Made by a program: the position numbers and the translations under genes. From contig JALEFZ010000016.1 of the NCBI GenBank assembly GCA_022760475.1, positions 1 through 52,711 on the forward strand: a stretch of 52,711 nt of DNA, written 5' to 3'. The stretch's first letter is position 1, and each line of letters begins with the position of its first letter. The notes under the pieces are model-generated. The model did not search any database, was not told the origin of the DNA, and saw only the letters and a list, made by a program, of their open reading frames with translations. Positions 1 through 52,711 of the stretch are shown here, piece by piece. This stretch comes from Bacteroidia bacterium (lineage in GTDB: Bacteria; Bacteroidota; Bacteroidia; J057).

Positions 1-2
1 AA

Positions 3-83
3 AACTGGCATGCCAGACATTCCCGCTTGATGAATTCCTTACCCGAACAAGTGCTCAACTATTTGGTACCCGAGCTGGAATAG
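3..83 (+). other. Open frame upstream of, and in phase with, the first gene, ended by an in-frame TAG
   Basis: From the left edge an open frame without stops (about 26 codons, ending ...NYLVPELE) terminates at TAG 81-83. The next codons (GAA GTG GTA GAG...) are in exactly the same phase and start the following ORF. The residues on both sides read as one continuous helical segment leading into the tryptophan/proline-rich stretch of the downstream protein. It may be the N-terminal part of the same gene split by an amber codon (mutation or sequence error), or the unrelated end of another gene. Confidence 0.4.
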
Positions 84-86
84 GAA

Positions 87-1379
87 GTGGTAGAGATTAC
101 GGGATACTCCTGTTGGGCTTATCTGCATCCTGGGGAGGAATACAAAGACACCACCATGCGGCAATACAGAAATCAATTGAAGGAGAAAATTGAAAAATTC
201 TGGATGGAAAAAGCCCTGCATGATGAAGAAGACATAAAAAGAACATTAAAAATCAGAGCCTTGGCAAAAAGGGGCTTTGGGAAAATAGTTAAGAAGTACT
301 ATGAAAGTGAGTGCAAAAGCTGGGATGGTTACCACATCATTGATTTTGCAGATATGCGGTTCATATTCGAAACTGAACAAATTCTCAACCAAATCAATGT
401 CAAGCAGACTTTCCTAAAAGAAAATCTTATCGGATTGGTCAAGAATTTCAATTCCTATACTGAGGCCATGTACCTCAAATTGGCCTGTGTCCTCTGGACA
501 TATTCCAATATCCTTAAGGTGGATTACAGCTCAGAGATCGTTGAGTTTGTAAGTGATTATTTATCCCAAAAAGGGCTCGAACCCAAAGATGGCCTATCAT
601 ATGTATTTCTGGTGGTATTGAAATTTCTAAAAAATGAATCCGATCAAGTAACTGAAATCCTGCAACTTGTGGAAAAGGACAATGCCAAACTCAACCCTAA
701 TGAAATACTAGAAATTGGTCAGTTGGTACAAAATGGAATTATCCACAGACAAAATAAGGGACAATTCCAGGACTGGGCTCCACAATTGATGCAATTGTAT
801 GATTGGCGCCTTCGTGAAGGCTTCCTCATTCAAAACGGAATCATCGACCCAAGGGAATATAAAAATATGATCGTCACCTCGCTTAGGCTTGGCCAGGATG
901 AAGTAGCCAAAGCCTACCTGGAAGATTTGAAAATATACTTACCCAAAAACGAAAGCGAATACTACAGGTTTTGCCTGGGTTATTTCTACTATAAGACAGC
1001 TCAAAAAGATAAAATCAAAAGCCTTGAAGCTTGGCATCCCACCCAATCATTTAAAAATACCATCCTGCACATTTCCTATACCATCCACCTCCAGGAAATC
1101 AAATACGAAGAATCCTGGACAGGCCACCCCAACCCGGAAATTGACCATATTATAGGCGTTTTAAACAACTTGAAGCGTTGGGCATTCAAACCTAATAAAG
1201 ACATCAGTGAGGCTAAAAAGGAGACATACAGGCGGCAAATCAATATTTTTCTCAAACTTTTGAAGCAGATGGATAAAAATAAACTCCTGAAATTAAAGAA
1301 AGAAATCATTGAACATTCCAAACTGGCGAATAAGAGTTGGTTTCTACTACAATTAGAGAAAAGAATTAAGCAAGGCTGA
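87..1379 (+). CDS. Hypothetical helical (TPR-like) protein, possibly 5'-truncated by an in-frame stop
   Basis: This is a 430-residue soluble, almost wholly alpha-helical protein with no signal peptide and no catalytic motif. Helical pairs rich in Leu, Tyr and Lys suggest a TPR-like solenoid. The block around residues 10-60 (Trp-x-x-Leu-x-Pro-Gly-Glu, then Met-Arg-Gln-Tyr and a helical stretch) resembles an internal region of longer helical proteins common in Saprospirales-type Bacteroidota, which have an extra N-terminal segment; that is from memory, not from a search. The indicated start is GTG 87; the first ATG in frame is at 156. The same frame is open upstream of TAG 81-83, so the real gene may begin outside the window. 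A 10-bp hairpin overlaps its stop codon. Function is unknown. Confidence 0.6.
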   Translation: MVEITGYSCWAYLHPGEEYKDTTMRQYRNQLKEKIEKFWMEKALHDEEDIKRTLKIRALAKRGFGKIVKKYYESECKSWDGYHIIDFADMRFIFETEQILNQINVKQTFLKENLIGLVKNFNSYTEAMYLKLACVLWTYSNILKVDYSSEIVEFVSDYLSQKGLEPKDGLSYVFLVVLKFLKNESDQVTEILQLVEKDNAKLNPNEILEIGQLVQNGIIHRQNKGQFQDWAPQLMQLYDWRLREGFLIQNGIIDPREYKNMIVTSLRLGQDEVAKAYLEDLKIYLPKNESEYYRFCLGYFYYKTAQKDKIKSLEAWHPTQSFKNTILHISYTIHLQEIKYEESWTGHPNPEIDHIIGVLNNLKRWAFKPNKDISEAKKETYRRQINIFLKLLKQMDKNKLLKLKKEIIEHSKLANKSWFLLQLEKRIKQG

Positions 1380-1394
1380 TTCGCTCAGCCTTGC
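1370..1394. terminator. Bidirectional terminator-like hairpin between convergent genes
   Basis: There is a perfect 10-bp stem (GCAAGGCTGA / TCAGCCTTGC) with loop TTCGC. It overlaps the stop codon of the plus-strand gene and lies just before the stop of the convergent minus-strand gene. No strong T-tract follows on the plus strand. Confidence 0.6.
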
Positions 1395-1402
1395 CTTCTC
1401 AA

Positions 1403-2071
1403 TTAGCGTATGACTATCTTATTTCTCACTACTTTTCCTCCACTAAGAATATTCAGGTAATATATTCCTTCTGCATAGCTGCTCACATCAATTTTTAGGA
1501 TGCTTACCTTGTTTATACATTTTTGACTAGCCATCAACTTCCCCATCCTGTCATAGAATTCCCATGAATCACTTGGGTCAAAGTTTCCTTGTACGATAAG
1601 CAAATCTCGGCAAGGATTGGGATATATATCGATGCTCGAATGCCCACTTCCTCTTTTCCGTGAAATCACCTCATCTATCACAATGCCTATACCAGTCAAT
1701 CTCAATGTGCAATCTTCAGTGATTACATCTCCTCCATCATGCCTACTCAGGCTTACAACAATGTTTTTTTGCTGATGGTCAATGTGATAGCTTAGGTTAA
1801 ATTCGGAAAGGACATGTGGCTCTACAGCCGATAGTTCCATCAGGAATTCACCTTCTTCCTCTATGGAAAACCCATCCTCGGCGTAACTATGGGCATACTG
1901 TACCAGAGATCCATGATTTCCTGCCACCATGGAAAACTCCAAAGAGATGACATCTCCATTCTCAAAGTTTGAAGGCTGATAATAGCCTTGTCCATGTGCT
2001 GCGATGGACAGCAAAAACAAGGCAATAAGGAATCCAGCCAATTTAAAAAAATTGAACTCACTAAATAACAT
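1403..2071 (-). CDS. Secreted protein with T9SS type A C-terminal sorting domain
   Basis: The 222-residue protein has an N-terminal hydrophobic signal (about residues 10-27, ending near AAHGQ). A central beta-rich region of about 120 residues follows, with no recognised catalytic domain. The last 75 residues carry the hallmarks of a type IX sorting domain: IDIYPNPC, a beta-strand pair with YDRMGKLM, and SYAEGIYYLNILSGGKVVRNKIVIR split over the end. Such domains direct export through the Por/T9SS machinery and surface attachment or release. The central part resembles short stand-alone Bacteroidota proteins that consist of little more than the sorting domain. It is monocistronic and convergent with the gene on its left. 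The role of the cargo region is unknown. Confidence 0.75.
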   Translation of the reverse strand: MLFSEFNFFKLAGFLIALFLLSIAAHGQGYYQPSNFENGDVISLEFSMVAGNHGSLVQYAHSYAEDGFSIEEEGEFLMELSAVEPHVLSEFNLSYHIDHQQKNIVVSLSRHDGGDVITEDCTLRLTGIGIVIDEVISRKRGSGHSSIDIYPNPCRDLLIVQGNFDPSDSWEFYDRMGKLMASQKCINKVSILKIDVSSYAEGIYYLNILSGGKVVRNKIVIR

Positions 2072-2199
2072 GATTTTGTTAGCTTTAATTAAAATCAGTT
2101 ACCGCGGGCTGGACCTAGGATTGGCCTTTGGTGATGAAACTTTGTAAGCGACCTACAATTCAAAGTTCATCTTTCTATATGGAGAAAGTGGTTTTTGGC

Positions 2200-2262
2200 T
2201 TGGATTTGAATTCCAGAAATTTGGATAGTTTTTCCAGTTTTTTGGATAATTTTGGAAAAAAG
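2200..2262 (+). promoter_or_regulatory. Three 21-bp-spaced TTGGAT repeats overlapping a TAnnTTTG promoter
   Basis: TTGGAT occurs at 2200, 2221 and 2242, exactly 21 bp (two helical turns) apart. The first two copies continue as TTGGAT-N5-TTCCAG, giving TGGA-N7-TCCA dyads. The third copy overlaps a perfect -7 box, TAATTTTG (2247-2254), and TTG 2221-2223 lies 23 bp upstream of that box, within the known TTG-N17-23-TAnnTTTG pattern. The ATG is at 2265, so the transcript would have almost no leader. The arrangement fits an operator array, perhaps bound by the product of the next gene. Confidence 0.5.
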
Positions 2263-2264
2263 CG

Positions 2265-3047
2265 ATGAATTACCCGTTAAACCTGATCAAGGAGTTGCTA
2301 GACATGGCATTTGAGAAGGCCGAATTGCCCAAAGACATCAAAGCAGGCAAGGCGTTGACCTATGAAATCAACAAAAAATCTGGAACACTTGAACTAGGGG
2401 ATAGATATATTTATAGAACGCTTAACAACATTAAGGAAATAGAAAATGAAGGAAAAAAACAAATTGGATGTAGAGAAACCTACATTGATTTGATATGCCA
2501 ATACCTTGGCTATAAAAATTTCAGGGAGTTTTCTGCCAATCAAGGCAAAATAGAGGATGAGATTCTGGAGAATTGCATAGGTACATGGTACAGTATCTCA
2601 AGGGCAAATTCCATAAAACCATTGATGTTGCTTGCTCCAGTAAAAATCTTTAAGGAAGGGAAGAATTATAAAATCCTTATGCAAGGTGGAGTTAATAAGT
2701 TTGAGGGCTTGGTAGAACGAGTTAAGGAGGTGATCTACTGCAGCCTTAGCTCAGAATCTGAGAAACGTTTCAATTTCATCATGCGGATAGGCTATGCAAG
2801 GAACCCCAAGCTATTGAAAGGGGTCTTCAATGGAATTTCATCTGGAGGTGATCCCATTGCGGGCAGAGAACTACTTATGAGGTTTCAAAAGGATTTTCAG
2901 GAAATGAAGCCTATGGAACTATCCCTCGAAGGCCATGATGATTGGCCGGATTGGCTGGATAGGCGGTTATTTGACTATTTTCAGGACTTTAATAAAAACT
3001 GCTTAAAGGCGTCCAGATCAGCGAGATTCAACCTGGATGACCTTTAA
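2265..3047 (+). CDS. Hypothetical protein with N-terminal helical, regulator-like domain
   Basis: This 260-residue soluble protein has no signal peptide. The first 95 residues are helical and contain the pattern ICQYLGYKNFREF. That pattern resembles the N-terminal module found in many Bacteroidota proteins, where a short helical unit ends in a LAxYLGYxxWxxF-type motif; I infer a DNA- or protein-binding role. Residues 100-260 form a mixed alpha/beta region that starts IGTWYSISRA and ends with an acidic, tryptophan-rich helix; I do not recognise this part. The gene is preceded by phased 21-bp repeats over its promoter, which would suit autoregulation. It is monocistronic and convergent with the lipoprotein gene on its right. 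Confidence 0.6.
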   Translation: MNYPLNLIKELLDMAFEKAELPKDIKAGKALTYEINKKSGTLELGDRYIYRTLNNIKEIENEGKKQIGCRETYIDLICQYLGYKNFREFSANQGKIEDEILENCIGTWYSISRANSIKPLMLLAPVKIFKEGKNYKILMQGGVNKFEGLVERVKEVIYCSLSSESEKRFNFIMRIGYARNPKLLKGVFNGISSGGDPIAGRELLMRFQKDFQEMKPMELSLEGHDDWPDWLDRRLFDYFQDFNKNCLKASRSARFNLDDL

Positions 3048-3060
3048 GCAGGTTACTGTA

Positions 3061-3089
3061 AGAAGAATCTTTCTCTTAGAAATTCTTCT
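3061..3089. terminator. AT-rich hairpin between convergent genes
   Basis: AGAAGAAT (3061-3068) pairs with ATTCTTCT (3082-3089), with further pairing inside the loop and a small bulge. It overlaps the stop codon of the minus-strand gene at 3076. The low GC content makes it weak; it could serve either strand. Confidence 0.35.
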
Positions 3090-4152
3090 CAGCGTATTTC
3101 AAAATATCCTCCATTGGAGCTTCGCCTTTGTCATATTGCAGGAGCCTTATTTCGGAGTGATTAACCTCAACTGATTTAATGCCTATATCAAGCCACTTGT
3201 CAATCAGGTGAGGCTCAAACCTTGTACTGGGATAAATGCCATAGCTGGGTAGTCCCAATGCCTCTCTGGCATTGATTTCTCCTGGATACCATTGTGAATC
3301 AATGGGGCCAAAAAATGGTCCTTCATATTCATAAACCAACTCATAGGAGCCATTCCCGTCTTCCCTGGTATACACCTGCACAAGCCCGTCCTTCTTGTCA
3401 TTGACCATGCGAATCACTAGATCCAGCCATTCACCAGGTACAGCTTCCCCAAGGTTGAAGCCACTGAATTTTCCCCCTTCGAAGAAAGGAGTATCGTCAA
3501 ATTCGTTTTTCAGCAACCATTCATCACCTCTTAGATAAATGGATAGTGGAATATTCCCTTTCTGACCATTTTGGTTAAAACGTGTTCTATTCTGCCAAAC
3601 CTGTAGGGCAGTTGGGTCATCAAATCCGTTTCTACTTGAAATGCTTGGAAAATCAAGCCTTTGGTTGCTAGGCACCCTGACCGAAAACGCCTGAACCAGT
3701 TCCTGCCCCAAACCTGTATACCAATTTGACCAGCCTAGGTCAGAGGTAATACTTTGTTTGTCTCGTGCCTGATCAGAAACCAGAAAAGCTACTTGTGCCC
3801 GATAGATATGAAGCCTTGGCTCAGTTTTGTTGAGTTTGATTTTTGTAGACAGAAAAAGGCCTTTTTTTCTGTCTTCCTTTATCCTCCACTCCAGGATTTT
3901 GTCTAGGGTTTCGCTACTATGGCGGACAAAACGGCCATTATCTACATAGACATCATTCCTAAAAAGCGAAGCTGAGTCTGAGGTAAGCCACTTATCCTCA
4001 GTTATTTGCCCACGGTATCCCATAACAAGCCAATCGAGCTCAGCTACTGCTCCATCAGGTCCAATCTGGAGACTTTCACAACTGGAAAGTGTGAAAAATG
4101 AGATCAAAATAACCAGAAGGGTGTTTGGGGAAAGTAGAATGTTCTTTTTCAT
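3076..4152 (-). CDS. Lipoprotein with polysaccharide-lyase-like (heparin lyase I-like) jelly-roll fold
   Basis: The 358-residue protein has a lipoprotein signal (hydrophobic residues 10-24, lipobox LSSC with Cys25). The remainder is beta-rich. Several spots recall the PF14099 polysaccharide lyase family: a central Arg-containing strand followed by GFNLGE, the GEWLDLVIRM segment followed by DGLVQVYTRE, and the terminal ..LPSYGIYPS strand, which matches that family's GxYKxGIYR end. Substrate cannot be predicted and I could not verify catalytic residues. It is surface- or periplasm-anchored. There is no SusC/D pair next to it, so this would be an isolated lyase-like protein. Alternatives are a carbohydrate-binding jelly-roll protein without activity. 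Confidence 0.55.
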   Translation of the reverse strand: MKKNILLSPNTLLVILISFFTLSSCESLQIGPDGAVAELDWLVMGYRGQITEDKWLTSDSASLFRNDVYVDNGRFVRHSSETLDKILEWRIKEDRKKGLFLSTKIKLNKTEPRLHIYRAQVAFLVSDQARDKQSITSDLGWSNWYTGLGQELVQAFSVRVPSNQRLDFPSISSRNGFDDPTALQVWQNRTRFNQNGQKGNIPLSIYLRGDEWLLKNEFDDTPFFEGGKFSGFNLGEAVPGEWLDLVIRMVNDKKDGLVQVYTREDGNGSYELVYEYEGPFFGPIDSQWYPGEINAREALGLPSYGIYPSTRFEPHLIDKWLDIGIKSVEVNHSEIRLLQYDKGEAPMEDILKYAEKNF

Positions 4153-4395
4153 GTCGATTAAGTCATATTAAGACAACAGAAAACTGAACGGGTTTGGTAT
4201 CGCATTTACTGCAATTACCGAACCAGAATTATAAATTTTCGCAAAAAATTGGTTTTGAGGAGCTATACAATAAGCCAAATAAACAGCAATAAATGCAGCT
4301 AAAAAAGCAATGATGCTTTCTTGGGTAAAAATGGTAGAGATTTGATTAAAATTTACGTAAAGATATTACTTTGGAATAAAATATGACTAGAATAT

Positions 4396-5061
4396 TCAGG
4401 ACTCAGCCATGGTTTTGGGTTCGGAAATGGTTTGTTCAAGAGAGCCCCAGGCTCGATGAAGGAGTTTCCTAATATATTCCCAATCTTCACCAGTCATAGA
4501 TCTTCCTTTTCTGTCTCTGTAAAGCATTGCTTCAACCCTTAAATGAGCGTATTCTTCAAAAGCCTTAGCTGGTAATCCATGTACTGTAGAAGCCACCCTT
4601 GCCAACCATTTTTCCCACTCAATTGGAGGATGTTCATCCCGATATCGCCTAATGATCCACCACTCAAGTTCTAGTTGCGTCGCTTCTGCAACGTCAAACT
4701 GCTGAATACTGATATTATTGATCAATTGAAAGTATTTCTCCAAAGAAGTGTATGCCAGCTGGTACTCCTCCCGGTTGGTTCCGTTTTTAAAAATAAAGGC
4801 TGCTTCTGCTGCATAATAAGCAGCAAGGTAGGACCTCCAATAGGGAATCTTGAATTGCTTTCTCATGATTTTCGCCGTATTGAAAAGGAGATCTACCTTT
4901 TTTTTACTGTAATACGCTTCCCACATTTTGGCTTCCATTTCACCAATCTCTTTGCCATTAATGCTAGAAATATCCCTTTTTACTGGTACAGTCAGATCAA
5001 AGGTGATCCAAGCAGCCAAGAGTAGTATTGGAAATAGGAAAATACGAAGCTTTTTCTTCAT
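4396..5061 (-). CDS. Hypothetical membrane-anchored protein
   Basis: The protein starts best at the ATG giving MKKKLRIF (5061), since the longer frame begins with TTG. It has one N-terminal hydrophobic segment (about residues 4-22, FLFPILLLAAWITF), probably an uncleaved anchor, followed by about 200 residues of amphipathic helix rich in Tyr, Trp and Glu. That part appears periplasmic. The helix-rich composition (AAYYAAEAAF, then LELEWWIIRRYRDEHPP) recalls small Bacteroidota proteins of unknown function. No domain is recognised. It stands alone, 180 bp beyond the start of the Fur-family gene's stop. Confidence 0.6.
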   Translation of the reverse strand: MKKKLRIFLFPILLLAAWITFDLTVPVKRDISSINGKEIGEMEAKMWEAYYSKKKVDLLFNTAKIMRKQFKIPYWRSYLAAYYAAEAAFIFKNGTNREEYQLAYTSLEKYFQLINNISIQQFDVAEATQLELEWWIIRRYRDEHPPIEWEKWLARVASTVHGLPAKAFEEYAHLRVEAMLYRDRKGRSMTGEDWEYIRKLLHRAWGSLEQTISEPKTMAES

Positions 5062-5263
5062 AATTGGGGCTATGCTTGACCTCAATACAAGTAATCTACG
5101 AGGAAATTTGTTTACCCGGATTTAGAGACAATACCATTTTAGGCCAACAGGCTTAAATAATTGACGAAATAAATTCGAAAATGGTTTATTGGAGGGAAAA
5201 AGTTATTGCATTCGTAGGAAGTTGGGAGTCCCTAATGTTTGTTAATTAAGTAGAAAACCAGTA

Positions 5264-5653
5264 TCAATTGTCACAAGAAATACATTGCTCGCACATACCG
5301 ACCAACAATAACTCCGCAGATTCTATTCTTCGGTCAGGGAGAATGGGAATTTCAATATCAAAATCCAAACATTCCACCTTTCCGCAGACCTTACACTGAA
5401 AATGTGGATGAGAAGTCGAGGGCGTACTAGAAAAACAATCCTTGCACTTGGCATACCACTTTTTACCATCCATTCCCATAAAAGAATGTAGGGTTCCATT
5501 GCCATCCAGCCTATCCAAAATTCGATAAACTGTGGTTTTGTTCATCTCCTCTCTAAGACTTTCTACCAAGTCCACCACGGAGATAGCTTCATTCGTATGT
5601 TCGAACTGCTCAAGGATGATTCTTACAGATTTAGTCTTTCTGACGATTCTCAT
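5264..5653 (-). CDS. Fur-family transcriptional repressor, probably the zinc-responsive Zur type
   Basis: This is a 129-residue Fur-family protein. The N-terminal winged helix (residues 1-60) contains the family pattern NKTTVYRILDRLDGNG. The C-terminal dimerisation/metal part has HPHFQCKVCGK (first Cys pair) and GMCEQCISC (second Cys pair) for the structural zinc site. The neighbourhood argues for zinc rather than iron: it is divergent from an operon of two COG0523 GTPases and a MerC-like gene. Two perfect inverted repeats lie in the 137-bp intergenic region, one of them inside the likely promoter of this gene, so autorepression is expected. It is short compared with iron-type Fur (about 140-150 residues). 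The Zur assignment is an inference; the Fur-family assignment is firm. Confidence 0.85.
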   Translation of the reverse strand: MRIVRKTKSVRIILEQFEHTNEAISVVDLVESLREEMNKTTVYRILDRLDGNGTLHSFMGMDGKKWYAKCKDCFSSTPSTSHPHFQCKVCGKVECLDFDIEIPILPDRRIESAELLLVGMCEQCISCDN

Positions 5654-5657
5654 TGCA

Positions 5658-5688
5658 TGAAATTATTGCAACAATGTTGCATTTGCAA
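5658..5688 (-). promoter_or_regulatory. Probable promoter of the Fur-family gene
   Basis: On the minus strand, TTG (5688-5686) is followed after 20 bp by TAATTTCA (5665-5658), close to the TTG-N17-23-TAnnTTTG consensus. The 15-bp operator at 5667-5681 lies in the spacer, so bound repressor would block polymerase. Confidence 0.5.
5667..5681. promoter_or_regulatory. Fur/Zur-type operator 1 (perfect 7-1-7 palindrome)
   Basis: TGCAACA-A-TGTTGCA is a perfect inverted repeat with one central base, the 7-1-7 architecture typical of Fur-family boxes. It lies 14 bp ahead of the fur-like start codon. Confidence 0.8.
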
Positions 5689-5703
5689 GCAATTCCCTTA
5701 ATT

Positions 5704-5720
5704 TTGCAACACTGTTGCAA
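5704..5720. promoter_or_regulatory. Fur/Zur-type operator 2 (perfect 8-1-8 palindrome)
   Basis: TTGCAACA-C-TGTTGCAA repeats operator 1 with one more paired base on each side. The centres are 38 bp apart. It lies 71-87 bp ahead of the first GTPase ATG. A weak promoter (TTG 5704, then TATTTATT at 5725 after 18 bp) would place this box over the spacer. Confidence 0.8.
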
Positions 5721-5790
5721 TAGGTATTTATTGACTTTTTAGCTAAAGAGCTGCAAATCAACCCTTGAGTACAGCAAAACTTTTTTTCTA

Positions 5791-6813
5791 ATGGAATCAT
5801 CGAAAAAAGCTGTTACCATCCTGACTGGTTTCCTGGGTGCTGGTAAAACGAGTTTTCTCAACCATCTCCTACAGGAAAATCATGGCACTCGTTATGCCAT
5901 CATTGAGAATGAATTCGGCGAGCAGGGCATTGACAGTGAGTTGGTTATTAGACCTGATGATAATATTGTCGAACTCAACAATGGCTGTTTATGCTGTACA
6001 TTGAATGATAATTTGTACGAAATCCTTAGTGAGCTTTTTGACAGGAGGAATGAGTTTGACCAAATTATCATTGAGGCAACCGGAGTTGCAGACCCAACTG
6101 GTTTGGCTGAGCCCTTTGTCTCACACCCACTCATCAAAAAGCATTTTCCCTTAAAAGGAATCATCTGCATGGTAGATGCAGAGCTGATTGAAAGCCAATT
6201 GATAGAGACCGAAGAGGCAAAAAATCAGATTGCTTATAGCGATATATTGTTGATTAATAAAACTGATTTGGTTAATGAAGGGCAGGTTTCAGAGTTGGAA
6301 AAGAAACTTCAAAAGTTGAATCCCCTTGCTGATGTTGTTAGGGGCAATAAAAATGCCTTCCCTAAAATAGACCTGAGTTCAAAGGAATCTCCACTGGATC
6401 GCATCTTTCAGAAAACAGATAAAGACACTTTCGAGGGAGAGGCTCTGCAATTTCCAATAAAAAAGCCCCATTCTCATCATCACCACAAGCATACTGAAGA
6501 GATTGTTTCCCATACGTTTCATTTTGACCAGGCATTCGACTACCAACTATTTGACAGGCATCTTTTTGTGTACCTAATGTTGCAGTCCCAAGGATTATAT
6601 CGCATGAAAGGGCTTGTATGGCTTGAAGGCTCAGAAGACCAATATGTAGTTCAATCCGTAGGCAGCCGCCTGGATATTGAGAAAAAGAGGGCATGGGAAA
6701 TTGGAGAAGAAAGGAAAAGTGTAATGGTCTTTATTGGAAAAAACATTCAAAGACAAGGGCTTGAAAAGCTTTTAAATAAATGCATTAGCAAACGAAGTTC
6801 AACCCAATATTAA
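5791..6813 (+). CDS. COG0523 (CobW/ZigA-like) GTPase, putative metallochaperone 1
   Basis: This is a 340-residue G3E-family P-loop GTPase. The motifs seen are Walker A GFLGAGKT (13-20), an ENEFGEQGID switch segment (39-48), the COG0523 metal-binding GCLCCT (Cys66, Cys68, Cys69), EATGVADP, and NKTD (156-159) for guanine. A histidine-rich stretch (HSHHHHKH, 227-234) precedes the C-terminal CobW_C domain and is a likely zinc-binding tail. Such proteins insert or deliver metal to target enzymes under zinc starvation. It is the first gene of a three-gene operon facing the Fur-family repressor across two operators, so it should be derepressed when zinc is low. The next gene begins 12 bp downstream. 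Confidence 0.85.
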   Translation: MESSKKAVTILTGFLGAGKTSFLNHLLQENHGTRYAIIENEFGEQGIDSELVIRPDDNIVELNNGCLCCTLNDNLYEILSELFDRRNEFDQIIIEATGVADPTGLAEPFVSHPLIKKHFPLKGIICMVDAELIESQLIETEEAKNQIAYSDILLINKTDLVNEGQVSELEKKLQKLNPLADVVRGNKNAFPKIDLSSKESPLDRIFQKTDKDTFEGEALQFPIKKPHSHHHHKHTEEIVSHTFHFDQAFDYQLFDRHLFVYLMLQSQGLYRMKGLVWLEGSEDQYVVQSVGSRLDIEKKRAWEIGEERKSVMVFIGKNIQRQGLEKLLNKCISKRSSTQY

Positions 6814-6825
6814 TCGAGTCTATAT

Positions 6826-7248
6826 ATGCTTGATATACAACTAAAACAAGAAAAGCGTAAGTCTGATGTGCTAGGTGCTACAGCAAGCGGTCTATGCTTG
6901 ATCCATTGCTTGGCGACGCCATTTTTGTTTGTGGCCCAAGCAGGTGTCTCTGGCCATCACGAAGCAAGTCCGGCTTGGTGGGGTGCTATTGATATTATCC
7001 TTTTGGTAGTATCCCTGGCCGCTGTGTATTGGGCTGTAAAAAAGACCTCAAAACAATGGATCAAAATAGCATTAATCCTTAGTTGGGTTTTCCTGGCATT
7101 TTTAATTTTTAATGAAAAATTCGAAGGCATCCATTTAGCTGAAGCATGGATATATGTTCCGACGGCAAGTTTGATAGTATTGCACTTGTACAACAGAAAG
7201 TATTGTTACTGTGATGACGAAGAACACTGTGAAACAGTTGAAGGATAA
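6826..7248 (+). CDS. MerC-like integral membrane protein
   Basis: The 140-residue protein has four predicted membrane spans and the MerC-like start: GATASGLCLIHCLATPFLF, with a Cys-x3-Cys pair at the first helix. The C-terminus has a second cluster, KYCYCDDEEHC, suitable for binding soft metal ions. MerC proteins were described as mercury transporters, but MerC-domain proteins also occur beside Zur regulons; here the position between two COG0523 GTPases points to zinc (import or sensing) rather than mercury. No merA, merP or merT is nearby. The spacing is 12 bp to the gene before and 25 bp to the gene after, so it is co-transcribed. Confidence 0.75.
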   Translation: MLDIQLKQEKRKSDVLGATASGLCLIHCLATPFLFVAQAGVSGHHEASPAWWGAIDIILLVVSLAAVYWAVKKTSKQWIKIALILSWVFLAFLIFNEKFEGIHLAEAWIYVPTASLIVLHLYNRKYCYCDDEEHCETVEG

Positions 7249-7273
7249 TTAGCCTGAAATACCACCTAAAAAC

Positions 7274-8500
7274 ATGGAATTAACAAAAAAATTACCGGTA
7301 ACCGTCTTAAGTGGCTTTTTAGGAGCTGGAAAGACCACCTTACTTAACCACATCCTTCACAACAAGGAAGGATTAAAAGTGGCTGTCATTGTCAACGACA
7401 TGAGTGAGGTCAATGTAGATGCAGAATTGGTCAAAAATGAGAATACCTTATCTCGAACTGAAGAGAAATTGGTAGAAATGAGCAATGGCTGTATTTGTTG
7501 TACCCTGAGGGAAGATTTGATGATAGAGGTAGAGCGTCTGGCCAAAGAAAACCGCTTTGACTATCTTCTTATCGAAAGTACAGGCATCAGTGAGCCGGTA
7601 CCTGTGGCTCAGACCTTCACCTTCCAGGATGAAGAGAATGGGATAGACCTGTCAAGATTCAGCTATATCGATACCATGGTTACTGTGGTAGATGCTTTCA
7701 ATTTCTTCAAGGACTTTGGAAGCCCTGAAACCTTGATGGACAGGGAGCTCACTGATATGGAGGGAGATTATAGAACCATAGTAAACCTCCTTACCGACCA
7801 GGTAGAATTCGCCAATGTGATCATACTCAATAAAACGGACCTGGTTTCTAAAGAGCATTTGGGAACCTTGAAGGCAGCCATTCAGAAATTGAATCCATCT
7901 GCAAAGATTGTTGAATCGACCTTCAGTAAGGTAGATCCTCATAAGGTGCTGAATACGGGATTGTTCAACTTCGAAGAGGCAGAACAAAGTGCAGGATGGA
8001 TAGAAGAGCTCAATAAAGAGGGAGGCCATACACCTGAAACAGAAGAATATGGAATTGGCTCCTTTGTGTACCGTACCAAAAAACCATTCGACCCAGGCAG
8101 GTTTTGGTCTTATATTGAACGCAGGTTTCCTCAAACCATCATTCGAAGCAAGGGATTGTTTTGGTTGGCCTCAAGACCAGAGCAAGCATTGGTTTGGAGC
8201 CAGGCCGGAGGTTCCCTTAGGGCGGACAGTGCTGGCGTATGGTGGAGCAGCATGCCCTTTCAGAGGCGGATTCAGTACCTCTCCTTTATCGAAAATCAGG
8301 ACATTATCGAGTCTGATTGGAGCAAAGAATTTGGAGACAGGAAAAATGAACTTGTCTTTATAGGACAAGCGATGAACGAGGAAGCCATAAGGGCTGAGTT
8401 AGATTCTTGTCTGGCAACAGATGAGGAGCTTGCCTCCCAGAAATGGAAAAAAGGTTATGCAGATAAATGGCCTGTTCAAAGAGCAGTACCCTTTGAATAA
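7274..8500 (+). CDS. COG0523 (ZigA-like) GTPase, putative metallochaperone 2
   Basis: This is a 408-residue G3E-family GTPase. It has Walker [10 protein letters not shown] (14-22), the [14 protein letters not shown] switch, GCICCT (Cys73, Cys75, Cys76), ESTGISEP, and NKTD (186-189). A long C-terminal CobW_C domain follows (about 250-390), rich in Trp and Phe ([20 protein letters not shown]). It lacks the His-rich tract of the first paralogue and is about 70 residues longer, so the two are diverged paralogues rather than a recent duplication. Length and motifs fit the ZigA/YciC type of zinc-starvation GTPase. It ends the operon and is followed by a strong terminator hairpin. Confidence 0.85.
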
Positions 8501-8553
8501 GCCATTTTAGAAATATCCTGGCAGCTTGTCAGAAGAATTTCCTTATGATAATG

Positions 8554-8585
8554 ATATCCGCCTTTACAGTTGTAAAGGCGGATAT
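8554..8585 (+). terminator. Rho-independent terminator of the GTPase operon
   Basis: A perfect 14-bp stem (ATATCCGCCTTTAC / GTAAAGGCGGATAT) with loop AGTT is followed by TGCTTTATT. It lies 54 bp after the stop codon. Confidence 0.8.
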
Positions 8586-8655
8586 TGCTTTATTACTCAG
8601 GATTCTGTCTTAGACCCTTGCACCACCCAATTCCTAGGTCATAGCTAGGCCAATC

Positions 8656-9087
8656 TCATTTTTTCTTCATTTTTCTACTCCTCTTTGTCCATCCATCCTT
8701 AGACAATGTTAATTCTGTGATCCCATCATCTTCAATTTTAAATGATTCGATCCAGACTTTTTTAGGGTTTTTATTGTCATATGCCTTTAGCACATAGTTG
8801 CCCTCCTTAACTTTGTAGTTGGCGTGTTTATGGGGAAATACCTCAGCTAATTTTTCATCATTTACCAGGACAGTAACTCCATTTTTTCGGTCAGTAGTCA
8901 GGGAAAGAATTCCCTCCTTGTCCCACCATGCCCATCCAATATCTTCCAGCAAAGTTTTTCCAAAATCATAGGCACTCTCTGTATACTCTATAACTTGAAA
9001 TGCCTTTAGAATAGACTGACCACTTGCCGATTTGGTGGTAAGAGAGAAGCAAATAAAAAATAGTGAGATTACCAGCAACTTTTTCAT
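8656..9087 (-). CDS. Hypothetical secreted protein
   Basis: The 143-residue protein has a signal peptide (MKKLLVISLFFICFSLTTKSASGQ, cleavage near residue 24). The mature part contains a short beta-rich segment, VTVLVNDEKLAEVFPHKHANYKVKEGNYVLKAYDN in two parts, that resembles a PEGA-type surface fold, and it ends in a very basic tail (TKRSRKMKKK). No catalytic motif is visible. It stands alone, convergent with the GTPase operon. Confidence 0.6.
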   Translation of the reverse strand: MKKLLVISLFFICFSLTTKSASGQSILKAFQVIEYTESAYDFGKTLLEDIGWAWWDKEGILSLTTDRKNGVTVLVNDEKLAEVFPHKHANYKVKEGNYVLKAYDNKNPKKVWIESFKIEDDGITELTLSKDGWTKRSRKMKKK

Positions 9088-9181
9088 AGTGAATTATCTA
9101 AGTTTTTTAATTATTTATTTATCTAAAAATACTACCTCCCAGGCTTATTCCTAAAGTTAGTTATTAGTTGAAGAAAAACAC

Positions 9182-9217
9182 AAAAAGCGACAACCCTATA
9201 TTAGGTCATCGCTTTTT
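9182..9217 (-). terminator. Terminator of the BTRD1 operon
   Basis: AAAAAGCGA pairs with TCGCTTTTT, and inner pairs (with G-U) extend the stem around the loop. Read on the minus strand, it ends in a T-tract 20 bp after the stop of the 154-residue gene. Confidence 0.6.
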
Positions 9218-9236
9218 CACTTTATTAGAATGTTAA

Positions 9237-9701
9237 TCAGGAAGGGGGGTTGATAATTGGCCCCTGCGTGTCTACCAGAACAAAATTGGTCATGCTGCAG
9301 CTCCTAACCACCTCGGTAGCATTTCCAGGAGTTGGAACCACACAAATTCTGGCTCGGAGACGCTCAAAGTATAGCGATCCATCATCATCGGGCCCCCTTA
9401 GCTCCTCAGGTGAGAACTGATCGGAGAATGAGAGCGCCAAACGATTGTTATTAGGCGTACCTGCAATTTGGGCAGAGCTAATGAAGACCCTCCTTCTTAT
9501 GTCGAGAAAATCATCATTATCAATGCTATCTGAAGGAGTATCTACATCATAAAATGAAATTCTGGCCACAAACCTCAATCCATAATTGGATAGGAGTTTT
9601 TCCATGGGGGAAAACCTGACTACGAAGTTCACCTCTACACGGTAAGGGCCACCAAGAGCGATTTGAGTCGCACTTAATTCTGAAGAAAGAATTCTAGCCA
9701 T
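9237..9701 (-). CDS. Hypothetical protein, second gene of the BTRD1 operon
   Basis: The 154-residue protein has no signal peptide or membrane span. It is beta-rich with two Cys (RICVVPTP, RSCSMTNF) near the C-terminus and acidic loops. I recognise no domain. It begins 33 bp after the stop of the BTRD1 repeat gene and shares its terminator, so it is part of that transcript. It shows no clear similarity to the 283-residue protein in the same cluster, although both lack signals and start directly with a beta-rich region. Confidence 0.6.
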   Translation of the reverse strand: MARILSSELSATQIALGGPYRVEVNFVVRFSPMEKLLSNYGLRFVARISFYDVDTPSDSIDNDDFLDIRRRVFISSAQIAGTPNNNRLALSFSDQFSPEELRGPDDDGSLYFERLRARICVVPTPGNATEVVRSCSMTNFVLVDTQGPIINPPS

Positions 9702-9734
9702 CTTTTTTCTGTTTAGGTTGTATTTAAAATTTGA

Positions 9735-10703
9735 TTAATTGAATCTTTCCAGGTCTACCAACCTCAGGTTCTGCTTACTAAGTTCTTTCCATTTCTTATT
9801 GAAGGCATTCCAGTTATTGTATTGGAAGAGTGCATAGCCGCCTGAGCCACTTCTCCAGACCCCAACGTACCAGGTCTTACCTCCTTCTTTGTAAGTTTCC
9901 ACATCGATCAGTCGCTGGCCTTTACCGGCGAGTTCCTTCCATTTGCCCGTAAAACTTGACCAGTTGTTGTAGCGGTACAGGTAGTATCCATCATTTCCAG
10001 CGCGGAATACACCAACATACCACCTTTTCCCACCTTCGCTGTAAGTTGTAATGTCTACCAATCTTTGTCCTTGGCCCCCGAGCTCTTTCCACTTCTTGGT
10101 AAAGGCACCCCAGCTGTTGTAGCGATAAAGGGCGTAGGCATAATTGCCGCCTCTCCAGACCCCAACAAAATACCTTTTGTTTCCAGATCGAAAACTTTCG
10201 ACATCTACCAGGCGCATTCCTTGTCCAGCAAGCTCTTTCCATTTTTTGGTAAAGGCTCCCCAATTGTCAAATTGATACAGGCCGTATTTCCCTTTTCCTG
10301 CTCTCCAGCATCCATTATAGAATACCTTACCATCTTTCTTATAAACCTCTAGATCTACAAGTCGTAGGTTTTTCTTTGACAACTCCTTCCACTTCTTGGT
10401 AAAGTCTGACCAATTGGCTCCTACCCATAAAAAATGTCCATCGCTACCTCCACGCCAAACTCCTAGAAATTTACCACTCAGGTTACTGGAATTTGTCAAA
10501 TCATAACTGTTATTCATTCCATAGAACATGGACGAGTCCGGAAGGACATCGGAAGCTACGGTTTCAAGTTCCTCCTGCTCGTTTTCAACGAAGGACATAA
10601 GCCCTCCCACAATCAGGATGGAAATGCATGCCATCCATACCTTTGCCAGAGGAATGGCCAAGAAATTTCCTGCCCATTTCCCAAAAATGAGATTTGTTTT
10701 CAT
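9735..10703 (-). CDS. BTRD1-type tandem repeat protein (five 50-residue WxxFxxKWKEL repeats)
   Basis: The likely start is the ATG giving MKTNLIFGKW (10703), as the upstream extension to 10763 has no support. An N-terminal membrane or signal segment (about residues 20-38, VWMACISILIVGGLMSF) is followed by five repeats with an exact 50-residue period. Each repeat has NWxxFxxKWKELxxxxxRLVDxE and then YxxxGVWRxGxxxYxLYxYN. This is the pattern of bacterial tandem repeat domain 1 (PF17660), found alone or ahead of hydrolase domains, for example in polyglycine hydrolases. No hydrolase domain is present here. The DNA repeats are only partly conserved (150-bp period). It is the first gene of a two-gene operon whose promoter shares an element with the kinase operon. 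Ligand and role are unknown. Confidence 0.75.
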   Translation of the reverse strand: MKTNLIFGKWAGNFLAIPLAKVWMACISILIVGGLMSFVENEQEELETVASDVLPDSSMFYGMNNSYDLTNSSNLSGKFLGVWRGGSDGHFLWVGANWSDFTKKWKELSKKNLRLVDLEVYKKDGKVFYNGCWRAGKGKYGLYQFDNWGAFTKKWKELAGQGMRLVDVESFRSGNKRYFVGVWRGGNYAYALYRYNSWGAFTKKWKELGGQGQRLVDITTYSEGGKRWYVGVFRAGNDGYYLYRYNNWSSFTGKWKELAGKGQRLIDVETYKEGGKTWYVGVWRSGSGGYALFQYNNWNAFNKKWKELSKQNLRLVDLERFN

Positions 10704-10760
10704 TTGTATTTTTAAAATTGAACTGTTTTGATTGAGGCTTTGTGCCTTAATCGATACAAT

Positions 10761-10804
10761 CAAAGGTATTCATTCAATGCATATCTGTAAATCCCACTTT
10801 TGTA
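10761..10804 (-). promoter_or_regulatory. Promoter A: TACAAAAGTGGGAT element plus -7 box of the BTRD1 operon
   Basis: Read on the minus strand, TACAAAAGTGGGAT (10804-10791) is followed after 22 bp by TACCTTTG (10768-10761), a perfect TAnnTTTG -7 box. No TTG lies at the -33 position. The start codon of the BTRD1 gene is 58 bp further. The same 14-bp element, with one mismatch and 23-bp spacing, precedes the 283-residue gene. Confidence 0.6.
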
Positions 10805-10817
10805 GGAAAAATGAACC

Positions 10818-13817
10818 TCAAAGTCCTTTCAATGGACTTCTCAAGATTACCTGGGTCCCATTCGATGAACTGCTGTATTGAACAGAGCCACCAAGCCCTT
10901 GCATCTCGCTTTCGATGTTTCGCCTACCGTTTCCACGGCCAGGCTTGTCCACAATGTTTTTGGGATCAAAGCCCTTCCCATTATCCCGAATACCCATGAT
11001 TAGAAAGCCTTCCTTTACCTCCACTTCTATCTCAACCATTGTAGCTTCAGAATGGACAAAAATATTATTTATAACCTCCTGGAAGGCTAAAACCAAGGAC
11101 CATCGATAGTCTCCATTTAAGTCAACGTTTGGAATGCTTGAATTATACTTGAATTTTACTTGAAGATTCTTGAGTGTTTCTTCTGCTGTACTACGAAGAA
11201 AATCAAGAGAATTTGGAAGAGAGGAACTTTCCTTTTCATGTTTCATAATCCAAATAGCTGCCCGAAATGACTTGTCGAGAGCGGAAACCAAAGCTTTGGT
11301 AAGACCAATTTTGTCCTTTAGTTTTTCTGGCTCACTAACCTCATTTAGTTCGTCGAGCTCTCCATTTAATTTACTCATATGGACAGCCAATTTAGCATGC
11401 ACCTTCCCGCGAATTCTCTTGCGTTCTTTAAAAATTATTTGTTGCCTCCTTCTTTCCAGAAAGCTGGCAGTAAACCAGGTCAAAGCTGATAAAACCGCTG
11501 CACACATTAGGATAAACCACCACCTCAGGTAAATGGGTAACTTGATTGTGATATACAATTTTTTGGATTTGCTGGCGACGCCATTGGTATTCATGGCCAC
11601 CAATTCTAAAACGTACTTTCTGGATGGAAGTTGGTTGAACTGTAGATCTTCTCCATTATTAACTAAGATCCAGGGAGCTTCGCTTTCTCCTTTACCTTCA
11701 GGATAAAGCCTGTACCTTATTTTTACAGCATCAGGTGCATAGAAATCTATTCCAACAAGCCTGAACTCCAATGAATTTTGGTTATGAGACAGTTCAATTT
11801 TATCCCTTTCGCCAATATTCCCAAATTCCTTGAAAATGCTGTTGTTGATCTTTAAACTTTCTAAGTAGGGTTTTGGGGCATGTGGATAAGATTTAAGGTC
11901 TTCAAGACTAATGATTTCCAGCCTATCCTGCTGGGAAAGCCAAATTTTGTTTTCTGAATCGATTAAATAAGCTGGGGTAAATGAGTTAAGCCCCTCAGCT
12001 TTGCCGAACCTCCTGAGGCTTGAATCGGTTGGGTTATAGCGAAATAATTCGTCCAGGGTAAGAATCCATAATTTTCCAGATTTATCTTTTTGAAGCCCCA
12101 GGATTCTCTTATTCCCTAATTCCCACTCTTGAGAAAGAAACTTTTGTAGGGTTTCTGTCCCCTTTAAGGTTAGCATGCCTTCACTGGTACCTATCCAGAC
12201 CTTATCTCCTGAATCGTTGCCAAGGGCCGCAGTAACTTCAGAGTAAAGCTCTAGGGAATTGATTTTATAATCATTCCTATATTTTTGGCAGACCCAAAGT
12301 TCAGTATTGGAATAAGGGATAAGTAAGTCTTCGTTGGAAAATGGAGAAAATATTTTCAAAAAATTAAGTCCCTCATAATCAACAAAACTATTTGAATGAA
12401 CAGGTGAGAGTTTCCCTTTTTTGAAGTTTAAGCTCTTGATGCCAGTGTTGGTGACAAGAAGTTTGCTATCATTATTCTCATGTTTTAAAAAATAGAACTG
12501 AAAGCTTTTTGAAGAATACACCTTAACCCAACGGAATCCCTTTTCATCAAAGCGGTAGATATGTTCTCTATCGAGGCACCACAAAATTCCGTTTTTATCC
12601 ATGCTCAAATGTTGAACTGTTTGGAGGCCGTCTGAAAAGGAAGCAGGGGGAAAATGTTCCGCTAAATTTCCTTTCAAATCCAGTAAATAGACCCCATCCA
12701 GGCTGGTACCTAGCCAAATTCGTTTCATAGAATCTTCAAGGATAAAATTTACTTGGGACTTTTTGTTTCTAAAAATGCTCTCTTCCAGGCTTACTCTTGG
12801 GATACTAGGTTTGGAATAGGCTATGGCCGAGGAAGGATGGGAAGTCCAGATTCTTGCTTCTTCATCTACAGACATTCCGATGATTTGTTGTCCGATGCTG
12901 GCAGGCTCAGCTTCCTTATGTTCCCATTTCTGAATCCGTTTCCCACTTTTGGTGTTAAAAAGCCACAGCCCTTCTTGAAATGTTGCGATATACAAGAGAG
13001 AATCTATTTTCTTCCCCTTGAAACAAAAGGTATTTGGATATAAGCAACTGAGGGATTCATCCCCACTTCGGGATTTGTACTCATATAAGCCCTTGGTTGT
13101 CAGAAGCCAATAAATACCATCATCGACCAAAAAAGACTCTGTGATATAGAACTGTTCTTCCAATAAAAACTCTTCTTTGCGAACCTCACCTCCCCTGCCC
13201 CACTTGATTATTTCAAACCCATGGCTGTCTAACCAAGGGCTAGCAATAAGCTGACTAATTTCACCATTTGAAGTCGTATCAACCACAAACCGCCTTCCTT
13301 TGCTGGAAATTCCGGTTTGAATAGCTTTATCAGGTTTTTCTATATCAACTTTAAAGATTTGACCATTTTTCCCTGCCCTTAACCATATTATCCCTTGACG
13401 CTTTTGAAGGTGAAACACAATGTATCCTTCCTTAATCCTGGCTCCCTTTTCATCTACTAAGGTAAATGGAATCAGCTGATCGGACATTCTTTCATAGCAG
13501 TAATAAGCCTGATCGGTGCTAAACCAAAGGTTGGATTGGCCATCCTCCAAAAACTCGCTGGTAACAATCTTGTCACGGAGGCTATCTTTTAGGTAGCGGG
13601 TTTCGATCCCATTATAACGAAGAGGGCCTTGCATGGAGCCAATCCAACAATAGCCACGGCTATCATGCGAGATAAACATGCTACTATGCCTTGAAGAAAG
13701 GCCCGAAACTCTTGCATCAAAGCTGAGATTCGGGCCTAAAAATTGGGCATAGAGCTCCCCCTGGCCTGTAAAAAGTAGGCAAGCCAGCAGTAAAAGCCTA
13801 AAGAAGCAACTGTGCAT
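10818..13817 (-). CDS. Two-component propeller sensor histidine kinase (HisKA_3 type)
   Basis: The 999-residue protein begins with a signal peptide (residues 1-24). About 650 periplasmic residues follow, with repeated WIG/LWF/IWLG blades of the two-component regulator propeller (Reg_prop) type, then a Y_Y_Y domain (about 690-755). One membrane span (about 762-785) leads to a cytoplasmic kinase of the NarX/LiaS kind. That has a HisKA_3 helix with His807 in ERKRIRGKVHAKL and a C-terminal HATPase_c with N-box FQEVINNIF, DNGKGFDP and GRGNGRRNIESEM. The residue after the histidine is Ala where the family normally has Asp or Glu. It follows the 283-residue gene by 31 bp. A NarL-type regulator that could be its partner is encoded divergently just upstream. 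Confidence 0.85.
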   Translation of the reverse strand: MHSCFFRLLLLACLLFTGQGELYAQFLGPNLSFDARVSGLSSRHSSMFISHDSRGYCWIGSMQGPLRYNGIETRYLKDSLRDKIVTSEFLEDGQSNLWFSTDQAYYCYERMSDQLIPFTLVDEKGARIKEGYIVFHLQKRQGIIWLRAGKNGQIFKVDIEKPDKAIQTGISSKGRRFVVDTTSNGEISQLIASPWLDSHGFEIIKWGRGGEVRKEEFLLEEQFYITESFLVDDGIYWLLTTKGLYEYKSRSGDESLSCLYPNTFCFKGKKIDSLLYIATFQEGLWLFNTKSGKRIQKWEHKEAEPASIGQQIIGMSVDEEARIWTSHPSSAIAYSKPSIPRVSLEESIFRNKKSQVNFILEDSMKRIWLGTSLDGVYLLDLKGNLAEHFPPASFSDGLQTVQHLSMDKNGILWCLDREHIYRFDEKGFRWVKVYSSKSFQFYFLKHENNDSKLLVTNTGIKSLNFKKGKLSPVHSNSFVDYEGLNFLKIFSPFSNEDLLIPYSNTELWVCQKYRNDYKINSLELYSEVTAALGNDSGDKVWIGTSEGMLTLKGTETLQKFLSQEWELGNKRILGLQKDKSGKLWILTLDELFRYNPTDSSLRRFGKAEGLNSFTPAYLIDSENKIWLSQQDRLEIISLEDLKSYPHAPKPYLESLKINNSIFKEFGNIGERDKIELSHNQNSLEFRLVGIDFYAPDAVKIRYRLYPEGKGESEAPWILVNNGEDLQFNQLPSRKYVLELVAMNTNGVASKSKKLYITIKLPIYLRWWFILMCAAVLSALTWFTASFLERRRQQIIFKERKRIRGKVHAKLAVHMSKLNGELDELNEVSEPEKLKDKIGLTKALVSALDKSFRAAIWIMKHEKESSSLPNSLDFLRSTAEETLKNLQVKFKYNSSIPNVDLNGDYRWSLVLAFQEVINNIFVHSEATMVEIEVEVKEGFLIMGIRDNGKGFDPKNIVDKPGRGNGRRNIESEMQGLGGSVQYSSSSNGTQVILRSPLKGL

Positions 13818-13848
13818 TCGCCTTAATTGAGAAAATCTGGAAAGTTAC

Positions 13849-14700
13849 CTATAACTTTAATGTCCTTACCAAAAAGTCTTGCCAATCTGCCGTAGAATAT
13901 CCATGTCCAATGGGAATCCAGGTTGGTGGGCAAGGAAGTCCGAGAACTATACCAGGAACCTCCTCAAAAAGAGAAGATTGTGGAGCACTAACTCTCTTTC
14001 GTACATTTTTATCCAGTATCCTGAAACTTGCGTTTACAAACCTTGGATCATCCTCCTCATTACAATCAGTATCTTTTGCCTGCCTAGGAGACATAGCATC
14101 CAGATAGCGCATGTCCCCCTCAGCCTTAAATGTGAATACATTATTAATCCTGGGGGAATTCCTTTGAAAAGCTGCAAGACCCAGGTTGAGTTGAGCACCG
14201 GAGAATACAATCCTTTCTGAAAACTGGGTTAAACTTTTTAGTCCTGCCTTTGGGAAAAAGCAAAACGACAAATCATTGTCTGAATCTTTTTCGAACTGAA
14301 AGTTCCCATTTGCTCGCCAATAATCAGCATCGAATTCAGAGTTTTGCTCTGAAACCACTTGATATCCCGCTAGGGAAGGATCGCTTGAATTGCGACCAAT
14401 CAAGATATTTTGGGCAGCTTGAAATAAAAAACCACCAGAAACATTCCTCAATGTCCCATCATCATTTTGTCCATAAAGTCGATCAATATAAAAGTCAGGA
14501 ACTACAGAGGCATCTGTGGTAAAAAATTCTCCAGCGACCTCAACAATATGCTGAAAAGCAAAAATAATTCCCAAAAGCTCTAAACAGTCGTCCGCAGGTT
14601 CTTCATCAAGATAGCGATCCAGTGCTCTTGCATCCACTTCAAAAGCAATATAAGGATCGGGCTGCTTGAACACAACCTGATTGAAAATGAGGTTTTCCAT
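13849..14700 (-). CDS. Hypothetical protein, first gene of the sensor-kinase operon
   Basis: This 283-residue acidic protein lacks a signal peptide and membrane spans. It begins with FNQVVFKQPDPYIAFEVDARALDRYL, an acidic helix-rich stretch, and ends with PTWIPIGHGYSTADWQDFLVRTLKL. I recognise no domain or catalytic motif. It is transcribed from a promoter with a 14-bp element shared with the BTRD1 operon and lies 31 bp before the sensor kinase, so it probably works in the same pathway, perhaps as an effector or accessory factor; that is inference. Confidence 0.6.
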   Translation of the reverse strand: MENLIFNQVVFKQPDPYIAFEVDARALDRYLDEEPADDCLELLGIIFAFQHIVEVAGEFFTTDASVVPDFYIDRLYGQNDDGTLRNVSGGFLFQAAQNILIGRNSSDPSLAGYQVVSEQNSEFDADYWRANGNFQFEKDSDNDLSFCFFPKAGLKSLTQFSERIVFSGAQLNLGLAAFQRNSPRINNVFTFKAEGDMRYLDAMSPRQAKDTDCNEEDDPRFVNASFRILDKNVRKRVSAPQSSLFEEVPGIVLGLPCPPTWIPIGHGYSTADWQDFLVRTLKL

Positions 14701-14795
14701 AGTTAGGTTTATTCTATTTTAAAATTCAATTATTATAAAAACTCACATAATCCCATTTACCAAAAAATATTATGCGAATCTCAAAATATTCTTAA

Positions 14796-14840
14796 CAAAG
14801 ATACTATATTATAGTAAGAACGAACCATCCTACTTTTGTA
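14796..14840 (-). promoter_or_regulatory. Promoter B: TACAAAAGTAGGAT element plus -7 box of the kinase operon
   Basis: Read on the minus strand, TACAAAAGTAGGAT (14840-14827) is followed after 23 bp by TATCTTTG (14803-14796), a perfect -7 box. There is no TTG -33 element. It matches promoter A in 13 of 14 positions and nearly the same spacing. On the plus strand the site contains TACTTTTG, itself a -7-like sequence, which is an alternative reading. Confidence 0.6.
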
Positions 14841-15062
14841 TGATTTTTTGGCCCAAATTAATTTAGGATTTGCTTCCATTCTTTTTTTTCACGTATAATA
14901 ATTAACGCATTTGTGATCCTTTCCCTGGTAGTGTATGGGGAATATTCTTATTGATCAATGAATCAAGAGCACATCATTCACCTAAATTATCTCCTTCAAT
15001 TGATAAACAAACTCAAAGTTATTTTTTGAAAAAAGATCCAATTTTCAAAACCAGTTATAGAA
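14841..15062 (+). other. AT-rich leader and regulatory region of the NarL-type regulator
   Basis: Together with 14701-14840 this forms a 362-bp gene-free stretch between divergent genes. The only structure I can support is promoter B on the minus strand. On the plus strand a loose match, TTG about 14999 followed by TATTTTTTG, may be the promoter of the regulator, but it deviates from consensus. Confidence 0.3.
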
Positions 15063-15713
15063 ATGAAACCTTTAGAAATAGCCATAATTGAAGACGAGCC
15101 CAACTACCAGGCTCACCTAAAGCAAATCATCTCTGATGCGCCTGATTTGGTCTGTAGAAGGTCTTATAGCAATGCAAAATCAGCCATCAAGGGCTTGAAA
15201 AATAACCCAATGGATATTGTGATTGTGGACATAAATCTGCCTCCTGGAAAACCGGGTACCTATTGCATTCAGAAACTAAGAAAGGCCTATAAATCGAATC
15301 CAAGGATCAAGACAAAATTCATCGTCCTCACATTCAAGGATGAAGACGAGGAAGTTTTTAATGCCTTAAAATCAGGAGCCATGGGATATATGTTGAAGAG
15401 CAGTTCACCCTCAGAAATATTGGAAGCTATCAGATCCATCAATCGGGGAGAAGCACCAATGAGCCCTGCCATAAGCAGAAAGGTCGTTTCCTTTTTTCAC
15501 AGCCCGATTGACATTTCTTTATCAGATCGAGAACAAGAGATCATTGGACTTTTGGCAGATGCAGTCCCTTTAAAAAATATTGCTGACAACTTATTTATTA
15601 CTATCGAAACGGTAAAATCACACTGTAGCAATATCTACAAGAAATTACACGCAGTGAATAAGGTAGATGCCATTAATAAGTATTTTGGACGAATCAGGTT
15701 TCCCTTTCGGTGA
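15063..15713 (+). CDS. NarL/FixJ-family response regulator (REC + LuxR-type HTH)
   Basis: The 216-residue regulator has an N-terminal receiver (acidic pocket EDE at 10-12, phospho-acceptor Asp56 in VIVDINLP, LTFKDEDEE, Lys in GYMLKSSSP). It is joined to a LuxR-type HTH at about 150-212 (LSDREQEIIGLLADAVPLKNIA...TVKSHCSNIYKKL). It is divergent from the operon with a HisKA_3 sensor kinase, the usual partner of this type, 362 bp away. It is the best candidate to bind the two TACAAAAGTRGGAT elements ahead of the neighbouring operons. The tRNA-Arg gene lies convergently downstream. Confidence 0.85.
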   Translation: MKPLEIAIIEDEPNYQAHLKQIISDAPDLVCRRSYSNAKSAIKGLKNNPMDIVIVDINLPPGKPGTYCIQKLRKAYKSNPRIKTKFIVLTFKDEDEEVFNALKSGAMGYMLKSSSPSEILEAIRSINRGEAPMSPAISRKVVSFFHSPIDISLSDREQEIIGLLADAVPLKNIADNLFITIETVKSHCSNIYKKLHAVNKVDAINKYFGRIRFPFR

Positions 15714-15782
15714 TTAGAGATAGCATCCATGGTGGGGGAAGTCCCCTGGACTTGGCGAAGAAAATGGAAGAATCAGGAAAGT

Positions 15783-15815
15783 TGAGCGGCTCATTCTTGA
15801 TAAATGTGCCGCTCA
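15783..15815 (-). terminator. Hairpin downstream of the tRNA gene
   Basis: TGAGCGGC (15783-15790) pairs with GCCGCTCA (15808-15815), with a 17-nt loop. It lies 17 bp beyond the tRNA 3' end on the minus strand and may end that transcript, or serve the convergent regulator gene. The T-tract is poor. Confidence 0.4.
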
Positions 15816-15832
15816 GATAATGGGCAATTTTT

Positions 15833-15909
15833 TGGTACTCACGGTAGGATTCGAACCTACGACCCTCGGCTCCGGAAACCGATGCTCTAATCCCCTGAGC
15901 TACGCGAGC
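15833..15909 (-). tRNA. tRNA-Arg (anticodon CCG), CCA encoded
   Basis: The minus strand folds as a full cloverleaf. The acceptor is GCTCGCG with CGTGAGT (two G-U pairs), the D arm GCTC/GAGC, and the anticodon stem TCGGT/GCCGA with loop TTCCGGA (anticodon CCG, reading CGG). The T arm is GTAGG-TTCGAAT-CCTAC, discriminator A, and encoded CCA. The gene is 77 nt including CCA. Confidence 0.95.
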
Positions 15910-16031
15910 ATTAGCTGTCAAGACAAAGGTACTGATTTCCCAATCATTATGACAAGCTGAGAAACTTTATTTTTTACGGAATAACAGGAATTTGGATTTC
16001 TTACTCCCCACCTACCCCTTTTACAAAAAAA

Positions 16032-16054
16032 GGAAGCCACCATCGGCAGCTTCC
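16032..16054 (-). terminator. Terminator of the M4 metallopeptidase gene
   Basis: On the minus strand, GGAAGCTGCC pairs with GGTGGCTTCC (10 bp, two G-U pairs) around loop GAT, then TTTTTTT follows. It lies 35 bp after the stop codon. Confidence 0.8.
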
Positions 16055-16088
16055 CAAATATATAGTCCTCAATACTAGTTCTAACCAA

Positions 16089-19000
16089 TTAGTTCTTCAC
16101 GAACTTTCTTACTTGCACACCTTTAGCTCCGCTGAGCTTGAGGGTGTAGATTCCATCTTGCCAACTTGAAACATTCCATTTCAATACCTCTCCTGACCTG
16201 ACAGTCTGTTCCTTCGCCTCCACTGATTGTCCAAGATTGTTGAATACTTCAATGCGAATTTCGCCAAATTCTTCGCCGATTGCAATATTTAGCTGGGTTG
16301 AAGAAGGATTTGGATAAATCTTCAATTGGTCAACATCAGACAAGCCTTCATTAGAAGTGATCACACGGTTACCAATTGCATACCAAGTGCCAAACCTCGC
16401 AACAGGAATGAGAATGGATGCGTTTCCATTGGCGTTGATCTTATCTGCCGCTAGCGCAATCTGTGCCAATACATCAGAATTCTGATTGTCCTTGGCATTG
16501 AAAATCATCGTCCCATCATCGGTAGAGAAGTTTGGATAGCCCAAAACATCGTTATTTGGCCAAACAGTACCTACACCACCACTTTCAATATTCGCAGCAA
16601 GTACGTCGATTTTGTTCGTCGCAGGTTCAAAATAATCGAAGGCAATGACGTAAGGAGAGTTACTCGAGAACTCGGCATTGCCTACATTCGCACCCTCCGG
16701 CAAGTTGGTAAACAAGGGGGTAATAAGCCCATCAGAAGGGTTATTTGAAGCAGTGTTCCATACACGGATGAAGTTGATGTCCCAATACTCCAGGTCGCCG
16801 CCAACCGAAGGATTTGGAATCCGGTTGAAAGCATCATACATCAGGTACTCACCTGTGAAATCCCAGGAAATCGCATCAGCATACAACACGCTCGACACGG
16901 TACTTCCTCCTTGCGCAGTAGTGGGAGTGTACAGCTTAAATTGAAATCCACGAACCTGAGAACCGGAGAAGTCAAATATGTAGATACTGGTGTCAATAGA
17001 AGTAGAGATCGCAGCCAACCTTAATCCATCCTTGGAAATGGCCACATTGTCCCACTCCGCTGTATTGCTGATCCTGCTTTGCCTACTCCCACTGAAGTTT
17101 GGATCAAGCGCCAATCTATAGATATGCTTGTCTTCTCCTACATAGTATCCAAACTGCCCATCATCTCGTACGGACATCCTTGTTTGGGGGGTAGTCTGGG
17201 AATAAGCCAAGAAATTGGCTCCAGCTGTATTGGAGTTGTACCATGTATTGTTGTCATTCACATTTACGTCATTGGAGACGATATATTGAGTTCCAGGATT
17301 AATGGGTACATCATCTTCGTAGGTGTTTCCACCATTGCTACCAGTACCCCCATTTGGATCTACGATACCCACGGCATCAAATGCGTTTGCAACCGCTTGA
17401 GCTACCGCATTTCCAGGCCCTCCATTCAGGTCTTCTGCTGCACGGATGATGGCAAAGCGAGCATCGATGAATTGTGAAGATCGAGTCAAATAAGTGGTCA
17501 ATGCGCGATAGTAAACTTGCTCTGCAGTAGCTTTAGAGGTATTGGTAGCTACCAGGTAGTAGGCGCGGTTTACAATACCACTATTGATATGTACCCCGCC
17601 ATTATCCTGAGAACCAGTGTACAGTTCATTCATATTTGCTGGCTGCCAACCAGGGCTATTGAGGCCTGTACCTCCTTGATTGGGATTCTGCATATCCCTT
17701 AATGCTCCTGATGGGAAAAAGTTGGTTTTAACTACCTCTTCACCCAATCTCCAGTCATCTCGGTCAATCATGGCACCAAAAATGTCTGCAAAAGATTCAT
17801 TCAAAGCCCCAGATTGCCCCTGATACTCAAGATTAGCTGTTTCCTGGATCACACCGTGAGACATTTCATGGCCACCTACGTCCTTGGAGCCAGCCAAGGG
17901 GAAAAATGCATTTCCACCATTTCCATAAAACATAGCCTTTCCATTCCAAAAGGCATTATCTAGTCCTCCTCCATTTTCATCTGCAACATTCACAAAGGAA
18001 ACTACATCTCCACCTTCGCCATTGATTGAGTTCCGGCTAAAGGTCGTTCTAAAATATTCATAGGATTCCCGTGCATTGAAATGTGCAGAAACCTCTACGG
18101 CATCCCAGCTATTGGGATTAGATGATTCGGCATAGAAGAATGAAGGTGAATTGATGCTTGTATTGTTCATATCACCAGTAAGGATGAAACCACTTCCATC
18201 AGCCGGCAGGTTATTGCCAGAGGCAGGTCCTGTATACATCGGAACATTGGTGTCAATCAGGTAATAAGTTCCCGAGGAAACCCACAAATTCAGGTTTCGG
18301 TTGATTCCATTCAAATCCTGAGAAGAACCAGTAGCTGGTCCTACGGTACATGTATGGTCATAATGGTTCAGAACAGTTCCTGTTTCTGCATCAATGAAGT
18401 ATTCCCACCTTCCCAATACATTGGGTCTGACCGTTACATGATAGGCCAAACGATGACGAACTACCCTTCCAGGTAAGCGGTAAATCACCAATTCCGTTTC
18501 AGGCTTTGTGTAGTCCAAGACTTTTTTCCAATATTCATTCAACTGCATGACCTCAGTATGGGCTGCAACTGCATCCATTGCTTTCTTTGCTGCTTCTTTG
18601 TCATCCAGAACAGGAACGATGTTAGTCACCTTTGGTGTTGGCTGATACCTCCCGCCAAACATTAATTTTTTCCCAGGATAAAAGTGGAAGATCACCTCAC
18701 TCCCGTACACGGGGATCCCCATGTGAGCTTGTTTCATCCGAACATGAACAATCCCACGGTCAGCTTTTTCACTGTCATCTATGTAGGAAATTTCAAAATC
18801 TGTAGTAGGATTATCGATTCCGAAAATATCTTTGTGGTCAGTCAAAAACTGATAAGCCAAAACTCCTTCAATCGAAGCCCCCATTCCCTTACGGAAAGAA
18901 AGTTCAGGTACATCAGCTTCGATGTAAATGGGTAAGCCGTCCTCCTGGCTGTAAACCAGCTTCTGTATATCTGTTGGAACAGTTTGCTTTTTATTTCCAA

Positions 19001-19211
19001 AGGGAATAGACGAAAAAAGCGAGGGAGCTCCCTGGTTAATTTTCCCGTTGTGGCGGATCAGGCTGGCTTTCCCTGGAGGAAGAACGGAGAATTTGGCCTC
19101 GCCGCGTTGCTTTTTCTCTTCAAGGGAGCTTTGGGCATGTAGGCTTGCTGTAGCAAGCGATAATAGCGCAAATGCCATCCCCCAAAGCAATAGGTAAATA
19201 TTTTTCTTCAT
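16089..19211 (-). CDS. M4 (thermolysin-like) metallopeptidase with T9SS sorting domain
   Basis: The 1040-residue secreted protease has a signal peptide (1-26), an FTP/PepSY-type propeptide (about 60-270), and then the M4 catalytic domain. The zinc motif is HEMSH (His448, Glu449, His452) with the third ligand Glu472 in NESFADIFG. The NGGVHINSG motif carries the transition-state His. After the peptidase (to about 620) comes a beta-rich region of about 330 residues with TolB/WD-like blades, for example SRISNTAEWDNVAISKDGLRL in two parts, a probable propeller. The last 75 residues are a T9SS type A sorting domain (LKIYPNPSSTQLNI ... GIYTLKLSGAKGVQVRKFVKN). The propeptide is expected to be removed by self-cleavage. 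It is monocistronic with its own terminator. Confidence 0.9.
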   Translation of the reverse strand: MKKNIYLLLWGMAFALLSLATASLHAQSSLEEKKQRGEAKFSVLPPGKASLIRHNGKINQGAPSLFSSIPFGNKKQTVPTDIQKLVYSQEDGLPIYIEADVPELSFRKGMGASIEGVLAYQFLTDHKDIFGIDNPTTDFEISYIDDSEKADRGIVHVRMKQAHMGIPVYGSEVIFHFYPGKKLMFGGRYQPTPKVTNIVPVLDDKEAAKKAMDAVAAHTEVMQLNEYWKKVLDYTKPETELVIYRLPGRVVRHRLAYHVTVRPNVLGRWEYFIDAETGTVLNHYDHTCTVGPATGSSQDLNGINRNLNLWVSSGTYYLIDTNVPMYTGPASGNNLPADGSGFILTGDMNNTSINSPSFFYAESSNPNSWDAVEVSAHFNARESYEYFRTTFSRNSINGEGGDVVSFVNVADENGGGLDNAFWNGKAMFYGNGGNAFFPLAGSKDVGGHEMSHGVIQETANLEYQGQSGALNESFADIFGAMIDRDDWRLGEEVVKTNFFPSGALRDMQNPNQGGTGLNSPGWQPANMNELYTGSQDNGGVHINSGIVNRAYYLVATNTSKATAEQVYYRALTTYLTRSSQFIDARFAIIRAAEDLNGGPGNAVAQAVANAFDAVGIVDPNGGTGSNGGNTYEDDVPINPGTQYIVSNDVNVNDNNTWYNSNTAGANFLAYSQTTPQTRMSVRDDGQFGYYVGEDKHIYRLALDPNFSGSRQSRISNTAEWDNVAISKDGLRLAAISTSIDTSIYIFDFSGSQVRGFQFKLYTPTTAQGGSTVSSVLYADAISWDFTGEYLMYDAFNRIPNPSVGGDLEYWDINFIRVWNTASNNPSDGLITPLFTNLPEGANVGNAEFSSNSPYVIAFDYFEPATNKIDVLAANIESGGVGTVWPNNDVLGYPNFSTDDGTMIFNAKDNQNSDVLAQIALAADKINANGNASILIPVARFGTWYAIGNRVITSNEGLSDVDQLKIYPNPSSTQLNIAIGEEFGEIRIEVFNNLGQSVEAKEQTVRSGEVLKWNVSSWQDGIYTLKLSGAKGVQVRKFVKN

Positions 19212-19290
19212 GTCTTAAATTTTGGTGTCTGATTTATGTCGAAAAGTCAAAAGTTTATGTTGATCTATCGCTGATTTACAGAAAAGGTCA

Positions 19291-19725
19291 TCATTTGTCC
19301 ATCTTGGTAAAAGCCATCAATGTCTTGTGTAGTTCTTTCAGCGAAGCTGGCACGTCCTGCTTGTCGTCCGCCCAACTGCATTTATGGGAATTCTCACCAT
19401 CATTGTGCTCAATAAAGTAATTGTAATTGCCATTTTTTTCTACATTCATATCATCAAAACCCATATCCTTGAGCTTTTTCAAAATAGCTTTAGTCTCTTT
19501 TTTGGAAAGGCCTGCGACCTGACTTTCCTGCTCAGAAATGGAGTTTTTGTAGAATAATTGGCCATTGGACAAAAGAGAGTAGGTTTCATATTTGCCAGTG
19601 AAACCTCCACCTGCCCCAAAAATTATTTTTTCCTTGTTATACTCAGCGGGCGAAGCGTACTGAGTCCCTTTGCATGACCATGAAAGAAAAGACAGCATAA
19701 GTAGTAGTGGTAAAAAGATTCTCAT
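19291..19725 (-). CDS. Hypothetical lipoprotein
   Basis: The 144-residue protein has a signal peptide with lipobox LSWSC (Cys18). The mature domain is small and alpha/beta with FGAGGGFTGKYETYSLLSNG and a C-terminal KELHKTLMAF helix. Proteins of this type are frequent in Bacteroidota and have no assigned role. It is 79 bp upstream of the protease start on the same strand; a shared transcript is possible but I see no evidence for it. Confidence 0.6.
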   Translation of the reverse strand: MRIFLPLLLMLSFLSWSCKGTQYASPAEYNKEKIIFGAGGGFTGKYETYSLLSNGQLFYKNSISEQESQVAGLSKKETKAILKKLKDMGFDDMNVEKNGNYNYFIEHNDGENSHKCSWADDKQDVPASLKELHKTLMAFTKMDK

Positions 19726-20179
19726 AGATGTATAAATTTACATGTTAGGTTCATTGAATTTAGTCAAGCTCAAGATAGTTGAAAAGAATGCTCAAGATCA
19801 TTTTTCCACACCCATGGCTTCACAAGCAAAATGGCCTATACTTTTGATAATTAGACGTTTTAAAAGTAACAGCTACATCATGTTATTTTTGAAAGACTGG
19901 ATCTTATGTTAAATCAAATAAGACCGTTCTTCATAATAAATGCAAAAAACAGCATTTATATTACATTCGTCGAAAACTCTCATCATTTATCATCCATAAT
20001 CTGTATGTTTGCCTTAATCACCCCAAGACAAGTTCAAACACCAATTGAGGAATTCTTTTGGACGGATTAGCTATTATAATGCTCCGCTAACGGCTTTTTC
20101 ATTCTCAGGTAAAATAAAATGACCTACATTGAGTATTAATATTCAATAAGCAGGTGATGACTCAAATTTAATTGTACCC
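19726..20179. other. 454-bp intergenic region, AT-rich
   Basis: This stretch lies between a divergent pair. I see no coding frame of interest. The notable structure is the 20-bp near-palindrome at 20128-20147, listed separately. No clear TTG/TAnnTTTG promoter pair was found for either gene. Confidence 0.5.
20128..20147. promoter_or_regulatory. 20-bp near-perfect palindrome ahead of the sugar transferase gene
   Basis: ATTGA-G-TATTAATA-T-TCAAT pairs at all positions except one symmetrical mismatch. It lies 32 bp before the ATG of the polyprenyl-phosphate sugar transferase and may be a dimeric-repressor site. The binding factor is unknown. Confidence 0.4.
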
Positions 20180-21580
20180 ATGCTCTACCCTTCTGCCCAA
20201 CTTAGAGGTCAGTTTTATTTCGTCAAGGTAATCGCCTTGATATCAGAGTTTTTTGTGGTTCATCAATCCTGCAAATTAGCCTACTATCTACGCTACAATA
20301 CATTTGGGCCTGTTGAGGAATTTTACTTTTCCTTCTTTTTGATTTTTGCCTTGGGATGGATCGGAATTTCACTTTCCAGTGATAGCTATGACCCCACCAA
20401 CCTTGAAAACCTTCAACTTCTGGCTAGGAATTTTCTGGCAACGACCACCCTGCATGTATTTCTTATATTATTCTACATTGTATCTGTCAAGGCACAATAC
20501 CTCTCCAGGTACTATCTGATTTTGACCTACACCACTACCCTCTTATCTGTCATTTCATTTCGGGCTCTGTTGTTTATTGGCTACAAATTTTTCATGGCCA
20601 TCAATTACACTACTCGGCAAATTGTCCTGGTGGGAGCTGACCCTATTATGCACCAGTTAAAAGAGTTTTTGACTGAGCAACAAACAGATGTACTTCATTT
20701 ACTTTCAGAAGAAGAGGACATCGAGGAGGTAAATAGTAAGGCACGTATTTCAAGAGCAGTATCCAAAATCAAGCGCCTACACCAGAAAAAGAAAATATCA
20801 GAATTGTATTTCTCTGTGAGCCTGGCAAATGAAAACCTCATTGATGACTTAACTGATTTTACGGATGACAATTTCATCTACTTCAGGATGGTCACAGACC
20901 TAAACCCACTGAGACGCAGAAACTTCAGCATTGACTTTGTAGGCCCCTACCCTACCTTGAGCATTCGACAAGAACCGTTGAAGTCATTGGGTGCAATGAT
21001 CCTGAAAAGGGCCTTTGACATCATTTTTTCCCTGGTGGTAATTTTGCTGGTCTTCCCTATCATTTTCCCCATTGTGGCCATTGCCATCCTTATGGAATCA
21101 GAAGGTCCAGTTTTTATCAGGCAGTTAAGGACGGGACGGAATGCACAGAACTTCACCATATTCAAGTTCAGAACCATGTATACCGAGACCGAGTCTGAAG
21201 AACAGGCTGTCAAAGGGGACAAAAGAATTACCAAGGTAGGGCGCTTCCTTCGCAGAACCAGTTTGGACGAACTTCCGCAATTCATTAACGTCTTACTGGG
21301 AGACATGTCTGTAGTAGGCCCGAGGCCCCACATGGTTTCACATACCCATGAGTATACCGCCAAGATCAACAAATATTTGCTAAGGCACTTTGTACTCCCA
21401 GGAATCACAGGCCATGCCCAGGTCAATGGTTTTAGAGGAGGTACAGAAGACCCTGCACTGATGGAAGAGCGTGTAAAATATGATGCATGGTACATCGAAA
21501 ACTGGAGTATGCTATTAGACATCAAAATCATCTTACAGACCATTTGGCTTGTTTTTAAAGGTCAGGAAAATGCCTACTAG
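20180..21580 (+). CDS. Undecaprenyl-phosphate sugar phosphotransferase (WcaJ/WbaP type)
   Basis: The 466-residue membrane enzyme has four hydrophobic helices in the first 140 residues and a Rossmann-like middle. The C-terminal bacterial sugar transferase domain (about 270-466) opens with LKRAFDIIFSLVVILLVFP. It contains FKFRTMYT, GRFLRRTSLDELPQFINVL and GDMSVVGPRPH, and ends with ITGHAQVNG and WSMLLDIKIILQT. It transfers a sugar-1-phosphate onto undecaprenyl phosphate, the first step of exopolysaccharide or O-unit assembly. The next gene, a WecG/TagA-like glycosyltransferase, overlaps its 3' end by 11 bp. No other polysaccharide genes are in the window, so this pair may act with a distant cluster. 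Confidence 0.9.
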   Translation: MLYPSAQLRGQFYFVKVIALISEFFVVHQSCKLAYYLRYNTFGPVEEFYFSFFLIFALGWIGISLSSDSYDPTNLENLQLLARNFLATTTLHVFLILFYIVSVKAQYLSRYYLILTYTTTLLSVISFRALLFIGYKFFMAINYTTRQIVLVGADPIMHQLKEFLTEQQTDVLHLLSEEEDIEEVNSKARISRAVSKIKRLHQKKKISELYFSVSLANENLIDDLTDFTDDNFIYFRMVTDLNPLRRRNFSIDFVGPYPTLSIRQEPLKSLGAMILKRAFDIIFSLVVILLVFPIIFPIVAIAILMESEGPVFIRQLRTGRNAQNFTIFKFRTMYTETESEEQAVKGDKRITKVGRFLRRTSLDELPQFINVLLGDMSVVGPRPHMVSHTHEYTAKINKYLLRHFVLPGITGHAQVNGFRGGTEDPALMEERVKYDAWYIENWSMLLDIKIILQTIWLVFKGQENAY

Positions 21581-22352
21581 TCCTCCACCACGCTCCCGCC
21601 TGAGGGTACTTAATATTGACATCGACAACATCAGTGAAGAGGATTTACTGGATTCATTTCGTGAAGGTGTACTTTTCACTCCCAACATTGACCATCTGGT
21701 AAAGCTCCAAAAGAATGAACCATTCTATAAAGCATACATTGAAGCTGACTTTAGAACCTGTGACAGCCGCATTATTCAACTCATTTCCCCCTTTTTCTTT
21801 ACTCAAAAAATAAAAGCTCAAATCGCAGGCTCGGACTTCTTTCCCAACTTTTGCCATCATCACAGCAAAAATGAAGAAATCAAAATTTTCATACTTGGAG
21901 GTAGCACTCCAGAAATCACCTCCAAGGCGGTAGAGAAGCTGAACCAATCTGCCGAACGGGAAATCATCACAGGTGCATACTCTCCCCCATTTGGATTTGA
22001 ATTGGATGAGGATGAAAACCAAAAGATTATCAAGCAGATAAAGCTTTCCAGAGCCAATGTTTTGGCTGTAGGAGTGGGAGCTCCCAAACAGGAACTCTGG
22101 ATTCAGAATCACAAAAAAGACCTACCAGGAGTGAAAATGTTCATGGCGGTGGGCAAAACCATTGATTTTATTGCAGGAAGCACCCAAAGAGCGCCCAAAT
22201 GGATGACAAAGGTCGGCCTCGAATGGCTTTACCGCCTAGGCCAGGAACCCTTAAGACTTGCCAAAAGATACCTGGTGGATGATATGCCTTTTTTCTGGTT
22301 GGCTTTCAGACAAAAAATGGGCAATTACAGCAATCCATGGTCTGACAAATAA
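21570..22352 (+). CDS. WecG/TagA/CpsF-family glycosyltransferase
   Basis: The 260-residue cytosolic enzyme starts at ATG 21570, inside the end of the previous gene (overlap of 11 bp); the longer frame from 21549 has no independent start support. The family blocks are seen: TPNIDHLVKLQKN, RTCDSRIIQLIS (the conserved D/S segment), IFILGGSTPE, LAVGVGAPKQELWI and AVGKTIDFIAGSTQRAPKWM, with a C-terminal EWLYRLGQEPLRL. These enzymes add the second sugar (for example ManNAc-type) to a lipid-linked sugar, consistent with the preceding sugar transferase. Confidence 0.9.
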   Translation: MPTSPPPRSRLRVLNIDIDNISEEDLLDSFREGVLFTPNIDHLVKLQKNEPFYKAYIEADFRTCDSRIIQLISPFFFTQKIKAQIAGSDFFPNFCHHHSKNEEIKIFILGGSTPEITSKAVEKLNQSAEREIITGAYSPPFGFELDEDENQKIIKQIKLSRANVLAVGVGAPKQELWIQNHKKDLPGVKMFMAVGKTIDFIAGSTQRAPKWMTKVGLEWLYRLGQEPLRLAKRYLVDDMPFFWLAFRQKMGNYSNPWSDK

Positions 22353-22433
22353 ATTTTCTTTTTGAGGTGGCTTTTATCATTTTCCCCCTTCTCAAAAAGT
22401 GTTAAATTGTAACAACACTTCAATAATAAACCC

Positions 22434-23030
22434 ATGGACAAAGAACTATCAAAATGGCAAAAAGAGGTTGAGGAACTTGAGATCGATCTGCAACTTAGCG
22501 AAGATGAGATCATCAACTCCTTTGAAAACCACAAAAACAACCTCACTCAAAACATTGATTCTTTCTCTCAGATGGCCAATGAGAAATTGGGAGAGACTGC
22601 AAAAGGCCTTCAGACCAAACTTGACGAACTAAGGGTCCAATTGGCATTGGGAAAGGCTGAATCCAAAGAAGCTTATGAAAAGCAGCGCACCGAACTGAAC
22701 ACAGCCTTACACAATGTCTCAGCTGAGTATGACAAGGTAGTGGAACAAGCAGGTGAAACCTTCGAAGAAGCCAAAGAAGGATTGGGAGAGCAACTAAGCA
22801 AGTTCCAATCTAAGCTGGATGTATTCAGGTTACACTTCCATCTTGGGATGGCGGAAGCCAAGGATGATTACGAAGAAAAGAAAAAGGAGCTCAATCAGGA
22901 ACTTGGAAAGATGAAGAGCAAAGTGAAAGAAGCAGAAGAGAAAGGTTCTGATAAGTGGGAAGATTTTGGCAAAGAAATGGGAGAAGCATTTTCTCATTTT
23001 CAGGGTGCCATTAAGAAACTTTTTGATTGA
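22434..23030 (+). CDS. Coiled-coil protein with three degenerate repeats
   Basis: This 198-residue protein is strongly charged and entirely helical. Three units of about 70 residues recur: KEVEELEIDLQLSEDEI, then KLDELRVQLALGKAESKEAY, then KLDVFRLHFHLGMAEAKDDY. Each begins with a leucine heptad and continues into a Glu/Lys helix. It resembles apolipoprotein-like or LEA-like bacterial helices. There is no signal peptide or membrane segment. A 7-bp hairpin and inverted repeat lie upstream (22358-22420). A strong terminator follows. Role unknown; a stress or scaffolding function is a guess. Confidence 0.6.
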   Translation: MDKELSKWQKEVEELEIDLQLSEDEIINSFENHKNNLTQNIDSFSQMANEKLGETAKGLQTKLDELRVQLALGKAESKEAYEKQRTELNTALHNVSAEYDKVVEQAGETFEEAKEGLGEQLSKFQSKLDVFRLHFHLGMAEAKDDYEEKKKELNQELGKMKSKVKEAEEKGSDKWEDFGKEMGEAFSHFQGAIKKLFD

Positions 23031-23047
23031 TAAATACAAGTTGGAAA

Positions 23048-23090
23048 AATAGACCCATTCGAAATTATCGGATGGGTCTATTATTTTTTT
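23048..23090 (+). terminator. Rho-independent terminator of the coiled-coil gene
   Basis: A 15-bp stem (AATAGACCCATTCGA / TCGGATGGGTCTATT, one G-U pair) with loop AATTA is followed by a run of seven T. Confidence 0.85.
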
Positions 23091-23237
23091 GTGATAACCC
23101 TCCAGGGATATGGCCGTTTATTAAAATGAAACTATTTTCATTTACCCATCCATACAGCTGTTAAATAATCCAATAATTGACTAGTTTCACTTGGTCAGAG
23201 GAAATCCGTTTCCCTGAAACCTTAATTGTATCAGAAG

Positions 23238-24185
23238 ATGAAGTATGTAGGGATCACATTATTGGCCTTGATTGGCCTTGGGGCAAGTCTTTGGGCACAG
23301 CCAAAATCAAATAAGGACCTGATAGAGGTTGTCGTCTTGAAGGATACCCTTCTCCAGAAGGTTGTCAGAGACATTGAACTTGACAAAGACAAGTGGGATT
23401 TGTTGCCTGAGATTCGATTTTGGAGAAAGGTAATGAAGCTCGAACCTGAACTTTGCATACTGAACAATGCCAAAACAAGGGAAATGTACCAGATATTTCC
23501 TACGATCCTTTATGATACGCTACCCGATGAAAAAAAGCCCATCTTTAAAGACAGCCTGATCAAAATTTTGGACTTAGACCCCAAGACTCCCCTGTATGTC
23601 ACTTATGGGAAACAAAATTATTATAAGTTTGACAAAATCCTGTCAGATATAAATGAAGGTATTCATTATTTCCATGATGAACAGGTTGATCCCTGGTATG
23701 CACAGACCATCCTCTTGATCGAAAGCCCCGGTTTCAGCAGGACCTCACCGACAGGAGCGAGGGGAAGATTTCAACTCATGAAAAGCGTTGCCATTCGACA
23801 GGGTCTGAAAGTCAATTCGCAAGTGGATGAACGTGAAGATTTGGAGAAGTCTGCCAGGGCTGCAGCAAATTATATGAAACAGGTCTGTATTCCCCAGGCA
23901 AAAAGAATGTTGTTGAGAAGAAGGCATACTATTGACGAAAGCTCACTGGCATTCAGACTTCTGGTAATGCACATCTACCATGCTGGAGCTAGCAATGTCT
24001 CGGGTGCTTTGCGACAAATCCCTTATTCATATAAAGAGATGGAACTGATAAAAAAGCTATGGCATACATCTTACCGAGGTTTCAGAAACGCTTCCCAAAA
24101 TTACTCCCAAATTGCTGTTGCAGCCTTATTAGAACTAAATGAAATTGTAGAGGATCAGTGCAGCATCCTATGTTTGGCAAAATAA
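23238..24185 (+). CDS. Lytic transglycosylase-like (SLT fold) periplasmic protein
   Basis: The 315-residue protein starts at ATG 23238; the longer frame begins with a TTG. It has a signal peptide ending near SLWAQ. The SLT goose-lysozyme-like domain (about 150-270) shows LLIESPGF with the candidate catalytic Glu162, then SPTGARGRFQLMKSVA, which matches the family's SxxGAxGLMQxMPxTA, and a C-terminal helical part with MHIYHAGASNVSGAL. It should cleave peptidoglycan between MurNAc and GlcNAc, with release of anhydro ends. The N-terminal 120 residues have no recognised domain. It is convergent with the SCO1-like gene. Confidence 0.75.
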   Translation: MKYVGITLLALIGLGASLWAQPKSNKDLIEVVVLKDTLLQKVVRDIELDKDKWDLLPEIRFWRKVMKLEPELCILNNAKTREMYQIFPTILYDTLPDEKKPIFKDSLIKILDLDPKTPLYVTYGKQNYYKFDKILSDINEGIHYFHDEQVDPWYAQTILLIESPGFSRTSPTGARGRFQLMKSVAIRQGLKVNSQVDEREDLEKSARAAANYMKQVCIPQAKRMLLRRRHTIDESSLAFRLLVMHIYHAGASNVSGALRQIPYSYKEMELIKKLWHTSYRGFRNASQNYSQIAVAALLELNEIVEDQCSILCLAK

Positions 24186-24186
24186 A

Positions 24187-24211
24187 GGAGGCAGGAAAAA
24201 TTCCTACCTCC
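24187..24211 (-). terminator. Hairpin terminator of the YHYH-YwqK-SCO operon
   Basis: GGAGG and AGGAA arms pair with TTCCT and CCTCC around loop AAA, with one C-A mismatch. On the minus strand it is followed by TTTATTTTG. It lies between the convergent genes. Confidence 0.55.
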
Positions 24212-24228
24212 ACAATATCAAACTAAAT

Positions 24229-24924
24229 TCACACTAATGATTGACTCGATTTCATTTCCTGTTTCAGGCTTTTGATATCCTCGATCAGTTGCTGGATGGA
24301 TACCTTGGTAAGGCCATTGTAAATACCCCTTATCCGCCTTTTATGGTCTACCAAAATGAAATTCTCTGTATGCAAAAACTCATTTTCCTTTTTTTGCAGT
24401 CCAAGGTCTTCCTCCACAAAATATTGCTTCCTTCCCAGGCTGTAAATTTCTTTCTGATCTCCTGTTACCAGGTGCCATTTTCCTGAAACAACATTCCTTG
24501 CATCTGCATAAGCCTTCAAAACTGAGACAGAGTCTTTTCGAGGAGTAACCGAATGGGACATCAACAACACTTCATCATCATCCATGAAGGCTTCCTGTAC
24601 AACTCCCATATTCTCAGTCATTTTGGAACAAATTCCAGGGCAAGAGGTGAAGAAAAAATCCACCACATATATCTTACCTTCGAATGTTTTCTCAGTAATG
24701 GTTTCTCCATCCTGATTGATCATTTCAAATGGAGGGATTTGGTGAAAATTCTCCAGAAGGGGATCCGAGGGATCCAACCAATTAGGCGTGAAACTTGCCT
24801 CGCTGAAAAATGGCAGGTATTCAACCCTGCTTCCATTTTTTGACTTTTGAGTACAAGCTCCCAACAAAAGAGGGATTAGTGTTATCCAAAAATATCTACT
24901 TGGTTTTGAACTGAACGATTTCAT
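24229..24924 (-). CDS. SCO1/SenC-family lipoprotein
   Basis: The 231-residue lipoprotein (lipobox LLGAC) has a thioredoxin-like fold. It contains FTSCPGIC with the Cys-x3-Cys copper site, GVVQEAFMDDDEVLLMSHSV, and the conserved His of FLHTENFILVDHKRRIRGIYNG. SCO proteins deliver copper to the CuA centre of cytochrome c oxidase or act as thiol reductases. It overlaps the preceding YwqK-like gene by 29 bp. No cytochrome oxidase gene is nearby. Confidence 0.85.
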   Translation of the reverse strand: MKSFSSKPSRYFWITLIPLLLGACTQKSKNGSRVEYLPFFSEASFTPNWLDPSDPLLENFHQIPPFEMINQDGETITEKTFEGKIYVVDFFFTSCPGICSKMTENMGVVQEAFMDDDEVLLMSHSVTPRKDSVSVLKAYADARNVVSGKWHLVTGDQKEIYSLGRKQYFVEEDLGLQKKENEFLHTENFILVDHKRRIRGIYNGLTKVSIQQLIEDIKSLKQEMKSSQSLV

Positions 24925-25492
24925 TGTTTATTCTGTAACAAAGGTTTGCTCTTTTTAACCCAAAAATTCTCCCATTTTTTGCTTCGTAATTGTTATAAAT
25001 TTTGCCATTCTCTCTCCAACATTGCTGCAAGCCTTCCTCGCGGCCCATTTCTAACAATCGCTTCTTGAATTTTGCACCACTTTTATACCACTGCCACTGT
25101 TCGCCATGAAGTTCCCCAGTCTGATAGTGATTAAGCGAGCGCAAGTTCCCATTTGTCCACCATGACCTTACCTGGCCATGTAATTTCCCGTTTTCATAAA
25201 AGGCCTCATAGCTCAACTGCCCGTTAGGAAACCACTTTCTTAGTGTGCCTTGCCTTTTCCCTTCCAGGTATTCGGTCTCCTCAACGAGTGTACCATCTTC
25301 CATGCTATCAATCGCAAGTCCGGTAAATGCCTCATTTCGATGAAAGACCAATCCTTTGGCAGGAATCAAATTCAGAGAGTCGACCACTACGGTAGGTCCA
25401 GTTTCTACTTTCTCCTCCAAATGCCTAAGCCCATTCTGCCCAAAAATCAATAAGGCAGCAACTATGAAGAAGGGAATATTACTGTATTGCAT
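24896..25492 (-). CDS. YwqK-like MORN-type repeat protein
   Basis: The 198-residue protein has an N-terminal hydrophobic anchor or signal (residues 6-22) and then MORN-like repeats. These read GTLRKWFPNGQLSYEAFYENGKLHG, then QVRSWWTNGNLRSLNHYQTGELHG, then EQWQWYKSGAKFKKR, each about 23 residues. Database entries often call this family a YwqK antitoxin, but nothing here shows a toxin-antitoxin pair. It overlaps the YHYH gene by 14 bp and the SCO1 gene by 29 bp, so the three are translated together. Confidence 0.75.
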   Translation of the reverse strand: MQYSNIPFFIVAALLIFGQNGLRHLEEKVETGPTVVVDSLNLIPAKGLVFHRNEAFTGLAIDSMEDGTLVEETEYLEGKRQGTLRKWFPNGQLSYEAFYENGKLHGQVRSWWTNGNLRSLNHYQTGELHGEQWQWYKSGAKFKKRLLEMGREEGLQQCWRENGKIYNNYEAKNGRIFGLKRANLCYRINNEIVQFKTK

Positions 25493-26270
25493 TAGGTGTA
25501 CCTTGAAAGTCCCCCGGAAAGATGATATAGAATTGGTTCAGGTAGAGTTCGTTTTGAATGTGGTAGTGATATTCACCATCAGGATTGTGAGGGGTAGGGC
25601 CAAAATGTCCGCCCGATTCATCAAGGTCAGATGGATAACTGCCATCATAATCTTTCCTACCATAGATGAAGAAGCCATCTGACATGATACCAATCAAGTT
25701 CCCATCATCATTGCTCCATGCCTTTGGCTCAAGATGGTAATGGTAACTTTGCGGGCCTGTGTGTGCCCCTGAATAGTCCAGGGAAACTGAAGCATCATCT
25801 AATGGGACATTGGGTCCCTCCTGATCATTGTATATGACTGCCCCACTCACCGCAAAGCCGATGGCTCCCAAGCCTGTAGTTGTTGTAGAAGAGGCCTTCT
25901 CCGGACTTGCTGGAACACGAAGTGTATAGCTCCCATTAAATGAATCAATGTAACCAGGGGCCATATTGGCAAAGGAGGTTACCGTGGGTTGTACAAAAAG
26001 ATCATGCTCCTCGGTAGCAGTTGCAGGAGCGTGATAAGGCGAAGACCAATATGGAGAAGTGTGATTGGGCCATCCGTTGGTTTCAAGGACAACGTCCGAA
26101 CCATCAAGGTAAATGACAAAATTATCCGAATCAAACTCCTCAAAGGCCTTGTGAAGGCTAACTTCAGTCTCCTCTTCCTCTTCTTCAGTAATTACATTTT
26201 CTTCCTGACATCCGCTCAAGTTTAGCCATAAGAATACCACGGCCATCGTGTAGAATGGTAGCTTTTTCAT
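25479..26270 (-). CDS. YHYH-domain lipoprotein
   Basis: The 263-residue protein starts at ATG 26270 (MKKLPFY). It has a lipobox LSGC (Cys21). The C-terminal half is a YHYH domain (PF14240): GAVIYND, GPQSYHYHLEP, GIMSDGFFIYGRKDYDGSYPSDLDE, then GEYHYHIQNELYLNQFYIIFPGDFQG. The repeated Tyr-His-Tyr-His motifs suggest metal (copper) binding. It is the first gene of a three-gene overlapping operon ending in SCO1, which supports a copper-handling role by inference. Confidence 0.8.
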   Translation of the reverse strand: MKKLPFYTMAVVFLWLNLSGCQEENVITEEEEEETEVSLHKAFEEFDSDNFVIYLDGSDVVLETNGWPNHTSPYWSSPYHAPATATEEHDLFVQPTVTSFANMAPGYIDSFNGSYTLRVPASPEKASSTTTTGLGAIGFAVSGAVIYNDQEGPNVPLDDASVSLDYSGAHTGPQSYHYHLEPKAWSNDDGNLIGIMSDGFFIYGRKDYDGSYPSDLDESGGHFGPTPHNPDGEYHYHIQNELYLNQFYIIFPGDFQGTPNAIQ

Positions 26271-26358
26271 AACTCTCAATTGTTATATTGGGTGATTTTA
26301 CCCCTTTAAGAGAGTTTTCTTGGATTTGTACTCATTCACATGAAAAAAAATTCATTTA

Positions 26359-27111
26359 CTATATCCTTCCTACAAAAAAATGATCCTTACCGAAGCCATG
26401 TGAGTTGGCCCCATCCCTCCAAAAGGGATATTTGTATTGTTTAAACCGCTTTCTCCTATAGGTAATTTCCTCTGGTGGAATCGGAGTACAGGATAGCCTG
26501 AGAATACTTATTTGCCTGTCGCCTATGGAATACAAGCGATTTTCGGAAACCAGATTAGGTTGACATAAAAAAGCTTCCTGGGTACTCAGCCTTATTCTAT
26601 TCTTGTAGGTAAAAATCCCAATGTAGGCATCCCTGAACGTGGAGTCGCTTGAAAGGTATTGGTAAGTAGAATCTTCCAATTTGGAATTGGCATAATCATT
26701 TAAAATAATCCTTTCAGCTTTTGCAGGGATAAAACCGTCTTTCGCCTGGATTTCTGACAAAGCAATCACAATGTAGGTTTCAGCTAATTTTGCATATCTA
26801 CTCTTTTGCATTTGGTCATCATAGGTACACCGACACTCTCTGTAATTCAAAGAATCCAGCACCTTGACCACCACCATGCTATCTCCTTGCCATTTCACCA
26901 AATTGATCCTGCCCGAAAGCCAAAACTCATTAGATGAATCCATTCCAGGCATTCCCTTACCTTCACAATGCCTGCCTAGGTCCAATTCCAACAAATATAT
27001 TTCTTCCCCAACAGCCCCCAAGGGAAACAGCCTATGGGTTAGCTCACCACAACAGGCCAATGACTGACTTACGAAGAATAGGAATGTAAAAAAGGTGAAT
27101 AAAGATTTCAT
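26359..27111 (-). CDS. Hypothetical secreted protein
   Basis: The 250-residue protein starts best at ATG 27111 (MKSLFTFFTFLFF), since the upstream extension lacks a signal. A signal peptide ends near SQSLACCG, and Cys pairs sit at the mature N-terminus. The rest is beta-rich with basic Arg/Lys spots near the C-terminus (YRRKRFKQYKYPFW). No domain is recognised. It stands alone between the YHYH operon and a gene-free stretch. Confidence 0.55.
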   Translation of the reverse strand: MKSLFTFFTFLFFVSQSLACCGELTHRLFPLGAVGEEIYLLELDLGRHCEGKGMPGMDSSNEFWLSGRINLVKWQGDSMVVVKVLDSLNYRECRCTYDDQMQKSRYAKLAETYIVIALSEIQAKDGFIPAKAERIILNDYANSKLEDSTYQYLSSDSTFRDAYIGIFTYKNRIRLSTQEAFLCQPNLVSENRLYSIGDRQISILRLSCTPIPPEEITYRRKRFKQYKYPFWRDGANSHGFGKDHFFVGRI

Positions 27112-27198
27112 GTTTGTACTTTTTACCATAAGATCTATTTTGGAAAAAGTTTCCATATTTTTTAGGGATGAGTTAGTTTTTTTGGGTATGTCAGGAAA

Positions 27199-27262
27199 TC
27201 AGGAATCATCCTTTGGGTCATTCAGGTTAGATCCTTCACTTCGTTCAGGATGACAAGCTGTC
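27199..27262. repeat. Possible dispersed intergenic repeat (TTCACTTCGTTCAGGATGAC type)
   Basis: The segment contains ATCCTTCACTTCGTTCAGGAT split as ATCCT ... AGGAT with a short dyad, preceded by ATCATCCTTTGGGTCATTC. A weaker copy of the GAAGGATCCTTG part occurs at 27345-27357. Sequences of this kind recur between genes in some Bacteroidota genomes, to my memory. A genome-wide count would be needed. Confidence 0.35.
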
Positions 27263-27381
27263 CGTAGGTAATCTTGCCAAAGGCAACTATCCCCTTCCTA
27301 CACCAAAGGTGTCATCTAGAAGATGGGAGCCTAAAAGGCAACCGACGAAGGATCCTTGTTTCATTCATGTTAAAAACAAAA

Positions 27382-27411
27382 AAACCTTCCCTCTAAAGAG
27401 GGGAAAGGTTT
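27382..27411 (-). terminator. Terminator of proS
   Basis: On the minus strand, AAACCTTTCCCC and GAGGGAAGGTTT form an imperfect stem (two bulges), followed by TTTTTTTGTTTTT. Confidence 0.75.
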
Positions 27412-27453
27412 CCAACTTCTTAATCTATTCAGTAACCGCAGTCTGTGAAGGGA

Positions 27454-28941
27454 TCAATATGCCTTGGCAAATAGCACCCGCTGCTTGGATGGCTTGCCAG
27501 TTAGCATATCCACGCCATCCTCCTGCTCATTATCTAGTGGAATACAACGAATGGTTGCCTTGGTCAACTCCTGAATCTTCGCCTCCGTGTCAGGCGTTCC
27601 ATCCCAGTGAGCAGAAAGGAAACCTGGCACATTTGCCTTTAAGGCCTCCTGGAATTGCTCCCAGCTATCGATCTTATGGGTATTGTCTTGGCGATGCTTC
27701 AATGCCTTGGCATACATTGCCTTCTGGATTTCATTCAATTTTGGCTGTATGACATCAACAATATTTTCAGGAAGATCAACCACTTCTTTGCTTTGGCTAT
27801 GGCGGTAAGCAACCTCCATCTTGCCATTGGCAAGGTCTCTCGGCCCAATGGCTATCCTGACAGGGACTCCTTTGAGTTCCCATTCATTGAATTTCCAACC
27901 AGGCTTTTTGGTGTCATCATCGTCAACTTTCACCCGGATCCCCGCACTTTTCAAAGCCTTTGCCAATTCGTCGCACTTTTCCAGTACCATTTGACGCTCT
28001 TCATCCTTTCTATAAATAGGAACAAAGACCACCTGAATAGTCGCTAATACAGGTGGTAAAATCAATCCGCTGTCATCAGAATGGGTCATGATCAAAGCCC
28101 CCATCAACCTTGTAGAAACCCCCCATGAAGTAGCCCATACATGCTCTTGCTTGTTGTCTTTGTTTGCAAAGGTAACATCAAAGGCCTTGGCGAAATTTTG
28201 CCCCAGGAAGTGAGAAGTACCACATTGAAGTGCCTTTCCATCTTGCATCAAGGCTTCAATGGTGTAGGTATCCAATGCCCCTGCGAATCGCTCACTTTCG
28301 GTTTTTACACCACGGATTACAGGAATTCCAAGGGTATTTTCTGCAAAATCGCCATAGACATGAAGCATTTGCATGGCTTCTTCCCTGGCTTCTTTTTCAG
28401 TTGCATGGGCCGTATGTCCTTCTTGCCACAAAAACTCTGCTGTACGAAGAAACATTCTTGTCCTGAGCTCCCAACGAACCACATTCGCCCATTGGTTGAT
28501 CAGCAGTGGCAGATCACGATAAGATTGAATCCAGTTTTTATAGGTTGACCAAATGATGGTCTCGGAAGTAGGCCTAACAATTAGTTCCTCCTCCAACTTG
28601 GCATCAGGATCAACGACAACCCCCTTGCCGTCCGGATCATTTTTCAGGCGATAGTGGGTAACTACTGCACACTCCTTGGCGAAGCCTTCGACGTGGTCAG
28701 CTTCTTTTGAAAGAAAGCTCTTTGGAATGAACAACGGGAAATATGCATTGACGTGTCCAGTATCTTTGAACATTCCATCCAGGGTCTGCTGCATGCGCTC
28801 CCAAATGGCATAGCCCCATGGTTTGATGACCATACAGCCACGAACCTCAGAATTTTCAGCCAGGTCAGCCTTGCGTACAAGTTCGTTGTACCAATCCGCA
28901 TAATTTTCACTGCGGGAAGTGAGTTGATTGCCTTTTGCCAT
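27454..28941 (-). CDS. proS: Prolyl-tRNA synthetase, eukaryote/archaeal-type (class II)
   Basis: The 495-residue enzyme has the class II motifs, including [16 protein letters not shown] (motif region), [20 protein letters not shown] (motif 2), and [11 protein letters not shown], with the anticodon-binding domain at about 300-400. It lacks the editing insertion of the long bacterial type and has the short architecture common in Bacteroidota. It charges tRNA-Pro in the cytosol. Monocistronic, with a T-rich terminator hairpin downstream. Confidence 0.95.
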
Positions 28942-29281
28942 GATTGATTATATGGAAAATGATCGGACGAATCCGCGAAATACGAAGTCAAAATTAGCAG
29001 ACCCGAAGGGGAAAACAAACATGCTAATTTCTATTTCGTAAAAAATTGACAGGTATCTATAAAGAAGATAGGCCAAAAAGAGGGGTGGTGAAGCAAAAGG
29101 ATTAACCCGAATGCTCATTTAAAATACACACTTGTCAAATTTTGGTTTCATTTTTCCTTAATTTTCAGCATAATGTGATTACATTTAATAGAATTAGACG
29201 TCTACTTTATAAATACTTCGTCTTATTAATTTCTATTAATTGGAAATACTTAACTGGACTAATTTTACATACCAGAACACA
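28942..29281. other. 340-bp divergent intergenic region
   Basis: This region is AT-rich, between proS and the Ser/Arg-rich lipoprotein gene. A near-consensus promoter for the right-hand gene sits at 29240-29267; the proS promoter is not evident. Confidence 0.4.
29240..29267 (+). promoter_or_regulatory. Probable promoter of the low-complexity lipoprotein
   Basis: TTG (29240-29242), 17-bp spacer, TAATTTTA (29260-29267): one mismatch from TTG-N17-23-TAnnTTTG. The ATG lies 14 bp after the -7 box. Confidence 0.45.
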
Positions 29282-30589
29282 ATGAAATATATCAAACTTT
29301 TACTTATTCCCGCTGTAGCTGTCCTCCTGGCAAGTTGTGCCACACCGAGGTATGCCTCCAGCTCGGAATATGATGATGTTTACTACTCATCAAGCGATCA
29401 AACTACCCCCTTGGCTGAAACAAGCCTCGACAGGACTCCTAGAAACGATTACAATGACAGCTATTACAGAAATCCTGATGCTTACAGGGAGCCTGTAAAT
29501 AGTTACAATGATTATTACCAGGATGATGACTTCTTCTATTCAAGAAGAGTCAGAAGATTCAACCAATCAAATAGGGCTTCCTGGAGATATTATGACCCCT
29601 ATTATTCCAATGACCTTTACTTCGTACTGGGAAGCAATTCATTCAATCGTTGGAATAATAATGGTTGGGTAAACTGGAATAGCCCAAGATTTGGCTCATA
29701 CAATGGTTGGAACAACAATCCTTCTTGGAATGATCCATTTTACAATGGCTTCAACCAATTTGGTTCTTGGGGATGGAATACTCCTGCTTACTACAACCCA
29801 TGGGTAAATGCCTATTACGGATACAATCCAGGTTTTTATAGCCCTTACAACAGAGGCTTCAACAACGGCTTTGGTTTCAATAATTTCGGTCCTGGTGCAT
29901 ATTATTGTCCCCCTGTAACCTCAAGAGGTTGGTCAAACTTTAACAGAACCACCAGGAATACCCGTGCGACTTATACCAGTCAGCGTACGAATACGCAGTC
30001 TAACAGAAGTAGAACAACTTACACCAATTCAAGGCAGAACGCCAATACCCGTCCAGGTACCAGCAAGCCTAACACTGTAAGAACCCGAACTGCCAATACT
30101 GCAACAAGAAACAGTGAATACTTACGTCCAAGGACTACAAACGAATTGAACAGTAGAACCTCTTCCACCACCAGAACAAGGGTTAATACGACAAGACCTT
30201 CTAATACAGGAAGAAATTCTACCTATCCTTCGAGGACGACCACGAACAGCCGTAACAATACGAGCACAAGGAATACTAGAACCTATCCTAACAGCCGTAA
30301 CAATACGAGTACAAGGCCTTCAAGGACAAGCACTCCTTCGCGTACGACTGCACCTAGGACAAACTCAAGGAACAACACCAACTCAAGACCTTCGAGGACT
30401 TCTACGCCTTCAAGGACAAGCACTCCATCGAGGAGCCGTAACAATTTCAACTCTACTCCATCGAGAAGCAAGAGTAACTTCAACTCAAGTAGTTCTTCAA
30501 GAAGATCGTCGAGCATCAGCCCATCAAGCAGATCAAGCCGCTCATCTTCTTCCAGAACCAGCAGTTCTAGGTCTAGACGCAATAAGTAA
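29282..30589 (+). CDS. Low-complexity Ser/Arg/Thr/Asn-rich lipoprotein
   Basis: The 435-residue protein starts at ATG 29282 with lipobox LLASC (Cys18). Residues 20-95 are acidic with Tyr/Asp repeats. Residues 100-230 are Asn/Gly/Trp/Tyr-rich (NNNGWVNWNSP, GYNPGFYSPYNRG). From about 230 to the end it is dominated by Thr-Arg-Asn and then Ser-Arg repeats (SRNNTSTRPSRTSTPSRT). The tail is strongly basic. It looks like a disordered, surface-exposed or adhesive lipoprotein; function unknown. The GC-rich repeats leave a long antisense open frame that is a by-product. Confidence 0.75.
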   Translation: MKYIKLLLIPAVAVLLASCATPRYASSSEYDDVYYSSSDQTTPLAETSLDRTPRNDYNDSYYRNPDAYREPVNSYNDYYQDDDFFYSRRVRRFNQSNRASWRYYDPYYSNDLYFVLGSNSFNRWNNNGWVNWNSPRFGSYNGWNNNPSWNDPFYNGFNQFGSWGWNTPAYYNPWVNAYYGYNPGFYSPYNRGFNNGFGFNNFGPGAYYCPPVTSRGWSNFNRTTRNTRATYTSQRTNTQSNRSRTTYTNSRQNANTRPGTSKPNTVRTRTANTATRNSEYLRPRTTNELNSRTSSTTRTRVNTTRPSNTGRNSTYPSRTTTNSRNNTSTRNTRTYPNSRNNTSTRPSRTSTPSRTTAPRTNSRNNTNSRPSRTSTPSRTSTPSRSRNNFNSTPSRSKSNFNSSSSSRRSSSISPSSRSSRSSSSRTSSSRSRRNK

Positions 30590-30609
30590 ATAAAGATACA
30601 CGCTTGTAC

Positions 30610-30637
30610 AAAGGGTCGGGGTTATCTCCGACCCTTT
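30610..30637 (+). terminator. Terminator of the low-complexity lipoprotein
   Basis: AAAGGGTCGG pairs with CCGACCCTTT (10 bp) around an 8-nt loop, 20 bp after the stop. The T-tract after it is short. Confidence 0.7.
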
Positions 30638-30717
30638 CATTATTTTAAAGTTGTAAGTTAATTTGGACTCGCAATTCGGGACGTTAACCAATACTCATTA
30701 CAAGACAACCCTTTACA

Positions 30718-32328
30718 ATGAAGACGATAAATATATCATTAACCCTATTTCTTATCTTCTTTAGCACACTGTCCTTTGCTCAAAATGAGCTGGATGCCTA
30801 TCGTCACAGCCAAACTCAATTGAGGGGTTCGGCAAGGATGCTTGGCATGGGAGGAGCTTATTCTGCTGCTGGAGCTGATATAGGGGCTACTACACTTAAC
30901 CCCGCAAGTTTGGGACTTTTCAGAAGCTCAGCCTTTACCCTTACGCCTACCTTTTCACTGGGTACGGTTGAAGGACAATTCATCAATCAGGCCCAAAATG
31001 GAAGGAGCAATTACTTTGGTATACCCAACTGGGGAATGGCATTTACGACCGTAAACTATTATGATGAAGAGAGCAAAAGAAAGAGCGGTAAAAAAATAAA
31101 GTCCTACTCTTTTGCCTTTGGTCATAACCAAACCGAGAACTATCACTCAAATTCACTGGTTCAGGATGCCTTCAATGAATTCAGTTCTATCACCAACAAC
31201 TTTGCTGAACAAGCACAGGGGATTCCATTTAGTGAATTGGAAAACCTGGATTCCAGGGCTGGCCTAGCGCTGAGGTCATTGATGATCGAGGTAATCGCAG
31301 ATCGATTTGATAGCGTTGACTATTATGGCGCTGCGGACAGAGGAATGATCAATCAGACCGTTCAGATCGAAGAAACGGGAAAAAGGAATGAATGGTTTGC
31401 TGGAATTGGGGCAAACATGAATGACAAATTCTTCATTGGGGCTTCCATAAACCTCGAACGACTCAGATACGAACAACGATTTGACTTTGCGGAGGAAGAT
31501 GTAAATGAAATGTATGAGTTTTTGGATAATCAGGAAAACAATGGTTTCCCACTTGAGATTCCCTTTGTGAGACTGATTGCCACCGATACATTTTCTACTT
31601 CAGGGCTAGGGTTTGGAGCAACTGTGGGATTGATTTACCGCCCCATTGACCAGGTCAGGTTATCATTTTCAGCCCAGACACCTACCATTTATACACTTAC
31701 TGATAGATTTGATAATATTTTTACGACTGTCATCCAAACCACAACAGGGACTGAAGAACTACAAGAAATCCCCTTGGCAGAAGGTGAATTCAATTACAAC
31801 CTTACTACACCCTTTAGGGCCACGGGCGGTTTGATGATTTTGATAAAAAAATATGGATTTATTTCTGCTGATGTAGAGTACGTAGATTACTCAAGCTCAA
31901 GGCTTAGCAGTACAGAAACGAATGTCAACAATCCTGGGTTTGTATCTTTTTCAGAAGAGAATGCAGCAATTCTTAATGATTATACGTCAACAGTAAACAT
32001 TAGAATAGGTGGCGAAGCCAGATTTGACATGTTCAGATTGAGGTTAGGTGCCGCAAGGTATGGAAGCGGTTTGAGTAATGACCTAAGGCAGTATCTCGAT
32101 GACACTGACTTGGAAACGATAAGGACGATTGACAACAATCGCATATTTTTAACCGGGGGAATAGGGATCAGGCAACGGAATTTCTTTGCAGACGTTTCTT
32201 TGGTAAATATGCGACAACAAAATAAGGTTACACCTTATACCTTAGATAATCCGGACGCATTTCAACCTACTTTCGTTACCACCAGGATTACCAATAACAT
32301 TAGCGGAACTATTGGTTTTCTGTTTTGA
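30718..32328 (+). CDS. Outer membrane transporter of the OMPP1/FadL/TodX family
   Basis: The 536-residue protein has a signal peptide (residues 1-21, ending SFAQ) and a 14-strand-type barrel composition. The N-terminus, QLRGSARMLGMGGAYSAAGADIGATTLNPASLGL, matches the FadL-like hatch start (GxGGAxxAxADDxxAxxxNPAGL). Strands continue through GLGFGATVGLIYRPIDQVRLSFS and the last strand ends NNISGTIGFLF with a terminal Phe, as outer-membrane barrels do. It probably imports hydrophobic compounds such as fatty acids. Monocistronic. Confidence 0.8.
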   Translation: MKTINISLTLFLIFFSTLSFAQNELDAYRHSQTQLRGSARMLGMGGAYSAAGADIGATTLNPASLGLFRSSAFTLTPTFSLGTVEGQFINQAQNGRSNYFGIPNWGMAFTTVNYYDEESKRKSGKKIKSYSFAFGHNQTENYHSNSLVQDAFNEFSSITNNFAEQAQGIPFSELENLDSRAGLALRSLMIEVIADRFDSVDYYGAADRGMINQTVQIEETGKRNEWFAGIGANMNDKFFIGASINLERLRYEQRFDFAEEDVNEMYEFLDNQENNGFPLEIPFVRLIATDTFSTSGLGFGATVGLIYRPIDQVRLSFSAQTPTIYTLTDRFDNIFTTVIQTTTGTEELQEIPLAEGEFNYNLTTPFRATGGLMILIKKYGFISADVEYVDYSSSRLSSTETNVNNPGFVSFSEENAAILNDYTSTVNIRIGGEARFDMFRLRLGAARYGSGLSNDLRQYLDDTDLETIRTIDNNRIFLTGGIGIRQRNFFADVSLVNMRQQNKVTPYTLDNPDAFQPTFVTTRITNNISGTIGFLF

Positions 32329-32395
32329 TTAGGAAAAATTATCTCGCGTATGCAGCAAAGCTACCTCTTGTTTGAAACGTACTAATTTATTTTTT

Positions 32396-32401
32396 GGAGG
32401 A
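32396..32401 (+). promoter_or_regulatory. Strong Shine-Dalgarno of the 86-residue gene
   Basis: GGAGGA ends 3 bp before ATG 32405, and reads on as GGAGGAG. Strong anti-SD complementarity is rare in Bacteroidota, so this site decides the start, ruling out the TTG at 32372. Confidence 0.65.
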
Positions 32402-32404
32402 GCT

Positions 32405-32665
32405 ATGAGAAATCCTATTAACCAGATTGTCTCCGACGAGTTGTATGATACGTTGGTTAGACTCAACCTATTAAATCAAAAGGTAATTCGCGATTTTGAA
32501 ATTAAGCGCAATTATCTATGCCTGCGAAAACAAGGTTTTCGTGCTGCAGAAGCCATTGAAGAAGTTCTAGAGAACTATCCCTATCTTCAATTTGACACCG
32601 TCAGAAAGATCATCTACAGTGTCAAATTACCCGAAGAAGTCAACGACGCCCAAGCCTGTGCCTGA
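32405..32665 (+). CDS. Small conserved-looking helical protein of unknown function
   Basis: The 86-residue protein starts at ATG 32405 with GGAGGAG just upstream. It is soluble and helical, with MRNPINQIVSDELYDTL and then KRNYLCLRKQGFRAAEAIEEVLENYPYL. It ends with an unstructured tail of Glu, Asn, Asp, Ala and Cys. I do not recognise the family; the strong ribosome-binding site suggests high or special translation. The terminator hairpin after it is shared with the convergent thioredoxin-like gene. Confidence 0.6.
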   Translation: MRNPINQIVSDELYDTLVRLNLLNQKVIRDFEIKRNYLCLRKQGFRAAEAIEEVLENYPYLQFDTVRKIIYSVKLPEEVNDAQACA

Positions 32666-32693
32666 AAAGCACTGGTTTGAAAAGAAAACACTA

Positions 32694-32734
32694 AAAAAAA
32701 GGCTGTGAACCTATTCCCCTCACAGCTTTTTTTT
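32694..32734. terminator. Bidirectional terminator
   Basis: The stem GCTGTGA / TCACAGC is extended by an A-tract on the left and eight T on the right, so both strands have a T-tract. It overlaps the stop codon of the minus-strand gene. Confidence 0.8.
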
Positions 32735-34141
32735 CGTTTTTGATCCTCTTCTTTTGGAGGAATTTTCCCCAGAATAGATTTCTTCCAATTTTTTGCTCAA
32801 AGCAGCCCCTCTCAAGCCTTTGGCTATGATTCTTCCTTCAGGATCAATGAGGACGGTAGCTGGAATGGAATGAACGCCATATGCCCGGGCAGCCACAGAA
32901 CCGAATCTCTTCAAATCACTAACATGAAGCCATTCGAGTTGGTCTTTTTCGATTGCTTTAACCCAGGCATCCTTAGACCTGTCCAGGCTTACGCCAAGGA
33001 TTTCAAATCCTTTATCTTTGTAAGCAGCATATGCCTTTCTTACATTTGGGTTTTCCCTTCTACAGGGCCCGCACCAGCTGGCCCAAAAGTCTACCAACAC
33101 ATAATTGCCCCTTAGATCTGAAAGGGATAAGGTATCACCCTCTGGGTTGGGTAGCTTAATGTCAGGTCCTATGGCACCAATCATCCTGCTACGGATGGGT
33201 GCTGTTTGCTTTTGAAGGCTCTGCGTAAATACTGGGTTGAGCTTGGCATATTCGGCCATATAACGATCCGCAAGGATAATGAACATATCCTCATTGGATC
33301 TCTGGAAGCCCTGAATAAGGCCAAGTAAGGCTCCTTTATGACCTTTCACTCCAATTCCTCTTAATTGGTCAAGGTACATATCCACGTATTTCAACTGCGC
33401 CTTGGGTGCCATCCCTAGTTGTCCCAAATTTTGGGCATAAGACCTAAATGCATCCTGAATATGAGGGTTTTGATCATGAAATGGATCGGTAAAATCTACG
33501 AACTGGAAGTAATAACCAGCCAGATAGATTGCTTCATTATTGATAAGTTTCCTACCATAGCCAGCAAAACTTGGAAAAGTCTGCAAAGACAAAACCTTGC
33601 TAACTGCAGGATAAGCACTTCTTAATTGGTTGAAATAATTCAATTTTCTATTATCCAGATCCATAAACATGGAATCGAGGCTCTTTAAATCCTTCCTTTG
33701 TGCCCTGGCCCTTCTGTATGAAGTGTAAAGTTGATTGGCTTCCTTACCAAAACTTTCATTTTGCTTGGTAGCCGCTTCAAGAGCTTGATTATTTGGAGAA
33801 ACTACTTGCGCTTTGGACAAAACCGGACAGCTCCCTACAATTTGAATCACAGGATCTCCTGCAAACAGGATCAACCTGGAGTTCTGGGGTCTACCTCCTC
33901 CAATGAAATAAAAGCCCTCAGGAAAATTGGAATTCAGGCTTACATTAAGACTTTTGATCGAGTCTCCCCCCTGGAGAGGAATTTTCCCCAACACGTCAAT
34001 GAGGTTTCCATTCAATTGGAAAAATAATAGGGAATCAGTCTCACAATCTGTAAGGCTCCCCTTAAGCTGGATATTTGCCTGAGCAGATAAGCAGCCCAAA
34101 GCGAAAGAAAAAAGGGTAAAGAAAAGTAGTTTTTTAAGCAT
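32720..34141 (-). CDS. TlpA/ResA-like thiol-disulfide oxidoreductase with N-terminal DUF4369-like domain
   Basis: The 473-residue protein starts at ATG 34141 (MLKKLLFF); the longer frame lacks a signal. It has a signal peptide with CLSAQ, then about 110 residues of beta-rich DUF4369-like sequence. A helical middle (130-320) is followed by a C-terminal AhpC/TSA-type thioredoxin domain with VDFWASWCGPCRRENP (redox Cys pair). The domain also has GVSLDRSKDAW and the cis-Pro motif GVHSIPATVLIDPEG. It works in the periplasm or cell surface, reducing or exchanging disulfides. The tail is basic (SKRRGSKTKKKL). It lies 60 bp after the start of the YqgE gene's stop; no clear operon. Confidence 0.85.
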   Translation of the reverse strand: MLKKLLFFTLFSFALGCLSAQANIQLKGSLTDCETDSLLFFQLNGNLIDVLGKIPLQGGDSIKSLNVSLNSNFPEGFYFIGGGRPQNSRLILFAGDPVIQIVGSCPVLSKAQVVSPNNQALEAATKQNESFGKEANQLYTSYRRARAQRKDLKSLDSMFMDLDNRKLNYFNQLRSAYPAVSKVLSLQTFPSFAGYGRKLINNEAIYLAGYYFQFVDFTDPFHDQNPHIQDAFRSYAQNLGQLGMAPKAQLKYVDMYLDQLRGIGVKGHKGALLGLIQGFQRSNEDMFIILADRYMAEYAKLNPVFTQSLQKQTAPIRSRMIGAIGPDIKLPNPEGDTLSLSDLRGNYVLVDFWASWCGPCRRENPNVRKAYAAYKDKGFEILGVSLDRSKDAWVKAIEKDQLEWLHVSDLKRFGSVAARAYGVHSIPATVLIDPEGRIIAKGLRGAALSKKLEEIYSGENSSKRRGSKTKKKL

Positions 34142-34200
34142 AGTTATCTTCTTGAAGAATACTCTCCTTGTTTTTCTTACAATAAAATACGGAAACTCCC

Positions 34201-34761
34201 TCAATTAAGGCTGGGGTCTGTTGGATAATTGGACAGAACATGGAATTTTTTACCCATGCTTCTCAAAACTTTTTGCCACAGTTGTTCCTGCTCATTGCCA
34301 AAGACAAAATCAATGTTGTGAGGGGCGACTATCCAGGATTTTTCAGATAACTCGCGCTCCAGTTGCCCCGGTCCCCATCCTGAGTAACCTACGAAAAACA
34401 GGATATTTTCATCTCTGAGGGTTCCAAGCATCAATTTCTCTCTGATTTCCATAAAATCTCCACTCCAGTACATGTTTTCGACTACAGGTCGACTCCCTTT
34501 AAGTTGGGCATCCATGTGTACATAATGAAGGGTATCTTGTTCGACCGGACCACCGACAAAAACTTCTGCACGGCTTGTGGGAAAACCATCTACCAATTCA
34601 TGGACTTGCTTATTCAAGCTTCGATTGAGGACAAAGCCCAGGCTTCCTTCCTTATTGTGTTCAACAAGTAGGACTACGCTCCTTTGGAAGTTGCTGTCCA
34701 TCATGAAGGGCTCAGAAATCAGAAAGCGACCCGGAAGGGGCTTATAGGCACTGGTAATCAT
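34201..34761 (-). CDS. yqgE: YqgE/AlgH-family protein
   Basis: The 186-residue protein has the family hallmarks: GRFLISEPFMMDSNFQRSVVLLVEH, then GSLGFVLNRSL, FVGGPVEQDTLHYVH and FVGYSGWGPGQLERELSEKSW. The family is widespread; the precise biochemical role is unclear. The frame ends 60 bp before the thioredoxin-like start. It is possibly in one transcript with that gene. Confidence 0.9.
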   Translation of the reverse strand: MITSAYKPLPGRFLISEPFMMDSNFQRSVVLLVEHNKEGSLGFVLNRSLNKQVHELVDGFPTSRAEVFVGGPVEQDTLHYVHMDAQLKGSRPVVENMYWSGDFMEIREKLMLGTLRDENILFFVGYSGWGPGQLERELSEKSWIVAPHNIDFVFGNEQEQLWQKVLRSMGKKFHVLSNYPTDPSLN

Positions 34762-34884
34762 AAGATAAGAACTTTTGGATTAGACAATTGCAAGGGAAGT
34801 TGGCTAAAAAGGGGATTTATCAAAGACTGGCTTAAAACGAATCCCCTTACCAATAATACGAAATGATTGCCTAATTGGTAGTCC

Positions 34885-36498
34885 TTATTCTGATAAAAGC
34901 TTCAAAAGTACGCCATTTGACCAACCGAAACCATCTTGTAATGGATACTCTCCTCCACCTGCTTCCAGCCCCATATCCAAGACATTGTACTTCTCCACCA
35001 TTTTCCCTGTAGCCTTATATACTTTGGTATTTAGGTTTACCCATCTATTTTTAATGGTATCAGCCAGAACATCCATTTCATAGTTTCTCAGGCCTTTTAT
35101 GCTCACCCATTGCAAAGGCGCCCAACCATTAGGCCCGTCCCACTGCTGGCCGCTGATGTTGGGAGTGGTCAGTAAACCTCCGGATTTCAGAAAATCCTTC
35201 CCTAGTCTTTCTGCAACTTTTTCTGCCTGTGAGGGGCTTGCAATGTTTAGAAACAGGGGATACATCATCGCCAATGAAATCCTTCCTGTAACTTTTCCTT
35301 CTACAAAGTCATAGTCCTGGAAAGCCTGACTTTTTGAGTCCCAGTTATAGGTCAGAATGGCTGCCTTGCGGTTGGCGGACATTCTTTCCATCTCGGTCCT
35401 TTTCTCGTCATTGCCATTGGCTTCATATGCTTCAGCCAGAAGGGTCTCCAGGTGATAAAGCAATGCATTGAGGTCTACAGGAACTATTTCAGTGGTGTGG
35501 ATGGTTCCCAAGTTTTGGCCATCTCTAAACCAGCGGGTACTAAAGTCCCAACCTGACTCACAGGCTGCACGCAAATCCGTATAAAGTTGTTCCTTATCTC
35601 TTCCAGTAGTATCAGCCAGGTGGACATCCTCCGCATATGATTCTGCTCTAGGACCTGGAAGGTCGTCCCAATAGCGGTTCATGATGACATCATCCCCTAT
35701 TCTTACTACGCGCTTTATCGCAGGATTCTCTTCGCTCAATAGTTCCTTCCCCTTCATCCAAAAGTTGTACTCTTTTTCCAATGCAGGCAGGAACTCCTGT
35801 AAAACTTTGGGTTCCTCTACTTCCATAAGAAGTTTTACCATTAGGGAGAAAAAGGGAGGTTGGGACCTACCGGCAAAATAGGTTCTATTTCCATTTGGAA
35901 TAAAGCCCATCTCATCAATCAGAAAAGCAAAATTCTCAACCATGTTCCGGATCAGGTATTGGGAACTGTCAGACACCTGAAGTCCAAGCATGGTAAAATA
36001 GCTGTCCCAATAGTAAATTTCTCTAAACCTTCCACCTGGGGCGATATAAGAATTAGGTAATGGAATTTTGGTTCCTTCCCCTGCCTTATCAGGCTTTCGG
36101 GTCAATACTGGCCACAAACTATTGATATGTTCTGCGGGAGATTTACTGAGGTCAGCCTTGAAGTTGGAGCTAAGGCTGGGCGGTAAATCAAAGTTATCCT
36201 GGACAAAGGATTCTAAAGCCTCTTTGTCCATTTCTTTTACTGAACTTTTGTCCTGAAAAAGTGCATTGATGGCTGCTGGATTTTTCTTTGGAATGCAATC
36301 TGTAAAAGTTTTTGAATCTGGAAAAACCCTGGCCATCTGAACTGCCTGGAATAGCTGTGGAAAAGCTTTTTCCATGGCAATAGGGCCATCTGCAGTATTT
36401 ATATCCTGAGAGGGGGAGCTCTTTTTACATCCTGATGATAATAGAAAGAATAAGGCTACAAGTAGAAAAGTGTAATTTTTAATTTGCAAGGCTCGCAT
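34885..36498 (-). CDS. treA: Periplasmic alpha,alpha-trehalase, GH37, lipoprotein
   Basis: The 537-residue enzyme starts at ATG 36498 (MRALQIKNY); the longer frame has no signal. It has a lipobox LSSGC (Cys24). The two GH37 signatures are present: PGGRFREIYYWDSYF and QWDGPNGWAPLQW. The C-terminal stretch GGGEYPLQDGFGWSNGV contains the general base Glu of the family. It hydrolyses trehalose to two glucose units outside the cytoplasm. It stands alone, divergent from an ECF sigma factor gene, with no trehalose transport gene in the window. Confidence 0.92.
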   Translation of the reverse strand: MRALQIKNYTFLLVALFFLLSSGCKKSSPSQDINTADGPIAMEKAFPQLFQAVQMARVFPDSKTFTDCIPKKNPAAINALFQDKSSVKEMDKEALESFVQDNFDLPPSLSSNFKADLSKSPAEHINSLWPVLTRKPDKAGEGTKIPLPNSYIAPGGRFREIYYWDSYFTMLGLQVSDSSQYLIRNMVENFAFLIDEMGFIPNGNRTYFAGRSQPPFFSLMVKLLMEVEEPKVLQEFLPALEKEYNFWMKGKELLSEENPAIKRVVRIGDDVIMNRYWDDLPGPRAESYAEDVHLADTTGRDKEQLYTDLRAACESGWDFSTRWFRDGQNLGTIHTTEIVPVDLNALLYHLETLLAEAYEANGNDEKRTEMERMSANRKAAILTYNWDSKSQAFQDYDFVEGKVTGRISLAMMYPLFLNIASPSQAEKVAERLGKDFLKSGGLLTTPNISGQQWDGPNGWAPLQWVSIKGLRNYEMDVLADTIKNRWVNLNTKVYKATGKMVEKYNVLDMGLEAGGGEYPLQDGFGWSNGVLLKLLSE

Positions 36499-36710
36499 TG
36501 TAGTGATTTTGCAGCAAAATAAGGATAATCGGAATGATTTGGTAATTCCTTGGAACCTCTCGTTCTGGTTTATTCCAAAATTGCCCGTGTTCATTCCTCA
36601 AAATCCCGGTTTGAAGGATACTTTGTGGTACAGGCGCTTATTATGGGGCATATTGAAAGTGTAATCAAATAACCATTGCTATATCAATACCCTATAAAAA
36701 GCCTAGTACG

Positions 36711-37265
36711 ATGACTGTTCAACCTCTATTTAATCCCCTGGAAAAAAATGCTCACCTGATCGAATTATGTAAAAAAGGAGATCGAAGGGCCGAGCATCAG
36801 ATTTATCAGAAATACCTTCGCGCGATGAGCAGAGTGGCACTCCGAATTACCGGGGATGAGATGGAAGCAGAAGATGTGATTCAGGAAGCATTCGTAAGAG
36901 CTTTCAGAAACCTGACCAATTTCAAAGGTGAAGCAACCTTTGGGGCATGGTTGAAAAGGATCGTCGTAAATACTTCCATCAATCATGTCAAAAGAAGAAA
37001 GGCAGAATTCGTACCCCTGGAGCCAGAAAGGCTGGAAGTAGTAGAAGACTACGTTCCGAGGTATGTGTCTACCTACACAATGGAAAAAATCAAGGAAGCA
37101 GTAGAAATGCTTCCCGATGGATATAGAACAGTCTTTTCGCTTTACCTCTTTGAAGGATACGACCATCAAGAAATTGGAAACATCCTGAATATCAGTGAGG
37201 CAACCTCCAAATCACAATTTAGCAGAGCGAAAAAGAAATTACGAGAATTGTTGGCCGCTGCATAG
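36711..37265 (+). CDS. ECF-type RNA polymerase sigma factor
   Basis: The 184-residue protein has region 2 (AEDVIQEAFVRAFRNLTNF, GAWLKRIVVNTSINHVKRRK) and region 4 (LPDGYRTVFSLYLFEGYDHQEIGNIL, SEATSKSQFSRAKKKLREL). It directs RNA polymerase to a subset of promoters. No anti-sigma gene is adjacent, so regulation of its activity is not visible here. It is followed by a terminator and then the universal stress protein genes. Confidence 0.9.
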   Translation: MTVQPLFNPLEKNAHLIELCKKGDRRAEHQIYQKYLRAMSRVALRITGDEMEAEDVIQEAFVRAFRNLTNFKGEATFGAWLKRIVVNTSINHVKRRKAEFVPLEPERLEVVEDYVPRYVSTYTMEKIKEAVEMLPDGYRTVFSLYLFEGYDHQEIGNILNISEATSKSQFSRAKKKLRELLAAA

Positions 37266-37294
37266 CAGCAGTATGATCGGGTAGATAGTTAGTG

Positions 37295-37319
37295 GGCCAG
37301 GCATTTTGCCTGGCCTTTT
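37295..37319 (+). terminator. Terminator of the sigma factor gene
   Basis: GGCCAGGC / GCCTGGCC stem (8 bp) with loop ATTTT, then TTTT. Confidence 0.8.
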
Positions 37320-37392
37320 GCTATTTGAATCCCTGCATAGTTGGTATTTGCCCCTTTTGCGACTTCTTCCCACCAAAACACAGCTGTATCAC

Positions 37393-37404
37393 TGACAAAA
37401 GTCA
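37393..37404. promoter_or_regulatory. FixK/FNR-type inverted repeat ahead of the stress protein operon
   Basis: TGAC-AAAA-GTCA matches the core of the TTGAC-N4-GTCAA site of FixK/DNR-type CRP/FNR regulators; the outer bases (C and T) do not match. It lies 45 bp ahead of a perfect -7 box. Confidence 0.5.
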
Positions 37405-37449
37405 TGTATGTCTCCTTGTCGCATCATCATCATTCCATTGACCCCTTTC

Positions 37450-37457
37450 TATTTTTG
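37450..37457 (+). promoter_or_regulatory. -7 box (TATTTTTG) of the universal stress protein genes
   Basis: A perfect TAnnTTTG motif lies 55 bp before the ATG, with no TTG at -33. An activator-dependent promoter fits, given the inverted repeat upstream. Confidence 0.5.
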
Positions 37458-37511
37458 GTATGTACCCTGACATAGGGAAGTTAATCCATCATTCATCTAA
37501 TCTTTGCAAAA

Positions 37512-38390
37512 ATGGACACACAGTATTCAACATCAGTTATACAGCGAGGGCAAAGCAAGGTTAAAAATATCTTATTCCCCACCGACTTCTCCTCCCATGC
37601 CATGAAGGCTTTTACTTATGCCCTGAATGTAGCCGACCAGATTGGTGCCAACATTTACCTTTACCATGCTTACCATTATGCGGCTACGGGTGAATTCTAC
37701 ATTGTACCAGAATTGATTCAACAAATTCATACAGAATTAAAAGAATCTGCCCTAGATGAATTTCAGGATTATGAAGTTAAAGCCAGAGAAGTTTGTAAGA
37801 ATCCATTTAACCTGGCTTTTCGTGCAGATGCAGATTTTGCGGTAGAAGGAATTTTGAGGACAGCAAACGAAGTAAGTGCTGACATGATCATCATGGGGAC
37901 AGAAGGTGCTGCAAACCTGATGGAAAGATGGCTAGGAAGTGTAAGTTCACAAGTAATTGAAAGAGCTGATATACCGGTTTTAGTGGTTCCAAAGGATTTC
38001 AAAAACAAGGAAATTGACAACATTGTTTATGCGACTAATTTTGAGGAACCTGGATTGAACTTTCCAGATGAGGTCATCTTGTTGAGAGACAAGCTCAAGT
38101 CCAAGCTTACTTGCCTACATATCAGGTCTTTGAGTGAGCAGAAAGAAGATAGTTATACCTCTCAACTGGATCTGATAAAGGAGCTTACCAAAGAAAATGG
38201 CGTTTCTTACAAGATTCTTCATGGCGTAAATCCATGGGAAGGGATTCAGGATTACCTGGAGGAGGAGCATGTTGACCTGCTTGTCATGTTTACCCATCAT
38301 CATAGCCTGATTGAGAAATTACTCAATGGCAGCCTGACCAGGAAGGCCATTTTACTCTCTAAGGTTCCAATCCTCGTTTTACACGCCTAG
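37512..38390 (+). CDS. Universal stress protein with two UspA domains, copy 1
   Basis: The 292-residue protein has two tandem USP folds. Domain 1 (about 17-160) begins KNILFPTDFSSHAMKAFTYAL and has MGTEGAANLMERWLGSVSSQV, the nucleotide-binding loop pattern. Domain 2 (about 163-292) begins DNIVYATNFEE and ends MFTHHHSLIEKLLNGSLTRKA...VPILVLHA. It is soluble with no signal peptide. It starts a run of six same-strand genes, with a second USP 17 bp later and then the FixL-type relay. Low-oxygen or energy-stress induction is likely from context. Confidence 0.85.
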   Translation: MDTQYSTSVIQRGQSKVKNILFPTDFSSHAMKAFTYALNVADQIGANIYLYHAYHYAATGEFYIVPELIQQIHTELKESALDEFQDYEVKAREVCKNPFNLAFRADADFAVEGILRTANEVSADMIIMGTEGAANLMERWLGSVSSQVIERADIPVLVVPKDFKNKEIDNIVYATNFEEPGLNFPDEVILLRDKLKSKLTCLHIRSLSEQKEDSYTSQLDLIKELTKENGVSYKILHGVNPWEGIQDYLEEEHVDLLVMFTHHHSLIEKLLNGSLTRKAILLSKVPILVLHA

Positions 38391-38407
38391 GCACAACATA
38401 CTGAAAA

Positions 38408-39289
38408 ATGAATAGAATTCTGGTTCCAATAGATTTCTCACCCGCTTCAATCTCAGCCTGGAAAACTGCCTTGTATTTTGCAAGGATTTTCAGGGCTGCG
38501 GTCAGGGTGATCCATGTCTGCCCTAAGGGATTTTGGGAACCATATATGCCTTTGCTACTTGAAACTGCATTGAGAGAACAGCGAGAGGAAGAGGCAAAAA
38601 CAGCTTTTGGCAAGTGGTTGGACAAATGGTCTGTAAATGGGGTTATTGAAATTCAACATGACCTCCTTTACGGAGACGTAGACCAAACGATTTTGAGAGT
38701 GGCCAAAGACTGGAAGGCTGATCTTCTGGTGATGGGAAATAAAAAGGATATCCAGCTCAAAAAAAAATGGCTGGGGAGTACTGTGGCTGCAGTACTAAAA
38801 AAATGCGAACAGGAGGTCTTGATTGTACCTGATGGCAAAGAGATAAATTCTATAGGTTCCATGACTTTTGCCATGTCCTTTGAAGAAGAAAGGGTGGAAG
38901 CCATTGAAAGTGTTCTGCTGTTTTCTGGACGGATCGGATCAAGGCTTACTTGCCTGAACATTCATAAAAAAAAGCAGGAGGAAAAGGGCATTCCGAAGGC
39001 AGAAATTCTCAAAAGAGCCTACAAGCAGGAACTCAAAGAGGGACTAATTCAATTTGATTCAGTCATTGACAATGATTTTGAAGAAGGAGTCAAGAAATAT
39101 TTACATCTCCATCCAGCGGATCTACTGGTACTAATGGGTGAAGAGAGTGATGGACTTTTTAATATATTCTCTCCTCAGAGCCAGGCAGAAGAATTGGTTG
39201 GGAGTAATCAGTTACCTGTCTGGGTACTCCCCAATCAACATGCAGAACTTGGGCAACTCATTCAAGGTTGGAATAAGGACAATTATTGA
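38408..39289 (+). CDS. Universal stress protein with two UspA domains, copy 2
   Basis: The 293-residue protein begins MNRILVPIDFSPASISAWKTAL with a USP fold; the MGNKKDIQLKKKWLGSTVAAV loop deviates from the ATP-binding GxxG pattern. Domain 2 starts at about 158 (GSMTFAMSFEEERVEAIES) and ends near the C-terminus with LVSNQLPVWVLPN-like strands. It begins 17 bp after copy 1, so they are co-transcribed. The two are diverged paralogues. The kinase gene follows 90 bp later. Confidence 0.8.
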   Translation: MNRILVPIDFSPASISAWKTALYFARIFRAAVRVIHVCPKGFWEPYMPLLLETALREQREEEAKTAFGKWLDKWSVNGVIEIQHDLLYGDVDQTILRVAKDWKADLLVMGNKKDIQLKKKWLGSTVAAVLKKCEQEVLIVPDGKEINSIGSMTFAMSFEEERVEAIESVLLFSGRIGSRLTCLNIHKKKQEEKGIPKAEILKRAYKQELKEGLIQFDSVIDNDFEEGVKKYLHLHPADLLVLMGEESDGLFNIFSPQSQAEELVGSNQLPVWVLPNQHAELGQLIQGWNKDNY

Positions 39290-39379
39290 GCAGGACGATA
39301 ATTGGTCTAATTTTGTCAAGAATTTTAGCTTTCCAGGCAGGTCATTTGAATAATATTTCATATAATGAATCTCTAATTT

Positions 39380-40939
39380 TTGATTAATCATTTTTCAGTA
39401 TTTATCTTGAATTCTCCTCCAATTAACAGCATTCTAGACGGATTTATTTTCAACCAGGCCATAGAAGGCATGCTGTTGGCAGGGCGTGATGGCAAAATCA
39501 TTCGGATCAATCCTGCCTGCCTCAAAATTTTGGGATATACATCAGAGGAGGAACTTATTGGAAAAGAAATTGAAGTAGCCATACCCAACCTCCACCGCAA
39601 TCAACATAAAGAACATAGGAATAAATATTTTAGACATCCCCATCCCAGGGCGATGGGAGAAAATCTTAACCTCAAAGCATTGAAAAAAAGTGGAGAGGAA
39701 ATTGAGGTGGAGATTAGCCTTAGTCCCCTTGAAACCAAGGATAACTTTTTTGTCCTGGCTCATGTGATGGACGTAAGCCTTAAAAGAAAACTGCAAGATC
39801 AACACCTGACCAACGAAAAACTCCTACACAGCATCATTCAAAATGCAGTGGATGGCATCATCACCATTGATGAGCGTGGCACGATCGAAAGCCTTAACCC
39901 AGCAGCAGCTTACTTGTTTGGGTATAAGCCAGAGGAAGTTTACGGAAAGAATGTAAAAATTTTAATGCCAGAGCCCTACCATTCCAGCCATGATGGCTAT
40001 ATAGAGAACTATCAAAGGACGGGAGAACGGAAAATCATAGGCATAGGCAGGGAAGTCATGGGAAAAAGGAAGGATGGAAGTACCTTTCCCATCAAGCTAA
40101 GTGTAAGTGAGGTTATCGTAAAGGATAGGAAGATTTATACTGGCATCATCCATGACATCAGTAGTATGAAAGAGGCGGAACAGAAGCTTAAGGATTACGC
40201 CCAGGAATTAGAGCGAAGCAATCGCGAATTGGAGGATTTTGCCTATGTCTCGAGCCATGACCTCCAGGAGCCGCTAAGGAAAATCCAAGCTTTCGGCAAC
40301 TACATTCAGGACAGGGAGGCCGCAAACCTTAGTCCCAAAGGGAAGGATTACCTGAATCGCATGCTGAACGCAGCTTCTCGCCTTCAAAAGTTGATCAATG
40401 ACCTATTGAGTTACTCTAGGGTTTCCACCAAAGCCCAACCCTTTAAGGAAGTCAATCTCAATAAGATATTGGGCTCAGTATTGTCTGACCTGGAAATCCT
40501 TATCCAGAATCAAAATGCCAAAATACTGACTGAGGAATTACCGACCATTGAGGCAGACGCCACTCAAATGGGACAATTGTTACAAAACCTTATATCGAAT
40601 GCCATTAAGTTTGGCAAAGAAGGGGTCGCCCCAATGATTCAAATCGAATCCAGGGTTCATGAAATCGAGGGTAATGACATGAAACGTAAATGGGTCAGCA
40701 TCGAAGTCAAAGACAATGGGATCGGATTTGACCTCAAATACAGTGAGAAGATCTTTTCTATTTTTCAGAGACTTGAAGGCCGAAAATATCCTGGCTCAGG
40801 TGTCGGCCTTTCGATTGTGAAGAGGATCGTCCATAGACATGGAGGGAACATTGAGGTGGATAGTGAAAAAGGAAAAGGCACTACATTTAGAATTTATCTC
40901 CCGAAAAAACAGGCTTTCAAAAAAGTTAACAATGACTGA
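39380..40939 (+). CDS. FixL-like haem-PAS oxygen-sensor histidine kinase
   Basis: The 519-residue soluble kinase has two PAS domains and a HisKA/HATPase core. PAS2 closely matches the FixL haem domain: ITIDERGTIESLNPAAAYLFGY, MPEPYHSSHDGY, then ERKIIGIGREV and KRKDGSTFPIKLSVSE. His204 aligns with the proximal haem ligand His200 of B. japonicum FixL, and Arg224 is 20 residues further, as Arg220 is there. The kinase has SSHDLQEPLRK (His293), then DNGIGFD and GSGVGLSIVKRI. It has no membrane segment. The start is uncertain: TTG 39380 or 39407, since the only earlier in-frame ATG (39365) is followed by TAA. It overlaps the next gene by 8 bp. Confidence 0.85.
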   Translation: MINHFSVFILNSPPINSILDGFIFNQAIEGMLLAGRDGKIIRINPACLKILGYTSEEELIGKEIEVAIPNLHRNQHKEHRNKYFRHPHPRAMGENLNLKALKKSGEEIEVEISLSPLETKDNFFVLAHVMDVSLKRKLQDQHLTNEKLLHSIIQNAVDGIITIDERGTIESLNPAAAYLFGYKPEEVYGKNVKILMPEPYHSSHDGYIENYQRTGERKIIGIGREVMGKRKDGSTFPIKLSVSEVIVKDRKIYTGIIHDISSMKEAEQKLKDYAQELERSNRELEDFAYVSSHDLQEPLRKIQAFGNYIQDREAANLSPKGKDYLNRMLNAASRLQKLINDLLSYSRVSTKAQPFKEVNLNKILGSVLSDLEILIQNQNAKILTEELPTIEADATQMGQLLQNLISNAIKFGKEGVAPMIQIESRVHEIEGNDMKRKWVSIEVKDNGIGFDLKYSEKIFSIFQRLEGRKYPGSGVGLSIVKRIVHRHGGNIEVDSEKGKGTTFRIYLPKKQAFKKVNND

Positions 40940-41414
40940 AACCAAGTTGAAAGACATTAACTATAAAGATCCTCATCAATCAATCATTATTCTGATTGCA
41001 GAAGATGATGAAGAGGACAGAATGTTGCTTCAGGATGCCATGGAAGAGGGCAAACTGGCTAATAAGTTGTTTTTCGTTGAAGATGGCGAGGAATTACTGG
41101 ATTATCTTCAAGGAAAGGACAAGTATCAGAACAGAGACCTATTCCCTTTACCAGGTCTTATTCTTCTGGATTTGAACCTGCCAAAAATTGATGGTAGAGA
41201 AGCCTTAAAAATCATAAAGGCTGACCCAATACTCAAGAGAATTCCTGTAATTGTCCTTACAACTTCCAAGGCAGAAGAAGACATTGTCAGGACTTATGAC
41301 TTAGGAGTCAACTCTTTCATTACCAAACCGGTAAGTTTTGAAGGACTGGTAGACGTAACCCAGACTTTGAGCCATTACTGGTTTGAAATTGTAGCTTTAC
41401 CGCCCAGAAAATGA
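40932..41414 (+). CDS. Single-domain response regulator (Rcp1-like receiver)
   Basis: The 160-residue receiver starts at ATG 40932, overlapping the kinase stop. Acidic residues EDDEED at 24-29, the phospho-acceptor Asp80 in LILLDLNLPKIDG, LTTSKAEED, and ITKPVSFEGL are the receiver hallmarks. Its length and the GKDKYQNRDLF insert match Rcp1-type regulators that pair with SHDLQEP kinases. There is no output domain, so it likely passes phosphate on. It overlaps the next gene by ATGA (4 bp). Confidence 0.88.
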   Translation: MTETKLKDINYKDPHQSIIILIAEDDEEDRMLLQDAMEEGKLANKLFFVEDGEELLDYLQGKDKYQNRDLFPLPGLILLDLNLPKIDGREALKIIKADPILKRIPVIVLTTSKAEEDIVRTYDLGVNSFITKPVSFEGLVDVTQTLSHYWFEIVALPPRK

Positions 41415-42694
41415 ATTCACTCACAGGCGAAATAATTGAAGAAGGCCTTATCTCAATCCTACTTATTGATGATGATGAGGAGGATTATTTGATTACCAGA
41501 GACATCATTGAGGACATCAATCACAAAAAATTTACGGTAGACTGGATTGATAGTTATGAAGAAGGCATCAGAATTATGTCCCACAAAATTCACGATGTCT
41601 ACCTGGTAGATTATCGCCTTGGGGCTTTTACTGGCCTTGATGTTCTTCAACATGCCAGTGAAATCGAGTTAGAGAGGCCTATTATTTTACTTACGGGTCA
41701 AGGAGATCTGGAAATTGATCAATTGTCAACTGTAAAAGGAGCCTCGGATTATTTGGTCAAGAATGAGCTTACGCCAGATAGGTTGGAGAGGTCTATGCGA
41801 TTCAGTATAAAACAATACACCAACCTTCTCAAAATCAAGCAACTCAATCAGGATCTTGAAGAGAGAGTAGCAGCCCGTACAGATGCATTGGCGATGGCCG
41901 TACAAAAGCTAGAGAAACAAATCAAGGACAATAAGGCCAAGGAAGAGCAGCTAAAGAAAAGCGAAGAAGAATTGAGAAAAGCACTAGCCAAGGAGCAGGA
42001 AGTCAATGAGTTAAAGTCAAGATTTGTATCCATGGCCTCCCATGAGTTCAGGACTCCACTTGCCACTATTCTTTCTTCCATATCCCTCATCCAAAAGTAT
42101 GACAAGGCTGAATATCAGGACCGAAAAACCAAACACATCAATAGGGTAAGATCCAATGTCCATGCCCTTAACAGCATTCTGGATGACTTCTTGTCACTCT
42201 CCAAATTGGAGGAGGGGAAGATTTCGACCCACATGGAATATGTCAAGTTGAGGGAGATGATGGCGGACCTACAGGAAGAGATGAACTTACAAACCAAGCC
42301 TGGCCAAAAAATTATTTTGGATTATGAAGGTGATGAGGAATATCTTTGGATGGATGGACATTTGATAAGGAATAGTTTGACGAATCTTTTATCCAATGCC
42401 ATCAAATATTCAGCTGAGGAATCCATCATCCAAATGATTGGAAGGGTCAAGGATACCAAAATCAGCATAACTGTAAAAGATGAAGGAATTGGCGTTCCTT
42501 TGGAAGAACAAATTCATCTGTTTGAGCGCTTTTTTCGCGCCCGGAATGTTACCCATATCAAAGGTACTGGTCTGGGTTTAAGTATTGTAAAACGATACGT
42601 AGACATGTTGGGAGGGGAAATCACCTTTCATTCGGTTCCAAACGAAGGAACATCATTTACCATACATCTGAGCAAAAGGAAACCAACGCAATGA
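41411..42694 (+). CDS. Receiver-histidine kinase hybrid (REC-coiled coil-HisKA-HATPase)
   Basis: The 427-residue protein has an N-terminal receiver with Asp67 in VYLVDYRLGAFTG, a coiled coil (about 140-200), and a HisKA domain with His211 in SMASHEFRTPLATIL. The HATPase has the N-box LLSNAIKYS, DEGIGVP and GTGLGLSIVKRYV. It may take phosphate from the receiver upstream and pass it to the REC-CRP protein. Coupled by ATGA overlaps on both sides. No membrane segment or sensor domain is seen, so it is an intracellular relay. Confidence 0.88.
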   Translation: MNSLTGEIIEEGLISILLIDDDEEDYLITRDIIEDINHKKFTVDWIDSYEEGIRIMSHKIHDVYLVDYRLGAFTGLDVLQHASEIELERPIILLTGQGDLEIDQLSTVKGASDYLVKNELTPDRLERSMRFSIKQYTNLLKIKQLNQDLEERVAARTDALAMAVQKLEKQIKDNKAKEEQLKKSEEELRKALAKEQEVNELKSRFVSMASHEFRTPLATILSSISLIQKYDKAEYQDRKTKHINRVRSNVHALNSILDDFLSLSKLEEGKISTHMEYVKLREMMADLQEEMNLQTKPGQKIILDYEGDEEYLWMDGHLIRNSLTNLLSNAIKYSAEESIIQMIGRVKDTKISITVKDEGIGVPLEEQIHLFERFFRARNVTHIKGTGLGLSIVKRYVDMLGGEITFHSVPNEGTSFTIHLSKRKPTQ

Positions 42695-43749
42695 AAAAGA
42701 TTCTACTAATTGAGGACAATGAAGAAATGAGGGAAAATACCTCAGAGATTCTTGAAATGGCTGGTTACGACGTCATTACCGCTAATCACGGAAAAGATGG
42801 AGTATCCTTGGCAGCAAAGGAGGATTTTGACCTGATTGTTTGTGATGTAATGATGCCCGAACTCGATGGCTACGGGGTGTTGCATATGTTGAGCCGTAAT
42901 CCTGTTACAGCTAAAATTCCTTTTATCTTCCTTACTGCCAAGGCAGAAAAACAGGATTTCCGTAAGGGAATGAGCATGGGAGCAGACGATTACATCACCA
43001 AGCCATTTGAGGAGATTGAGCTTCTAAATGCCATTGAAATCAGGCTCAGAAAAAACGAGAGCTTACAAAAAGCTATCTCGCGTGATGCAGAGGGTTTGAA
43101 TAACTTTTTCAGTGAAGCCAAAGGACTGTCTGCACTGAGAGAACTTTCTGAGGACAGAGAGGCCAGGTATTACCGAACCAAGGACATTATTTACCAGGAA
43201 GATACTTTCCCTCAAGCCTTACTTTTTATCAATAAAGGAAAAGTAAAAACCTATAAAACAAACGAGGATGCCAAGGAGTACATCACCAGCCTCCATAAGG
43301 TCGGAGATTTCCTGGGATACCATGCCCTGCTTTCTGAAACAGGCTATGCTGAGTCGGCTATGGCATTGGAAGAAACAGAGTTATTGATCATTCCTAAGCA
43401 AGACTTCTTTGCTTTGGTTTACAATGACAGGGATGTCTCACATAGATTTATTAGGCTTCTAGCCAATGACCTAGAGGAAAAGGAAGAGCAGTTGCTGCAC
43501 CTTGCCTATGATACGGTAAGAAAGCGTGTCGCAGATGCCCTATTACTCCTTCAAAAAAGATATCAGGATCCAAATGAAAAGGAATTTGCCATGCCGATTT
43601 CCAGAGAAAATCTGGCAAGTTTGGTTGGAACGGCCAAAGAATCAGTGATCCGTGTCCTCTCAGAATTTAAAGGCGACGGCCTGATTACGACCAATCAAAG
43701 CGAAATAAAAATCCTTGATACCCAGGGACTTGAAAAGATTCGTTATTAA
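42691..43749 (+). CDS. Receiver-CRP/FNR fusion transcriptional regulator
   Basis: The 352-residue regulator joins a receiver (Asp52 in LIVCDVMMPELDG, LTAKAEKQD, ITKPFEEIELL) to a CRP-type cNMP-binding-like beta roll (about 155-270) and a Crp-type HTH (about 290-340, ISRENLASLVGTAKESVIRVL). The only Cys is in the receiver, so it cannot hold an FNR-type iron-sulfur cluster; control is expected through phosphorylation. It ends a four-gene, overlapping operon beginning with a FixL-like haem kinase. The TGAC-N4-GTCA site ahead of the stress genes is a plausible target. This is an uncommon domain pairing. Confidence 0.9.
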   Translation: MKKILLIEDNEEMRENTSEILEMAGYDVITANHGKDGVSLAAKEDFDLIVCDVMMPELDGYGVLHMLSRNPVTAKIPFIFLTAKAEKQDFRKGMSMGADDYITKPFEEIELLNAIEIRLRKNESLQKAISRDAEGLNNFFSEAKGLSALRELSEDREARYYRTKDIIYQEDTFPQALLFINKGKVKTYKTNEDAKEYITSLHKVGDFLGYHALLSETGYAESAMALEETELLIIPKQDFFALVYNDRDVSHRFIRLLANDLEEKEEQLLHLAYDTVRKRVADALLLLQKRYQDPNEKEFAMPISRENLASLVGTAKESVIRVLSEFKGDGLITTNQSEIKILDTQGLEKIRY

Positions 43750-43764
43750 GTCAGACCCATAATA

Positions 43765-43802
43765 AAAAAGAGGAGTCCCTATCCGAAGGGACTCCTCTTT
43801 TT
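43765..43802 (+). terminator. Terminator of the FixL-like operon
   Basis: A perfect 16-bp stem (AAAAAGAGGAGTCCCT / AGGGACTCCTCTTTTT) with loop ATCCGA, ending in T-rich sequence. Both strands have T-tracts. Confidence 0.9.
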
Positions 43803-43866
43803 CTTAAAATAGTTGATTTAGTTGTTCTGGGATTCATCATACTCGATATTCGCAAAAAAAAGAAAG

Positions 43867-45201
43867 ATGAAGCTTTGGGACAAGGGAATCAGCCCTAATG
43901 AAGCACTTGAGAGTTTTACTGTTGGAAAGGATCGTGAACTAGATCTATTCCTGGCACCTTTTGATGTCATTGGCAGCCTGGCTCACGTAAACATGCTTTG
44001 TAAAATTGGCCTGCTATCGCAAGAAGACTACGATGCTATCCAGTCTGAGCTTAGGCTTATCTATGAAGAAATTGAGAAGGGCAATTTTACCATAGAAGAT
44101 CAAATTGAAGATGTTCATTCTCAAGTTGAACTAATTCTTACCCAAAAATTGGGAGATACCGGAAAGCGTGTTCATAGCGGACGGTCAAGAAATGACCAGG
44201 TACTGGTTGACTTGAAGCTGTTTTTTGTTGCTGCCTTAAAGGATCTTGTCAAGGAGATTGAAAATCTATTTCATACCCTTCAACTACAAAGTGAAACATA
44301 CAAGGAAGTCCTCATGCCTGGCTACACCCATACCCAGGTAGCCATGCCTTCCTCCTTTGGTCTATGGTTTGGATCATATGCAGAAAACCTGATAGAAGAC
44401 CTTCACTTTTTCCTTGCGGCTTTTCGTGTGGTAGACCAAAATCCATTAGGATCAGCCGCAGGCTATGGCTCTTCCTTTCCCCTGGATAGAAGGCATACAA
44501 CTAAATTACTAGGTTTCTCAACCCTAAGCTATAATGTAGTACACGCCCAAATGGGACGTGGCAAAACCGAAAGAAGCATTGCTTTTGCTCTGGCAAGCCT
44601 GGGCTCGACCCTGAATAAAATGGCGACTGATGTGTGCTTATACATGAGTCAGAACTTTGCCTTCGTGAGTTTGCCGGATGAACTGACAACAGGTTCCAGC
44701 ATCATGCCCCATAAAAAGAATCCAGATGGTTTTGAGATTCTTAGAGCCAAATCTAATCGACTCCAGGCCCTTCCTGCTCAACTTTCGATGATTACCACCA
44801 ATCTGAGTTCGGGATATCACAGGGACTTACAACTCACCAAAGAATTGGTACTACCAGGTATTTTTGAAGCGATGGAATGTCTGCAAATGGCCAATCTCAT
44901 GATCAAGGAAATCAAGGTGAATCCACACCTTCTTGAGAAGGATACCTATAAGTATATTTTTTCTGTTGAGGCAGTCAACAAGTATGTTTTGGAAGGCATG
45001 AGTTTTAGAGAAGCCTACAAAAAAATAGGAAAAGAAATCCAAGAGGGAAGCTATCAAGATGCTAAAAGCGTTGCTCATACCCATGAAGGAAGTATCGGGC
45101 AACTGTGTAAGCAGGAAATACTTGAGAAATTTCAAAAAGTCAGGACTGAATTTTCGTTTAAAAACTTTGAATCAGCCTGGGAAAAGCTACTAAAAGGATA
45201 A
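43867..45201 (+). CDS. argH: Argininosuccinate lyase
   Basis: The 444-residue enzyme starts at ATG 43867 (MKLWDKGISPNEAL); the upstream extension lies in the terminator region. Family marks include RVHSGRSRNDQVLVDLKLF, the signature GSSIMPHKKNPD and HTHTQ-type substrate residues (MPGYTHTQVAMP). It splits argininosuccinate to arginine and fumarate, the last step of arginine synthesis. No other arginine genes are in the window. Confidence 0.95.
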   Translation: MKLWDKGISPNEALESFTVGKDRELDLFLAPFDVIGSLAHVNMLCKIGLLSQEDYDAIQSELRLIYEEIEKGNFTIEDQIEDVHSQVELILTQKLGDTGKRVHSGRSRNDQVLVDLKLFFVAALKDLVKEIENLFHTLQLQSETYKEVLMPGYTHTQVAMPSSFGLWFGSYAENLIEDLHFFLAAFRVVDQNPLGSAAGYGSSFPLDRRHTTKLLGFSTLSYNVVHAQMGRGKTERSIAFALASLGSTLNKMATDVCLYMSQNFAFVSLPDELTTGSSIMPHKKNPDGFEILRAKSNRLQALPAQLSMITTNLSSGYHRDLQLTKELVLPGIFEAMECLQMANLMIKEIKVNPHLLEKDTYKYIFSVEAVNKYVLEGMSFREAYKKIGKEIQEGSYQDAKSVAHTHEGSIGQLCKQEILEKFQKVRTEFSFKNFESAWEKLLKG

Positions 45202-45260
45202 GTCATTCTTTTTCCTTTCAACAAACTACCATATATTTATTTCTTATTAAAACTACTACT

Positions 45261-47258
45261 ATGAAGCAAATCATTGGAGTCATGCTCCTTTTTTGCCTCC
45301 CACTTTCTATAGTTTTTGCCCAAAATTCATTGCCTTTGGAAGACCTTTCAGGATGGCAAGACCAAGCGGGAAACTGGAGGATTGTGGGCAAGGTCATGCC
45401 AACAAACCCTAAGAAGAAAGAGCCAATTCAGGCGACCAGTTCCAAGAAGAAAAAAAGAAAAAAGAAAAAAGGGGCAAAGGTCGAGGATAGCAGCCCTGTC
45501 ATGGCCTCCAGTGAGCAATTATTTCAAGCCTACATGGATCAAAGGTCCCTTGAAAACAACAAGGAACACGAACATGCACATGGAGAGAGTTTGAACTTTC
45601 AAGCAGGCCAGGGCATCCTCCTAAACATAAACAACGATTCCATGAAATCCCCACTGCTGAGTAGTTGGGAACATGGAGACCTTGAGTTGAGTTGTGAAGT
45701 TCTTCTTCCCAAGGGATCAAATTCGGGCATTTACCTTCATGGCAGATACGAAGTGCAGCTATTTGATAGTTGGGGGGTAGGCAATCCTTCCTTTAGCGAT
45801 ATGGGAGGCATATTCAGGAATTGGTCAAATACTCCTGGAAACATTTATAGGGGAAAAGCTCCCAATTCCAACCCGTCAAAAGCTCCGGGACTTTGGCAAA
45901 AACTTCACCTGCTTTTTCAAGCACCAAGATTCGATGAGAATGGTAAAAAGATCAAGAATGCTAAACTGGTCTTTGTAGATTTAAATGGGGTAAGGATTCA
46001 TCAAAATGTGGAAATTCCGCTGCCTACCGGTGGCCCTATTTCTAATAAGGAAGTTCCCAAAGGCCCATTGATGATCCAGGGAGACCATGGAGCAGTTGCC
46101 TTTCGGAATATAACCTATACAGACCTCAAGGAAACTCAGGTTTCAGTTAAAGATGTTTCCTATGATGTATTCGAAGGAGAATTTTTGTTGATTGAGGACT
46201 ACGAGAAGCTTGCTCCTGTTAGAAGCGGAAAATCTGCACTAATTGATGGCAGCTTAAGTGGTTTGGAAGATAATTTTGGGATGGTCATCCAGGGAAATCT
46301 GCTGGTTGAAGAAGCACGAGATTATCGCCTCTATTTCATGCAGAGAGGAGGGGCGCTCCTTGAAATCGATGGAAAAGCTGTGGTTGACTATCAAAAAAGA
46401 GATGCCTGGGATAATACGTCAATAAATATCCGACTAGAGAAAGGAGAGCATCCATTTAAAATTTACTACTATAAATCAACTGGCTGGATGCCTACTGGAT
46501 TGGGACTCAGAATCAAGGCCAGCGATACCTATGAAAAGAGTCTTCATTCCTATGACTCCTACCCTACTAAAAACAGGATGGTTTCTCCCATCCATGTAGA
46601 AAGTGGATCAGATAATCGAATTCTAAGGGGTTTTCTTGACTTTAATGGTGATCGCAAACAGCGACTCACCCACACAATAGCGGTTGGTAGCCCAACAGGA
46701 GTACATTATATCTTTGATCCTAAAACCGCCCATGTAGTATGTGCATGGAAGGGAGACTTTGTAGACGCAACCCCCATGTGGCATGACAGAGGTGATGGTT
46801 CATTCAGACCGAGGGGTGCGGCTCTTTATACTTTTTCGGGTCCAGCACTGGCCTTGACATCTACTGATGAAGAAAGCCCAGGTTTTGATTATTATCCTGC
46901 TGATTTCAAAAGTATGGGCTATACTTACCTACCATCGAAACAAGGCATTCGATTTGATTTTTCTCTGGATGGGAAAAAGGGGAATGTCCAGGTAAAAGCT
47001 TATGATGGCTTTCATAGCCTGATTTACAAAGTTGAACTGGCGGAGACAAATCCTAGGAAATCAGCTTTTTACAAAATCGCTGAGGGCAAAAACATTGAAT
47101 TCCTGGATAGTGGCATGTATGCTGTGGATGATTTTTCCTATTTCATACGAATAGTAAATCAGGAACATGCCAAAGGCTTCATCAAAAAAGTGGATGGCAA
47201 GTACATACTTTATGCGCCGCTGAAGAACGGCAAACTTTATTTCGATCAAATCTGGTAA
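45261..47258 (+). CDS. Secreted DUF1080 protein with PA14-like middle domain
   Basis: The 665-residue protein has a signal peptide ending SIVFAQ. Residues 25-280 form a DUF1080-like jelly roll, with LPLEDLSGWQDQAGNWRIVGK and YEVQLFDSWG marks, interrupted by a lysine-rich linker (about 50-75). A PA14-like domain (about 290-425) has DYRLYFMQRGGALLEIDGKAVVDY. A C-terminal beta-rich part of about 230 residues follows, not recognised. DUF1080 proteins occur with 3-keto-glycoside metabolism and carbohydrate binding. The next gene begins 12 bp downstream, so they act together. Confidence 0.75.
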   Translation: MKQIIGVMLLFCLPLSIVFAQNSLPLEDLSGWQDQAGNWRIVGKVMPTNPKKKEPIQATSSKKKKRKKKKGAKVEDSSPVMASSEQLFQAYMDQRSLENNKEHEHAHGESLNFQAGQGILLNINNDSMKSPLLSSWEHGDLELSCEVLLPKGSNSGIYLHGRYEVQLFDSWGVGNPSFSDMGGIFRNWSNTPGNIYRGKAPNSNPSKAPGLWQKLHLLFQAPRFDENGKKIKNAKLVFVDLNGVRIHQNVEIPLPTGGPISNKEVPKGPLMIQGDHGAVAFRNITYTDLKETQVSVKDVSYDVFEGEFLLIEDYEKLAPVRSGKSALIDGSLSGLEDNFGMVIQGNLLVEEARDYRLYFMQRGGALLEIDGKAVVDYQKRDAWDNTSINIRLEKGEHPFKIYYYKSTGWMPTGLGLRIKASDTYEKSLHSYDSYPTKNRMVSPIHVESGSDNRILRGFLDFNGDRKQRLTHTIAVGSPTGVHYIFDPKTAHVVCAWKGDFVDATPMWHDRGDGSFRPRGAALYTFSGPALALTSTDEESPGFDYYPADFKSMGYTYLPSKQGIRFDFSLDGKKGNVQVKAYDGFHSLIYKVELAETNPRKSAFYKIAEGKNIEFLDSGMYAVDDFSYFIRIVNQEHAKGFIKKVDGKYILYAPLKNGKLYFDQIW

Positions 47259-47270
47259 AGCTAAAACATC

Positions 47271-49214
47271 ATGCTTAAACATATATCTATTCTAATTTTG
47301 GGTCTGCTTCTCTTCCAGATTCCATCTTCCTGGGCGCAGGTAGCACCCGAGGAAGGAGACTTTTACAGAATTACAACAGTACCCGTTCCTGAAGGCATCC
47401 ACCTTGAGGTTGGGGGAATTACAAGCCTTCCGGATGGAAGCATGGCGGTCTGTACCCGACGTGGAGACGTATGGATCATTGAAAATCCAACCATAGAGGG
47501 TGGTACTCAGCCTGTTTTCAGGCATTTCGCCATGGGGTTGCATGAACCTTTGGGTTTGCTGTACCACAATGGAGACTTGTATGCCGCCCAGAGAGGGGAA
47601 CTTACCCGACTTCAGGACATCAATGGAGATCGGATTGCGGAAAACTATCAGACGGTTTATGCGTGGCCACTTTCCGGGCACTATCACGAATACAGTTTCG
47701 GTCCCAAAATGGATTCAGAAGGCAACTTTTATGTGAGTTGTAATGTAGCTTTTGGAGATGAAGAATGGTGGCGAGGTGAAAGCAGGGTTCCATGGAGAGG
47801 CTGGACAATCAGAATCAGTCCAGATGGAGAAATGACACCATGGGCTACGGGAATGAGGTCTCCTGCCGGTTTGGGAATGATTGATGATGAACTATTTTAT
47901 ACTGATAACCAGGGAGACTGGATGGGATCAGGAGGTATTTGGCATGTAAAAAAGGGAGCCTTTACTGGACATCCTGCTGGATTAAGGTGGACAGATATGG
48001 ATAATTCTCCTGTTTCTCTGAGCATGGATGAACTCTATGCAAAAGCTGATCCAAGACAATTCCGAAAAGCTGGGCGATATGTAAAGCCTGAAAACATCAT
48101 GGAGGAAAAGAATCCAAATACCCTGTATCAATTAAAAAAGAGTTTCCCCGAAATTCAGCTTCCGGCTGTATGGCTTCCACATGGAGTGCTTGGTATTTCC
48201 AACTCAGAGATCATTAGAGATGAAAGTGGGGGGGGCTTTGGGCCATTCGCAGGGCAGATTTTTGTTGGAGATCAAGGCCAAAGCAAGGTCATGCGTATTG
48301 ATTTGGAAAAGGTCAATGGAGAGTGGCAAGGTGCTGCCTTTGACTTTCGCCAGGGATTCCAGTCAGGAGTCATGAGAATGGCTTTTGGAAGCCAGGCTGA
48401 TTTATTTGTAGGTGAGACCAATCGTGGATGGGGTTCTGCAGGAACCAAAAATTCAGGCTTGGAATACATGAGCTGGACAGGTAGAACTCCCTTTGAAATG
48501 AAACACGTAAAGGCCATGCCTGATGGGTTTGAGATTGAGTTTACCCTTCCGGTAGATAAGAAGATCGCCAATGACCTTGACAGTTATACAGGCAGGAGCT
48601 ATCTCTACAAATATCACCCTGTCTATGGTAGCCCACCTATTGAAGATCAAGAATTAAAAATCAAGGGAGTAAAGGTTTCAGAAGATGGGATGAAAGTAAG
48701 GATTGTCGTTGAAAATCTAAGGCAGTACTTCCTCCATGAAATTTTTGCTGAAGGACTTAGGGATGCAAATAATTCCTGGCCATTGCTACATTCGAAGGCA
48801 TACTACACCTTAAACGCCATTCCTGAAGGCAAAAAACTCCCCATCGAAACCCTTTCGACCTATCGATCCAGTGTAGAAAAGGCCAAACTGGAAAAGAAAA
48901 AAACCAGTTACAAAACGACAAGGAAGAAACCTGTGCAGGTAAGCAAGGTCTCCAAAGCCCCTACCTACAAGGAAATCGAAGCTTTATTGGTAAAACACAC
49001 CTGTACTGCTTGTCACAAGGCCAAGCAGCGTGTGGTAGGTCCATCTTTTGCAGCCATTGCTAACAGGAAATACAGCGCAGAAAAGATCGTTCAATTGATT
49101 TACAACCCTCAACCCAAAAACTGGCCTGAGTATGCTACACCTATGGCAGCCATGCCACAGGTTCCTAGAAAGGACGCCATGAAGATTGCAGCCTGGATCA
49201 ATACATTGAATTAG
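47271..49214 (+). CDS. Propeller dehydrogenase-like protein with C-terminal cytochrome c domain
   Basis: The 647-residue protein has a signal peptide (residues 1-22). A sorbosone/glucose dehydrogenase-like beta-propeller (about 35-400) follows, with MAVCTRRGDVWII, EPLGLLYHNGDLYAA and MRSPAGLGMIDDELFYTDNQGDW. A Lys-rich linker (about 540-560) leads to a mono-haem cytochrome c domain with CTACH (haem attachment) and a candidate Met ligand in TPMAAMPQ. It should oxidise a sugar or polyol and pass electrons to the cytochrome, in the periplasm or outside. It is co-transcribed with the DUF1080 gene. The precise substrate is unknown. Confidence 0.8.
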   Translation: MLKHISILILGLLLFQIPSSWAQVAPEEGDFYRITTVPVPEGIHLEVGGITSLPDGSMAVCTRRGDVWIIENPTIEGGTQPVFRHFAMGLHEPLGLLYHNGDLYAAQRGELTRLQDINGDRIAENYQTVYAWPLSGHYHEYSFGPKMDSEGNFYVSCNVAFGDEEWWRGESRVPWRGWTIRISPDGEMTPWATGMRSPAGLGMIDDELFYTDNQGDWMGSGGIWHVKKGAFTGHPAGLRWTDMDNSPVSLSMDELYAKADPRQFRKAGRYVKPENIMEEKNPNTLYQLKKSFPEIQLPAVWLPHGVLGISNSEIIRDESGGGFGPFAGQIFVGDQGQSKVMRIDLEKVNGEWQGAAFDFRQGFQSGVMRMAFGSQADLFVGETNRGWGSAGTKNSGLEYMSWTGRTPFEMKHVKAMPDGFEIEFTLPVDKKIANDLDSYTGRSYLYKYHPVYGSPPIEDQELKIKGVKVSEDGMKVRIVVENLRQYFLHEIFAEGLRDANNSWPLLHSKAYYTLNAIPEGKKLPIETLSTYRSSVEKAKLEKKKTSYKTTRKKPVQVSKVSKAPTYKEIEALLVKHTCTACHKAKQRVVGPSFAAIANRKYSAEKIVQLIYNPQPKNWPEYATPMAAMPQVPRKDAMKIAAWINTLN

Positions 49215-49251
49215 GAAAATGGGAATCGAATATCACTAACACTCAAAAAAG

Positions 49252-49434
49252 ATGAGTAATAAAAAATACTTTGGAATTACTCTCATTTCACTTGGAGGGA
49301 TTATTTCTATCCTTTCTTCAAAGAATGGATTGGGAATAATGATTGACTTGGCCATTGCGATTGCCGCTGCAATTCTTTGTATCGTCGGTTGGGTTTTCTT
49401 GATAAGGAACTCCACGAAACAACAGGATTCATAG
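49252..49434 (+). CDS. Small two-helix membrane protein
   Basis: The 60-residue protein has two hydrophobic stretches (9-22 and 31-52), consistent with a hairpin in the inner membrane, and a polar C-terminus (RNSTKQQDS). No family is recognised. It follows the cytochrome gene by 37 bp and overlaps no other coding frame with support. Confidence 0.45.
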   Translation: MSNKKYFGITLISLGGIISILSSKNGLGIMIDLAIAIAAAILCIVGWVFLIRNSTKQQDS

Positions 49435-49442
49435 ACAAAAAT

Positions 49443-49820
49443 ATGTTTGAGGAATTCATTTTTAACCTTGAGGGCAATCAGAGGGTTATTCTAGAATATC
49501 TGAATTCATACTTTATGTCTTCACCGGGTATTCAGTGTAAAATTCGTTATAAGATCCCCTTTTACTATCGAAATAGTTGGATCAGCTATACCAACCCAAT
49601 CAAGAACGATGGGATTGAACTTGTCTTTCTCAGAGGGAATGAACTATCAAATCAGCATGGAATACTGGATGCCAAGGACAGGAAACAGGTAAGTGGAATT
49701 GAGCTTTATTCCAGGGAAGAAATTCCTTTTCGAGAATTGGAAGAGACCTGGCTCGAAGCCCTGATGCTGGATGAGGAGGTTCCTTATCGTTCACCTTCCA
49801 GAAGAAAAAAGAACAAATAA
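49443..49820 (+). CDS. DUF1801-like small protein
   Basis: The 125-residue protein starts best at ATG 49443 (MFEEFIFNLE); the upstream extension overlaps the membrane protein frame. It shows IRYKIPFYYRNSWISY and GIELVFLRGNELSNQHGIL, typical of the DUF1801/YdhG-like fold with its central beta sheet. Its tail is basic (SPSRRKKNK). Function is not known. It is followed by a bidirectional terminator. Confidence 0.7.
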   Translation: MFEEFIFNLEGNQRVILEYLNSYFMSSPGIQCKIRYKIPFYYRNSWISYTNPIKNDGIELVFLRGNELSNQHGILDAKDRKQVSGIELYSREEIPFRELEETWLEALMLDEEVPYRSPSRRKKNK

Positions 49821-49854
49821 AAAAGGAGCTACCCTTTGACAGGCAGCTCCTTTT
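49821..49854. terminator. Bidirectional terminator between DUF1801 and susE-like genes
   Basis: AAAAGGAGCT pairs with AGCTCCTTTT around a 14-nt loop. Both strands end in a T-tract. Confidence 0.8.
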
Positions 49855-49870
49855 AAAATATGAGCCAAAC

Positions 49871-50911
49871 TTAATTTTTGGTAACTGTATAGGTATAATC
49901 GGCATCGCTTAGGGCGAGTTCGATGGTATAGTTACCGGCTTCAGTGATGGCAATATTCTCTCCACCATACTCCAAAGAGCCATTGGCAGCATCATCGCCA
50001 AAGTTCAACGCCCAATCATCATTCGCACGGAATTTGATTGCACCAACAACCAGGTCAACGGTGATCTCCAGCTTTCTTGTGGCAGTATTGTAAGTCATAT
50101 CTGTATCACTGTCCCATCCAGTAGGAGTTGCATCTCCGATCAATCCCCAACTGGTAGGTTCTACGCTATAGGTAAAGTCATTGAGGTTTACTTTCAATAA
50201 GTGCATACCTCCATCAGATGAAGAAAGATTGTCTCCATCCTGATCAAGTACACCATCACCTCCGGTATCGCCCCAATTGAGGGCCCATCCTTGAGCAGGG
50301 TCAGCAAATTTGAACTCTACACCCGTTGCATCGAAGTAAAGAAAACCTTCGTACTGACCATTGAAAGCACGGTCAAATACTGCATTCACAGAGTCATTAG
50401 GATTCCAACCTTGGTAGCTTCCAGGAACTGCAAGCAATGGGTATTGGATAATGGCTCTGTATGGAGTGATAGATATGTTGATAGAGTCAGAATAAACTTC
50501 CTCTACTTCATCACTGATGTCAGACTTTACACGTAGTACCAAATCATTTGCTACATTATCTGGAATACCTCCAGCGATCAAGGCTGAATTGATATCTCCG
50601 TATGTCAAAGTAACTGAAGTAGACGTGCTGTTGGTTAGGCTAATGGCATTGGCAAAACCTGATCCAGCCCTATCGACCTGAAGGGTGTATGAAGTAGCTG
50701 CCTCGAAGCCATAATCAGCCTTATTCCACTCAAAGGTTACAGTCTTGTCAGCCTCTGCCTCAGTTAGTACCAATGCGGTTCCCTCAGTTGGGGAGGTCAA
50801 AGAAGCAGGCTGTATACTTCCAGGTGAAATTACCGGATCGAATGTTTTTGGATCACAGGCCGTAGATAAAATGAGGCCAAGTGCCATGATGTATATGAAA
50901 TACTTTTTCAT
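49871..50911 (-). CDS. SusE-like outer membrane lipoprotein
   Basis: The 346-residue lipoprotein (lipobox LSTAC, Cys19) opens with a SusE-type fibronectin-like domain (FEWNKADYGFEAATSYTLQVD). The C-terminal half (about 160-346) carries two carbohydrate-binding SusE/SusF-like modules: GSYQGWNPNDS ... FKFADPAQGWALNWGD, then GLIGDATPTGWDSDTDMTY ... KFRANDDWALNFGDD. These bind alpha-glucans such as starch in the Sus system. It is immediately downstream of the SusD gene (19 bp), and so belongs to a polysaccharide utilisation locus of which only this end is visible. Confidence 0.85.
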   Translation of the reverse strand: MKKYFIYIMALGLILSTACDPKTFDPVISPGSIQPASLTSPTEGTALVLTEAEADKTVTFEWNKADYGFEAATSYTLQVDRAGSGFANAISLTNSTSTSVTLTYGDINSALIAGGIPDNVANDLVLRVKSDISDEVEEVYSDSINISITPYRAIIQYPLLAVPGSYQGWNPNDSVNAVFDRAFNGQYEGFLYFDATGVEFKFADPAQGWALNWGDTGGDGVLDQDGDNLSSSDGGMHLLKVNLNDFTYSVEPTSWGLIGDATPTGWDSDTDMTYNTATRKLEITVDLVVGAIKFRANDDWALNFGDDAANGSLEYGGENIAITEAGNYTIELALSDADYTYTVTKN

Positions 50912-50929
50912 TTTGTCAGTATTTATTGA

Positions 50930-52711
50930 TTAGTAGCCAGAATTTTGTGTAAGGTTAGGGTTAGCTCCCAAATCAGCTGCTGGAATCGGGAACACATCAA
51001 ACTTGCTATTTGTTGAAATACCTTCAGGTTCTCCACCTTTCCATGGCCATAGGTAGGTAGACTCAGAGAAGCTGCCGAAGCGAACCAAATCTGTACGGCG
51101 GTATCCTTCCCAAAGGAATTCTCTTGCACGCTCATCAAGGATAAAATCAAGGGTCAAATCTCCCCCAGCAATATTTCCTGAAGCATCTCCATAGCTACGC
51201 TCACGAAGCTGGTTTACATAACCGACAGCAGTATTGAGGTCTCCGCCACCACCTCTAAGGTGAGCTTCTGCATAGGTCAACATGGCATCAGCAAGACGCA
51301 ACATTGGAAAATCATTGTCTACATGAGTCAGGTCAGAACCTGGATTTCCAGTAGAGGTGATGTTCTTCCATTTGGTAACTGCATATCCTTCGGTGAACTG
51401 AGAAATGTCTTCAATGTCTAGATTCTGCCCATCAGTGAAGAACAATGCACGTGTGTCAAAGCTAGGACGCTCGATCGAGTATGTGTGGTCAGGCGTATCA
51501 AGGAATAGTTTGATGGTATACATACCAGGACCAGGAATTGCAATATTGTCGCCACCTTCTTCAAGGATCGCGTCACTTCCTGTATCACCATAGTTCAATG
51601 CCCAGTCATCATTCGCTCTAAATTTAACCTCCCCGCTTCCAAGTTCTACTGTGAGTGTCCAGGCATTCTCGGTAGAATCATAGGTCATGTCTGTATCAGC
51701 ATCCCATCCTCCTGGAGTAGCATCTCCGATCAAGCCCCAGCTGGTCTGGGTTACAGAGTATGTCAGGTTAGCGGTATCTACGATCATTCTGTAGAAACCT
51801 TCATCAGCCACAATGATGTTGTCTCCACCCAGATCGAGGGTTCCGTCTGCACCGGTATCACCCCAGTTTACGTCCCAGCCATTGCCGTCAGTAAACTTAA
51901 ACTCGGAATTGGCAGGCAAGTAGAAATAACCTTCGAAGACTCCATCTCCCGCTGGAGAAGAAACCTGGGTTTCCTTGCTGTCTGGAGTCCATCCCTGGAA
52001 AGATCCAGCAACAGTCAAAGATCCGTAGCTTTGACCCTGATTGGGTTCTACTACTGCATCACCACTCAAAGAAGGGAATTTTTCGACTATAGCTGAAGTT
52101 GTACGGATACCTCCCCATCCAAAGTCAATCCCGAAGTCAGCTACGCTCATGTTACCTCCTACAGAGGCGTGAACAAGGAAGGTCGTACCACCAAAAGTTT
52201 GGGTATTCTTTCCGTCAAAGGTAACAGGGAAGATCACCCCTGAAGCACCGTCATTGTCTGCGAGGAATAGCTCTTCGTATGAAGGGTGAAGGGTATAACC
52301 TGAGTTGATTACCCTTTCCGAATAATCCAATGCGTCAGCATATCTATCAGTGTTGATGTATACATCAGCATTCAGGTATAGACGAGCCAATAGCATCCAG
52401 GCAGCAGCTTTGTCTACACGGCCATACTCATTGCTCGTAGGCTCTGCAAGTGTAGATTCAATATCCTTCAATTCAGTTTCAATGTAGTTAAAGAGCTCTT
52501 GAGGATTGGTCTGGCGAGGAAAGAATGATCCCACAACATCCTCTTCAGTTACGAAGGGAGGATTGCGGAACATGTCCAAGGCATGCCAATATGAGAAAGC
52601 ACGAATAAATCTTGCTTCAGCTCTGTATTGAGCTATGGTCGACTGCATGTCCATGTCTCCTCTTTCTTCCAGTTTCTCATCAGTAGTTTCTCTTAGAAAC
52701 TCATTAGCCAC
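50930..52711 (-). CDS. SusD/RagB-family protein with inserted SusE-like modules, 5' end outside the window
   Basis: 593 residues are visible; the start lies beyond the right edge. SusD marks are seen at the upstream end (ARFIRAFSYWHALDMFRNPPFV, NYIETELKDIESTLAEP, AAAWMLLARLYLNADVY) and the downstream end (DTRALFFTDGQNLDIEDISQFTEGYAVTKWKN, RLADAMLTYAEAHL, DERAREFLWEGYRRTDLVRFG). Between them, about 188 residues (51470-52035) are two SusE/F-type modules, with GSFQGWTPDS and GLIGDATPGGWDADTDMTY, that closely match the downstream SusE-like gene. SusD sits on the SusC transporter and captures glycan. The insertion makes the protein much longer than usual. Confidence 0.88.
   Translation of the reverse strand: MANEFLRETTDEKLEERGDMDMQSTIAQYRAEARFIRAFSYWHALDMFRNPPFVTEEDVVGSFFPRQTNPQELFNYIETELKDIESTLAEPTSNEYGRVDKAAAWMLLARLYLNADVYINTDRYADALDYSERVINSGYTLHPSYEELFLADNDGASGVIFPVTFDGKNTQTFGGTTFLVHASVGGNMSVADFGIDFGWGGIRTTSAIVEKFPSLSGDAVVEPNQGQSYGSLTVAGSFQGWTPDSKETQVSSPAGDGVFEGYFYLPANSEFKFTDGNGWDVNWGDTGADGTLDLGGDNIIVADEGFYRMIVDTANLTYSVTQTSWGLIGDATPGGWDADTDMTYDSTENAWTLTVELGSGEVKFRANDDWALNYGDTGSDAILEEGGDNIAIPGPGMYTIKLFLDTPDHTYSIERPSFDTRALFFTDGQNLDIEDISQFTEGYAVTKWKNITSTGNPGSDLTHVDNDFPMLRLADAMLTYAEAHLRGGGGDLNTAVGYVNQLRERSYGDASGNIAGGDLTLDFILDERAREFLWEGYRRTDLVRFGSFSESTYLWPWKGGEPEGISTNSKFDVFPIPAADLGANPNLTQNSGY
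51470..52035 (-). repeat. SusE-type module pair inserted in SusD, copy of the block at 49871-50435
   Basis: The inserted block and the C-terminal half of the SusE-like gene share residue strings GLIGDATP, GWD-DTDMTY, KFRANDDWALN and NWGDTG, in the same order and spacing. DNA similarity is visible too, for example GCATCTCCGATCAA in both. The block is probably a duplicated or recombined segment. Confidence 0.75.

Follow-up and report, generated by a model that had tools for sequence, protein, structure and literature searches.

Putative paired NarL-type operators upstream of two promoters at a Reg_prop kinase locus of a Bacteroidia bacterium

Comparable systems and organization of the locus

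Class II activators bind a site that is centred near -41 to -46 and adjoins or overlies the -33/-35 region. The consensus of NarL is TACYYMT, and the residue numbers 188/189/192 refer to this protein. NarL dimers are described, in the available part of PMC4549865, as binding 16-bp inverted repeats, the 7-2-7 sites lying at -40 to -49 in the case of napF and at -38 to -47 in the case of yeaR. The -7 box of Bacteroidota promoters is TAnnTTTG; it is centred at -7 in Bacteroides thetaiotaomicron, and in Flavobacterium johnsoniae no -33 element was detected, according to the accessible portion of PMC7366714. The hybrid two-component systems of Bacteroides, as they appear in the available text of PMC11253607, are sensor-regulators whose target promoters belong to the gene cluster that encodes them.

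The window, i.e. the whole stretch of DNA analysed here, spans 52,711 nt (positions 1-52,711 of contig JALEFZ010000016.1, assembly GCA_022760475.1) and originates from a Bacteroidia bacterium of the lineage J057, the genome of which was searched over 6.86 Mb in 96 contigs. The features of the locus are listed below.

9237-9701, minus strand: 154-aa protein with no Pfam match; likely the second gene of the BTRD1 operon, judging by the short gap
9735-10706, minus strand: BTRD1 repeat protein (Pfam PF17660, E 1.2e-27), 323 aa when counted from the ATG selected in this analysis; first gene behind promoter 1
10761-10768, minus strand: predicted -7 box 1, TACCTTTG, 22 bp after element 1
10791-10804, minus strand: element 1
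10792-10807, minus strand: putative operator 1, TCCTAC-AAAA-GTGGGA, an inverted repeat of 16 bp with imperfect arms, centred 31 bp upstream of box 1
10818-13817, minus strand: 999-aa Reg_prop sensor histidine kinase with HATPase_c, located after the 283-aa gene
13849-14700, minus strand: 283-aa orphan protein with no Pfam match; first gene behind promoter 2
14796-14803, minus strand: predicted -7 box 2, TATCTTTG, 23 bp after element 2
14827-14840, minus strand: element 2
14828-14843, minus strand: putative operator 2, TCATAC-AAAA-GTAGGA, an inverted repeat of 16 bp with imperfect arms, centred 32 bp upstream of box 2
15063-15713, plus strand: NarL-type response regulator, 216 aa (PF00072, E 4.5e-17; PF00196, E 1.5e-13), divergent from the kinase operon

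Operator 1 is found just behind the kinase gene and ahead of the BTRD1 gene, and the regulator gene lies beyond operator 2. The regulator, which combines a receiver domain with a GerE/LuxR-type HTH, belongs to the NarL/FixJ type. Its best solved relative is NarL itself (1a04, E 2.7e-25), and Asp56 (IVIVD) aligns with the conserved receiver Asp of NarL and of 12 sister regulators. The kinase has kept the aligned His, the next residue being Ala where 5/5 aligned sister kinases have Asp, and no HisKA_3 was called in it by Pfam at E 0.001; phosphorylation may be weak or supplied from elsewhere. As for the 283-aa protein, a protein search returned only the query itself (1/1), and the gene was found in 1/100 genomes, its own.

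The window repeats resemble the 7-2-7 sites of E. coli NarL in their length of 16 bp and in that they would centre near -42/-43. The likeness does not extend to the letters: the half-site of the window reads TCCTAC towards the centre, whereas the engineered NarL site in PMC4549865 is TACCCCT, and heptamers of the TACCCCT type spaced by 2 were not found here, the half-sites being unlike TACCCCTAAAGGGGTA. Moreover, in contrast to the targets of E. coli NarL, the promoters of the window are of the Bacteroidota TAnnTTTG type. The Bacteroides hybrids come from the same phylum and also act on promoters of their own cluster; however, as far as the available portion of PMC11253607 describes them, kinase and regulator form one protein in these systems, whereas the window encodes the two separately, with a regulator of the NarL type.

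Symmetry, register and rarity of the paired elements

According to the first-pass annotation, both operons carry a 14-bp element with 13/14 positions equal, followed at nearly equal distance by a perfect TAnnTTTG box. This description proved accurate: TACAAAAGTRGGAT is matched by elements 1 and 2 without any mismatch, a single one of the 14 positions distinguishes the two, and 22 and 23 bp, respectively, separate them from boxes that match TAnnTTTG perfectly. What had gone unnoticed is that each 14-bp element forms the core of an inverted repeat, which becomes visible once two upstream bases are added. The arms are symmetric at 5/6 pairs in operator 1 and at 5/6 in operator 2, the half-sites read towards the centre being TCCTAC/TCATAC and TCCCAC/TCCTAC, and the dyad coincides with the bases common to both copies. 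Since 4 more boxes of the window also have a 5-of-6 dyad when 8 offsets are tried per box, symmetry alone is weak evidence.

The centres of the two operators would fall at about -42 and -43 with a box centre at -7, or at about -45.5 and -46.5 if the transcript starts predicted by the first-pass annotation are used. The same annotation took the lack of a TTG -33 element as a sign of activator dependence. A -33 TTTG/TTG is indeed absent from both promoters, but TTG is likewise missing 16-21 bp upstream of 12/18 exact TAnnTTTG boxes located between genes in the window, so that its absence says little.

Exact matches to TACAAAAGTRGGAT number 2 in the bacterium's own genome, both at this locus. The genome-wide search for element plus TAnnTTTG, proposed earlier as a check, likewise returned only these 2 sites (control 0); a looser version of the composite yielded 3 matches, namely the same two and C19:7928 (control 1). 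Class-wide scans covered 395 genomes, and the 16-bp composite gave 3 matches there, i.e. one stray match beyond the window pair (control 2). The idea that the degenerate element is enriched genome-wide was considered and rejected, as 171 matches were obtained at ≤2 mismatches vs 169 in the reversed control. Because the degenerate element is no commoner than its control, it is the near-exact pair, together with its register, that carries the claim.

The register was evaluated among the 18 intergenic boxes of the window that match TAnnTTTG exactly, with 151 pairs compared. Only 1/151 pairs, elements 1 and 2, shares 13/14 bases in register, the next best pair sharing 11, and among control pairs drawn from first-order Markov sequences 0/22,950 reached at least 13/14. 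The flanks of the two elements show low similarity, which argues against a copied stretch.

Ten further copies of the element with one mismatch exist in the genome, and 0/10 have TAnnTTTG 18-27 bp downstream. Two of them (L003 and L005) also match TCCTAC-N4-GTAGGA with 1 mismatch, out of register. The palindrome of L005 is situated within an open frame of 505 aa, and TACCTTTG follows it 35 bp downstream; that of L003 lies between genes, and a TACATTTG of its own is read on the opposite strand. Neither is claimed as a target.

Sister loci and the recognition helix

For comparison, 20 sister regulator loci were fetched, their regulators being 34-42% identical to that of the window and found through the family. 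Part of these Reg_prop-kinase/NarL-regulator loci carry a palindrome of their own, CCCNWWNGGG, which had been overlooked in the first-pass annotation. The scan was restricted to sequence outside open frames and covered CCCNWWNGGG and two close GGG variants followed 22-48 bp downstream by a TAnnTTTG-like box (≤1 mismatch); one double reading was counted once, and L098, where a palindrome in register is seen by eye but is overlapped by an open frame, was left out of the count. Boxes with one mismatch and the GGG variants do occur among the sites counted. A first, too narrow pattern had given 3 matches in 13 genomes.

Altogether 13 site-box combinations were detected in the 20 loci, eight at offset 36, one at offset 35 and the others at 28, 32, 34 and 43. 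Offset 36 places the centre of the palindrome 31 bp upstream of the box, as in operator 1, and offset 35 places it at 30 bp. The 9 in-register combinations fall in 7/20 loci (L094-L097, L103, L104 and L107), whose regulators are 36-41% identical to the window regulator; the remaining 13/20 loci have no palindrome in register. All 7 palindrome loci encode a regulator with the recognition helix NT[VI]KAHIK, which is present in 0 of the other 13 (helices of HTVR, DTVR, ETVR or KTLK types). As the palindrome is present or absent in accordance with the helix of the neighbouring regulator in 20/20 loci, CCCNWWNGGG in register appears to be tied to that regulator, and common descent of the 7 NT[VI]KAHIK loci could contribute to this match.

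The window locus is comparable to these 7 sister loci in the subfamily of its regulator and in a palindrome centred about as far upstream of a TAnnTTTG-like box (30-31 bp in the sisters), and unlike them in that their palindrome is ACCCAWATGGGT-like, their helix NT[VI]KAHIK and their target genes different (e.g. those for DUF6252 or for proteins bearing a type IX sorting tail). The recognition helix of the window regulator is ETVKSHCS, so both helix and palindrome depart from those of the 7 sisters. Read outward from the centre, some sister sites are AAGGGTAAT (L139, L142) and the window sites AAGTGGGAT and AAGTAGGAT; the engineered NarL site given in the available part of PMC4549865 reads AAGGGGTA. 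The last of the helix positions given here is Lys in 19/20 sisters (Tyr in L099) and Ser in the window regulator. This Ser is not unique, since the position varies among 120 wider homologues including the window regulator (K 39, H 29, R 25, S 6, others fewer). The closest homologues, P0003 (45% identity) and P0004 (44%), have the helix ETVKSHCHNIYKKL, in which ETVKSHC is as in the window regulator and the last residue is His.

Family-wide, CCCNWWNGGGT-N12-40-TAnnTTTG was matched 29 times in 13 genomes, which is below the reversed control (38). The spacing, on the other hand, is peaked, with 7 matches at gap 25, 2 at gap 24 and ≤2 in every other bin; 2 of the 7 at gap 25 are near-identical copies from one genome. 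A kinase or regulator of the subfamily is encoded at the locus of 5 of the 29 matches, and these 5 all belong to the 9 at gap 24-25. The strict form of the sister palindrome, TACCCNWWNGGGTA, was detected class-wide 21 times in 18/395 genomes (reversed control 10), with 4 matches at gaps of 23-24, 9 at 18-19 and 8 elsewhere, and one of those at 23-24 (G104) lies beside a subfamily regulator outside the family. The cluster at 18-19 was put aside as likely belonging to another regulator, the next gene appearing to resemble a HipB-type antitoxin in 5/9 cases.

Relatives sharing the window locus were found neither among 100 genomes nor by protein search, contig scan or the 395-genome class scan. 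The scan of genome contigs revealed 4 distant kinase loci with 19-22% identity. The nearest kinase, that of L035 (27% identity), is cut by a contig end; it also follows a gene, of ~237 aa, whose product has no detectable similarity to the 283-aa protein, and no operator of the window type was seen by eye upstream of it. The window palindrome itself occurs in 0/20 sister loci at ≤1 mismatch and five times at 2 mismatches, always inside open frames, and the dyads that precede exact boxes in L099, L035, L065, L066 and L067 include nothing resembling either operator.

Competing readings and the proposed operator code

With a probability of roughly 0.7, both repeats are bound by a dimer of the adjacent NarL-type regulator (15063-15713), which would act from a class II position to activate the two operons. 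The suggestion, made in the first-pass annotation, of an activator-dependent promoter pair read by its NarL-type neighbour is supported by comparative sequence data, namely by the sister palindromes at the same distance and the 20/20 match of the helix. The Reg_prop kinase would sense a signal and phosphorylate the regulator, the dimer of which, once on the repeat, would aid RNA polymerase where the promoter has no good -33 element. Activation would turn on the BTRD1 operon as well as the operon of the orphan gene and the kinase, the latter amounting to positive feedback.

It seems rather unlikely that the repeats, while being a real operator, are bound by another protein, be it an activator from an unlinked gene or one that represses both operons. 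Many NarL-type regulators are encoded in the genome (24 matches), which would leave room for such a protein; yet both exact copies of the element adjoin this particular regulator gene and are found nowhere else in the genome, and at the sister loci it is the helix of the adjacent regulator that the in-register palindrome follows. As to repression, a position upstream of the -7 box would suit an activator better.

The bases of element 2 could also be viewed as the promoter of the divergent regulator gene, because the plus strand reads TACTTTTG at 14831-14838, a perfect TAnnTTTG within operator 2; similarly, at L003 the sequence TCCTACATTTGTAGCA just ahead of a 499-aa open frame holds TACATTTG on the strand of that frame. 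We regard this as highly improbable. Operator 1 has CACTTTTG at the corresponding place and no perfect plus-strand TAnnTTTG, so a divergent promoter fails to explain the pair; such a promoter in operator 1 would be directed into the kinase gene at its 3' end. Furthermore, the start codon of the regulator is ~225 bp away, and the equal spacing to the minus-strand boxes would be left unexplained. Finally, chance resemblance without function, which might be argued from the mere two copies noticed after the fact, from the lack of enrichment of the degenerate element and from the out-of-register palindromes of L003 and L005, is scarcely credible given the Markov control, the dissimilar flanks and a register equal to that of the sister operators.

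Under binding by the adjacent regulator, the site pair as such would be of a known kind, NarL-type with class II-like activation, and its interest lies in the register common to paralogous systems with different half-sites. A description of such a shared register was not found in the available portions of the openly licensed literature. Tentatively, and with somewhat less than even odds, a fixed-register operator code may be proposed: paralogous Reg_prop-kinase/NarL-regulator pairs of the family would act from a palindrome 31 (30-32) bp upstream of TAnnTTTG, co-resident pairs being kept apart by half-site letters that change with the recognition helix, and the window locus would represent a re-coded pair which captured orphan genes as its targets.

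How paralogous two-component systems residing in one cell separate their targets is an open question, least explored in Bacteroidota. If the distance between operator and box is indeed fixed, with half-site and helix covarying, the targets of such systems would become predictable from sequence, and the family would offer a set of natural specificity variants for bench tests.

The kinase operon and other genes of the window

The Reg_prop sensor histidine kinase (window 10818-13817) retains the aligned phospho-accepting His, while the residue beside it is Ala, as opposed to Asp in all five of the aligned sister kinases. Its operon is headed by a gene of 283 aa (window 13849-14700), which was seen in the bacterium's own genome only, as judged by a gene search of 100 genomes and a protein search. 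The nearest kinase (locus L035, 27% identity) is likewise preceded by a gene, of ~237 aa (L035 2473-3186), the product of which has no detectable similarity to the 283-aa protein.

The genes at window 5264-8500, one of the Fur family and after it two for CobW-family GTPases, suggest a metal-supply cluster. Past the gene of the divergent NarL-type regulator lies the following feature:
16089-19211, M4 peptidase, thermolysin-type, carrying a sorting tail for type IX secretion

Further palindromes in the own genome

Two additional copies of TCCTAC-N4-GTAGGA, with one mismatch, were identified in the own genome, at L003 and L005 (contigs C14 and C32). The former is intergenic and contains TACATTTG; the latter, which has TACCTTTG 35 bp downstream of it, lies within an open frame.

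A 15-bp sequence that is perfectly palindromic, TACTATA-A-TATAGTA (- strand, window 14802-14816), is located between operator 2 and its -7 box, with which it shares two bases. Operator 1 has no counterpart of it.

Related palindromes elsewhere in the class

In five loci from genomes of the class (L174, L176, L177, L179, L183), TACCC-N4-GGGTA is found 18-19 bp upstream of TAnnTTTG and is immediately followed by a small HTH gene. We take these genes to resemble those of HipB antitoxins, and the sites ahead of them are likely to be autorepressor operators. In L181 (genome G104), which belongs to a different family of the same class, a palindrome of the sister type, with a gap of 24 bp to TAnnTTTG, lies next to a gene whose product is closely related to the regulator (E 2.4e-44), and thus the palindrome-regulator architecture extends outside the family.
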